The position numbers and the translations under genes were made by a program. The notes beneath the pieces were generated by a model. That model searched no databases. It saw only the letters and a list, made by a program, of their open reading frames with translations, and was not told the DNA's origin. From Acidimicrobiales bacterium (GTDB lineage: Bacteria > Actinomycetota > Acidimicrobiia > Acidimicrobiales > SZUA-35), in NCBI GenBank assembly GCA_020628065.1, contig JAHDFR010000019.1:1-43541 (forward strand): a DNA stretch of 43,541 nucleotides, given 5' to 3'. Shown one piece after another: positions 1 through 43,541 of this stretch; position 1 is the stretch's first letter, and each line of letters starts with the position of its first letter.

Positions 1-2
1 TC

Positions 3-1124
3 TTCGCCTGGAAGGGCGAGACGCTTGAGGAGTACTGGTGGTGCACCGAGCAGGCGCTTCGTTGGCCTGACGACTTCGGTTCTCCCAACCTCATTTTGGA
101 CGATGGCGGCGACGCCACACTGTTAGTTCACAAAGGGGCCGAATACGAGGCTGTGGGATCTGTTCCCGATCCAACTGAGGATGATTCCGAAGAGTGGGTC
201 GTGGTGCTTGAGTTGATGAAGCGCCTCCAGCAGGAGGACCCGAAGCTCTTCACCGACATGGCCGACAAGGTGCGCGGTGTGTCGGAGGAGACGACCACCG
301 GCGTTCACCGCCTCTATGAGATGAAAGAGGCCGGCACACTTCAGTTCCCGGCTATCAATGTCAACGACGCGGTAACCAAGTCCAAGTTTGACAACAAGTA
401 CGGCACCCGGCATTCGCTTATCGATGGGATCAATCGCGGCACTGACGTGATGATCGGCGGGAAGGTTTGCGTCGTGTTGGGCTATGGCGATGTCGGCAAG
501 GGCTGTGCCGAGTCCCTGCGGGGCCAAGGCGCCCGCGTCGTCATCACCGAGATCGATCCGATCTGTGCTCTTCAAGCGGCTATGGACGGCTATGAGGTAA
601 CCACAATCGAGCGGGTGCTTGACACCGCTGATGTGTTCATTACCGCAACCGGAAACAAGGACATCCTCTCCGCTGACATGATGGCGGAGATGAAGCAGGG
701 CGCCATTGTCGGCAACATCGGACACTTCGACAACGAGATCGACATGGCCGGTCTGCTCCGACAAAGCGATATCCAGCGAATCAACATCAAGCCCCAGGTT
801 GACGAGTTCCGTTTCCCCGATGGCAAGAGCATCATCGTTTTGAGCGAAGGTCGTCTGCTCAACCTGGGCAACGCCACCGGCCATCCCAGTTTTGTGATGT
901 CCGCCAGCTTCACCAATCAGGTGCTGGCCCAGATCGAGTTGCACAAGAACGCCGAAGCCTATGGGACCGATGTGATCACCCTGCCCAAGGTGCTGGACGA
1001 AAAAGTGGCCCGATTGCACCTTGACGCCCTTGGCGTGAAGTTGACCAAGCTTTCCGAGGAGCAGGCTGACTACATCGGAGTTCCGGTTAACGGGCCCTAC
1101 AAGCCCGATCACTACCGCTACTGA
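3..1124 (+). CDS. ahcY: Adenosylhomocysteinase, 3' part (5' end outside window)
   Basis: Cleaves S-adenosylhomocysteine to adenosine and homocysteine in the cytosol, using bound NAD, as part of the methyl cycle. The frame is open from base 3, so the true start lies upstream; 373 residues are visible, about three quarters or more of a full-length enzyme. Visible marks are the substrate-domain segment [11 protein letters not shown] at the very start, the Rossmann loop [13 protein letters not shown], the [10 protein letters not shown] segment and the classic C-terminus KPDHYRY. An acidic insert of about 40 residues (around [10 protein letters not shown]) is the type found in many actinobacterial and proteobacterial enzymes. 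The next gene starts 59 bases downstream on the same strand. Identification is secure; only the N-terminus is unknown. Confidence 0.97.
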
Positions 1125-1183
1125 GTCGGCGGACAACTTCACGTCTTCTCTCCGGGGCTTGGGTTGTGGCCGTTTGGTGATCG

Positions 1184-1840
1184 ATGTCAGACCCTTTGAC
1201 TACGGTCACAAGCGTGTTCATAAAACGTTGTCCGGGCTGTGGTGGCATCAGAGGCTCGCTCTGCGACGGCTGCCGCGTTCGGTTTGTCGGCGGGCGATTC
1301 ACCGGTGTTTGTTTTGACGCCGGGACGGTGACCGGTCGGGCATTGTCGCCCTATGACGAGTTTGCTCAGCGTGTTGTGCTGGCGGCCAAGAATGGCGGCC
1401 GAACCGACGTGCTCCAAGACTTGGGTTTGCTTGCGGCATCGATATGTGTCGATACCAGTTCTTCGGGTGACGCTTCCACGATTGTTACCTGGATTCCATC
1501 CAGCCGGTCAGGTTGGAGGACCCGTGGGTACGACCAGGGTCGCGTACTGGCTTGCGCTGTGGCTCGAGGCATGCGGCGGGCCCATCCGGGCCAATCCGGG
1601 GCTCGAGTCCGCCCGGGTCGACTTCTGCGTCGGGTTGATCGAGGTCAACAGACCGGTCGCTCCAGGACCGAGCGGTTGGTCGGACCAACGCTGCGGTGGC
1701 TGGGCACCGAAACCATCGACCGCCTGATCATCGTTGACGACGTGGTCACAACCGGTTCATCCCTGCAGGCGGCTGTCAGCCTGGCCCGCGCCAACGGTGC
1801 CCGCCAAGTCGACGCTGTGGCGCTGGCTGCGGTTGCCTAA
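1184..1840 (+). CDS. ComF-family phosphoribosyltransferase-like protein
   Basis: A 218-residue ComF/GntX-type protein. The N-terminus carries a four-cysteine zinc-knuckle pattern (CPGCGG then CDGC), and the C-terminal half is a type I phosphoribosyltransferase fold with the PRPP loop LIIVDDVVTTGSS at about residues 181-193. The upstream SRSGWRTRGYDQ segment is the usual ComF 'RGFNQ' site in diverged form. Family members aid DNA uptake in competent bacteria, but many non-competent bacteria keep one with unknown role. It sits 115 bases ahead of secA; the ribosome hibernation factor gene often found between comF and secA is absent. Start ATG is 1184. Family assignment is firm, the biochemical role is not. 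Confidence 0.85.
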   Translation: MSDPLTTVTSVFIKRCPGCGGIRGSLCDGCRVRFVGGRFTGVCFDAGTVTGRALSPYDEFAQRVVLAAKNGGRTDVLQDLGLLAASICVDTSSSGDASTIVTWIPSSRSGWRTRGYDQGRVLACAVARGMRRAHPGQSGARVRPGRLLRRVDRGQQTGRSRTERLVGPTLRWLGTETIDRLIIVDDVVTTGSSLQAAVSLARANGARQVDAVALAAVA

Positions 1841-1954
1841 GCCGCCATCCGCCCATCGAGGGTGGGTCGCCCGCTACTGCAACATCAAATCCAGCCGACA
1901 GGAACCGTTGACGCGCCAGCGTGGACACGCTGTGCCAGTAGACTTTTATATGCG

Positions 1955-4693
1955 ATGAAACTACTCGACAGAATTCTCAAAGCCGGCGACGGCAAGCGTC
2001 TGAAAGCGACGCAGAGCATTGTTGAACCCGTCAACGCTTTGGAACCGGAAATGCAGCGCCTGGACGACAGTGCTCTGCAGGCCAAGACCGCCGACTTCAA
2101 GCACCGACTGGACAACGGCGCCTCGATCGACGACCTTCTGGTGGAAGCATTCGCCGTCATCCGCGAGACGGCCTGGCGCCGAATGGGGCAACGTCACTAC
2201 GACGTCCAGTTAATGGGTGGCGCCGCACTGCACTGGGGTTCAGTGGCGGAAATGAAAACCGGCGAAGGAAAGACGCTGGTTTCAACGCTCGCCGTGTATC
2301 TGAACGCTTTGGCCGGCCAAGGCGTGCACTTGGTCACGGTCAACGAGTATTTGGCCACCCGCGATGCCGAGATGATGTCCCAGATTTACGACTGGCACGG
2401 CTTGACCACCGGACTGGTCGTGCCGGGTAACACCAATCAGGCGTTCAAACGTGAGCAGTACGGCTGTGATATCACCTACGGAACCAACAACGAGTTCGGT
2501 TTCGACTATCTCCGGGACAATATGGTCCGAACGCCGGACAACCGCACCCAGCGTCGGCACAGCTACGCCATCATCGACGAGATCGACTCCATCCTCATCG
2601 ACGAAGCCCGGACCCCGTTGATTATCTCCGGAAAGGTCCGTGGCGCCGCCGACATCTACTACCAGTTCGCCGACATCGCCAAACGCCTCCGACGCGACGA
2701 GGACTACGAGGTCGATGAAGAGAAGCGTCTGGTTGCTGTCACCGAAGCGGGAATCGGGCGAGTCGAGAGCATTCTTGACATCGAAAATCTCTATGCCGGC
2801 GTGCAGGGCGACCTGGTTCATCAGTTGAACTCGGCGTTGAAAGCCAAAGAACTGTTTCATCGGGACAAGGACTATCTGGTCAGCGACGGCGAGGTGAAGA
2901 TCGTTGATGAGTTCACCGGCCGAGTGCTGGATGGCCGTCGCTGGTCGGACGGCTTACACCAGGCGGTCGAGGCCAAAGAGAACGTAAAGATCAAAGACGA
3001 GCAGCAGACCCTGGCCACGGTGACGTTGCAGAACTACTTCCGGCTGTACGACAAGTTGGCCGGGATGACCGGTACTGCCCAGAGTGACGCCGCCGAGTTG
3101 GAGACCACCTACGGTCTAAGCGTGGTCCAGATACCGACCAACAAGCCGGTTGTTCGACTCGATCAGCCTGACCTGATCTACAAGACCGAAGACGGCAAGT
3201 TTGGAGCCGTTATCGACGACATTGAGCAAAGGGTGGCCGACGGCCAGCCGGTTCTGGTCGGAACCGCGTCGGTCGAGAAGTCGGAGAAGCTGAGTCGGCT
3301 CATGACCCAGCGGGGCGTGGCCCACGAAGTCCTCAACGCCAAAGCCCACTTCCGTGAGGCCGACATCGTGGCTCAGGCCGGCCAGCCGGGGGCGGTCACG
3401 GTGGCGACCAATATGGCCGGCCGGGGCGTCGACATCATGCTTGGCGGCAATCCGGAGAAGTTGGCGGAGGCTGACACCAAGGCCGAGGGGCTCGAGGCCG
3501 ACAGCGACGAAGCCGAGGCTTATTACGAGAAGCGGCTGGCTCACTGGCTGCCTGTCTGTGAGCGTGGTGGCGACGAAGTCCGAGACGCAGGTGGCCTCTA
3601 CGTGTTGGCCACCGAGCGGCACGAAGCCCGCCGAATCGACGATCAGCTACGGGGTCGCTCGGGCCGCCAGGGAGACCCGGGGGAGAGCCGCTTCTACCTG
3701 TCACTCGAAGACGACCTGATGCGAATCTTCGCCACCGGCGCCATGAACTGGGTGATGGATCGGGCATTGCCCGATGATGTGCCAATCGAGTCGAACATGG
3801 TCACCAAGTCGGTGGAGCGGGCCCAGAACACGGTGGAGCAACGAAACGCCGAAACTCGCAAGAACGTTCTGAAGTACGACGAGGTGTACAACCAGCAGCG
3901 CAAAGTGATTTACCAGCGCCGCGATCAAATTCTTGATGAGGGCGACCTTCGTCAAGATTCGCTGCAGGCCATCGAGGATGTGGGTGACTCGTTGATTGCC
4001 ACCCACTGTTATTCCAAACTGGACGACAGCTGGGATCTGGACTCGATGGTCACTGAGCTGCAGACCTTTTGGGAGACCGACCACACGACCGAATCGCTGT
4101 TTGAGGCTCGTAACGTTGACCAGCTCCGAGATCTTGTGGTTACCGAGGGAACCGACCGCTATCTGGCTCGGGAGTCCCAACTGGGCGAGACGGTCATGCG
4201 ACAGGTCGAGCGCCAGGTCATGTTGCAGCTCATCGATCAACGGTGGCGAGACCACTTGACCGAGATGGCTCACCTGAGAGAGGGCATCAATCTCCGTGCT
4301 ATGGGCCAGCGTGATCCGCTGACCGAGTGGCAGAGCGAAGGCTTCGACCTTTTCAAGGAGATGATGCACTCGCTCAACGTCGACTACATCCGTTACATCA
4401 TGCATGTCGAGGTGGTTCAGCCCAAGCCGGCCGAGACCACGACCGATGAAGGCGTGGAGCAGGGGACCAACGGCTCTCAGGCCCAAGGGCAGACTCAGAT
4501 AGCCCAGGCCACCACCGGCAAACGGCTGGAGACCACCGATGTTGTGGCCTCAAAAGAGGGCTCGGACGAAGCCCAGCCCGAGAAGACAGCCGATTCAGCC
4601 CAGCCTTTCGTTAAGGACGAATGGGATAAGACCCCTCGCAACGCCCCATGTCCTTGTGGTAGCGGCAAGAAGTTCAAGCACTGTCACGGCTGA
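1955..4693 (+). CDS. secA: Preprotein translocase ATPase SecA
   Basis: Motor ATPase that drives unfolded preproteins through SecYEG at the cytoplasmic membrane. 912 residues from ATG 1955 (MKLLDRILKAGDGKRLK), the typical SecA N-terminus; the frame is open further upstream, but that stretch does not look like SecA. Walker A is MKTGEGKT near residue 99, the Walker B/DEAD-type segment DEIDSILIDEARTPLI is near 208, and the second ATPase domain contains TNMAGRGVDI and the arginine-finger region QLRGRSGRQGDPG. The extreme C-terminus has the zinc-binding CPCGSGKKFKHCHG motif, preceded by a low-complexity acidic linker. That zinc tail is the SecB/ribosome-binding type and is not kept in all actinobacterial SecA proteins. 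prfB follows after 32 bases. Confidence 0.98.
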   Translation: MKLLDRILKAGDGKRLKATQSIVEPVNALEPEMQRLDDSALQAKTADFKHRLDNGASIDDLLVEAFAVIRETAWRRMGQRHYDVQLMGGAALHWGSVAEMKTGEGKTLVSTLAVYLNALAGQGVHLVTVNEYLATRDAEMMSQIYDWHGLTTGLVVPGNTNQAFKREQYGCDITYGTNNEFGFDYLRDNMVRTPDNRTQRRHSYAIIDEIDSILIDEARTPLIISGKVRGAADIYYQFADIAKRLRRDEDYEVDEEKRLVAVTEAGIGRVESILDIENLYAGVQGDLVHQLNSALKAKELFHRDKDYLVSDGEVKIVDEFTGRVLDGRRWSDGLHQAVEAKENVKIKDEQQTLATVTLQNYFRLYDKLAGMTGTAQSDAAELETTYGLSVVQIPTNKPVVRLDQPDLIYKTEDGKFGAVIDDIEQRVADGQPVLVGTASVEKSEKLSRLMTQRGVAHEVLNAKAHFREADIVAQAGQPGAVTVATNMAGRGVDIMLGGNPEKLAEADTKAEGLEADSDEAEAYYEKRLAHWLPVCERGGDEVRDAGGLYVLATERHEARRIDDQLRGRSGRQGDPGESRFYLSLEDDLMRIFATGAMNWVMDRALPDDVPIESNMVTKSVERAQNTVEQRNAETRKNVLKYDEVYNQQRKVIYQRRDQILDEGDLRQDSLQAIEDVGDSLIATHCYSKLDDSWDLDSMVTELQTFWETDHTTESLFEARNVDQLRDLVVTEGTDRYLARESQLGETVMRQVERQVMLQLIDQRWRDHLTEMAHLREGINLRAMGQRDPLTEWQSEGFDLFKEMMHSLNVDYIRYIMHVEVVQPKPAETTTDEGVEQGTNGSQAQGQTQIAQATTGKRLETTDVVASKEGSDEAQPEKTADSAQPFVKDEWDKTPRNAPCPCGSGKKFKHCHG

Positions 4694-4725
4694 CAGCCCT
4701 CGACGTTGCTAGCGTCAAAGGAACG

Positions 4726-5838
4726 ATGGCCGATCTAACCGAGGAACTCAAGGCTCTCCGCCACGAGCTGGATGAAGCTCATACCTATCTGCGGATAGAA
4801 GAGCTTCGAGCCCGGCTTCCGCAGCTGGAGACGGAAATGGGTCGCCCCGATCTATGGGACGACCCCGAGCGGGCGCGCGTCGTGCAGACGGAGTTCACCG
4901 CCGTCAAAGACGACCTCGATCTCTTCGATCGACTGTCGGGCGAAATCGAAGATGCCGACGCCATGATTGAACTGGCCCGGGAGGAGTCGGACCAGGATCT
5001 TGAGGTCGAGGCCGGCGAGCTGGTCAGCGGGTTGGCTGATGAATTTTCTGCTCTTCAGTTGCGGGCCCTGTTCACTGGTGGCTATGACGAGGGTGACGCC
5101 GTCTGTGAAGTCCACTCGGGGGCCGGGGGAACAGATTCCCAGGACTGGGCCGAGATGCTGTTGTCGATGTACCGCAAGTGGGCACAGAGCCGAGGATTCG
5201 AGTTCGAGCTGACAGATAGCCAGGCCGGGCAGGAGGCGGGCATCACATCAGCCGACTTTGTCATTCGCGGTCGCCATGCTTACGGTTGGTTGCAAGCCGA
5301 GCGTGGAGTGCACCGACTGGTCCGAATCTCGCCGTTCGACTCAAATGCCCGGCGACACACAGCGTTTGCCTCGTTTGGAGTGGTTCCCTACATCGAGGAC
5401 GCCACCGACCAGGTTGACATCGATGAAAAGGATCTTCGGGTTGACGTCTTCCGGTCGTCAGGTGCCGGTGGGCAACACGTCAACACCACCGATTCCGCGG
5501 TTCGTATCACCCACCTGCCGAGCGGCATCGTCGTTTCCTGCCAGAACGAGCGGAGCCAGCACCAGAACAAGGACCGCTGTATGCAGATGCTGGCGATGAA
5601 ACTGGTGGATCTTGAGCGTCAGAAACGCGAAGCCAAGCTGGCTGAAGAGGCCGGCGAGTCCAAGAAAGTCGAGTGGGGAAGTCAGATTCGCAGCTACGTG
5701 CTGCAGCCGTACCAGCAGGTGAAGGATGAACGAAGCGGGTTCACTTCAGGAAACCCCGATGGCGTCCTGGGCGGCGAGGTTGGCCAGTTCATGGAAGCCT
5801 GGCTTCGATGGCGCCGAGCGGGCGGCGACAAGAACTAA
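4726..5838 (+). CDS. prfB: Peptide chain release factor 2
   Basis: RF2 terminates translation at UGA and UAA on the ribosome. 370 residues starting at ATG 4726, with a Shine-Dalgarno-like AAAGGAA just upstream. The stop-codon reading tripeptide SPF lies at about residue 203 (RISPFDSNARRH) and the peptidyl-hydrolysis GGQ at about 248 (SGAGGQHVNTTDSAV). There is no in-frame UGA and no frameshift near codon 25, so the programmed +1 autoregulation known from E. coli is not used here. Because RF2 competes with selenocysteine insertion at UGA, its presence is relevant to the UGA-containing gene at 18.4 kb. Confidence 0.97.
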   Translation: MADLTEELKALRHELDEAHTYLRIEELRARLPQLETEMGRPDLWDDPERARVVQTEFTAVKDDLDLFDRLSGEIEDADAMIELAREESDQDLEVEAGELVSGLADEFSALQLRALFTGGYDEGDAVCEVHSGAGGTDSQDWAEMLLSMYRKWAQSRGFEFELTDSQAGQEAGITSADFVIRGRHAYGWLQAERGVHRLVRISPFDSNARRHTAFASFGVVPYIEDATDQVDIDEKDLRVDVFRSSGAGGQHVNTTDSAVRITHLPSGIVVSCQNERSQHQNKDRCMQMLAMKLVDLERQKREAKLAEEAGESKKVEWGSQIRSYVLQPYQQVKDERSGFTSGNPDGVLGGEVGQFMEAWLRWRRAGGDKN

Positions 5839-5853
5839 GCTGTAGAGGTTGGT

Positions 5854-5869
5854 TCGGCCCGGTGGCCGA
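5854..5869 (+). terminator. Short hairpin after prfB
   Basis: A 6-bp perfect stem (TCGGCC/GGCCGA) with a CGGT loop lies 15 bases after the prfB stop. There is no T-run, so it may be a weak terminator or a processing/pausing element between prfB and ftsE. Confidence 0.25.
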
Positions 5870-5935
5870 TCCATCTGCAGGAGGCACTCCGGGTCGACCG
5901 GACGTCAGCCCATGGCAAAAGGAAGCGGCAGCTGA

Positions 5936-6616
5936 ATGATCAAACTCGAAGGCGTTTCAAAGGCTTATCCCCAACAGGATCGCCCTGCGCTACTCGATGC
6001 CTACGTGGATATCACCAAAGGCGAGTTTGTGTTCCTTGTCGGTCCATCCGGGTCCGGCAAATCGACATTTCTCCGTCTGCTGAATAAGCAGGAAGAGCCC
6101 GATACCGGCCGGATATTTGTGGCCGGAAAGGACATCGGCCAGATGTCGGGCTGGAAGGTGCCGATGCTGCGTCGCAACATCGGGTCGATCTTTCAGGACT
6201 TCAAGCTGCTCCCGACCAAGACGGTGGCCGAGAACGTCGCTTTTGCCCTCGAAGTCATCGGACGGCCTCGTGGCGTGATCAAGTCGCAGGTCCCCGCTAT
6301 CTGCGAGCTTGTTGGCTTGGGCGACAAGATGACCAAGTACCCCGATCAGCTTTCTGGCGGCGAGCAGCAGAGAGTCTCGATAGCCCGAGCTTTCGTTAAT
6401 CGGCCGTTGATTCTGCTGGCCGACGAGCCAACCGGAAACTTGGATCCCCAGACCTCAATCGGCATCATGAGGCTGTTGGACCGTATCAATAAAACTGGCA
6501 CCACTGTTGTTATGGCCAGTCACGACCGAGGCATCGTTGACACGATGCGTAAGCGGGTCATCGAACTTTCACACGGGTCCATTGTTCGCGACCAGGCCCG
6601 CGGCGTCTACGAGTAA
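5936..6616 (+). CDS. ftsE: Cell division ATP-binding protein FtsE
   Basis: ABC-type ATPase that works with FtsX to activate peptidoglycan hydrolases at the division site. 226 residues. Walker A is GPSGSGKST at about residues 36-44, the Q-loop is in [10 protein letters not shown], the ABC signature LSGGEQQR is near residue 140, Walker B with [12 protein letters not shown] is near 158, and the switch histidine is in MASHDRG. The Q-loop segment 'FQDFKLL' is characteristic of FtsE rather than other ABC ATPases. An AAAAGGAAG element lies ahead of ATG 5936. ftsX follows after 39 bases, giving the standard ftsEX pair. Confidence 0.97.
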
Positions 6617-6655
6617 CGAAATCGGAGACTGCCGAGACCGGCGATCGAGATCACC

Positions 6656-7549
6656 ATGGCAATTCGCATTGACTACCTCTTCAAGGAAACCGGACAGAAC
6701 CTGGTCCGGAACCCCTCACTTAGTTTGGCCACGATTCTTACCGTGGCCGTTTCGCTTTCGTTGATGGGCGTCGCTCTGCTTGTTCAGCGGGGCGTCGACC
6801 GCATCAACACCTCGTTTAAAGACGAGGTGGAGTTTGTGGTTTGGCTGGATGTGGACATTCAGAACGAGCAGATTCAGGCCGTTCAGAACTTCCTCGACTC
6901 CACGCCGTTCGTGGACTCGTCCGACTACATCGACCGAGAAGCAACGTACGAAGAATTCCAGAACTTCTTCGCCGAGGAGCCGGAGCTACTCCAGCTGGTC
7001 GAGCCTGATAGTCTCCCGACCTCGTTCCAAGTGAAACCCAGCGATGCCAATGTTGAGCTCATCCGAGAGCTCGGTACCGAAATCGAGACCATCGCCGGGG
7101 TGAGCGATGTCGAGTTCGCCACCGACAACATCAAGGCCATCAGCGACTTCTCTCAGGGGTCCTCGACCGTGATGGCGGTCGCCGCTCTGTTCGCCGCCGG
7201 GGCAGCAGCGTTGCTCATGTACAACTCCATCCGTACCGCGGTGTTCGCCCGAAGACGGGAGATCGAGGTGATGCGCCTCGTTGGAGCCACCAAGTGGTTC
7301 ATCCGTATCCCGTTCATGCTGGAAGGTCTCCTGCAGGGGCTGATGGGGGCGTTCCTGTCGATTTTCACCGTTTTCGCCGTAAACAGGTTGACAGACTCCT
7401 TCTTCACCGACCTGGGGAGCTATGTCTTCCGGGACTTTGCGGTGCCCAACCTGCAGGTGCTGAGTATCGGATTCATCTTGTTGCTCATCGGTGCAGCCAT
7501 CGGTGCCGTTGGTGCCGGTGTTGCCGTCACCCGCTACCTTGACGCCTAG
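6656..7549 (+). CDS. ftsX: Cell division protein FtsX
   Basis: Membrane partner of FtsE; it transmits ATPase-driven changes to extracellular cell-wall hydrolases. 297 residues: a short cytoplasmic N-terminus (MAIRIDYLFKETGQNLVRNPSLS), a first transmembrane segment at about 21-42, a large extracytoplasmic domain of about 120 residues, and three further transmembrane segments in the C-terminal half (around 172-195, 220-245 and 265-292). Before the third is the conserved cytoplasmic sequence RRREIEVMRLVGATKWFIR, diagnostic of the FtsX permease family. In many actinobacteria smpB follows ftsX; here smpB is about 4.5 kb away on the opposite strand. Confidence 0.96.
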   Translation: MAIRIDYLFKETGQNLVRNPSLSLATILTVAVSLSLMGVALLVQRGVDRINTSFKDEVEFVVWLDVDIQNEQIQAVQNFLDSTPFVDSSDYIDREATYEEFQNFFAEEPELLQLVEPDSLPTSFQVKPSDANVELIRELGTEIETIAGVSDVEFATDNIKAISDFSQGSSTVMAVAALFAAGAAALLMYNSIRTAVFARRREIEVMRLVGATKWFIRIPFMLEGLLQGLMGAFLSIFTVFAVNRLTDSFFTDLGSYVFRDFAVPNLQVLSIGFILLLIGAAIGAVGAGVAVTRYLDA

Positions 7550-7572
7550 ACCCGGCACGTTCGAGCCCTCCT

Positions 7573-7593
7573 AGCCGCTGATTCCCAGCGGTT
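7573..7593 (+). terminator. Hairpin terminator candidate after ftsX
   Basis: Stem AGCCGCTG/CAGCGGTT (8 pairs including one G-T wobble) with loop ATTCC, 23 bases after the ftsX stop, followed by TGGGTTT. It would end the ftsEX transcript before the next gene at 7621. The T-tract is poor. Confidence 0.45.
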
Positions 7594-7620
7594 GGGTTTG
7601 CGGTCGCTATCGTTTCTGCC

Positions 7621-9168
7621 ATGACAATCTTCATTGCCGTGGTGGCGATCGTGGTCGTCGTGTTGATCATTCTGGCGGTGCAGGATCTCCTACAGGTCCG
7701 TCACGCCATCAGAAGGAACTTCCCGGTTATCGGCAGACTCCGATATGGGTTGGAGAAGATCGGACCCGAGCTTCGGCAGTACATCGTTACCGACAACGAT
7801 GAGGAGCGCCCGTTCTCACGAGATCAGCGTCGATGGGTGTATTCGACGGCCAAGAAGGAGAATCAGTACTTCGGGTTTGGTACCGACAACAAGATGGATC
7901 GGCCGCAGTACCCGATCGTGCGCCAAGCTGCCTTTCCCTATCAGCCTCCGGCCGTCGATAATGCAACCAACGGCAACCAGGATGAAACCTATCTGCCCTG
8001 CGCAAAGGTCCTCGGCGAGTGGCGGGAGCGCACGGGAGCGTTCCGGCCGTCGTCAGCCGTCAGCATCTCGGCAATGAGTTTTGGTTCGCTCTCCGGTCCT
8101 GCCATCGAGGCGCTCAACCGAGGAGCAGAAATCGCCGGGTGTCTGCACAACACCGGCGAAGGTGGCGTCAGCCACCACCATCGACACGGGGGCGAGTTGA
8201 TCTTCCAGCTCGGAACCGGGTACTTCGGAGCTCGTCGGCCTGATGGAGGTTTCGACCTCGACAAAGCAGTGGAGCTCGTGGGGGCAACTCCGGCGATCAA
8301 AGCCATCGAGATCAAACTAAGTCAGGGAGCCAAGCCTGGACTCGGCGGACGGCTTCCCGCCGCCAAGGTAACACCGGAGATTGCCGAAGCCAGGGGTGTT
8401 CCAGTGGGCATCACGGTGGCCAGCCCAGCCCACCACACTGCCTTCGGTGACGTGGCATCGATGATCGACTTTATTGAAACGGTCTCAGCGGCCTGCGGCG
8501 TACCAGTCGGCATCAAGTCGGCGGTTGGTGACCGCCGCTTCTGGTCTGAGCTGGCGGAAGAGATGCGCCGCACCGGTCGAGGGCCTGACTTCATCGCCAT
8601 TGATGGGGGAGAGGGCGGAACCGGCGCAGCCCCATTGGCGTTCTCGGATCACGTTTCTTTGCCGTATCGGTTGGCCATGGCCGAGGTGTACAAGTCGTTT
8701 GCCGCCCATCAGATGCATCAGAAAGTTGTGTGGGTTGGTGCCGGCAAGCTTGGCTTCCCGGTAGAAGGACTGTTGGCCATGACGCTGGGGGCCGACATGT
8801 TGGCGGTCGGACGGGAGGCGATGCTGGCCGCCGGGTGTATTCAGGCTCAGATCTGCCACACCGGGCATTGCCCAACCGGGGTGGCGACCCACAGCAAGTG
8901 GTTGACGAGGGGCCTTGATCCGACCGACAAGTCGGTCAGGGTGGCCAACTACATCATGAACCTCAGGCGAGAACTACGCCATCTGGCCAACGCCTGCGGG
9001 AAGTCTCACCCTGCCCTGGTCGAGGGAACGTCTATTGATCTTTTGCTCGGGGGTAACAACTTGACGTCGGTCTGGGACCACTACGGGTACGACGAAACCA
9101 GCAGAGGGCTGGCCTCTAACCGGCTTGATGAGGTTGCCGGACTGCTGGAAGGCTCGGCCGCCCAATGA
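7621..9168 (+). CDS. FMN-binding glutamate synthase family protein (membrane-anchored, stand-alone)
   Basis: A 515-residue protein of the stand-alone GltS-like family: an N-terminal transmembrane helix (about residues 3-22), then a region matching the FMN/2-oxoglutarate-binding synthase domain of glutamate synthase large subunit. Visible marks are GEGGVSHHHRHGGELIFQLGTGYFG, IEIKLSQGAKPGLGGRLP, DGGEGGTGAAPLAF, and the 3Fe-4S ligand pattern CIQAQICHTGHCPTGVATH (Cx5Cx4C) near residue 406. It lacks the glutaminase domain and the GXGXG beta-helix of true glutamate synthase, so ammonia-dependent or other oxidoreductase activity is possible; the family's reaction is not well established. Its stop overlaps the start of the next gene (ATGA), implying translational coupling. 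Confidence 0.88.
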   Translation: MTIFIAVVAIVVVVLIILAVQDLLQVRHAIRRNFPVIGRLRYGLEKIGPELRQYIVTDNDEERPFSRDQRRWVYSTAKKENQYFGFGTDNKMDRPQYPIVRQAAFPYQPPAVDNATNGNQDETYLPCAKVLGEWRERTGAFRPSSAVSISAMSFGSLSGPAIEALNRGAEIAGCLHNTGEGGVSHHHRHGGELIFQLGTGYFGARRPDGGFDLDKAVELVGATPAIKAIEIKLSQGAKPGLGGRLPAAKVTPEIAEARGVPVGITVASPAHHTAFGDVASMIDFIETVSAACGVPVGIKSAVGDRRFWSELAEEMRRTGRGPDFIAIDGGEGGTGAAPLAFSDHVSLPYRLAMAEVYKSFAAHQMHQKVVWVGAGKLGFPVEGLLAMTLGADMLAVGREAMLAAGCIQAQICHTGHCPTGVATHSKWLTRGLDPTDKSVRVANYIMNLRRELRHLANACGKSHPALVEGTSIDLLLGGNNLTSVWDHYGYDETSRGLASNRLDEVAGLLEGSAAQ

Positions 9169-10037
9169 CAGACTCGAGCATGGCTGAATTTGAAACGATT
9201 GACTACACCGTCGCTGCCGGTGTCGCCACCATCACTCTGAACCGCCCCGACCAGTTGAACGCCTTCAACGCAACGATGATGAATGAGCTGCTGTCGGCCA
9301 TGGACATGGCCGATGACGATGATGCTGTTCGAGCTGTCATCTTCACCGGGGCGGGCCGAGCGTTCTGTGCTGGAGCTGATCTGGCTCGGGGTGGAGACAC
9401 CTTCCATCGGCCGGAGGAGGTCAGCGAGAGTTCGCCTGTACGTCGCGACGGCGGGGGACGAGTGTCGCTGCGCATCTTCGACATGCAGAAGCCGACGATT
9501 GCCGCCATCAACGGTCATGCCGTGGGCGTCGGTATCACCATGACACTGCCGATGGATATTCGTTTCGTCGCTCCGAGCTCCAAGATTGGTTTCGTATTTG
9601 CCAGCAGGGGGATCGCGCCTGAAGCCTGCTCATCGTGGTTTCTGCCCCGGCTGGTCGGCATCTCCAAAGCGACCGAGTGGTGTTTTACCGGGCGTGTATT
9701 CGAGGCGGCCGAGGCGGCCGAAGCGGGCCTTGCCCAACTGGTGGCGGATGGGAATGTTCTCGGTCGGGCCCAGACATTGGCGGCTGAGATCGCCTCCAAC
9801 GCCGCTCCGGTTTCGGTGGCGGTTGCCAGGCAGATGCTGTGGCGCGGCTTGACTTTCAGCCATCCAATGGACGCCCACCGGGCCGACTCCAGGGCAGTCC
9901 AATACCTGGGTGCGATGGCCGATGCCCGTGAAGGGGTACAGAGCTTCCTTGAGAAGCGTCAGCCGGACTGGACGTTGCGTCCCTCGGTTGACACACCCGA
10001 CGTTCTGCCCTGGGTCGAAGACCCTGAGTTCAGCTGA
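9165..10037 (+). CDS. Enoyl-CoA hydratase/isomerase family protein
   Basis: Crotonase-superfamily protein of 290 residues, probably acting on a fatty or amino-acid-derived acyl-CoA in the cytosol. The two oxyanion-hole segments are visible: AGRAFCAGADL (about 63-73) and AAINGHAVGVGITMTLPMDIRF (about 112-133). The catalytic-region sequence GIAPEACSSWFLPRLVG carries the Glu expected of a hydratase/isomerase in this subgroup. ATG 9165 overlaps the upstream stop by four bases (ATGA); a second Met lies six codons in (9180), so the N-terminus could be slightly shorter. Substrate cannot be named from sequence. The gene ends facing a minus-strand gene. Confidence 0.92.
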   Translation: MTDSSMAEFETIDYTVAAGVATITLNRPDQLNAFNATMMNELLSAMDMADDDDAVRAVIFTGAGRAFCAGADLARGGDTFHRPEEVSESSPVRRDGGGRVSLRIFDMQKPTIAAINGHAVGVGITMTLPMDIRFVAPSSKIGFVFASRGIAPEACSSWFLPRLVGISKATEWCFTGRVFEAAEAAEAGLAQLVADGNVLGRAQTLAAEIASNAAPVSVAVARQMLWRGLTFSHPMDAHRADSRAVQYLGAMADAREGVQSFLEKRQPDWTLRPSVDTPDVLPWVEDPEFS

Positions 10038-10044
10038 ACAGATG

Positions 10045-10075
10045 CCGTCGCGCTGTCGCGGCAACACGCCGACGG
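10045..10075. terminator. Inverted repeat between convergent genes
   Basis: CCGTCG and CGACGG arms (6 bp, extendable by a T-A and a G-T pair) enclose 19 bases between the stops of the convergent genes at 10037 (+) and 10094 (-). It may act as a terminator for both strands; there is no T-run. Confidence 0.3.
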
Positions 10076-10093
10076 TATGAGTCGACTGCTGGG

Positions 10094-11356
10094 TTAGCGG
10101 CGAACGCCTTCGAGCGAGCTGGTCAGGACATCGTCGCCCAAGATGGCGCAGCCGTAGCGCCGATCGCCGGCTTCCCATGACAGGGCGTTAGGAAACCAGA
10201 CCGGGAAGCTCTTGTACTCGGACTCCTGGGGAGGAATGCCGATGAAGTCGGTGAAGAAGTCTTCACATGGCTCCTGGGCCAGCCGCTTAACCTCGGTCTC
10301 TCCTGGGAAGGCTTGACCGCCGAGCAGCGTGCCGATGTCTATCTTCTGTCCGACATGAGGCTCGGTGCAATCAACCGGACGGACCCGACCATCGAGTGAC
10401 AGGTCTTCAGCCGTAAGCTCAGGCGTGAGGTTGAAGCATTCTCTGGGATCCAGGCTGAAGAAGCTTGGATAGTCGGTTGGAACGTATGGTCCATCGATCA
10501 GGTCGTCATCGAGAACGGCGCATAAGACCTGTCGGTCGCCACGGTCCCATGCGGCGTCGGATGGGCGCCAGAAGCGGTAGCTGAATCCTGTTGCCACCTC
10601 TCCGAAGTGGCCTTCGAACTCGGCCGCACAGGCCGAAGTGCTGGCGTTGGTCAGCTCCTCTTCGGCTGGAATCGAGGCGCCAGCCGGGAAGGGAAGTCGG
10701 CCTCGACCGAAGAACACGCCGTTGAACGAGTCGGAACAGTCGACGAGTTGGACCACGTCGTTGCTTCTCAGATCGAGCGCATTCGGAATATCGCCGACGA
10801 AGCAGTCACCGTCTTTCAACCGGGAAATGACCACTTCCTCTTCTCGGGCGAAGTCCTGCCAGGCGGCCTCTACCGACTGTTCAAGCTCGACCTCGGCCGA
10901 CGAGGTGGTCACGAAGCAGGAGGCGCTGTAGTTGCCGGCCTCCCATTCCTCCTCGGTTGGAACCATGAAGTCACCGGTGAGGGTAGTGTCGAGCACATCT
11001 GAGCCCAGAAATCCGGCGTTTGTTTCATCGCACTCTGTGTCGAACCAGACGGCCATGACCCGTTCGCCAGGAAATCCTTTGCCGGCGTCCGGATGCTCTA
11101 CCTGGCCGGTTACTTGAATGTCGTGGGGCTCGGCGCAGTCGGTTACCCGGTAGGCCTGGGTGTCATCGGAGCTGACGACGGCGTCAGCGCAGTCTCCGGC
11201 GGAGAGGGTGAGGCCTCCCACCACGTCAGCTTCCGCTGCCGAGTTGCCGAGGACGGCGTTAGCCACGATGAGTAGGGTGATGAGCGCGCAAACAAAGCCC
11301 CCGACATAAGGGAGTGTGTTCGAATCGTTTCTCGCCAACACCGGCGCTTGCGCCAT
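10094..11356 (-). CDS. Membrane-anchored protein with three septum-formation-like repeats
   Basis: 420 residues from ATG 11356. The frame is open further upstream, but that extension looks non-coding and would run back towards the tmRNA. One transmembrane helix (about 18-36) is followed by an exported part with three homologous units at about 49-145, 185-290 and 310-415. Each unit has an early [GR][DE]C, a second Cys in DC..(P)H or DCSDSF, a later Cys, and closes with W..G.(R)...C (for example SWEAGDRRYGCAIL). This is the pattern of the actinobacterial Septum_form domain, whose function is poorly defined. All cysteines lie outside the membrane, so disulfides are likely. It is downstream of ssrA on the same strand. 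The role in division is an inference from the domain name only. Confidence 0.72.
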   Translation of the reverse strand: MAQAPVLARNDSNTLPYVGGFVCALITLLIVANAVLGNSAAEADVVGGLTLSAGDCADAVVSSDDTQAYRVTDCAEPHDIQVTGQVEHPDAGKGFPGERVMAVWFDTECDETNAGFLGSDVLDTTLTGDFMVPTEEEWEAGNYSASCFVTTSSAEVELEQSVEAAWQDFAREEEVVISRLKDGDCFVGDIPNALDLRSNDVVQLVDCSDSFNGVFFGRGRLPFPAGASIPAEEELTNASTSACAAEFEGHFGEVATGFSYRFWRPSDAAWDRGDRQVLCAVLDDDLIDGPYVPTDYPSFFSLDPRECFNLTPELTAEDLSLDGRVRPVDCTEPHVGQKIDIGTLLGGQAFPGETEVKRLAQEPCEDFFTDFIGIPPQESEYKSFPVWFPNALSWEAGDRRYGCAILGDDVLTSSLEGVRR

Positions 11357-11454
11357 CAACGTAAGTGTACCTGGCTGTCCTTGGGTATAACTGCCCAGAC
11401 GGCGATGGTCAGTCAAATCCGAATGATTTGCTGTTCGCCTCAATCGGGCCAGCT

Positions 11455-11480
11455 GTCCGACCTCACTGGTGAGATCGGAC
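11455..11480 (-). terminator. Hairpin just 3' of tmRNA
   Basis: GTCCGA-C-CTCA ... TGAG-A-TCGGAC forms an 11-position stem with one C/A mismatch and a small loop, starting five bases beyond the mature tmRNA 3' end. It is well placed to terminate or to guide 3' processing of the tmRNA precursor. No clear U-run follows. Confidence 0.5.
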
Positions 11481-11484
11481 GTAG

Positions 11485-11874
11485 TGGAGCTGGGGGGAAT
11501 CGAACCCCCGTCCGCCGAGGAGTTACCGAATCCGCTACGACCATTCCCGTGATCAGGCTATGCGGCTGCCTGGCTGCCGGGTCAGCGTGAACCATTGCTG
11601 GTTCGAACCGATCGGTCTTTCCCGATGGTCAGCGGTCTTTCCCTGCTGTCAGTGGTCTCTCTCACCGTCCATCACCGCTTCTGTTGCCGGGCTGCGATGA
11701 TCCGGCCCCGCGTGGCCTTGCGGCTCGCAATGTTCCTCTTGCTAACTAGTACAAACTAGGCAGCGAGAGCGAAGTCATCCTGATTGGCGCTTCTGTAAAA
11801 CCCCGTTTAACGAGTCTGAGCAACTCGGGTCGCAAATACGACTTCTCATCTCGACGTCGAAACCGATCAGCCCC
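11485..11874 (-). ncRNA. ssrA: Transfer-messenger RNA (tmRNA)
   Basis: Rescues stalled ribosomes with SmpB and tags the unfinished protein for proteolysis. Read on the minus strand the RNA begins GGGGCUGAUCGGUUUCGACG and ends with a T-arm and CAGCUCCA. The first seven bases pair with the last seven before the discriminator A (one G-U), making the tRNA-like acceptor stem. The 3' part GACGGGGGTTCGATTCCCCC is a perfect T-stem/loop. A tag frame beginning with an Ala codon and ending in TAG lies about 87 bases from the 5' end. The length of 390 bases without CCA is normal. CCA is not encoded (CTAC follows). smpB lies just upstream on the same strand. Confidence 0.95.
11756..11788 (-). other. tmRNA proteolysis-tag reading frame
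   Basis: On the minus strand, GCC AAT CAG GAT GAC TTC GCT CTC GCT GCC TAG encodes ANQDDFALAA then stop. Ala resume codon, ten-residue length and the ALAA C-terminus match the E. coli tag pattern (ANDENYALAA) and present a ClpXP/ClpAP-type degron. clpP is in this same window at 16.2 kb. Confidence 0.92.
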
Positions 11875-11899
11875 GAAGTCGAAGTCTGTGAAGACCTCA

Positions 11900-11905
11900 T
11901 GTCAA
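11900..11905 (-). promoter_or_regulatory. Candidate -35 box for ssrA
   Basis: A perfect TTGACA on the minus strand ends 25 bases ahead of the mature tmRNA 5' end. The hexamer 17 bases downstream (TCGACT) is a poor -10 match, so the promoter is only tentative. Confidence 0.3.
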
Positions 11906-12013
11906 GTAACACTGGCGTCGATCGGCGAACCGAAGCGAAGCTCAACCATTGTAACGACAAAAGGCCATCTGTTATTTCGATCAGTCGGTCGTTGAGGAGA
12001 ATCGCCGTATGGG

Positions 12014-12475
12014 CTATCTGCGGCTGCGACGGGCGAGTTCTCGCCTCGCCTCTCGATCGGCGTCTCTTTTGGCGATGGCTTGCCGCTTGTCTACGGTTTT
12101 GCGGCCCCGGCCGAGACCGAGTTCCACCTTGGCTCGATTGTCTTTGAAATAGAGGGCCATGGGAACAACGGCCAGATGATCCTGCTCGGTCTTGGAATAG
12201 AGCCGGTCCAGTTCGGCGCGGTGGAGAAGAAGCTTGCGTTTGCGGGCCGGTTCCAGCCGCTGGTGGGTCGAGGCTCGAACGTAAGGAGCAACATGTAGAC
12301 CAATCAGCCATAGTTCGCCGTCCTCGAAGCGGGCATAGGTGTCGCTGATCTGAACCTTTGACTCACGCAACGATTTAACTTCGCTACCGCGCAGAACAAT
12401 GCCTGCTTCGAAGGTCTCGCTGATCTCGAAGTTTCGTCGGGCCTGCCTGTTGGTGGCGACCATCTTTACGGCCAT
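12014..12475 (-). CDS. smpB: SsrA-binding protein SmpB
   Basis: 153 residues. SmpB binds the tRNA-like part of tmRNA and brings it to stalled ribosomes. Diagnostic segments are NRQARRNFEISETFEAGIVL near the N-terminus, GSEVKSLRES, DTYARFEDGELWLIG, and the basic C-terminal tail GRKTVDKRQAIAKRDADREA ending in RRSRR, which enters the empty mRNA channel. A second Met four codons in (MVATN) is an alternative start. The ssrA gene lies 139 bases downstream on the same strand, so the two partners are probably co-regulated. The order relative to ftsX is inverted compared with the common actinobacterial arrangement. Confidence 0.97.
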   Translation of the reverse strand: MAVKMVATNRQARRNFEISETFEAGIVLRGSEVKSLRESKVQISDTYARFEDGELWLIGLHVAPYVRASTHQRLEPARKRKLLLHRAELDRLYSKTEQDHLAVVPMALYFKDNRAKVELGLGRGRKTVDKRQAIAKRDADREARRELARRSRR

Positions 12476-12619
12476 GAACTCAGCCTAGCGACAGCCACCC
12501 GGCCTACTGGCGTTTCGACACGGGCCGACGGCGCCGTGTGCGAGGGCATATCCCAACGCCGGTCTGAATGATGTCTGCGACCACGCGACGGCACGCCGAT
12601 CTTTGTATTGTCCCGACTG

Positions 12620-13423
12620 CTATACCGGCTCGTCCGAAACCGACAGCGGGTTTCCAATCGCCGATTGGCCGGTGTCGGACAACAGTGCGGAGTGAGGGTC
12701 GGCTTCCCACCGCTGCTGTAGCAGGCGGCGAAACCGTCGGCGACCCAGCCAGCCAAGGCAGCTTTGTTGGATGTCGCGCTCCGACTCCATGGAGACAATC
12801 CGGTCGCGGAGAAATCCGAGATGACTCTGCTGCTGGTCCAAGTAGCGGCGTAGTTCGTCGCTGGCCGCTTGGGCAGCCGTTCGTTCGTATCGTTCGGCCT
12901 CGAGTTCGCGTCGAAGGGCGGCAAGCTCGGACGCAGCTCGTTCAGCTTCACCACGTTCGTCGACGAGGCTTTGCTCCATCGTCTTCATCTGGCGCCACAT
13001 TGTCTCGGACTGCACCCAGGCTGCAGTGGCCTGGGTCTTGGCCAGCAGAATTGCATTGTCTCCGGCAAGGCCGGGTTCGGTCCGCCGACGCTCGCTGAGG
13101 ACCGATTTGTTGATTCGGTCAGACACGGTCGCATCGTTGCTGTCGGTCAGCGAACTAACCGATGATCGAGTCGGCGACGATGTCGCATCGGACAATGGGG
13201 CCGACAGCGAAGGCTCTGTCGTCACGTCGATGGTTGGGCCCACGTCGCCGTCCAGAATCTCGGGCAGCTCAATAACTTGGCTATCGGTGTTATAGGTGGC
13301 TGTGCCAAGCCCAAGAGAGCCCGGTTCTTCCTGAAGATGCGGCGGCATGAGGGAACTGTCGTGAAAGGCCGTTGCGGCGTCGGCGGTACTCACGGAAGGA
13401 TTGTAGACCCGATGAGAGTCCAA
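12620..13423 (-). CDS. Coiled-coil protein of unknown function
   Basis: 267 residues, not recognised as a named family. The start is TTG 13423, chosen because GGAGGG lies eight bases upstream; a GTG ten codons later (13393) has no such site. The first ~100 residues are low-complexity and Ser/Thr/Asp-rich. Residues ~115-220 form a long charged heptad region (for example SLVDERGEAERAASELAALRR in part) suggesting a coiled coil. Near the C-terminus there is a basic cluster LGRRRFRRLLQQR. There is no transmembrane segment or signal peptide. The basic end and layout resemble the protein at 23496-24413. It is divergent from murI across a 272-base region rich in palindromes. It could be a cytoskeletal/scaffold-type or DNA-associated protein, but nothing proves this. 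Confidence 0.7.
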   Translation of the reverse strand: MDSHRVYNPSVSTADAATAFHDSSLMPPHLQEEPGSLGLGTATYNTDSQVIELPEILDGDVGPTIDVTTEPSLSAPLSDATSSPTRSSVSSLTDSNDATVSDRINKSVLSERRRTEPGLAGDNAILLAKTQATAAWVQSETMWRQMKTMEQSLVDERGEAERAASELAALRRELEAERYERTAAQAASDELRRYLDQQQSHLGFLRDRIVSMESERDIQQSCLGWLGRRRFRRLLQQRWEADPHSALLSDTGQSAIGNPLSVSDEPV

Positions 13424-13443
13424 ACCAAGAACCCTCCGGTCTT

Positions 13444-13541
13444 AGGTCTCCGAGACCTCGTTGACCGTGTTGGCCGGGACCGAATCGGTCCCGGCTCTTC
13501 CGGTCATCACCCCAGACCTTTGGGGAGGCTTGGAGCCTCCC
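13444..13541. repeat. Cluster of three inverted repeats upstream of murI
   Basis: Three perfect inverted repeats lie within 98 bases: 13444-13458 (7-bp arms AGGTCTC/GAGACCT, 1-base centre), 13473-13495 (11-bp arms GCCGGGACCGA/TCGGTCCCGGC, 1-base centre), and 13523-13541 (7-bp arms GGGAGGC/GCCTCCC, loop TTGGA). They sit between the divergent coiled-coil gene and murI. The first two, with one-base centres, look like dyad operator sites; the third could form an RNA hairpin. Confidence 0.6.
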
Positions 13542-13695
13542 GCTTCCATCACCATAGAACGCCGACGATCAGCTGAACAGACCCGACGGTGGCTTGACCC
13601 AGCTGGCGGGAGCCGAAGGGCCCACTGCACGATCGGCTCCGTCGGGCGCCAAAAGAAACAGTTGATGACCGGTCCCTCCCGCCGATGACCGTGGT

Positions 13696-14526
13696 ATGCA
13701 TAGGTACGTGGATGCTGACGCTCGACAAGCCATTGGCATGTTCGACAGCGGCTTCGGTGGTCTAACCGTGGCCCGGGCAACCATCGATCTGCTTCCAGAC
13801 GAGGATTTGATCTACCTGGGCGACACGGCGCGCTACCCCTATGGGCCCAGGCCCCAGCCGCTGGTCAGACGGTTCGCCATCGAGATCGCCGATTACCTCG
13901 TGTTCGAGCGCCGGGTGAAGGTGCTGGTTGTGGCCTGCAACACGGCGACGGCGGCCGCTCTGTCCGACTTGCGGGCCCGATATCGGATCCCGGTTGTCGG
14001 TGTCATCGAACCGGGTTTGCGTGCGCTGTTGAAGGCTTCTCAATCGGGCCGTATCGGTGTCATCGGGACGATTGGGACCGTGGCGTCAGGCGCCTATGAC
14101 AAGGCTCTGGCCGAGATTGAGCCAACAGCGGACATGATGAGCTGCGCCTGCCCCGGCTTTGTTGAGTTCGTTGAGCGGGGAGTGACGACTGGGCAAGAGG
14201 TGCGTCTGTTGGCCGAACGTCTGCTGGCGCCGGTCGTCGCGGCCCGCCTGGACGCCCTGCTGCTGGGTTGCACGCACTACCCCTACCTGGCCCGAACGAT
14301 CTCCGATGCTGTGGGACGAGCAGTAGTTCTCGTCTCGTCGGCCGACGAGACGGCCTTCGTTCTCGCCCGGTTGCTTAGTGACTTGGGTATTCAGCATCCA
14401 GAGAGGCCGAGGAAGGCCAATCACACCTTCGTCTCCTCGGGAGATGTCGCAGCGTTCACCGACCTTGGCAGTCGACTACTTGGCCCTGAATTGGTTGATG
14501 CCGAACGCTGGTCGCCGGCGAGCTGA
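13696..14526 (+). CDS. murI: Glutamate racemase
   Basis: Makes D-glutamate for peptidoglycan by cofactor-independent two-base racemisation. 276 residues. The two catalytic cysteines are in VACNTATA (Cys81) and LLGCTHYPYL (Cys192), each in its proper motif; the N-terminal GMFDSGFGGLTVARA loop and the YLGDTARYPYGP segment are also diagnostic. Start ATG 13696 gives a 13-residue lead before the conserved core; a GTG four codons later is possible because no strong ribosome site is visible at either. murI, rph and rdgB follow one another on the same strand, an arrangement common in actinobacteria. Confidence 0.96.
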   Translation: MHRYVDADARQAIGMFDSGFGGLTVARATIDLLPDEDLIYLGDTARYPYGPRPQPLVRRFAIEIADYLVFERRVKVLVVACNTATAAALSDLRARYRIPVVGVIEPGLRALLKASQSGRIGVIGTIGTVASGAYDKALAEIEPTADMMSCACPGFVEFVERGVTTGQEVRLLAERLLAPVVAARLDALLLGCTHYPYLARTISDAVGRAVVLVSSADETAFVLARLLSDLGIQHPERPRKANHTFVSSGDVAAFTDLGSRLLGPELVDAERWSPAS

Positions 14527-14690
14527 ACGCTGCCTCTTCAATGTTCAGCCTGGCACGGCCTTCTCGCCGGTAGCTCTGGGTACTGCCTTCTGACAGGTTA
14601 CTGAGAACCGCGTTCGTCGTCACGGGTCAACTTGAACCGGCGACGGTAGGTTCAGACGAGTGGAAATCTACCGACGCAGAGGATCGCTCA

Positions 14691-15419
14691 ATGAGGCATG
14701 ACGGAAGAACTGTTGACCAGTTGAGGCCCGTGAGCTTCGAACGGGACTTTACCGACATGGCGGATGGATCGGTGCTGGTGAGTTTCGGTCGAACTCGTGT
14801 GCTTTGTACCGCTTCGGTTGACTCCGATGTCCCCCGATGGATGCGTGACAGCGGCAAGGGCTGGGTCACGGCTGAATACAACATGTTGCCGGGGTCGAGT
14901 AACGATCGGATCAGGCGTCGGGTGTCCGGTCGCGATCAGGAGATCCAACGTCTTATTGGTCGCAGCCTGCGCGCTGTTTGTGACATGACGCTTCTAGGTG
15001 AGCGTTCGGTCACCGTTGACTGTGACGTCCTCCAAGCTGATGGTGGCACACGGACGGCCTCAATCTGTGGTGGATATGTAGCGTTGCATGACGCACTTGC
15101 CCGACTGGTCGCTGCTGGTGAGATCAAGCAGCACCCCCTGACCGACTTTTGCGCCGCCGTCAGCGTCGGAATTGTCGATGGCCAATGCCGCCTTGATCTG
15201 CCCTACGTCGAAGATGCCGCCGCCGAGGTCGACATGAACGTTGTCATGACCGGTGGGGGTGACTTCATCGAAGTCCAGGGCACCGCTGAAGGTGCCGTAT
15301 TCGGCCGCCATCAACTCAACGAGCTGGTTGACCTGGCCGCCGGGGGTATAGCGTCAATCGTCACCGCCCAGAAGGAAGCGGTGGCGACGCCGCCAAGCCC
15401 TCGACCGGAAACGCACTGA
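14691..15419 (+). CDS. rph: Ribonuclease PH
   Basis: Phosphorolytic 3'-5' exoribonuclease that trims tRNA 3' ends, using phosphate and releasing nucleoside diphosphates. 242 residues. The N-terminus [13 protein letters not shown], the segment [30 protein letters not shown], the [22 protein letters not shown] stretch and the phosphate-site GGTRTASI are all family hallmarks. Start ATG 14691 matches the usual N-terminus exactly. rdgB begins eight bases after the stop, so the two are almost certainly co-transcribed. Confidence 0.97.
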
Positions 15420-15427
15420 GTTCCACA

Positions 15428-16000
15428 ATGAACGAGTTGGTACTGGCAACCGGCAACCCTAACAAGGTGGCGGAGCTGTCGGAGCTCCTCGGTGGCCAAT
15501 GGACAGTCCATCGTCGGCCGGACGATCTCCCTGAGACCGTCGAGGACGGTGAGACCTTGCAGGAGAACGCTGCTAAGAAGGCATTTGAAGTCCACGTTGC
15601 CACCGGATCGGCCGCCCTGGCTGATGACACCGGTCTGTTTGTAGCGACGCTCGGCGGGCGTCCGGGCGTCCGGTCGGCCCGGTTCGCCGGTCCGGACGCC
15701 ACCGCTGAGGACAACCTCCGTCTGCTCCTGGACGAAATGTCGGGCGCAACGAATCGGGCGGCCTACTTCGAGACGGTTCTGGTCTTGGTGGACGCCAATG
15801 GTGGCCAGACAGTTGTCAGCGGTCGTTGTGACGGCATGATCGCCAACGGTCGGGCAGGCCGAGGTGGGTTCGGCTATGACCCGGTCTTTGTCCCCGCCGA
15901 CGGCGACGGCCGTTCGTTTGGTGAGATGACGGCCGATGAAAAACATGCCATAAGCCATCGTGGTCGGGCGTTGCGCGCTCTTTGCCACGAACTGGCCTAG
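15428..16000 (+). CDS. rdgB: Non-canonical purine NTP pyrophosphatase (RdgB/HAM1 family)
   Basis: Hydrolyses dITP, XTP and related damaged purine nucleotides to monophosphates, keeping them out of DNA and RNA. 190 residues. The N-terminal ATGNPNKVAEL loop, TGSAALADDTGLFV with the catalytic-region acidic pair, the GGRPGVRSARFAG segment, the GFGYDPVFVP motif and the C-terminal ISHRGRALRAL helix identify the family. It starts at ATG 15428, eight bases after rph, and ends ahead of an oppositely oriented tRNA-Leu gene. Confidence 0.96.
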   Translation: MNELVLATGNPNKVAELSELLGGQWTVHRRPDDLPETVEDGETLQENAAKKAFEVHVATGSAALADDTGLFVATLGGRPGVRSARFAGPDATAEDNLRLLLDEMSGATNRAAYFETVLVLVDANGGQTVVSGRCDGMIANGRAGRGGFGYDPVFVPADGDGRSFGEMTADEKHAISHRGRALRALCHELA

Positions 16001-16021
16001 CTTCTGCGCTCAACCGAGTGC

Positions 16022-16040
16022 CGGCGACGACTCGTCGCCG
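16022..16040. terminator. Bidirectional hairpin between rdgB and tRNA-Leu
   Basis: Perfect 8-bp stem CGGCGACG/CGTCGCCG with loop ACT, 21 bases after the rdgB stop and six bases beyond the 3' end of the convergent tRNA. It is well placed to stop both transcripts; it lacks a T-run. Confidence 0.5.
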
Positions 16041-16045
16041 TCGGT

Positions 16046-16132
16046 TGGTGCGGACGGGGGGAGTCGAACCCCCATGCCCCTGAGGGCGCCAGGACCTAAA
16101 CCTGGTGCGTCTGCCAATTCCGCCACGTCCGC
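16046..16132 (-). tRNA. tRNA-Leu (anticodon UAG)
   Basis: 87 bases on the minus strand, from GCGGACGTGGCGGAATTGGC to CGTCCGCACCA. The acceptor stem GCGGACG/CGTCCGC is perfect, the anticodon stem CCAGG/CCTGG holds loop TTTAGGT with anticodon TAG, a long class II variable arm (with CGCCCTCAGGGGC) follows, and the T-arm GGGGGTTCGACTCCCCC is perfect. The 3' CCA is encoded. It reads CUA, and possibly other CUN codons. Confidence 0.97.
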
Positions 16133-16180
16133 GTGGCAAGATGCCACCGTAGCCGATTCTGTGGCGGTAGCCTGGCCCCT

Positions 16181-16783
16181 ATGACAAGTCCCCTTGGGTT
16201 GCCCACCGCCGAGACCCCGAGTTCCGCCTTCGGTTTCGACATCTATCAGCAGCTGCTGAAACAGCGGATCGTCTTTCTGGGTCAACAAGTCGACGACACC
16301 ATCGCAAACTCACTGGCCGCACAGATTCTGTACCTCGCCGGCCAGGACGAGGACAAGGACATCTGGTTGTACATCAACTCTCCTGGCGGGTCGGTGACGG
16401 CTGGTATGGCCATCTATGACACCATGCAGTTCATCAAGCCCGATGTGGCGACGGTCTGTCTCGGCCTGGGAGCTTCCATGGGGCAGTTCTTGTTGACCGC
16501 CGGTGCTCCTGGTAAACGTTACGCACTGCCTCACGCCCGTATCCTTATGCATCAGCCCAGTGCCGGTGTGCAGGGGCAGGCTGCTGACATTGCGATTCAG
16601 GCCGAGAACCTGATCAACATCAAGCGTGAGATGGCTCAGCTGATTGCCGATCATTCCGGTCAGTCTGTTGACACCATCATCGAAGACTCCGACCGGGACA
16701 AGTGGTTCACTGCCTCAGAGGCCCAGGAGTACGGCTTGTTGGATCATGTCATCAAGCGCTCAGGTGAACTCGGCACCAGCTGA
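16181..16783 (+). CDS. clpP: ATP-dependent Clp protease proteolytic subunit
   Basis: Serine protease that forms the barrel chamber of ClpXP/ClpCP. 200 residues from ATG 16181; upstream in-frame codons overlap the tRNA-Leu and are not coding. The catalytic triad is visible: Ser99 in [10 protein letters not shown], His124 in LMHQPSAG, Asp173 in EDSDRDKWF. Other marks are [20 protein letters not shown] and [10 protein letters not shown]. This ClpP is alone here, without a second clpP or clpX next to it, which is unusual among actinobacteria where clpP1-clpP2 are often paired. The next gene's likely start lies inside the 3' end of clpP. Confidence 0.97.
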
Positions 16784-17984
16784 CGATCCGTCCAGGGTCT
16801 TCTCCTTGGACGTGAATCGCGTAGCCACCGGCGGAAGCTGCTTGGGTGCCGGCCCAGACGGTCGCACGGTCTTTGTGCCCGGGGCGATCCCGGGGGAACA
16901 CGTCGCTGTCGAGGTCGTCAAGGAACACAAGAGTCGGATCGAGGCTCGTCTGATCGAGGTGCGCTCGGCATCAGCTGATCGGGTTGCCCCGCCGTGCCGA
17001 ACCTATCAGGCGGGCTGCGGCGGCTGCGACTGGCAACACATCTCCGAAGACCGTCAACGAGAGCTCCGGGCTGATGTTGTTCGGGATTGCCTGAGGCGCC
17101 TGGCCAAGCTCGACGATGTTGAGATTGTCCCGGGTCCCAGACTTCCCGCCTCTTCTTACCGGACAACGGTGAGGGCGGCCGTGGTCGACGGGCGGGCCGC
17201 GTTCAGGAGTCGGAGCTCTCACGACGCCGTCCCGATCGAGGAGTGCTTCATCAGTCATCCCATGATTGAGAAGATCCTGACCGAGGGAACCTTTGGCCGA
17301 GCGGAGGAGATTACCGTACGGGTCGGCCACAACACCGGCGAGTCGATGGTAATGGTTTCTCCTGGGGTTGATGACGTGTCGATCCCGGATGTCAACCCTG
17401 GCTCCCCAACGGTTGTGGTCGGATCAGATGATCTGTTTGAAGGCAGTCGTCCTCACATTCACGAAAGTCTCGAGGGGCTCCGATTGCAGATGTCGGCCGG
17501 TTCATTCTTCCAATGCCGGCCGGACGGCGCGGTGGCGCTGGCCTCAGCGGTGTCCGATGTCATTGCGCCCTATGAGGGTGCCCTGCTTGATGCCTACTCC
17601 GGCGTCGGCCTGTTCGGAGCGCTCTGTGGACTCGGTCGGAGCGTAGTGGCCGTCGAGTCGAACGAGGCTGCTGCTGCAGATGCCCGGTGGAATCTTCGCA
17701 AGTACGGCAGCGTCTTTGCCGAACGGTTTGAAGATTGGGAGCCTCAGCCGGTTGGAGTGGCGGTGGCCGATCCTGCTCGTATCGGGCTTCAGTCAGCGGG
17801 TGTGGCCAAGTTGGTGGCTTGTAAGCCGGCAGCGATCGCGTTGGTGAGCTGCGATCCGGCTTCGCTGGCCCGCGATGCCGCGTTGCTGGTGGCCGCCGGT
17901 TACCAGCTGGCGAGGGTTACGGTCTTCGACCTGTTCGGTCACACGTCCCACGTCGAGACGGTTTCGGCTTTCATCAGAGGTTAA
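16746..17984 (+). CDS. 23S rRNA (uracil-5-)-methyltransferase, RumA/TrmA family
   Basis: SAM-dependent RNA m5U methyltransferase family protein, 412 residues from ATG 16746, overlapping clpP by 38 bases; GTG 16764 is an alternative start. An N-terminal TRAM-like beta domain (residues ~15-75, with [22 protein letters not shown]) is followed by an iron-sulfur cysteine cluster ([15 protein letters not shown], plus a fourth Cys in EECFISH). The C-terminal Rossmann domain shows the SAM loop [16 protein letters not shown] and the catalytic-Cys motif [13 protein letters not shown]. Target base cannot be told from sequence, so no symbol is given. The overlap with clpP suggests shared transcription. 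Confidence 0.88.
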
Positions 17985-18044
17985 GCCGGTTGGCTTACTC
18001 GCCCGGAAGACTCGTTGTTGCCCCAACACCGCTGGTTCGGCGAC

Positions 18045-18911
18045 CTAGATGTTTGCGCTGTCATGAGGCTTCATAAATGTCTCGCGCCATTGATCGTCAA
18101 CCCAACGGACAGGTGCCTGGACGGTGGTGCGAGACGCCACGGTCGACTCCAGCATCTGTATCGCCATCGTCACGTTGTCCAGTTGGGCATGTCGGTCGTT
18201 CGGCGGTCCGCAGGGGTTGCCCAGGGGAAGATCGGTGAAGAGGAAACGGGCGACGGCCACCTCCTCGACGATGTCTCGTGCGCTACCGATGATCACGGTC
18301 GGGATTCCGGCCGACTCAAGTCGCCTGGCGACCAGACTCACGGTCTGGTGACACACCGGTCATATTGGTACCAGGACGACCGCATCCACATTGTCCTCCT
18401 CGCACCATTGAGTGACGGAGTCGGCATAGGACGCGGTTCGGCGATGGCTGTACACGGTAGGCACGCCGTAGATCCGTGGGCCGAGACTTCCGATGAAGCC
18501 TTGTTCAGCCAGGCCGCTGACGGCCTCAACAGGCAAGAAGGTCTCCCGATCATCGGTGTTGGTGGCCTTCTTGTGCCAAAACAGGTCGTCGGTTGCCAGC
18601 GGTGGCAAGTCACTGGTCGGCACGGCAAACGGCAGAAATCCGGACTGGCGGGCCGAGTTGGACTCTTCTGTCCGAACGTGGCTGTCATCTTGTGGCGGTG
18701 AGGCCAGCTTTGCCGTTGTCACCAGGGCGATATTGGCCTCGGAGAGTGGTTTGGTCAGCCGGGCGATCGGTGCGGTTCGGTTCTTGGCCCAGCGATAAGG
18801 CGTATCAAAGCCCTTCGAGGCGTAGTAAAGCCGAGATCGGTCGATGTAGCTGATGGTCGTTCGGTACGCCGGATCGTCGTAGCCGTCGCCATGGGTCGGC
18901 CTGTTAGCCAT
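18045..18911 (-). CDS. Putative selenoprotein, GrdB/PrdB-like (glycine/sarcosine/betaine/D-proline reductase family), in-frame UGA
   Basis: Read through one in-frame TGA at 18360-18362, this is a 288-residue protein with Sec184 and Cys187 in the motif VLVPI-U-PVCHQTV. The frame is coherent on both sides: upstream are TPYRWAKN, LTKPLSEANIALVTTA and GFIGSLGPRIYGV; downstream are LVARRLESAGIPTVIIG, FLFTDLPLGNPCGPPNDR and TTVQAPVRW. These are features I recognise from short GrdB-type proteins, many of which carry Cys (CPVCHQ) where the UGA falls; glycine reductase GrdB itself uses a UxxC motif. A hairpin directly after the UGA fits a bacterial SECIS. ATG 18911 is preferred; a TTG at 18947 is possible. 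The actual reaction of these short homologues is unknown. Alternative: a Cys-to-UGA nonsense mutation or base error. No sel genes are in the window. Confidence 0.8.
18331..18349 (-). promoter_or_regulatory. Candidate bacterial SECIS hairpin
   Basis: On the minus strand, ten bases after the in-frame UGA, ACCAGAC-CGTGA-GTCTGGT forms a perfect 7-bp stem with a five-base loop. The loop begins 17 bases after the UGA, has G at its second position and contains the GU dinucleotide recognised by SelB in E. coli. These properties fit the bacterial SECIS rules as I recall them (apical loop about 16-37 bases after UGA, G among its first two bases). The same bases encode conserved residues HQTVSLV, so chance pairing is not excluded. 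Confidence 0.6.
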
Positions 18912-19348
18912 AGACGAAAGATAGCTCGACGGCGGGCGAGGCCCCAATACGGCTCATGGCTGGTGGTTCTACGGGCAAGATGGCCGGCGGTGGAGGCCGA
19001 CGGGCTCTGTGGTCCGCAGGCTGGGTTGTTGTTGCGTCAATGAACCAACCGGTTCACCCGTAGGAATCCCATCTGGGTGGGTTGGCTTCGCCTCAACTGG
19101 CGTCAGCAGTATTTCAAGGCCGCTACTATAGTTACAGTTGTCGTAAGTTGCGGCGACAATCGAAAGGGTTTGCGGCTACGTAGTGAGCAGCGAAACACGA
19201 CGTCGATCTGTCGAAAATCGAGCGATGAATTGGAGCGGGCTCAACGTCCGGTGTCGCCCGGTTTGCGTTTGTGAGCAAACAGCGCAACCATCGACGGCGC
19301 GGTCACTACCAATTAGTACACCGAAAACCGAAGGTTTGGAGGAAACTC
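18912..19348. other. 437-base intergenic region
   Basis: This lies between the divergent selenoprotein-like gene (-) and the SPOR-like gene (+). No convincing gene or RNA is seen. It holds two small inverted repeats: TGAACC/GGTTCA with loop AACC (19041-19056) and TTGTCG/CGACAA (19138-19159), and an AT-rich patch with TATAGT (19127-19132) that could be a -10 element, though no good -35 lies upstream. A GGAGGAAAC ribosome site just before 19349 belongs to the next gene. Confidence 0.4.
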
Positions 19349-21004
19349 ATGTGGCGGGGACGCGAGGACAATAGTCGCAGACCTGGGGTCGGCCAGCCCA
19401 ATGGGGCTGCTCAGCCGATGCCTCCAAGGGCCGGTAACGGCACGTCGGAGTGGGGATCTACCGATCGCCGCGCCCCGGCACCTGAAGACATTCGCAACGA
19501 TATTCGTTCGGCGAAGATTCGCCGAATAGGCACCGCTGTTTCGAACCAGGGCGTAACGGCCGCCAGCGCATCGGCGAACGGTTCAGGCATGGACAATGCC
19601 GCCCCAAAGCCGGAGGGCGCAGATGTTGACCTCTGGCAGTGGGGATCTGAAGCCGGTGGCAACAGCTCATCCCAGCCAGTGCCGCAGGCAGCTGGCGCAA
19701 GCAGCTCATCACTTTCCCCCCAACCAGGGCGAAACCTGGGTGTTTTCGGTGGAAGTCCATCTGTTCCACCGTCGCCCAACAGCTCGTCGGTGCCCCCGAT
19801 GAATGGTCAACCGGTTAACGCCCAAAACGCCGGGCGAGGCCCGGTGCCAGACGGCGTGACGGCCACGGTTGGACCTATGGCCGGCGGGCCCGGGCCGCAA
19901 CCGAACCCCGGTCGCCCACCGCATCCAAACTCGTCGCCGATGCCTTCGCTCGCTCCAGGAGCAACCGATGTAGGCCGCCCCCGACGCGAATTGCGGACCG
20001 AACACGATCGTTGGGGAGAGTCCGATCCAGGATGGGACCGGATGGCGCCACCTCAAGCCGGTGCGATGGACGCACGCGGTTCGGGGCCCGCATTTGAGAG
20101 CCCATCGGAGCCGCCTCGTAGGCCCAGACTGGAGCTGGCTCCGGCTGTTCAGCAGGATCGTTCGCGCACCGGCATGTTCGCCCTGCTGGGCCTGGTCGCC
20201 TTGGTGAGTCTTGGGGCCTTTTGGTTCTTCTTCCTCCGCTCCGATGACCCGGCCAGCGAATTCGAATCGGCCGATGGTCAAACGACCGACTCGGTGGAGG
20301 ACACGGTTCCGGCTGACCCTGCCGGGGCAGAGACCACTGAAGACACGACCGCCGCTCCCGCCGATCCGGCGGCTCCGCTCGCCTTGGAGGGTGCGCCGAC
20401 ACTGGCCTTGGACGGCGCTGACGGTGGTCCACTTGAAACCGAAGTTGCCTACACCATCAATTTGTCACCGGTTCCCGTCGACTCGCAGTACATCGTGATC
20501 GTCGATGGTCAGGAACAGCCGGGTCCGATCGACTTTGTGCCGGATCTTGTTCTGCCGGAAGGCCGTCATTCAATAGTTATCAGGGTCCTTCACAACGGTC
20601 AGACCGCTGACTCCAACGCAGTCGATGTGTACGTCCTGCCCGGGGCACCCCAGGCCGGTTGGCGAGCCAATCTTTCGTCGGTCGACATCGTCAACGAAGG
20701 CTGGGGCGAAGCGGTTCGCCAGTTCGACGACTATCGGGGCGCAGGCCACGAGCAGCTGGTGTTGACTCCGAGCGATCCGTACCCCGAGCTACTGCCGGGA
20801 TACTGGAACATCTACGTCGGAGGTTTCGCCGACCGGGCTTCGGCGGCCAGCTACTGCGAAGAGTTCGGTCTGGAAGTGCCAGTTGACTGCTTCCCCTCAG
20901 AGTTCACCGCAGCTGGAGCAGCTCCGGCTGAAGATCCAGCTGCCGAGGATTCAGCCGAAGGTGCTGACGCTGACAGCACCGATGCAGAAAGCACGGACGG
21001 CTAG
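19349..21004 (+). CDS. Proline-rich single-pass membrane protein with SPOR-like C-terminus
   Basis: 551 residues from ATG 19349, chosen because GGAGGAAAC lies directly upstream; the frame is open further back without a ribosome site. Residues ~1-270 are cytoplasmic, Pro/Gly/Ser/Asn-rich and probably disordered, with repeated 'WGS' motifs (SEWGST, WQWGSE). A transmembrane helix MFALLGLVALVSLGAFWFFF is near residues 272-292, followed by an acidic Thr/Ala-rich linker, a beta-rich domain (~345-440), and a C-terminal segment PGYWNIYVGGFADRASAASYC resembling the start of a SPOR peptidoglycan-binding domain. An acidic tail ends the protein. The layout suggests an inside-to-wall linker, possibly in division or envelope organisation, but this is inference; the family is not named. 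Confidence 0.72.
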   Translation: MWRGREDNSRRPGVGQPNGAAQPMPPRAGNGTSEWGSTDRRAPAPEDIRNDIRSAKIRRIGTAVSNQGVTAASASANGSGMDNAAPKPEGADVDLWQWGSEAGGNSSSQPVPQAAGASSSSLSPQPGRNLGVFGGSPSVPPSPNSSSVPPMNGQPVNAQNAGRGPVPDGVTATVGPMAGGPGPQPNPGRPPHPNSSPMPSLAPGATDVGRPRRELRTEHDRWGESDPGWDRMAPPQAGAMDARGSGPAFESPSEPPRRPRLELAPAVQQDRSRTGMFALLGLVALVSLGAFWFFFLRSDDPASEFESADGQTTDSVEDTVPADPAGAETTEDTTAAPADPAAPLALEGAPTLALDGADGGPLETEVAYTINLSPVPVDSQYIVIVDGQEQPGPIDFVPDLVLPEGRHSIVIRVLHNGQTADSNAVDVYVLPGAPQAGWRANLSSVDIVNEGWGEAVRQFDDYRGAGHEQLVLTPSDPYPELLPGYWNIYVGGFADRASAASYCEEFGLEVPVDCFPSEFTAAGAAPAEDPAAEDSAEGADADSTDAESTDG

Positions 21005-21029
21005 ACGGCCTCATCACAGCCGAATCCAT

Positions 21030-21060
21030 CCCCTCACGTTGGGTAGATCCAGGGGTTTTT
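21030..21060 (+). terminator. Rho-independent terminator candidate
   Basis: CCCCT and AGGGG arms close a region that includes a second TGG/CCA pairing, followed by TTTTT, 26 bases after the SPOR-like gene's stop. The T-run makes it the most canonical terminator in the window. Confidence 0.5.
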
Positions 21061-21173
21061 CGTGTTGCAACGATGACCCGGGCCCGCCCACGTAGGCTCG
21101 CATCAGACTGAGTCAAACATCATTTCCTTTTGACGCCACTAGTCGTCGTCAATGTGGCAAACTATCGACTTCC

Positions 21174-22823
21174 ATGACTCAGCATTCTCGACTTCGACTG
21201 CGGTTGTGGCAGCGAAAGGCACTGGATCTGTTCCTGGCCTCCTCTGAGGCCGACTTCTTGGCGGTGGCCACACCCGGAGCGGGCAAGACCACCTTTGCTC
21301 TGGCTGCTGCCCGACTGTCCATGCCCAATTTGCCCGGTCCGCTGGTAGTGGTTGTCCCTACGAAACATCTCAAGGAGCAGTGGGCCGACGCCGCCCAGCG
21401 TTTCGGATTTCAGTTGGTGGTCGATTGGCAGCCAGGGGACCGTCCGCCACCGGACTCTCACGGGGTGGTCACGACATATCAACAAGTCGGTTCCTCACCG
21501 GCACCGTTTTTCTCTCTTAGCCAGGGCGGATTCGTGATCCTGGACGAGATCCACCATGCAGGCGAGGAGCGCTCGTGGGGCGATGGCGTCCGAGATGCTT
21601 TCGAAGGAGCTTCTCGGCGTCTGGCCTTATCGGGAACGCCGTTCAGGTCTGACACTCGCTCCATCCCGTTTGTCACCTACGACGACGATGAGGCCGTGCC
21701 CGACATCGAGTACGGCTATGGCCAGGCGCTGGCTGACCGTCGCGTCGTTCGTCCGGTCTTTTTCCCGCGTTTCGGTGGCCACATGGAATGGATGGCCCCG
21801 AGCGGAGACATCCTGTCGGCGACGTTCGACGATGCACTGGCCCGGACCCAGGCAAACCAGCGGCTGCGAGCAGCGCTCAGCATGGAAGGTCAGTGGTTAC
21901 CGTCCGTACTCGAGGCGGCTCAGCAGCAATTGTCGAAGATCCGAGAGCACCACAGCGAGGCCGGCGGGCTGGTTATCGCCACGGATCAAGACCACGCTCG
22001 GGACATCGCCGATTACTTGAGGCAGCGGTTCAACGTTCCGGTCAGCCTGGTCACCAGCGACGACCCTTCGGCCTCGGAAAAGATTGCCACCTTCGCTGCC
22101 GGAGCCGACCCTTGGGTAGTGGCCGTTCGAATGATCTCGGAAGGAGTGGATATTCCCCGACTTCGAGTTGCCGTCTACGCCACGACCACCACCACCGAGT
22201 TGTTCTTTCGGCAGGCGGTAGGACGCGTGGTCCGCTTCATCCCCGGTGGAGGTACACAGCGGGCCTACATGTTTGTTCCTGACGATGCCCGCCTTCGGTC
22301 CTACGCGGTAGCCATCGCCGACTCCCGACGTCACTCTCTGCGTAAGTCCGACCGTGAGGCGGCTGAGCGCGATGCCGAACGCGATGCCGACCAGATGTCC
22401 CTCTTTGCCGTGCTCTCGGCCACGGCCACCGATGGGCCCACTGAAGACGACGTTTTCGCCGTCACCGACCTGCCGGGCAAGGATGATTCGGTCGAACCTG
22501 AGTCGCCCGAGTTCGAGGAGTTGACCCTCGATCTGGGCTCGATTCCCCTGCCCGCCGGCGGTCCGGCGCCCAGCCCGTCCGCTGGGGGCCCGTCGGCCCG
22601 CCGGGAGCGAGATCGGCTTCGACGGATAAACACCAACTTGGCCAAGGAGCTGGTAGATCTGACTGGAAGGCCTCATGCCACGGTCAATGATGAGCTCAAC
22701 CGTCGGGCCGGAATCTCCAAGGTGGCCGAGGCGACCATCATCCAGCTTGGCAAACGTAGCCGGGCGGCTGAAGAGTGGATCCGGGTTGAGCAACGACGTC
22801 GACGCACCGCTCCGCTTCGATAG
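21174..22823 (+). CDS. Superfamily 2 DEAD/DEAH-box helicase
   Basis: 549 residues. Helicase motifs in order: Q-motif-like LRLWQRKALD, Walker A TPGAGKT near residue 36, Ia VVVPTKHLKEQW, II DEIHH (~121), III LALSGTPFRSD, IV-V AVRMISEGVDIPRLRVAVY, VI FFRQAVGRVVR. This is the UvrB/RecG-like or restriction-type SF2 core without an obvious nuclease. After the core comes an acidic Pro-rich linker (~425-480) and a basic C-terminal module of about 70 residues (RRERDRLRRINTNLAKELVD onward) that looks helical and may bind nucleic acid. No restriction, CRISPR or phage partner lies nearby, so its pathway is unknown; similar stand-alone helicases are widespread in actinobacteria. Confidence 0.88.
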   Translation: MTQHSRLRLRLWQRKALDLFLASSEADFLAVATPGAGKTTFALAAARLSMPNLPGPLVVVVPTKHLKEQWADAAQRFGFQLVVDWQPGDRPPPDSHGVVTTYQQVGSSPAPFFSLSQGGFVILDEIHHAGEERSWGDGVRDAFEGASRRLALSGTPFRSDTRSIPFVTYDDDEAVPDIEYGYGQALADRRVVRPVFFPRFGGHMEWMAPSGDILSATFDDALARTQANQRLRAALSMEGQWLPSVLEAAQQQLSKIREHHSEAGGLVIATDQDHARDIADYLRQRFNVPVSLVTSDDPSASEKIATFAAGADPWVVAVRMISEGVDIPRLRVAVYATTTTTELFFRQAVGRVVRFIPGGGTQRAYMFVPDDARLRSYAVAIADSRRHSLRKSDREAAERDAERDADQMSLFAVLSATATDGPTEDDVFAVTDLPGKDDSVEPESPEFEELTLDLGSIPLPAGGPAPSPSAGGPSARRERDRLRRINTNLAKELVDLTGRPHATVNDELNRRAGISKVAEATIIQLGKRSRAAEEWIRVEQRRRRTAPLR

Positions 22824-22849
22824 CGCATAGGCCGAGAATCGCTTCGGGC

Positions 22850-22877
22850 TTGACCGCTCAAATTGCGAAGCGGTCAA
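22850..22877 (+). terminator. Hairpin after helicase gene
   Basis: Perfect 9-bp inverted repeat TTGACCGCT/AGCGGTCAA with a ten-base loop, 26 bases after the helicase stop and 95 bases before ribH. It has no T-run; it may be a terminator, or a leader structure for ribH. It does not resemble an FMN riboswitch. Confidence 0.45.
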
Positions 22878-22972
22878 CCGGCCGCTAGACACAAACCAGC
22901 GGAGCGTTAAGGTTGGCTTCTGCAAGTGAGTTGGGGTTTCGGTTGGTGACGGAGAATTGAAAGGACTGAACG

Positions 22973-23467
22973 ATGGCCAGTGGTGATCACCGCGCTCAGG
23001 TGCCGGAGGGCCTCACCGGCACCGGCCTTACCCTGGGGCTGATTGCGGCCCGCTGGAATGAAACGATCGTCGGGCGGCTGAGGGATGGTGCCGAGCGGGC
23101 GATAGAAGCGCTGTCGGTCACCCGGGTGGAGCGGGCCGATGTGCCAGGCAGCTTTGAGCTGCCGATGGCGGCGTCGGTCGTCGCCCGGTCAGGGCGGGTT
23201 GATGCCATCGTCTGCCTTGGCGCTGTGATCCGAGGCGAAACGACTCATTACGAGTTGGTGGCGGGGGAGTGCGCTCGAGGGCTTCAGCAAGTCCAGTTGG
23301 AAACCCTTGTACCGGTACTCTTCGGTGTCTTGACGGTTGAGGACACCGGACAGGCCCTGGCCCGCAGCGAGGACGTCGGCGGACACAACGTGGGTGAAGA
23401 AGCGGTATACGGGGCAGTCGAGATGGCCAGGCTCCGCCAGGCCTGGCGGCCGTTTACCGATACCTGA
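22973..23467 (+). CDS. ribH: 6,7-dimethyl-8-ribityllumazine synthase
   Basis: Penultimate step of riboflavin synthesis: condenses the ribityl-diaminouracil with 3,4-dihydroxybutanone phosphate. 164 residues. Marks are GLIAARWNETIV near the N-terminus (substrate aromatic residue W), VPGSFELPMAA, DAIVCLGAVIRGETTHYELVAG with the catalytic histidine, and PVLFGVLTVEDTGQALAR. ATG 22973 follows an AAAGGAC ribosome site. Other rib genes are absent, so this gene is separated from the rest of the pathway. The insertion EDVGGHNVGEEA replaces the common short N-K-G-E-A turn. Confidence 0.94.
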   Translation: MASGDHRAQVPEGLTGTGLTLGLIAARWNETIVGRLRDGAERAIEALSVTRVERADVPGSFELPMAASVVARSGRVDAIVCLGAVIRGETTHYELVAGECARGLQQVQLETLVPVLFGVLTVEDTGQALARSEDVGGHNVGEEAVYGAVEMARLRQAWRPFTDT

Positions 23468-23495
23468 TCTTTGTGCGGGCGGGTCTGCGCCCGAA

Positions 23496-24413
23496 TCAGC
23501 TTCGCTTCTTGGCCCGACGCTCGTACTTGCGACGCGAAACCAGGCCCATTGAACCAAGGGCGGTTGCGGTGTCTCGTTCGGCCTTGATGCTTCGATCGGT
23601 GGCTGCCTGTCGAGCTCGCTGTTCGGATTCGGCGATGGCGGTTTCTCTCGCCACCCGCTGGTGAAGCTCCGCTACCTTCGCGTCGGATTGCAGCCGGGCG
23701 TTGCGCTCCTCTCGGAGGCGCTCGGCCATGATCTCACGTTCCTTGCGCTCTTCGGACAGTTGCATCGACACATGGCGGTGACTGGCCGTCAACGACGTCA
23801 GCGCCCGCTCAGTCTCCCGTACGCGGGCTTGGGCGGTCGCCTTGTCTTCGTGGGCTCCGAGGAGCCGATCCAGGAGATCTTCGTTCAAGATCTCGGACAG
23901 CGCAGGTATGGGCGAGACTTCGGGCTCGCGACGTTTGACCTTGAGATTGTCGGGAGGCAGCGGCGGCTGGAGATCAGTCGGTGGACGGAGTGGAGTGAGG
24001 CTCATCGGCGACGGTGAGGGAAGCCCAGATTCCCCGTTGGTTGCGGAAGTGTTTGGGCGAAGATCGACTTGATTCGTCGGCGCGGCCACGATGGTGTCGG
24101 ATCCGTCGGACAGATCGGACCCTGACCGCTGGCCACTTTGCGCAGCGAAGCGCTGGCCAACGTCGGCGCCGCCGGACCGAGCGAACGAAACGGATGGTTG
24201 GCTCTCGGCGTCAAGATCTATCTCGCTGATTTCCCAACCGTGGCGGCGGGCGATGTCTTCGATTCTGTCGGCTGGAATCACCCAGCGTTTGCCCGAGGGG
24301 CCACTTTCTTTGATGGCTTCGGGGAGTGATCCCACTCGAACCAGTCGTTTGATCTGACCTACGTCAACTCCGAACATGTCGCCGAGTTCTCGTAGTGTTA
24401 GAACCTGTCGCAT
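23496..24413 (-). CDS. Helix-turn-helix protein with C-terminal coiled coil
   Basis: 305 residues from ATG 24413, which has GGAGGT four bases upstream. The first ~60 residues (LTLRELGDMFGVDVGQIKRL, then GKRWVIPADRIEDIARRHGW) look like a MerR/excisionase-type winged-helix DNA-binding domain. A low-complexity Ser/Pro/Thr linker (about 65-165) follows, then a long charged coiled coil (~175-285) and the basic tail GLVSRRKYERRAKKRS. No membrane segment. The layout suggests a DNA-binding scaffold rather than a classical effector-sensing regulator. The basic tail after the coiled coil recalls the protein at 12620-13423. Role unknown; a nucleoid or chromosome-organisation function is only a guess. 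Confidence 0.75.
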   Translation of the reverse strand: MRQVLTLRELGDMFGVDVGQIKRLVRVGSLPEAIKESGPSGKRWVIPADRIEDIARRHGWEISEIDLDAESQPSVSFARSGGADVGQRFAAQSGQRSGSDLSDGSDTIVAAPTNQVDLRPNTSATNGESGLPSPSPMSLTPLRPPTDLQPPLPPDNLKVKRREPEVSPIPALSEILNEDLLDRLLGAHEDKATAQARVRETERALTSLTASHRHVSMQLSEERKEREIMAERLREERNARLQSDAKVAELHQRVARETAIAESEQRARQAATDRSIKAERDTATALGSMGLVSRRKYERRAKKRS

Positions 24414-24585
24414 CGTACCTCCGGCGGTGCATGAGAGCCGGCGTCTAGTTAGGCCGGCGGTTCCTGTCTCGCTGTCGATGAAAATACGACTAGCAATTGC
24501 ACGACTGGTGGATTCCTGTTTGTTGGGGCAACAATCAGGGCTCGAAGCACCGCTAAATTAGCTAAAGACGCCTCTATGACAGTTG

Positions 24586-24616
24586 TATGACGGCCTCGAT
24601 TAGGCTTAGCGTCATA
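24586..24616 (-). terminator. Hairpin after the molybdenum hydroxylase operon
   Basis: Arms TATGACG/CGTCATA (7 bp) enclose an inner GCC/GGC pair, starting 17 bases beyond the stop of the small subunit gene on the minus strand. It is a likely end of the hydroxylase operon. A third TATGAC copy lies next to it at 24575-24580. Confidence 0.45.
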
Positions 24617-24633
24617 GCTGAAGGGAGAGCCTG

Positions 24634-25170
24634 TTAAACCTCGGTTGCATCGATGTGTTCGGCTGCCTGAAGGACCGCGGCCACAATAGTGTCGTAGCCG
24701 GTGCAACGGCACAGATTGCCCGAGAGCCCGATACGAACTTCCTCGTCCGACGGTTCGGGGTTGGAGTCCAGCAGCGCTCTGGCCGACATCAACATCCCTG
24801 GAGTACAGAAGCCACATTGAACGCCACCGGCATCAAGCAGCAACTGTTGTAGCGGACTCAGATCGACGGCTCCGGCGAGACCTTCAACGGTCGTCACTGC
24901 CCGGCCTTGCGCCTGAGCAGCCAGGTAGCTGCAGGAGTTGACAGGCCGGCCATCGACCAGCACCATGCACGCACCGCATTCACAGTCGTCGCAGCCTTGT
25001 TTGGTGCCGGTCAGTCCCACGTGGTCACGAATAACGTCCAGCAGCAGCGCGCCGGACGGTGCAGACACCGGATACCTGACTCCGTTGACCGCCAACGGGT
25101 AGGAAACGTCGGGTTGCCCGCCGCCGGTGCTTTCGGATGGTGTTTGGTCGTCCATCGGTTCGCTGTTCAT
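24634..25170 (-). CDS. Molybdenum hydroxylase small subunit, [2Fe-2S] ferredoxin-type
   Basis: 178 residues; carries two [2Fe-2S] clusters that pass electrons from the molybdenum site to FAD. Plant-type cluster ligands are Cys60, Cys65, Cys68 ([10 protein letters not shown]) and Cys80; the second, all-helical cluster uses Cys119, Cys122 (QCGFCTPGM) and Cys154, Cys156 (NLCRCTGY). The position normally occupied by Gly in the first motif (GCxxGxCGAC) is Cys63 here, an extra cysteine beside the cluster. The start overlaps the stop of the upstream FAD subunit by four bases (ATGA). It is a CoxS/XdhC-like subunit; the substrate is unknown. Confidence 0.93.
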
Positions 25171-26114
25171 CGCTGTTCGGTTCTCCCTACGCCTTCAGCC
25201 CGGTTTACCGGCACGGCTATATGTTGACCGGCGGCCCGGCGTGCTCCGGCGTCGACCGCCCTTCGAGCCATGACTCCAACGGTATGTGATCGGTAGTCGG
25301 CACCTGCTCGTAGGTCGCTGATCGGCTGAGCCTGTGATGATGCTATTCGGGCCACATCGGTCAGAAGTCGTTCATCCACCGGCCTCCCGACCAGCTCCTC
25401 GAGACTGTGAACCTCAACAATGGTGGGTGCCACTGCGGTTAAAGCCACTGACAGGTGTTCAAGATGTCCGGAGTCGTCCAGCCGTACGCTGGCAGAGGCG
25501 CCGACGACGGCGATTTCCATAGCCCGTCGGTATTCGAGGCGAACGTAGGCGCTGCCTGAGCGTTCTGGACGACCGGGCAGGATGCAGGCTGTGCAGAGTT
25601 CGTCGGAGGTCGCTGCCGTCGTTCCCGGACCGGTCCACAGTTCGGCCGGTGAAAGTAGGCGCACTCCGTTCTGCGAGGTGAGTTCAATCATGGCGCCCAA
25701 GACGACCAGAGGGGCGCCGGTGTCCATGGCCGGAGAGCCGTTCATAACGTTGCCCCCAAGTGTCCCGACGTTCCGGGTGGCCGGCGAACCAACCAGTGCG
25801 GCGGCGTCGGCTAGCGCAGTGTAATCACCAACGACAATCTCGTCGGTCATCAGCCTGGCGTGAGTGACGGCCGATCCGAGAACAACTCGCTCTTCATCGA
25901 CGCGCACTTCCGCCAGCCCGGGAACCCGGTCAATGGCGACCAGCATCGTCGGCAAGGGGCTCTTGCCCTGGCGGGCCCCGACTACGAGGTCTGTCCCGCC
26001 GGCGATTGGTCTGGCTCCGGCTGCCATGGCCGCCAAGGCGGTATCGACGTTGTCGGCGATGGTAAATGGGGCGGCGTTGTATGACGCGGTGTCGGCCGCT
26101 GCTGGGTTGTTCAC
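25167..26114 (-). CDS. Molybdenum hydroxylase FAD-binding subunit
   Basis: 315 residues; the CoxM-like subunit that holds FAD and passes electrons to the final acceptor. FAD-binding motifs are PIAGGTDLVVGARQG (~36-50) and RNVGTLGGNVMNGSPAMD (~113-130), the latter being the TxGGN motif. The C-terminal domain ends with DYRSHTVGVMARRAV, typical of the family. It lies between the large and small subunit genes, overlapping each by four bases, so the three subunits are translationally coupled in the order large-medium-small. Confidence 0.93.
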   Translation of the reverse strand: MNNPAAADTASYNAAPFTIADNVDTALAAMAAGARPIAGGTDLVVGARQGKSPLPTMLVAIDRVPGLAEVRVDEERVVLGSAVTHARLMTDEIVVGDYTALADAAALVGSPATRNVGTLGGNVMNGSPAMDTGAPLVVLGAMIELTSQNGVRLLSPAELWTGPGTTAATSDELCTACILPGRPERSGSAYVRLEYRRAMEIAVVGASASVRLDDSGHLEHLSVALTAVAPTIVEVHSLEELVGRPVDERLLTDVARIASSQAQPISDLRAGADYRSHTVGVMARRAVDAGARRAAGQHIAVPVNRAEGVGRTEQR

Positions 26115-28510
26115 TGCTGCTCCGTTCCGTTCTCGCTTCCGCCCTGATACGGATCGCCATCGCGTGCCGTTTGCATGGCCTCCCAGATTCGCTCGGCCGT
26201 CATCGGCATCTGCCGGATTGGCGTACCAACCAGCTTGGCCAATGCACTGTTGACCGCAGCAGCGGTAGCCACATTGGGTGCCTCAGCCAGTCCCTTGGCT
26301 CCGGCCGGTCCCTCGCCCGGGTAGGACTCAATGAAGTCGACGCTTATCCGGGGACCATCGGCTGCAGTCTGAAGTTTGTATTCAAGAAGCATCGGGTTGC
26401 GCTGATTGCCCTGCTCGTCGTAGATCGTGCCCTCGGTCAAGGCTTGTCCGATGCCCATCATAATTCCGCCGTGGACTTGGCCGAGGGCCCCTGTTCGGTT
26501 GAGAATTCTTCCCGAATCGTGGGCGGCGGCGACTGATACCACTCGGGCTACGCCGGTGTCGGAGTCGAGTCGGACCTTTACGGCGTGGCAGGAGAACTGC
26601 GGGGACAGCCATGCCGCCATGCCCTGGTCACCTACACAGGTTGCCGTCACGGTGGGGTAGGTGACCTCGGCGGCCGAGCCGTGTCCGAGCAGCAGTGAGC
26701 CTCCGGCCGCCTCCGCTGCCAGCTCGGCTATTGGAACCGAAGCTGCCGGCGTTCCCGCCACCGACGCCTGCCCGTCGTTCAGCACGATGTCAGTTGGAGA
26801 GGCTTCGAGCCGGTCGGCGGCCAGCTGGCGAAGCTGATCGGCGACTTGAGCGGCTGCGGCCATGACGGCGCGCCCGTTGTTGAACAATGTCTGGGATCCG
26901 GTTGCCCCCATGTCGTAGGGAGCCGCGCTGGTGTCCTGATAGACCAGCTCGAAGTCTTCGGGGTCCATTCCGACCTCGTCGGCTGCCAGTTGACGCATCG
27001 TCATGACCGCCCCGGTGCCACACTCCTGAGCTCCGGTGATGATTTGGCCTTTGCCGTCGCTGTCAATCTTGAGGTAGGCGCCGGACGGCATCGAGAACGA
27101 CGGCCACCAACCGACAGCTACTCCGTACGCTTCATCTTCGGCCAGGTCACCGGCTCGCTCGTCGTCTGGATCCCCGTCGGGGATGAGCGCGGAAATGGCG
27201 GTATCGATGCAGTCCTGAAGTCCTATGTCTCCGTACACCTGGCCGACTGGACCGGTGGATCCGGAGCGCAGGCCGTTGAGGCGTCGGAAGGCAACGGGAT
27301 CCATATCAATCGCTTTGGCCAACTCGTCGGTGTGAGACTCCACCGCCCAACACCCTTGCGGTGCTGTCGGGGCCCGGACCGAGCCGGCCGGCTGATGGTT
27401 GGTGTAGGCGAGATGGGCCTCGATGTCGAGGTTTGGTATCTCGTAGGGACCGGTGGCCTGCATGGCGGCCAGTTGCGGGAAGAACGCCTTGTCGGCCAAG
27501 TAGGCTCCGCCGTCGAGCACCAGGCGGCCGGTTCTGGCCAAGATCTTGCCGTCCGAGTCAAGCCCGGTCGTGAGCTCCACCACCATGGCTTCTCGTCGGC
27601 GATCAGGGGCCAGGAACTCCTCGGCTCGGCTGAAGACCAGTTTGACCGGTCGTTTGGCGGCGCGAGCAAGGGCGGCGATGTGGGCCTCGAAGTGGAATCC
27701 GCACTTGCCGCCGAAACCGCCTCCGAGATGGGGTACAACCACTCTCACCCGGTTGGTTGGCAGCCCCAGCGTTTCACAAATACCCGCTCGGGCGTCAAAG
27801 GGAACCTGAGTAGATGTCCAAACGGTAAGCTTCTCGCCCTCCCACTGGGCGACGACGGCCCGAGGTTCGATGGGCACGGCATGACAGCCGTCGGCCACGT
27901 AGCGGCTCGATATGACGGTTTCGGCCGAAGCCATCGCACCGGCGGCATCGCCCCTCGAGAGCGAGGAGAACGAGGCGGTGTTTCCTGATCGGATCACGCC
28001 TTCGTCGGCCTCATACGACGCCCAGTCCTCGTGAACCAGTGGAGAGCCCTCTTGTAGAGCGGCTTCGGCGTCAACCACCGGTTCCAACGGCTCCAGATCG
28101 GCATTGATGGCGGCGACGGCGGCTTCGGCTGCTTCCACGGTGGTGGCGGCTACAGCCGCCAGAATCTCACCCTCAAACCGGACAACGTCCCGGGCGAACA
28201 AACGGCGATCAGCGACCGCAGGGCTGTAGCGCACATCCGGCACGTCGGCGTCACTCAGCACCGCCAGCACCCCTGGCACTTGGCGAGCGGCCTCAAGGTC
28301 GAGCGAGCGAATTCGGGCGCTTGACACTCCGGCATACAGGAACTTGGCATGGAGCATGCCGGCCAGTTGAAGGTCTGCGGTGTAGCGACCCGAGCCGGTC
28401 ACCTTGTCTGGGCCGTCGGCCCGGACGAAGCGGCGGTGATGTCGCTGCGAACTTGACGAAGCCTCACCACTCGATTGATCGACCGGGTTCGTGTCAACGG
28501 TGTCCGTCAC
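26111..28510 (-). CDS. Molybdenum hydroxylase large (molybdopterin-binding) subunit
   Basis: 799 residues from GTG 28510, which has AGGAG five bases upstream; ATG 28525 is an alternative. It is the xanthine-oxidase-family catalytic subunit. Visible are VRADGPDKVTGSGRYTADL at the N-terminus, the Moco-binding loop HLGGGFGGKCGFHFEAH, the VRAPTAPQGCWAVES segment, QECGTGAVMTMRQLAADE, ATGSQTLFNNGRAV, and AKGLAEAPNVATAAAVNS containing the Glu expected as catalytic base. The active-site loop of form I CO dehydrogenase (AYRCSFR) is not present, so CO oxidation is unlikely. The true substrate could be an N-heterocycle, aldehyde or nicotinate-like compound. No Moco maturation genes are nearby. Confidence 0.9.
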   Translation of the reverse strand: MTDTVDTNPVDQSSGEASSSSQRHHRRFVRADGPDKVTGSGRYTADLQLAGMLHAKFLYAGVSSARIRSLDLEAARQVPGVLAVLSDADVPDVRYSPAVADRRLFARDVVRFEGEILAAVAATTVEAAEAAVAAINADLEPLEPVVDAEAALQEGSPLVHEDWASYEADEGVIRSGNTASFSSLSRGDAAGAMASAETVISSRYVADGCHAVPIEPRAVVAQWEGEKLTVWTSTQVPFDARAGICETLGLPTNRVRVVVPHLGGGFGGKCGFHFEAHIAALARAAKRPVKLVFSRAEEFLAPDRRREAMVVELTTGLDSDGKILARTGRLVLDGGAYLADKAFFPQLAAMQATGPYEIPNLDIEAHLAYTNHQPAGSVRAPTAPQGCWAVESHTDELAKAIDMDPVAFRRLNGLRSGSTGPVGQVYGDIGLQDCIDTAISALIPDGDPDDERAGDLAEDEAYGVAVGWWPSFSMPSGAYLKIDSDGKGQIITGAQECGTGAVMTMRQLAADEVGMDPEDFELVYQDTSAAPYDMGATGSQTLFNNGRAVMAAAAQVADQLRQLAADRLEASPTDIVLNDGQASVAGTPAASVPIAELAAEAAGGSLLLGHGSAAEVTYPTVTATCVGDQGMAAWLSPQFSCHAVKVRLDSDTGVARVVSVAAAHDSGRILNRTGALGQVHGGIMMGIGQALTEGTIYDEQGNQRNPMLLEYKLQTAADGPRISVDFIESYPGEGPAGAKGLAEAPNVATAAAVNSALAKLVGTPIRQMPMTAERIWEAMQTARDGDPYQGGSENGTEQQ

Positions 28511-28636
28511 CTCGACTCCTCTCATCGCCGAGCCATTCGAGCCCGGCCTCGTGTCGAAAGCATGCCAAAGTCTCCGCCTCTTCGGCACACCGAAAGAATC
28601 GGAGCCGAGGTGTCTACCGTTCTGAGTTGCTCTGGC

Positions 28637-30433
28637 CTAGTTTGTTGCGGCGTCTTTATTGGCGCCTTTGTTGCTGTCTTTGTTGCTGTGCTTGCCCTTG
28701 TTCTGAGCCTTGTTCTGGCGCTTCTGGATGTTGGCCCACTCGTCTCGCAGCCCAACAGTGCGGTGGAACACACTCGGGTCATCGAGATCGACGGCGAAGT
28801 AGCCGAGGCGCTCGAATTGAACGACCTGACCGGGTGCAACGTCGGCCAGTGCTGCCTCCAGCCTCACATTGGTCAGCGTTTCCCGAGAATCGGGGTTGAC
28901 GCTGTCCAGGGGATCGGTTCCCCCTTCGCCGGGATGCGGATCGCTGAAGAGTCTGTCGTAGAGGTTCACCGTCCCGCCGACGGCGTGTTGGGCCGAGACC
29001 CAGTGAATCGTCGCCTTCACCTTGCGGCCATCGGGGGTCGAGCCGCCTTCGCTCTCGGGATCGTAGGTGCAGTACACAGTTGTCGGGTTGCCGTCGGGGT
29101 CGGTGTCGACGTCCGTGGCGGTGATATAGAAGCCGGCCCGTAGCCGAACTTCTCGCCCGATGGAGAGCCGGTAGTACTTGGGCGGCGGTTCCAGCTTGAA
29201 GTCGTCCTGTTCGATCCAAAGCTCCGGTCCGAACGAGACGGTGCGGGTTCCGGCCGAGTGATCCTCGGGGTTGTTTATCGCCTCCAGCTGGCGCTCTTCG
29301 CCTTCGGGCCAATTGGTTATGACCACCTTCAATGGCCTAAGCACAGCCATCCGACGAAGCGATGTGCGGTTCAGCTCGGTCCGAACGAACGACTCAAGTA
29401 GCTCGATCTCAGTGGTCGAGTTGGTGCGGGCGATACCCACCTTGTTGACGAAGGCCCGGATGGCCGAAGGTGGGTAGCCCCGTCGTCGGAGCCCCCGTAG
29501 CGTCGGCATACGGGGATCGTCCCAGCCGTCGACCAGCCCGTCATTGACCAAGCGAGCGAACACCCGCTTCGACATCGGGGTGTAAGTGAGGCCCAAACGG
29601 GCGTACTCGGTCTGCTCTGGTTGCTCGTAGGGCAGGTCAAGCTGGCTCAGGTACCAGTCGTACAGGGTACGGTTATCGGTGAACTCCAGGGTGCACAACG
29701 AGTGGGTGACCCCTTCGATGGCGTCGGATTGGCCGTGGGCCCAGTCGTAGGTCGGGTAGATGATCCACTGATCATCGGTCCGGTGGTGAGGCACGCGCTT
29801 GATGCGATACATGATTGGGTCGCGCAGCTGCATGTTCTCGCTCTGCATGTCGATCTTGGCTCGAAGCACCTTCTCGCCGTCGGCGAACTGGCCGTCACGC
29901 ATTCCGCGGAACAGACCGAGGTTCTCCTCGGGACTGCGGTCCCGATAAGGGCTTTCGATGCCTGGTTTGCCGAATCCGCCGCGCTGGGTGGAGATGGTTT
30001 CGGCATCCTGGTCGTCGACGTAGGCCAAGCCCTTTCCGATCAGCTCTTCGGCCCAGTCATACAGTTGCTGAAAGTAGTCGGAGGCGTACAGGGCAGGGCC
30101 CGACGGGGTGTAGCCGAGCCAGGCAAGGTCTTCCTGGATGCCGTCGATGTACTCCTGGTCCTCGCCCTCGGGGTTGGTGTCGTCGAACCGGAGGTTGCAG
30201 GTTCCGCCGAATTCGGCCGCAACCGAAAAATTCAGATTGATGGCCTTGGCGTGCCCAATATGCAGATAGCCGTTCGGTTCCGGGGGAAACCGGGTCTGGA
30301 CACGCTGTGAGAACCGACCCGACGCATTGTCGGCGATGACCTTTTCGCGGATGAAGTCGGTGGAGGTCGACTCGGTGGATGCCTGGGCTTCGACGCCGTC
30401 GTCCGGGGCGTCGACCGGGGTCTCTGTACTCAC
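28637..30433 (-). CDS. glnS: Glutaminyl-tRNA synthetase
   Basis: Class I synthetase that charges tRNA-Gln directly. About 598 residues from GTG 30433; TTG 30514 would add 27 residues that do not resemble the family, and no strong ribosome site settles it. TDFIREKVIADNASGR, TRFPPEPNGYLHIGHAKAIN (HIGH motif), FDDTNPEGEDQEYIDGI, WIIYPTYDWAHGQSDAIEGV and YTPMSKRVF (KMSKS region) are all GlnRS-specific rather than GluRS. A C-terminal anticodon-binding beta-barrel domain follows. The last ~30 residues are Lys/Asn-rich (QNKAQNKGKHSNK). Most actinobacteria form Gln-tRNA through GatCAB instead, so this enzyme was probably acquired. The hydroxylase large subunit starts 126 bases downstream. Confidence 0.93.
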   Translation of the reverse strand: MSTETPVDAPDDGVEAQASTESTSTDFIREKVIADNASGRFSQRVQTRFPPEPNGYLHIGHAKAINLNFSVAAEFGGTCNLRFDDTNPEGEDQEYIDGIQEDLAWLGYTPSGPALYASDYFQQLYDWAEELIGKGLAYVDDQDAETISTQRGGFGKPGIESPYRDRSPEENLGLFRGMRDGQFADGEKVLRAKIDMQSENMQLRDPIMYRIKRVPHHRTDDQWIIYPTYDWAHGQSDAIEGVTHSLCTLEFTDNRTLYDWYLSQLDLPYEQPEQTEYARLGLTYTPMSKRVFARLVNDGLVDGWDDPRMPTLRGLRRRGYPPSAIRAFVNKVGIARTNSTTEIELLESFVRTELNRTSLRRMAVLRPLKVVITNWPEGEERQLEAINNPEDHSAGTRTVSFGPELWIEQDDFKLEPPPKYYRLSIGREVRLRAGFYITATDVDTDPDGNPTTVYCTYDPESEGGSTPDGRKVKATIHWVSAQHAVGGTVNLYDRLFSDPHPGEGGTDPLDSVNPDSRETLTNVRLEAALADVAPGQVVQFERLGYFAVDLDDPSVFHRTVGLRDEWANIQKRQNKAQNKGKHSNKDSNKGANKDAATN

Positions 30434-30572
30434 CCAGTGCACCGTATCGGCTGAACTGCGGCGATGAATCTTCTCGGACCCGGTTGAGGTCCGGATGATT
30501 TTGAGATAGGACAAGTCCCAACGGTGGGCCGACTCGGAGCCAACCGACCAAGCCGATTAGGAGAGCACTTCG

Positions 30573-30983
30573 ATGGCCACGGTTCAGCTGCTGGAATACG
30601 ACGACATGAGTCCTGAGGCTCGGTCCGTCATCGACGACATCAAGTCGACGCGTCAAGTCGATGACGTCAACAACTTTTGGAAGGCCCTGGCCAATGATCC
30701 GACCACGCTCGGTCGCATCTGGGAAGGGCTGAAGACGGTCATGGGTCCCGGACATCTCGACCCTGTCGTTAAAGAGATGATCTATATCGCCGTCTCGGCG
30801 GCCAATAGCTGCGACTACTGCATCCACTCTCACACCGCATCAGCCAGGGCCAAGGGGATGACCACCGAGCAACTCGGCGAACTTCTGGCCGTAGTGGGCA
30901 TGGCCCACCAAACCAACGCGTTGGCCACCTCCATGGCGGTACCCGTCGACCGGCAATTCGACGCTCACCCTGACGCCGATTAG
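30573..30983 (+). CDS. AhpD-like / carboxymuconolactone decarboxylase family protein
   Basis: 136 residues of the CMD/AhpD fold. The redox motif CDYCIHSH (Cys80, Cys83, then His85 and His87) matches AhpD-type proteins, where CxxC plus a nearby His supports thiol-dependent peroxidase or electron-transfer activity. The preceding helix (DPVVKEMIYIAVSAANSC) and following TASARAKGMTTEQLGELLAV are typical. The partner and physiological reductant are unknown. ATG 30573 follows a GGAGAGC site; the gene is divergent from glnS over a 139-base region. Confidence 0.9.
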   Translation: MATVQLLEYDDMSPEARSVIDDIKSTRQVDDVNNFWKALANDPTTLGRIWEGLKTVMGPGHLDPVVKEMIYIAVSAANSCDYCIHSHTASARAKGMTTEQLGELLAVVGMAHQTNALATSMAVPVDRQFDAHPDAD

Positions 30984-31018
30984 AAGACTGGCCAATGCCC
31001 GATGTGGCCTAAGAAGCT

Positions 31019-31035
31019 TGGCCGTCAAGCGGCCA
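31019..31035 (+). terminator. Hairpin after AhpD-like gene
   Basis: Stem TGGCCG/CGGCCA with loop TCAAG lies 36 bases after the AhpD-like stop. No T-run; a weak candidate. Confidence 0.3.
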
Positions 31036-31090
31036 CGCCGGGTGGGATAAACCGGCGGATCGGCTGTTGCCGTGCGGCTAGTCTGAGTTG

Positions 31091-32758
31091 ATGAGCGACA
31101 TCTTTGCCCTCAGCGACGAAGCGACCGATACGGTCGCCTCTCAGGAGCCGATCTGGGCCACCTTTGCCGGAGTCTCCGGCCACGACGGACGTTGGCCTGA
31201 CATGTCACCTGAAGGCGTTGCCGACACCCGGACCATGTGGAGCCGAATCAAGGCTCAGGCTGAGGAGTGCCCAACCCCCGATGACCGCACCGCTCTGGCC
31301 AAGGCAGTTCTGTTGGATGAGTGTCAGTTGGCTATGGAGTCAATCGACTCCGGCAGGCCCTTCTTTGAACTGAACAACATCACCAGTCCTCACCAGGACC
31401 TGCGTTTCGTGTACGGCTCGATGGACATGTCAACACTCCAAGGGTGGGAGGACATCTGCTCCCGTTTGGCTTCGACCGGCTCGGCGCTGGACGGCTATCG
31501 ACGGTTGTTGGAGGAAGGCCGACTCAGCGGCAGAACCGTGGCCCGCCGCCAGGTCGAAGCCGTCCTAGAACAGGGCGGGTCCCTTAAGTCCGAGAGCTCG
31601 GTGCTCGATCAGCTGGCCGAGAAGTTTGCTGCCTCTAATCTCGGCGATGACGCATTGGCCGATCGCCTGTCGGAGGCCATTGCCGCCGCCAAGGCCGCTT
31701 ATGTAGAGATCGACCGCTACCTGGCCGAGACCTATTTGGCTGATGCCACGGAGTCAGACGGGGTGGGCCGCAGCCGCTATGTGGCAGAGGCCGAAGCCCA
31801 TCTCGGGTGCTCGCTCGATCCCGATGAAACCTACCGTTGGGGATGGGACGAGGTCGAGCGCTTGTGGGCCGATCTGAAGACAGCTTGCGCCGAGATTGAC
31901 GGCGATGCCCCGGTCGCCGAGGTGATCGATCGCCTCAAGACTGGCGCCGAGTTCGCGGCCGTCGATGAAGCCCATTTTGTCCAGCTCATGACCGAGCGCC
32001 AGCATCAGGCGCTGGAGAATCTCCAGGGGGTTCATTTTGATGTCCCCGAGCAGATCCGCTCGATCGCCGTCCAAGTCGAGCCGGCCGGCGGGGCCAGTGC
32101 TGCTCACTACGTGCCGCCCTCAGAGGACTTCTCCCGAGTCGGGTCTGTTTGGTATCCGGTCGAGGGCAACAACCACTTTCCGCTTTTCGACGAGGTCACA
32201 ACCGCCTACCACGAGGGATTTCCGGGGCACCATCTGCAGGTCGGGGTGCAAATGACCCAGGGCGATGAGCTGTCCAGGTTCCATAAGACGATGGTCTGGC
32301 ATCCCGGCTCGGGTGAAGGATGGGCGCTGTACGCCGAACGGTTCATGGAGGAGATTGGCTACTTGGAACGACCGGAGTATCGAGTTGGCCTGTTGTCGAG
32401 CCAGCTACTTCGGTCCTGTCGGATTGCCATCGACATCGGCGTTCACTGCGGTCTCGCCATCCCTGCAGACGTGACATTTCACCCCGGCAGTGAGTGGTCG
32501 TTTGAGCTGGCCGAGGAGCTGTTGACTGAGCGGGCGTTGATGAGTGCCGATGCCGCTCGATCGGAGGTCATTCGCTACTTCGGCTGGCCGGGCCAGGCCA
32601 TCACCTACAAAGTGGGGGAGCAGGCCATTCTCGACATGCGAGCCGAGCACTCAGGCCGACCCAACTTTGACTTGAAGTCGTTCCACTCCCATTTGCTGGC
32701 TGTGGGTTCGGTGGGCCTCGACCTGCTGCGCCGGCAGATGGCCGGCGTCACCTATTGA
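31091..32758 (+). CDS. DUF885 family putative zinc hydrolase/peptidase
   Basis: 555 residues from ATG 31091; a TTG directly before it is less likely. The DUF885 hallmark YHEGFPGHHLQ lies near residue 373, an HExxxGH-type zinc site, followed by the second conserved block GEGWALYAERFMEEIGY, whose Glu is likely a metal ligand, and the C-terminal WPGQAITYKVGEQAIL segment. There is no signal peptide, so it is cytoplasmic. The family is thought to be metallopeptidase-like, but substrates are mostly uncharacterised. It ends near the minus-strand Mug-like gene (convergent). Confidence 0.88.
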   Translation: MSDIFALSDEATDTVASQEPIWATFAGVSGHDGRWPDMSPEGVADTRTMWSRIKAQAEECPTPDDRTALAKAVLLDECQLAMESIDSGRPFFELNNITSPHQDLRFVYGSMDMSTLQGWEDICSRLASTGSALDGYRRLLEEGRLSGRTVARRQVEAVLEQGGSLKSESSVLDQLAEKFAASNLGDDALADRLSEAIAAAKAAYVEIDRYLAETYLADATESDGVGRSRYVAEAEAHLGCSLDPDETYRWGWDEVERLWADLKTACAEIDGDAPVAEVIDRLKTGAEFAAVDEAHFVQLMTERQHQALENLQGVHFDVPEQIRSIAVQVEPAGGASAAHYVPPSEDFSRVGSVWYPVEGNNHFPLFDEVTTAYHEGFPGHHLQVGVQMTQGDELSRFHKTMVWHPGSGEGWALYAERFMEEIGYLERPEYRVGLLSSQLLRSCRIAIDIGVHCGLAIPADVTFHPGSEWSFELAEELLTERALMSADAARSEVIRYFGWPGQAITYKVGEQAILDMRAEHSGRPNFDLKSFHSHLLAVGSVGLDLLRRQMAGVTY

Positions 32759-32808
32759 TCTGAGTCGACGTGATCTGCTGACCCAATCGAGGTGGGTCGG
32801 TGTCCGGT

Positions 32809-33594
32809 CTAGCGCAGTGGCACAGGGTTGTTGAGCGCTGCCGACAAGTGCTCGGTAAGGTCTGGTAGCTGGCTGTGAGCGTTGAGACCGCTGGTGCTTG
32901 GCATCAGATATACGGGCCGCCCTCCCAGGCGCTCGTTCTGCCATCCGGCTTTGGCGGAACGATCCATCGTCACTCGCCAGCCGGCAAGGCCGACGAAGCA
33001 GATTCGTTCCGGTTGCAGCCAGGCTATGAGTTGCTCAACTCGGGTCAGGCCCTGTTGGTACTCGGTTGGCAACAGTTCACTTGCCTTGGTCGTTGTTCGC
33101 TTGACCAGATCGGTCATGCCAACGCCGTGCTGGGTGAGGGCCGCATCAGGGCTGAACGCCTCGGTGACCAGTCCGGCAGCAACTGCGGCCGGCCAGAATC
33201 GATTGCCCGGCCTGCCGAATCCGATGCCTCGATCGGCTGACGTCGGACTCGGATTCAGGCCGCACACCAGCAGCCGCATGTTGGCGGCGACGGTGTCGGG
33301 CAACGTCCACTGTCGTTCTGCGATGACAGAAGCCGAGTACTCACCGTCGTGTTTCGACGATGGCGGCCTTGAGGCTGACACACATCGGAAGCCGCCGCCG
33401 GTGACCAACTCGGTCAGTGCTGGTTGTCGGTCTGATCGACCGCTGGCGTCATCTGATCCCGCGATACCTGATCCCGCGATTGATGGTGCCGTGATACGGA
33501 AGCGGTCGCCCGTTGTGGTTCGACGGTGCAGGTCGAGGAGTTGTCCGGGCCACGACGAAGGATCGCCCTGGAGGTGAAGGTGGCCGACGGTCAC
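32809..33594 (-). CDS. Mismatch-specific uracil/thymine-DNA glycosylase (Mug/TDG family)
   Basis: 261 residues. The C-terminal ~160 residues are the Mug-type glycosylase domain: LLVCGLNPSPTSADRG (active-site Asn), GFGRPGNRFWPAA, GVGMTDLVKRTT, CFVGLAGWR, and the DNA-intercalation loop PSTSGLNAHSQLPDL. It removes uracil or thymine from G-mismatched pairs in base excision repair. An N-terminal extension of ~100 residues, including ITVGHLHL-like and TELVTGGGFRCV elements, is of a kind I associate with actinobacterial members. Start GTG 33594 has GGAAG six bases upstream. The symbol mug is withheld because orthology to the E. coli gene is not shown. Confidence 0.87.
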   Translation of the reverse strand: MTVGHLHLQGDPSSWPGQLLDLHRRTTTGDRFRITAPSIAGSGIAGSDDASGRSDRQPALTELVTGGGFRCVSASRPPSSKHDGEYSASVIAERQWTLPDTVAANMRLLVCGLNPSPTSADRGIGFGRPGNRFWPAAVAAGLVTEAFSPDAALTQHGVGMTDLVKRTTTKASELLPTEYQQGLTRVEQLIAWLQPERICFVGLAGWRVTMDRSAKAGWQNERLGGRPVYLMPSTSGLNAHSQLPDLTEHLSAALNNPVPLR

Positions 33595-33634
33595 CGCTTC
33601 CAGGGCTCCGGCCTGGACAAAGGAGGTTCACCGG

Positions 33635-34993
33635 ATGCCATACTCGTTGATTGTGACAACAGGCGATTCCTCAAACAACCCGGATCCCGGAGCTACCAAC
33701 CAACCTTCTTTTCCATCGACATCGGCTACCTCCGCGCCACAGGGCCCACTCTCCGGGGTTCGTGTTGTCGAGGTTGCCGGCTGGATGGCGGCCCCCAGTG
33801 CGGCGGCCATCATGGCCGACATGGGCGCCGATGTCATCAAGGTGGAGCCGCTCGGTGGGGACTACATGAGGGGTGCGATGCGTCCACCAAAAGTGGATGA
33901 GCAGCATCCGGCGGCCGGTTTTGACGCCGCCTTCAACGCTGACAACCGCGGGAAGCGATCGCTGGCGGTCAACATGAAGGACAGTCGAGGTGCCGGACTG
34001 GTTCAACAACTGGCCGGGCGATGTGACGTCTTCATTTGCAATCTTTTGCCTGAACGGCAACGGCGGTTCGGTATCGACGCGGAGTCGTTGGCGGCACGAA
34101 ACCCCAGGTTGGTCCACGCCACGCTGATTGGTTATGGGTCGCACGGTGATGAGGCCGACCGACCGGGATATGACGTCACCGCCTTTTGGGGAAGAAGTGG
34201 CCTGGCGAGTTTGGCCGCTGATCCCGATTCCGGCCAGCCGAGGGTAATGCCGAATGCGCTGGGTGATCACATGACCGGCTTGGCTCTACTGGCGGCGGTT
34301 CTGGCCGCGCTTCGCGTTGCGGAACAGACCGGAAAATGCCAGGTAGTTGAAACCAGCCTCCTGGCAACGGCTTTGTGGGGCTCCTCCACTGACCTGTCGA
34401 CCACGCTGATAGACGGGTACCAGCCGAGTCGAAGATCGCGATCTCGCCAGTTGAGCCCGCTGAACAGTACCTACCCGTGCGCCGAGGGGGGCTGGATCGT
34501 AGTGACGATGCCCGGCACCTACCCGACGGCGTGGCCTGACCTTTGTCGGGCATTTGATCTAGCCGAGTTGATCAACGACCCCCGATTTGCGTCGGGCCGG
34601 GACCGGTTCCGAAACATGGTCGAATTGCTGGAAGTCATGGACGCCCGGACGAGCACCCGAACGGTAGCCGACTGGGGTGAGCGGCTCGATGAGGTCGGAA
34701 TACCGTGGTCCGCTGTCCAGTCGACCGCCGACGTTGTGACCGATCCGCAGGTGGAAGCCAACGATTTCATCGCCGAGGTGCCGATGCCGAAACCGGGGTC
34801 CGACGCCGCCGTCCGGACCGTCGCCGCGCCAATGAAGATCGAAGGCTCGACAATCGCTCCCCGGGGCCTTGCTCCCAGCGTGGGCGCCGACACCGAGCAC
34901 GTTCTTCGGGAGTTGCTGGAGCTCGACCAAGAGGCCGTCGTTGAGCTGGAGTCCTCAGGTGTGATCGCCCGATGGAGCGGAGAATCCGGCTAG
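33635..34993 (+). CDS. Family III CoA-transferase (CaiB/BaiF)
   Basis: 452 residues. It moves CoA between carboxylic acids through an aspartyl-CoA thioester. The N-terminal core GVRVVEVAGWMAAPSAAAIMADMGADVIKVEPLGGD is partly shown by its segments VEVAGW, ADMGADVIKVE and GGDYMRG; the catalytic Asp is Asp211 in ALGDHMTGLAL. NADNRGKRSLAVNMK and the later DVVTDPQVEANDFI block are also characteristic. A strong AAAGGAGG site precedes ATG 33635. The first ~35 residues are a Ser/Pro/Asn-rich lead not typical of the family. Substrate is unknown; its neighbourhood contains acyl-CoA genes. Confidence 0.92.
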   Translation: MPYSLIVTTGDSSNNPDPGATNQPSFPSTSATSAPQGPLSGVRVVEVAGWMAAPSAAAIMADMGADVIKVEPLGGDYMRGAMRPPKVDEQHPAAGFDAAFNADNRGKRSLAVNMKDSRGAGLVQQLAGRCDVFICNLLPERQRRFGIDAESLAARNPRLVHATLIGYGSHGDEADRPGYDVTAFWGRSGLASLAADPDSGQPRVMPNALGDHMTGLALLAAVLAALRVAEQTGKCQVVETSLLATALWGSSTDLSTTLIDGYQPSRRSRSRQLSPLNSTYPCAEGGWIVVTMPGTYPTAWPDLCRAFDLAELINDPRFASGRDRFRNMVELLEVMDARTSTRTVADWGERLDEVGIPWSAVQSTADVVTDPQVEANDFIAEVPMPKPGSDAAVRTVAAPMKIEGSTIAPRGLAPSVGADTEHVLRELLELDQEAVVELESSGVIARWSGESG

Positions 34994-35003
34994 TACGTCC
35001 GAT

Positions 35004-35510
35004 TCAAGAGACCGAATCTCGACCCCTGATCGACTTGAGTGAAGGGACGAATCGCGGCGTACCCGCCGCATATGCCGAGTAGTCGGGGTAGTTGTCGGCC
35101 AGTCGCTGCTCTTCCCAGCGGGCCTTGGCGTTGAAGAAGGCAATTGTGATCATGGCAAGGGCGGCTGTCACCAGACTGCCCGATCGTATGGTTATCGCCA
35201 GCACCACAGCCAGCAGGCCGCTATAGATGGGATGACGGCTATATCGGTAAAGTCCCCCGGTTTGTAGTTGGCCGGAGCTACGCGGCACGGGCGTAGGGGT
35301 CAGCGACCAGCCGAGGCGTAGTGCCGCTACAGCCATGACTGCGCACCCAAGCCCGAACAGCACCCACGAAAAGGCTACAAGCCAGCTTGGAGTTGCCCAG
35401 TCGGTTGCCGACGGGCTGATGACGATCAGCGCTATCAGGATGAACTGAGCGGCAACAAAGCTCCAGCCGATGAGACTCGTGCGACGCTGTTGTTTGCTCA
35501 AGTCGGCCAC
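35004..35510 (-). CDS. Isoprenylcysteine carboxyl methyltransferase-family membrane protein
   Basis: 168 residues with about four transmembrane helices (around 13-32, 43-64, 95-112 and 113-128). The conserved C-terminal half, GGLYRYSRHPIYSGLL and KARWEEQRLADNYPDYSAYAAGTPRFVP, is the SAM-binding signature of the ICMT/phospholipid-methyltransferase (PEMT) superfamily. Bacterial members methylate varied lipids or carboxylates; the substrate here is unknown. It is convergent with the CoA-transferase (10 bases between stops) and divergent from the GntR gene. Confidence 0.85.
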   Translation of the reverse strand: MADLSKQQRRTSLIGWSFVAAQFILIALIVISPSATDWATPSWLVAFSWVLFGLGCAVMAVAALRLGWSLTPTPVPRSSGQLQTGGLYRYSRHPIYSGLLAVVLAITIRSGSLVTAALAMITIAFFNAKARWEEQRLADNYPDYSAYAAGTPRFVPSLKSIRGRDSVS

Positions 35511-35606
35511 GGAGTCCTCGATGCCAGTCGGATGTTGAATCGTATACTGCTAGCTGCAGCCAATTACGCTACTTTAGGTGAAAGTCCGAACATTTGGCTC
35601 TGACCC

Positions 35607-36383
35607 TTGAACGGAGACATCCTGACCGCAAAGCCGCTGGATCGAAATAGTCCGATGCCATTGTGGGCTCAGCTTGAAGCTGAGCTTCGCCGTCGTCTCG
35701 ACACGGGAGAGTTTGATGCGTCGTTCCCGACCGACCTTCAACTCACCGAGACCTACGAGGTCAGTCGCCATACGGTGCGCGAAGCGGTGCGGCATCTCAA
35801 CAAGACCGGCCTTCTGAAGCGGGAACGGGGCAAAGGCACTGTTGTCAACCGCTCGGAGTTCGAGCAGTCCCTGGGCACGCTCTATACCTTGTTTCAGGCT
35901 GTCGAGTCGCAGGGGGTTGAACAGAACAGCAAAGTTCTGGCACTTGAAGTGGTGTCGGATGCAGCCGTGGCATCCCACCTGGAGCGGGAGGAAAACACGA
36001 AGTTCGTTTTCTTGGAGCGACTCAGGTTGGCCGGCGACGGTCCGTTGGCAGTAGACCGGGTTTGGTTGCCTTTGGATCTGGCCAAGCCGCTTCTCGGGGC
36101 TGATTTCAGCCACACCGCTCTGTACCTGGAACTTGACGCAGCCGGGGCGCCGGTCCCAAATCAGGGCTGGGAGCGTCTCACGCCGATTGTGCCATCGGCC
36201 GGAGATCGGGAACTGCTCGGGCTGTCCAAGAGTGACGCTGCGTTCCACCTTGAGCGGCTCGGATGTCACGACGAGACGAAGATCGAGTGGCGAACAACCG
36301 TGCTTCGGGGAGACCGCTTCCGGTTCGTTTCCGATTGGTCCAAGGGCCGTTCGCTTGATTTGAAGCTGCGGCCGACCGATTGA
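35607..36383 (+). CDS. GntR-family transcriptional regulator with UTRA domain
   Basis: 258 residues from TTG 35607. A CTG codon at 35622, six bases after GGAGAC, or the Met at 35655 could be the true start. The N-terminal winged helix is clear: PLWAQLEAELRRRLDTGEF, FPTDLQLTETYEVSRHTVREAVRHL and GLLKRERGKGTVV. The C-terminal UTRA ligand-binding domain (about 85-250) includes VFLERLRLAGDGPLAVDRVWLP in parts and FRFVSDWSKGRS at the end. It probably represses adjacent genes until a small effector binds; the WS/DGAT gene starts 56 bases downstream on the same strand and the methyltransferase gene is divergent. Confidence 0.9.
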   Translation: MNGDILTAKPLDRNSPMPLWAQLEAELRRRLDTGEFDASFPTDLQLTETYEVSRHTVREAVRHLNKTGLLKRERGKGTVVNRSEFEQSLGTLYTLFQAVESQGVEQNSKVLALEVVSDAAVASHLEREENTKFVFLERLRLAGDGPLAVDRVWLPLDLAKPLLGADFSHTALYLELDAAGAPVPNQGWERLTPIVPSAGDRELLGLSKSDAAFHLERLGCHDETKIEWRTTVLRGDRFRFVSDWSKGRSLDLKLRPTD

Positions 36384-36439
36384 TCAGGTAGCGGTGGCGG
36401 CCCGATCGGGTCGCTCCAACTCCTTCGTCTTATGATGCG

Positions 36440-37885
36440 ATGATGCGGCAAGTTACGCCTCGCGAGGCAATGTTGCTTTCAGCTGAGAGCAGCACCAATC
36501 TTGGGCACACATCTGTGTACGCGGTGGTGGACGGCACGAACACCGAGAACTTCGGATTCGAGTCGCTGTTGGCCGGTCTCGCTCAGCGTCTGGCTCAAGT
36601 GCCCGAGTTGACATATCGAATTCGGGAGGTGCCACTGAGGCTCGACCGGCCGTGGTGGGAGCCTGATCCGAACTTCGACTTGGGCTATCACGTTCGCCAC
36701 ATCGGTGTGCCGGCCTCCGGCCGCGGAGATGTCGCCATCAAGGAGCTGGCGCTATTGGCCCGCCTTCATGAACGACCGATCAACCGGAACCGCCCGCTGT
36801 GGGAGCTGTACCTGATTGATCGTCCCGACGGTCGAAGTGGGCTCTTCGCCAAAGTGCATCACGCGCTGGTTGACGGTGTTACCGGTTTGGATCTGGTTGA
36901 TCCGCTGACTCCGGTATCGCCACTCAATGGTTCGACCGGCGACATTGACGAAACGGCCGTGATCGAATCCGTATCGGTACCTACTCCGGGCGCACCAACA
37001 TCAAGCGGTTTGTCCGACGGCGAACTTCTTCGAAGAGCCGCAGTGTCGCAGGCCGCTTCTCCATACAACTGGGGCCGTCTCGGGGTCTCGCTGGCCAGGA
37101 ACATTCCTGTAGTCGGCTCGCAAATTCTGCCGACCTTGGCTGCCCAGTGGGCCAGCCCCAGTGGAGACGTCGAGGTTGAGAGCGGTGAACAGGTTGTTCC
37201 TCGGTTGTCATTCAACCGCACCCTCGGTCCCAACCGCCGTGTCTCGGTTGGAACCCTGGCGGTAGAGGACATTCGCCAGGTTCGACGGCGATTATCTGTT
37301 CGCTTCAACGATGTACTTCTGGCGACAGTCGGCGGCGGTCTTCGTCGCTGGCTTGAAGAACGGGGCGAGTTGCCCGATGAGTCGGTTGTTGCGCTGGCCC
37401 CAATTCTGGTTGACGCGGTCGACCAGCCTCTCGGGACGGCGTTGGTAAGTCTTCAGACAGACGTCGAAGACCCTGTCCGCCGGGTGCACGAGGTCCACGA
37501 GGCCATGGCTGATTTGGCCGAGCAGATGGATGCCCACTCGGTGGACACTATTCGCAAGCTTTACCAAGCCTCGCCGTCAGTCGCAGCTATGGCTTCGCGG
37601 CTGGTGGCCCGCACAAGTGCGGCCTCCCGATTCCACCCACCGTTTAATGTGGTGGTGGTCAGCGTTCCGGGCTCAACATCTCCGCTGAGCATTCTCGGGG
37701 CCAACGTCGATCACCGTTGGGCCCTGCCTTCGTTGGTTGACGGCTGCGGCTTGGCCGTTTGTATTCTTTCCCGCGATGCCAGTGTCGATGTGAGCGTTGT
37801 GGCCGACCGGGATCTGGTGCCCGATGTCAATGAACTCTCGGCTGCCATTGAGCGGGAGCTTCAATCGCTGGTTGAAGCTACATGA
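36440..37885 (+). CDS. Wax ester synthase / diacylglycerol acyltransferase (WS/DGAT)
   Basis: 481 residues. Membrane-associated bifunctional acyltransferase that makes storage wax esters or triacylglycerol from acyl-CoA. The catalytic motif HHALVDG (HHxxxDG) is near residue 140; other WS/DGAT features are the N-terminal PREAMLLSAES, RPLWELYLIDRPDGRSGLF, RRRLSVRFNDVLLATVGGGLRRWL and the C-terminal FNVVVVSVPGS. Two adjacent ATGs (36440 and 36443) are equally possible starts. The GntR regulator directly upstream may control it. Storage-lipid synthesis is common in actinobacteria. Confidence 0.93.
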   Translation: MMRQVTPREAMLLSAESSTNLGHTSVYAVVDGTNTENFGFESLLAGLAQRLAQVPELTYRIREVPLRLDRPWWEPDPNFDLGYHVRHIGVPASGRGDVAIKELALLARLHERPINRNRPLWELYLIDRPDGRSGLFAKVHHALVDGVTGLDLVDPLTPVSPLNGSTGDIDETAVIESVSVPTPGAPTSSGLSDGELLRRAAVSQAASPYNWGRLGVSLARNIPVVGSQILPTLAAQWASPSGDVEVESGEQVVPRLSFNRTLGPNRRVSVGTLAVEDIRQVRRRLSVRFNDVLLATVGGGLRRWLEERGELPDESVVALAPILVDAVDQPLGTALVSLQTDVEDPVRRVHEVHEAMADLAEQMDAHSVDTIRKLYQASPSVAAMASRLVARTSAASRFHPPFNVVVVSVPGSTSPLSILGANVDHRWALPSLVDGCGLAVCILSRDASVDVSVVADRDLVPDVNELSAAIERELQSLVEAT

Positions 37886-38018
37886 CAAACCGACCGGACG
37901 TCGCTGAGACGATCGGTGATTGCCCGTTGATCTCGCATTCCGCTGTTGGCAGTTGTTAGTTTTAGGGCTTGAAGTCGCTGTGCGCCCGCCATCCTGACCG
38001 CCTCCTGAAACGCCTGGA

Positions 38019-39641
38019 ATGCAACCTATTCGATCAGTCATAGACGTCGGTTCCGAGACGTTCCTAAGCAACGACAAGGCGTATCGCGATCTTGTCTCGA
38101 CGTTGAATGAACGCATGCAGTGGGCCATTGATGGCGGGCCGGGTCGTGAGCGAAGCATTGAGCGGCATCTGGGCCGGGGCAAGGTCATGGTCCGCAAGCG
38201 GATCGACATGGTCATCGACGTCGACAGTCCCTTCGTCGAGTTTTCGACGCTGAGCGGCTGGGGACAGTACGACAACACCGTCCCTGGCGCTGGGATTGTC
38301 ACCGGTATAGGTCTTGTCCACGGGGTACCGTACGTGTTCATCGCCAACGACGCCACGGTGAAGGGCGGGTCGTTGGTTCCTATGGCCATCAAAAAACACG
38401 TTCGGGCCCAGGACATCGCCGCTGAAAACGGCTTGGGCGTTATCTATTTGGTGGATTCCGGCGGGGCGTTCTTGCCATTGCAGGACGAGATCTTCCCCGA
38501 CAAAGACCACTTCGGTGGGTCGTTCTATCGCCAAGCCCGGTTGTCGGCCCAGGGCCTTCCGCAGCTGTCGGTTGTCCTCGGCGGCTGTACCGCCGGGGGA
38601 GCCTACGTTCCCGCCTTAAGCGACGAAGTGATCATGGTCGAAGGGATCGGGCGAATTTTCCTCGGAGGCCCTCCGATTGTCAAAGCCGCCTTAGGGGAAA
38701 TTATCAGCCCCGATGAGCTTGGCGGCGCTGAGGTGCATACCACCACGTCGGGTGTTAGTGACTATCGGGTCGGAAGCGAGGAGGAGGCCTACGGCCTGCT
38801 TCGGGATATCTGCCTGGCCACCAATCAGCGCAAGATCACCGACCGTCAGCCCTGGGCTGACTGGGACGAGCCTGAGCCTCCGCTCTACAAGCCCGAAGAA
38901 CTCTACGGCATCGTGTCGGCCGACGACCGAGTCCCGTTTGATGCGGTCGAGATAGTCGCTCGACTGGTGGATGGGTCCCGGTTCCGGTCGTTCAAGCCGG
39001 AGTGGGGTTCGTCCATCGTGTGCGGGTTTGCCCGGATCTGGGGTCACCTGACCGGGATCATCGCCAACAACGGCATCATCTTCTCCGACTCGGCCCTGAA
39101 GGCCACCCACTTCATCGAGTTGTGTGAGCAGCGTCGAATACCCCTGATCTTCCTTCAGAACACGTCGGGGTACATGGTTGGATCCGACTCCGAGGCGGCC
39201 GGCATCGCCAAACACGGGGCCAAGATGGTGGCCGCCGTGGCCAACGCCACCGTGCCGAAGTACACAGTCCTCATCGGCGGGTCGTACGGCGCCGGAAACT
39301 ACGGCATGTGCGGACGGGGCTTCAATCCTCGCTTCCTGTACGCCTGGCCCAACTCCCGCATCGCCACGATGGCTGCAGCCACAGCGGAAACGGTTCTGAC
39401 CGACATCCGCTTGGGTGGCCTCAAGGGCGATGACACGACAGAGGAGGAGATCGCCGCCATCAGAGCGGAGATCCGACATCAGTACGAAACCCAGTCCGAT
39501 CCTTACCACGCCACCTCCCGTTTGTGGGACGACGGATTGATCGACCCGATACAGACTCGCGACGTCCTAGGCCTGTCGCTTGCCCTGGCCGCTCGGCAGG
39601 ACGAGCCGGCGGCCGGCCCCGGTCTCGTCTACCGGATGTGA
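38019..39641 (+). CDS. Acyl-CoA carboxylase, carboxyltransferase (beta) subunit, methylcrotonyl-type
   Basis: 540 residues of the MccB/AccD family. It transfers carboxybiotin CO2 to an acyl-CoA. Visible are the acyl-CoA oxyanion site segment VDSGGAFLPLQDEIFPDKDHFG, GGCTAGGAYVPALSDE, FLGGPPIVKAALGE, GGAEVHTTTSGVSD and the second-site GGSYGAGNYGMCGRGFNPRF. The DHFG and NPRFLYAWPNSRI sequences, and the length, favour methylcrotonyl-CoA (or geranyl-CoA) carboxylase over acetyl/propionyl carboxylases. ATG 38019. The alpha subunit starts eight bases after the stop. Substrate is inferred from sequence style and neighbours. Confidence 0.92.
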   Translation: MQPIRSVIDVGSETFLSNDKAYRDLVSTLNERMQWAIDGGPGRERSIERHLGRGKVMVRKRIDMVIDVDSPFVEFSTLSGWGQYDNTVPGAGIVTGIGLVHGVPYVFIANDATVKGGSLVPMAIKKHVRAQDIAAENGLGVIYLVDSGGAFLPLQDEIFPDKDHFGGSFYRQARLSAQGLPQLSVVLGGCTAGGAYVPALSDEVIMVEGIGRIFLGGPPIVKAALGEIISPDELGGAEVHTTTSGVSDYRVGSEEEAYGLLRDICLATNQRKITDRQPWADWDEPEPPLYKPEELYGIVSADDRVPFDAVEIVARLVDGSRFRSFKPEWGSSIVCGFARIWGHLTGIIANNGIIFSDSALKATHFIELCEQRRIPLIFLQNTSGYMVGSDSEAAGIAKHGAKMVAAVANATVPKYTVLIGGSYGAGNYGMCGRGFNPRFLYAWPNSRIATMAAATAETVLTDIRLGGLKGDDTTEEEIAAIRAEIRHQYETQSDPYHATSRLWDDGLIDPIQTRDVLGLSLALAARQDEPAAGPGLVYRM

Positions 39642-39648
39642 ACGCCTA

Positions 39649-41634
39649 ATGGCAACCGATGTCCCAACTATCGCCGGGCCCGACGGTCAGGCCCTGATGC
39701 CAGGTCGGTCACTGCCGCCCTCAGGCGATGACCCGTTGAAGTCAATGAAGCTCTTGGTGGCGAATCGGGGCGAGATCGCCAGGCGGGTCATCCGAACCGC
39801 CAAGCGTCTGGGTATTGCGACCGTTGCGGTGTACGCCGATCCGGACGCCGGGGCCCCGTTTGTATCGGAGGCGGCCGAAGCGAATCGAATCGGTCCGGCC
39901 GACTTATCCGACTCCTACCTTTCGATTGAGGCCATTCTGGGTGCGGCCAGGGCCACCGAAGCGACAGCGGTTCACCCCGGCTACGGGTTCTTGTCGGAGA
40001 ACGGCGCGTTCGCCCGGGCTGTCATCGACGCCGGCTTGATCTGGGTTGGTCCGAAACCCGAAGCCATTGATGTCATGGGACTGAAGACCGATGCCCGCCG
40101 ACTGGCCATGGAGCACGGCGTCCCGGTGATCCCTGGATTCGACAGCTCCCAGGCTGATGCCGACTTGGCTTCGGCCGCAGCCGACATCGGATATCCAATC
40201 TTGATCAAAGCGGCCGCCGGTGGCGGCGGGCGGGGTATCCGGATCGCCCACCAGGCCGACCAGTTTGATGCCGCATTGCATGAGGCCCGAACCGAAGCGC
40301 AACGATCATTCGGCAACAGCGACGTCATAGTTGAGCGCTATATCACTCGTCCCCGTCATGTCGAGGTTCAACTCATCGGTGATCAGCATGGCACCGTTGT
40401 TGACCTCGGGACTCGAGAATGCTCGGTCCAGCGGCGATACCAGAAAGTCATTGAGGAAGCGCCCGCTCCCAACCTGGCGCCGGAGACGAGAAGAGGGCTT
40501 CGGGATCGTGCCCGGCATCTCGGCGCCGCCATTGGTTATGACTCCGCTGGAACGGTCGAGTTCATTGTCGACGACAACACCGGCGACTTCTTCTTTCTCG
40601 AAATGAACACCCGACTTCAGGTCGAGCATCCGGTAACCGAGTACGTAACCGGCCTGGATCTGGTTGAGCTTCAGCTGCGAAGTGCTGCCGGTGAGTCTCT
40701 GCCGGCCTCAATGGCCGGGTTGGAGCCGGTGGGCCATGCCTTCGAGGCCAGGATTGCGGCTGAAGATCCGGCCAACGGGTTTGCGCCACAGACCGGAACG
40801 GTGACGCACCTGCGGGTTCCCGATGGTGTGCGATGGGACTCGGCTGTCGAGGAAGGCTCGGTCATAAGCCCACATTACGACTCGATGATCGCCAAGTTGA
40901 TTGTGGGCTCTTCTGATCGAGTCTCCGCCCTTGAGTCGCTCCGGCTGGCTTTGGGTCAACTCATCATCGGGGGAGTGGCCACCAACACCGGGCTGCATAG
41001 TTGGCTGGTCGACCGGCCAGAGCTCAAAGAAGGTCGAATCACTACTCGATTCCTCGACGAACATCCTCCTCCCGAGCCGCCTGTCTCGGTTGATGAAGCG
41101 GCTGAACTGGCCGCCGCCTCCTGGTTGGACTATCGGCGGGCGCGATCCGCGTCCGGTGTTTGGAGTCGATCCTTCGGGTTTCGCATGACGCCGGCTGAGA
41201 ACAGCCAACAACTCTTCTTACGCCATCATGGTGGGGAGACGGTCGAGGTAGCCGCCGCCCGGCTGGATGGCCCACACGGCGCCGAAGCCGTTGTGTCCAC
41301 CACCGGTACGGCTATCAATGCTGGCGGTTCCAACCACTCCTACCGGCTGGTCAGTCGGTCCGAAATGTGGTCTGGCACCGGCCGGTTGGCAGAGGCCGAT
41401 GCCTCCTCGGTGATAGCGCCGTTTCCTGCTGTGGTGGCAGAACTGCCGGTATCGGTCGGTGACTACGTCGAGGGCGGACAGGTGGTCGTCGTGATCGAGG
41501 CCATGAAGATGCTTCACTCCCTGGCTGCACCCGGCTCCGGCACGATCGCCGAACTTCCGGTCAGGGTTGGTGACCAGGTGGAAACCGGCCAGCTTCTCGT
41601 TCGATTCGCTGAGGCCGAGGCCGACCCCGAGTAG
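39649..41634 (+). CDS. Acyl-CoA carboxylase, biotin carboxylase/biotin carrier (alpha) subunit
   Basis: 661 residues from ATG 39649; the frame is open further back inside the beta gene. The N-terminal biotin carboxylase domain begins at KLLVANRGEIARRVIRTAKR (~residue 28) and includes the ATP-grasp region KAAAGGGGRGIRIAH, VEVQLIGDQHG, ECSVQRRYQKVIEEAPAP and FFFLEMNTRLQVEHPVTE. The C-terminal biotin carrier domain carries EAMKML with the biotinylated Lys620. It pairs with the beta subunit upstream as an MCC-like complex. A Pro/Gly-rich lead of ~27 residues precedes the core. Confidence 0.94.
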   Translation: MATDVPTIAGPDGQALMPGRSLPPSGDDPLKSMKLLVANRGEIARRVIRTAKRLGIATVAVYADPDAGAPFVSEAAEANRIGPADLSDSYLSIEAILGAARATEATAVHPGYGFLSENGAFARAVIDAGLIWVGPKPEAIDVMGLKTDARRLAMEHGVPVIPGFDSSQADADLASAAADIGYPILIKAAAGGGGRGIRIAHQADQFDAALHEARTEAQRSFGNSDVIVERYITRPRHVEVQLIGDQHGTVVDLGTRECSVQRRYQKVIEEAPAPNLAPETRRGLRDRARHLGAAIGYDSAGTVEFIVDDNTGDFFFLEMNTRLQVEHPVTEYVTGLDLVELQLRSAAGESLPASMAGLEPVGHAFEARIAAEDPANGFAPQTGTVTHLRVPDGVRWDSAVEEGSVISPHYDSMIAKLIVGSSDRVSALESLRLALGQLIIGGVATNTGLHSWLVDRPELKEGRITTRFLDEHPPPEPPVSVDEAAELAAASWLDYRRARSASGVWSRSFGFRMTPAENSQQLFLRHHGGETVEVAAARLDGPHGAEAVVSTTGTAINAGGSNHSYRLVSRSEMWSGTGRLAEADASSVIAPFPAVVAELPVSVGDYVEGGQVVVVIEAMKMLHSLAAPGSGTIAELPVRVGDQVETGQLLVRFAEAEADPE

Positions 41635-41712
41635 CAGTGTGCCTGCGCCGACTCCCGAACTCGAATTCCCCATCCTTCCAATATCGACGACTAAAGGTTA
41701 CGAGGTTCAATA

Positions 41713-42894
41713 GTGAGCACATCGACGCCGGCCCCCGGGCGGGCCAATATGAACGCCTATATGACCGACGAGCTCCAGGCCATCTACGATCAAACCGTTG
41801 AGTTCGTAGCCAACGAGGTCAAGCCCAACGGCGAGGAGTGGGAGGACGAAGGCAAGGTTCCTCGCCAGGTGCTCCAACAGATGGGTGGTCTGGGAATGTT
41901 GGGGCTTCGCGTACCAACCGAGCTCGGTGGGCTTGGTCTCGGGATGCTGGCTTCGGCGGCGTTCTCGGAGGCTCTTGGATCGTCCACCTTTGCCGGGTTT
42001 GATGTGACCGTGTTGGTCCACACCGACATGGCGGGGCCACACTTGATCAACTCCGGAAGTCCGGAACAGCTGGAAAAGTATCTGCCGCCGGTGCTCAGCG
42101 GTGAGACGATCCTGTCCATCGGTGTCTCCGAACCTGACGCCGGATCCGACGTGGCCGGAATACGAACCTCGGCGGTTAAAGACGGTGACGGCTGGAGAAT
42201 CAACGGTTCGAAGACCTTTATCACCAACGCGGTCTACGGCGACATGACGATTGTCGCCGCCAAGACCGACCCCGAGAACAAGTACGGCATCACCATGTTC
42301 CTCGTGCCGGCCGGGACTGAGGGCTTTTCGGTAACCAAGAAGCTGGACAAGCACGGTTGGAGATGTTCCGATACCGCTGAGCTGCTCCTCGACGATGTGT
42401 GGGTATCCGATGAGCAGGTGCTCGGCACCGTTCATCGAGGGTTCTATGAGACCATGCGTAACTTCCAGAACGAGCGAATGGTTCTGGTCGGCATGGGTGT
42501 TGGAGCCGCCCAAGTGGCCATCGACGCCACCAACGAGTACACGCAGAATCGGTCGGCCTTCGGAGCAACTCTGTACGATCTGGGCGCTATCCGGCAGCGT
42601 ATGGCTATGAATCAAGCCAAGATTGATGCGGTGCGGGCCTCGATGTACCACGCTGCCTGGTTGGGTGATCAGGGCGTGGACAACGTCAAGGAGATGTCAG
42701 GGGTGAAAGCCTTCGGTTGTGAGGTCATCAACCAGGTCATGTACGACTGCGTACAGTTCCACGGTGGCCTCGGCTACATGCGAGAGTCAGCCATCGAGCG
42801 CATGTACCGAGACGCCCGCATTCTGCCTATCGGTGGGGGAGCCACCGAGGTCATGCTTGAAGAGGTGGCCAAGCGCTCCTACCTCTCAAGCTAA
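41713..42894 (+). CDS. Acyl-CoA dehydrogenase, isovaleryl-CoA-dehydrogenase-like
   Basis: 393 residues from GTG 41713. Flavoenzyme that forms the 2,3-enoyl-CoA. SIGVSEPDAGSDVAGI and INGSKTFITNAVYGD are the FAD/substrate-binding signatures; QFHGGLGYM and MYRDARILPIGGGATEVM belong to the C-terminal domain. The usual YEGT catalytic Glu is replaced by Gly (PIGGGATE), while helix G has NFQNERMVLVG, where Glu sits at the position used by isovaleryl-CoA dehydrogenase. This supports a branched-chain substrate. Directly downstream of the MCC-like carboxylase genes, it fits leucine breakdown: isovaleryl-CoA to methylcrotonyl-CoA to methylglutaconyl-CoA. Confidence 0.93.
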   Translation: MSTSTPAPGRANMNAYMTDELQAIYDQTVEFVANEVKPNGEEWEDEGKVPRQVLQQMGGLGMLGLRVPTELGGLGLGMLASAAFSEALGSSTFAGFDVTVLVHTDMAGPHLINSGSPEQLEKYLPPVLSGETILSIGVSEPDAGSDVAGIRTSAVKDGDGWRINGSKTFITNAVYGDMTIVAAKTDPENKYGITMFLVPAGTEGFSVTKKLDKHGWRCSDTAELLLDDVWVSDEQVLGTVHRGFYETMRNFQNERMVLVGMGVGAAQVAIDATNEYTQNRSAFGATLYDLGAIRQRMAMNQAKIDAVRASMYHAAWLGDQGVDNVKEMSGVKAFGCEVINQVMYDCVQFHGGLGYMRESAIERMYRDARILPIGGGATEVMLEEVAKRSYLSS

Positions 42895-42909
42895 AACCTC
42901 GGCGCCGTG

Positions 42910-43541
42910 CTAGCTGGGCACCAACGCCATGGCAAAGCTCAGGTCACGGCTGGCAGTTGAAAAGTTGTGCACTTCGACTGCTACCACGTTTACTCCGGCG
43001 ACAAGATGTTCACCTGAGATCGTCACTTCGACGGGAATCCGCTCGGCATCGCCGCTGGCCCACACGGTTGGCCTGCTCTTCGAGGTAATGACTCCGTCAG
43101 GCATCTGATGGCGATAGACCTCCTCGCCGTTCAGGTAGACGACGGCGCCGTCATCGGCCAGCAGTGACAGCTCGAGCGTGGGATAGAAGGACGGCACATT
43201 GATGTCGAACTTCTTGGTGAAGTAGTAGGCATCCATGTCGGGTTCGAGAACGGTCATCTCGTCGCCCTCGCCGTACCCGAACTGCGAGCGAAACTCCAGT
43301 CCAGGTAGCCCGGTCTTCCAGTTCAGGGGTGCACCCGCCTCGGTGGCGTAGGCGTACTTCCAACGGGAGTTGAGGGTCATGAACGGCGCCGTCTGGCGAA
43401 CGGGCTCGGGCTCAGGCTCCGGTTCGGGTTCTGGTTGCGGCTCGGGTTCTGGCTCTGGTTCTGGCTCGGGCTCGGGTTCTGGTTGCGGCTCGGGCTCGGG
43501 TTCTGGTTGCGGCTCGGGCTCGGGTTCTGGTTGCGGCTCGG
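42910..43541 (-). CDS. C-terminal part of a secreted/surface protein with Pro-Glu repeat stalk (5' end outside window)
   Basis: The frame is open through the right edge, so the start lies beyond 43541. From the edge inwards come ~45 residues of alternating Pro-Glu/Gln (PQPEPEPE units), a short link VRQTAPF, then a ~157-residue domain: [80 protein letters not shown]. This beta-sandwich resembles modules found at the ends of secreted phosphoesterases, CotH-like and lamin-tail proteins, where it probably binds substrate or surface. The Pro-Glu stretch is likely a rigid wall-spanning stalk. The catalytic or main part is not visible. Confidence 0.75.
43465..43541. repeat. 24-bp tandem repeat encoding Pro-Gln-Pro-Glu units
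   Basis: Three exact head-to-tail copies of a 24-bp unit (43465-43488, 43489-43512, 43513-43536) and the first bases of a fourth run into the window edge; diverged copies extend left to about 43405. On the minus strand each unit encodes PQPEPEPE. Perfect identity indicates recent expansion and probable length variation. Confidence 0.9.

Follow-up and report, generated by a model that had tools for sequence, protein, structure and literature searches.

Judging from its sequence and those of its relatives, the gene on the minus strand at 18045-18911 of the window (the whole stretch analysed, 43,541 nucleotides from an Acidimicrobiales bacterium) carries an in-frame UGA that is decoded as selenocysteine, with a probability of about 95%, and the product is a genuine selenoprotein of the PrdB/GrdB type. 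The features of the locus are as follows.

18045..18911, minus strand: PrdB/GrdB-like selenoprotein gene, 288 aa, with the ATG start at 18911 and the TAG stop at 18047-18045; assigned by family matches
18360..18362, minus strand: in-frame TGA, predicted selenocysteine residue 184 of U-P-V-C; the column is Sec/Cys across homologues
18331..18349, minus strand: bSECIS hairpin, arms 18349-18343 and 18337-18331 (ACCAGAC/GUCUGGU), apical loop 18342-18338 (CGUGA), 17 nt after the UGA
16644..17984, plus strand: tRNA (uracil-5-)-methyltransferase-like gene, the convergent neighbour; its position is kept in relatives and it is not part of the system
19271..21004, plus strand: 577-aa gene without a Pfam match, the divergent neighbour; this adjacency is limited to close relatives

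Reading frame and the UGA column

The ORF list gives two minus-strand frames, 18360-18947 and 18045-18356, in the same frame and with a single TGA between them. The read-through of 18911-18045 produced a 288-aa sequence in which the only UGA is codon 184 (IUPVCHQ), which confirmed the claim of the earlier note that the two adjacent frames join without a frameshift. The sequence around the UGA was VLVPI-U-PVCHQTVSLVARRLE, with the TAG stop at the end of the frame, and the UxxC motif was present as U184-P-V-C187.

The codon at the position of the TGA was read across 84 homologous genes, the window's included (regions L109 and L115 were left out of this reading). It was UGA in 80 of them, a Cys codon (TGT or TGC) in four, and any other codon in none. 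Such a concentration of UGA at exactly one codon, with TGT or TGC in the rest, is far above chance, and it answered the question of whether the column is always Cys or Sec. In a 50-sequence protein alignment, with Sec entered as Cys, the column was invariant even at 23% identity. Both flanks of the UGA were conserved in the protein alignment, in agreement with the earlier argument from the flanks against gene decay. The Cys homologues were single uninterrupted proteins and were mostly nested among the Sec forms in the tree; the row for L023 was mislabelled as Cys, its gene having a UGA, and should be disregarded, and the tree's counts of Sec/Cys changes are affected. On this comparative evidence, selection maintains Sec at the UGA.

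The search for family members covered 61 genomes, the window's own together with 60 relatives from its genus, family and order; 35 of them contained members, almost every one with a single internal TGA. Among the Actinomycetota, 63 of 296 sampled genomes had members, mostly with UGA; the more remote members may include genuine PrdB or GrdB proteins. The earlier view that a Sec-containing member would be unusual in an actinobacterium does not agree with these counts for the order and the phylum. Beyond the order, relatives that kept the UGA/Cys column occurred in Alpha-, Beta- and Gammaproteobacteria and in a Chloroflexota bin. These relatives were mostly metagenome bins, and the members labelled Gammaproteobacteria (L086) and Chloroflexota (L087) hardly differed from each other, and individual taxon labels may therefore be in error. 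No relatives were found in the viral contigs scanned.

Hairpin and selenocysteine machinery

When positions are numbered from the T of the TGA (position 0), bases 14-19 of the message pair with bases 30-25 around the CGUGA loop, and A13-U31 extends the stem. The published bSECIS model has a loop of 3-9 nt with G in one of the first two positions, a stem of 4-16 bp and a distance of 16-37 nt from the UGA (PMC13188914). Set against that model (PMC13188914), the hairpin had a 5-nt loop, G at position 2, 6-7 bp, a spacing of 17 nt and -11 kcal/mol.

Selection on the hairpin was assessed at synonymous sites. All six pairs were present in 58 of the 80 Sec genes, compared with a mean of 2.3 and a maximum of 7 genes in 500 synonymous re-draws that used the family's own codon usage. 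The stem had been picked by eye from the same sequences ahead of this test, which matters little because sliding the register by 1-3 bases destroyed the pairing and because the margin was 58 against at most 7. In codon choice, the Ser of QTVSL was AGT in 46 of 51, though AGT is the rarest background Ser codon, and Val was GTG in 59 of 76. For 18 diverse sequences, paired cells amounted to 96.8% (71% when shuffled), double changes to 25 (4.4 when shuffled) and the covariation score to 0.664 (0.141 when shuffled, equalled in 0 of 500 shuffles), with changes on both sides in five of the seven pairs. The folding energy per sequence was moderately informative (mean z of -1.3 against synonymous shuffles, and -0.09 for control windows), and the fixed-stem synonymous test, not the folding energy, is the decisive one. 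The four Cys homologues kept 3-5 of the six pairs and none kept all six. In the paralogues of the C376 type, the main stem was imperfect, and 14 of 14 had a complete stem displaced by 5 nt (CG[GA]UC-GGUCU-GAUCG).

The genome of the window was searched for the decoding genes selA, selB, selD and selC, as had been proposed earlier. The three protein genes were present and the selC tRNA was not found in the assembly. The genes selA and selB adjoin on one contig (C89), and selD lies on another (L015, G000:C14:8510-9445) with a UGA of its own in HGAGUACKLSP, the region that holds the catalytic Cys or Sec of SelD. Such a selD gene is independent evidence for Sec decoding in this genome. In the window's assembly (G000, a MAG of 432 contigs), the matches to RF01852 were Ser, Leu, Gly and Tyr tRNAs, and a congener's tRNA-Sec used as query gave no match there.

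In the wider set of 37 genomes, which included G000, tRNA-Sec scored over the cut-off in 27, and nearly all congeners belonged to these 27. An integrase-like gene, judged by eye to be of the tyrosine-recombinase type, was observed ~1-3.6 kb from the tRNA-Sec in three congeners (L141/G009, L143/G001 and L145/G011). Two genomes that consist of a single contig, G042 and G172, had the tRNA. G172, which is closed and belongs to the window's order, also had a close homologue in which the UGA and this hairpin are both present. In four genomes (G006, G009, G010 and G018), the tRNA-Sec was located within ~300 bases of a contig end. We infer that selC may be an integration site or hotspot that breaks assemblies, and for this reason its absence from the window's assembly is probably a gap.

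The proposal that the gene is a pseudogene, or that a sequencing or assembly error is involved, would mean that the TGA either terminates translation or contains a miscalled base. The origin of the window from a fragmented MAG and the failure to find tRNA-Sec in it are consistent with that proposal. Nevertheless, its probability is close to negligible, since many genomes of independent assembly, the single-contig G172 among them, have the same UGA, the flanks are conserved on both sides, the hairpin is selected at synonymous sites, and UGA and SECIS are conserved across phyla. Alternatively, the functional products might be two separate polypeptides, or termination at the UGA might be deliberate, and the ORF list formally contains two ORFs. 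Against this stand the uninterrupted Cys homologues, a break that in the structural model would separate a core strand from a helix within a single domain, and the loss of the complete six-pair hairpin from all four Cys forms, so that such an arrangement is very improbable. The reading of the gene as a selenoprotein gene, as first suggested from the window, was borne out by the sel genes and by a UGA column that is always Sec or Cys.

Relation to PrdB, GrdB and the paralogues

The best NCBIfam match of the protein was PrdB (TIGR04483), with 66.1 bits and an E value of 3e-18 against a cut-off of 300. The Pfam family GRDB (PF07355) matched with 27.6 bits, above its gathering score of 22, and the models TIGR01918 and TIGR01917 gave 43.1 and 38.2 bits against cut-offs of 65.45 and 602, respectively. 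All 50 members scanned matched the same five models, including TIGR04483 PrdB and the GrdB models. The UGSC-family model NF041046 reached 13.5 bits against a cut-off of 125, and the motif here is UPVC. The earlier description as PrdB/GrdB-like therefore holds as far as homology and the Pfam GRDB score are concerned, whereas the protein falls under the NCBIfam cut-offs for PrdB and GrdB.

Compared with PrdB (TIGR04483), the protein is homologous over residues 50-267 and has the same short single-domain length and a Sec in UxxC (PMC13188914). It differs in its low score, in its UPVCHQ motif and in the absence of a prd operon, and no PrdA match was obtained in the window's genome (a search without a positive control). 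Compared with GrdB (PF07355, TIGR01918), it passes the Pfam gathering score, and the alignment covers the C-terminal half including the Sec region (profile 199-428, a full GrdB being about 430 aa), but the N-terminal ~200 residues are absent and the second Cys of UxxCxxC is missing. The best GrdA match in the genome had 17.1 bits, below the cut-off of 22, and the search of the genome for a Gly_reductase domain, also without a positive control, gave no match.

Selenoproteins of this description have been reported from the sea. UxxC 'PrdB' selenoproteins ranked among the most abundant in both the Sargasso Sea survey, with 42 genes (PMC1088965), and the GOS survey, with 235 (PMC2398784). They share the UxxC Sec motif and pfam07355 with the present protein (PMC1088965, PMC2398784), and, going by their description, they are likely to be the same subfamily. 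Since UxxC 'PrdB' selenoproteins are known from marine metagenomes, the kind of protein is already known, and it is common in the bacterium's relatives. The literature search for this protein in Acidimicrobiia, or under 'PrdB-like' or 'GrdB-like', found nothing on point.

Duplication into several motif types within Acidimicrobiales, nearly all with their own covarying SECIS, seems to be less described. The motif types were UPVCHQ, UPVCHV, UPLCT/UPFCT, UP[LI]C[TS]G, UPDCC and UPLDH. Two further UGA paralogues with their own SECIS hairpins were seen in the window's genome, G000:C376:81111-81863 (L049, motif UPVCHQSVG) and G000:C45:11848-12555 (L050, motif UPVCHVSVG). In L122 and L124 (UPDCC), the UGA was kept, the motif had an extra Cys and the hairpin in the usual register was poor. 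In L102 and L116 (UPLDHQTVG), Asp replaced the second Cys of UxxC and the UGA was kept. With the resolving Cys missing from these UPLD paralogues, UxxC chemistry does not extend to every member of the wider family.

Within the genus, the surroundings of the gene were of the housekeeping kind, with the methyltransferase gene convergent and the 577-aa gene divergent beside a helicase; elsewhere the neighbours differed. No conserved operon partner was found in the gene neighbourhoods of relatives, and the substrate is thus not constrained by context. Elsewhere in the window, 1862-5838 holds secA and, after it, a gene for a class-I peptide release factor, and 26111-28588 encodes a molybdopterin-binding subunit of the xanthine dehydrogenase/aldehyde oxidase type, downstream of which smaller genes continue on that strand.

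Predicted structure, possible reaction and significance

The AlphaFold2 model (pLDDT 88.6) was an alternating Rossmann-like alpha/beta domain in which Sec184 lies between the core strand 177-181 and the helix 185-200, a placement that would suit a reactive selenolate. Solved structures searched by sequence contained no credible relative, and Foldseek with the model gave no match at E <= 0.001. VIA-align with the model returned generic alpha/beta folds only, without a clear match among solved structures.

From the model and by analogy, the protein is most likely, at somewhat better than even odds, a stand-alone, single-subunit Sec/Cys reductase of the PrdB/GrdB superfamily. SelB and Sec-tRNA(Sec) would recode the UGA to give the 288-aa protein. 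Given the predicted fold and the chemistry of PrdB and GrdB, the selenolate of Sec184 would attack a small substrate. This attack might reductively cleave a carbon-heteroatom bond, C-N or another, or it might reduce a bond resembling that of a peroxide or a disulfide. Cys187 would then resolve the Se adduct to a selenenylsulfide, and a cellular dithiol would regenerate the enzyme.

Two other functions were weighed against this. A true D-proline reductase subunit PrdB, or a GrdB subunit of glycine, betaine or sarcosine reductase, would agree with PrdB as the best NCBIfam match, with the score above the Pfam gathering threshold and with UxxC. It is improbable in view of 66 bits against the PrdB cut-off of 300 and 43 against 65 for TIGR01918, the lack of operon partners and of the N-terminal half of GrdB, the GrdA match below cut-off, and the PrdA and Gly_reductase searches, which found nothing but had no positive control. 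There is a small but appreciable chance of a non-enzymatic role, in which a ligand-binding Rossmann-like protein would sense redox, or bind a soft metal, through its Sec/Cys pair. The model bears a weak likeness (Z up to 9.5) to solute-binding domains and to sensor domains of the LacI type, and UPxC would be a plausible metal-binding pair. On the other side, such Z values are common among unrelated alpha/beta folds, the rmsd was ~4-6 over an alignment of roughly half the residues, and no DNA-binding domain was seen. Beyond the reductase reading of the single protein, we tentatively propose, at slightly less than even odds, that the group could be a separate, partner-free family of Sec-dependent reductases with at least six motif types in Acidimicrobiales, one of them without the resolving Cys and nearly all with their own covarying SECIS, and that its reaction would be neither proline nor glycine reduction.

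Genes of this kind tend to be split in two or dropped by annotation pipelines, and the 80 UGA members with covarying SECIS form a clean test set. Moreover, Sec-dependent relatives of PrdB and GrdB are widespread and have been repeatedly duplicated outside the amino-acid-fermenting clostridia in which the family was characterised.
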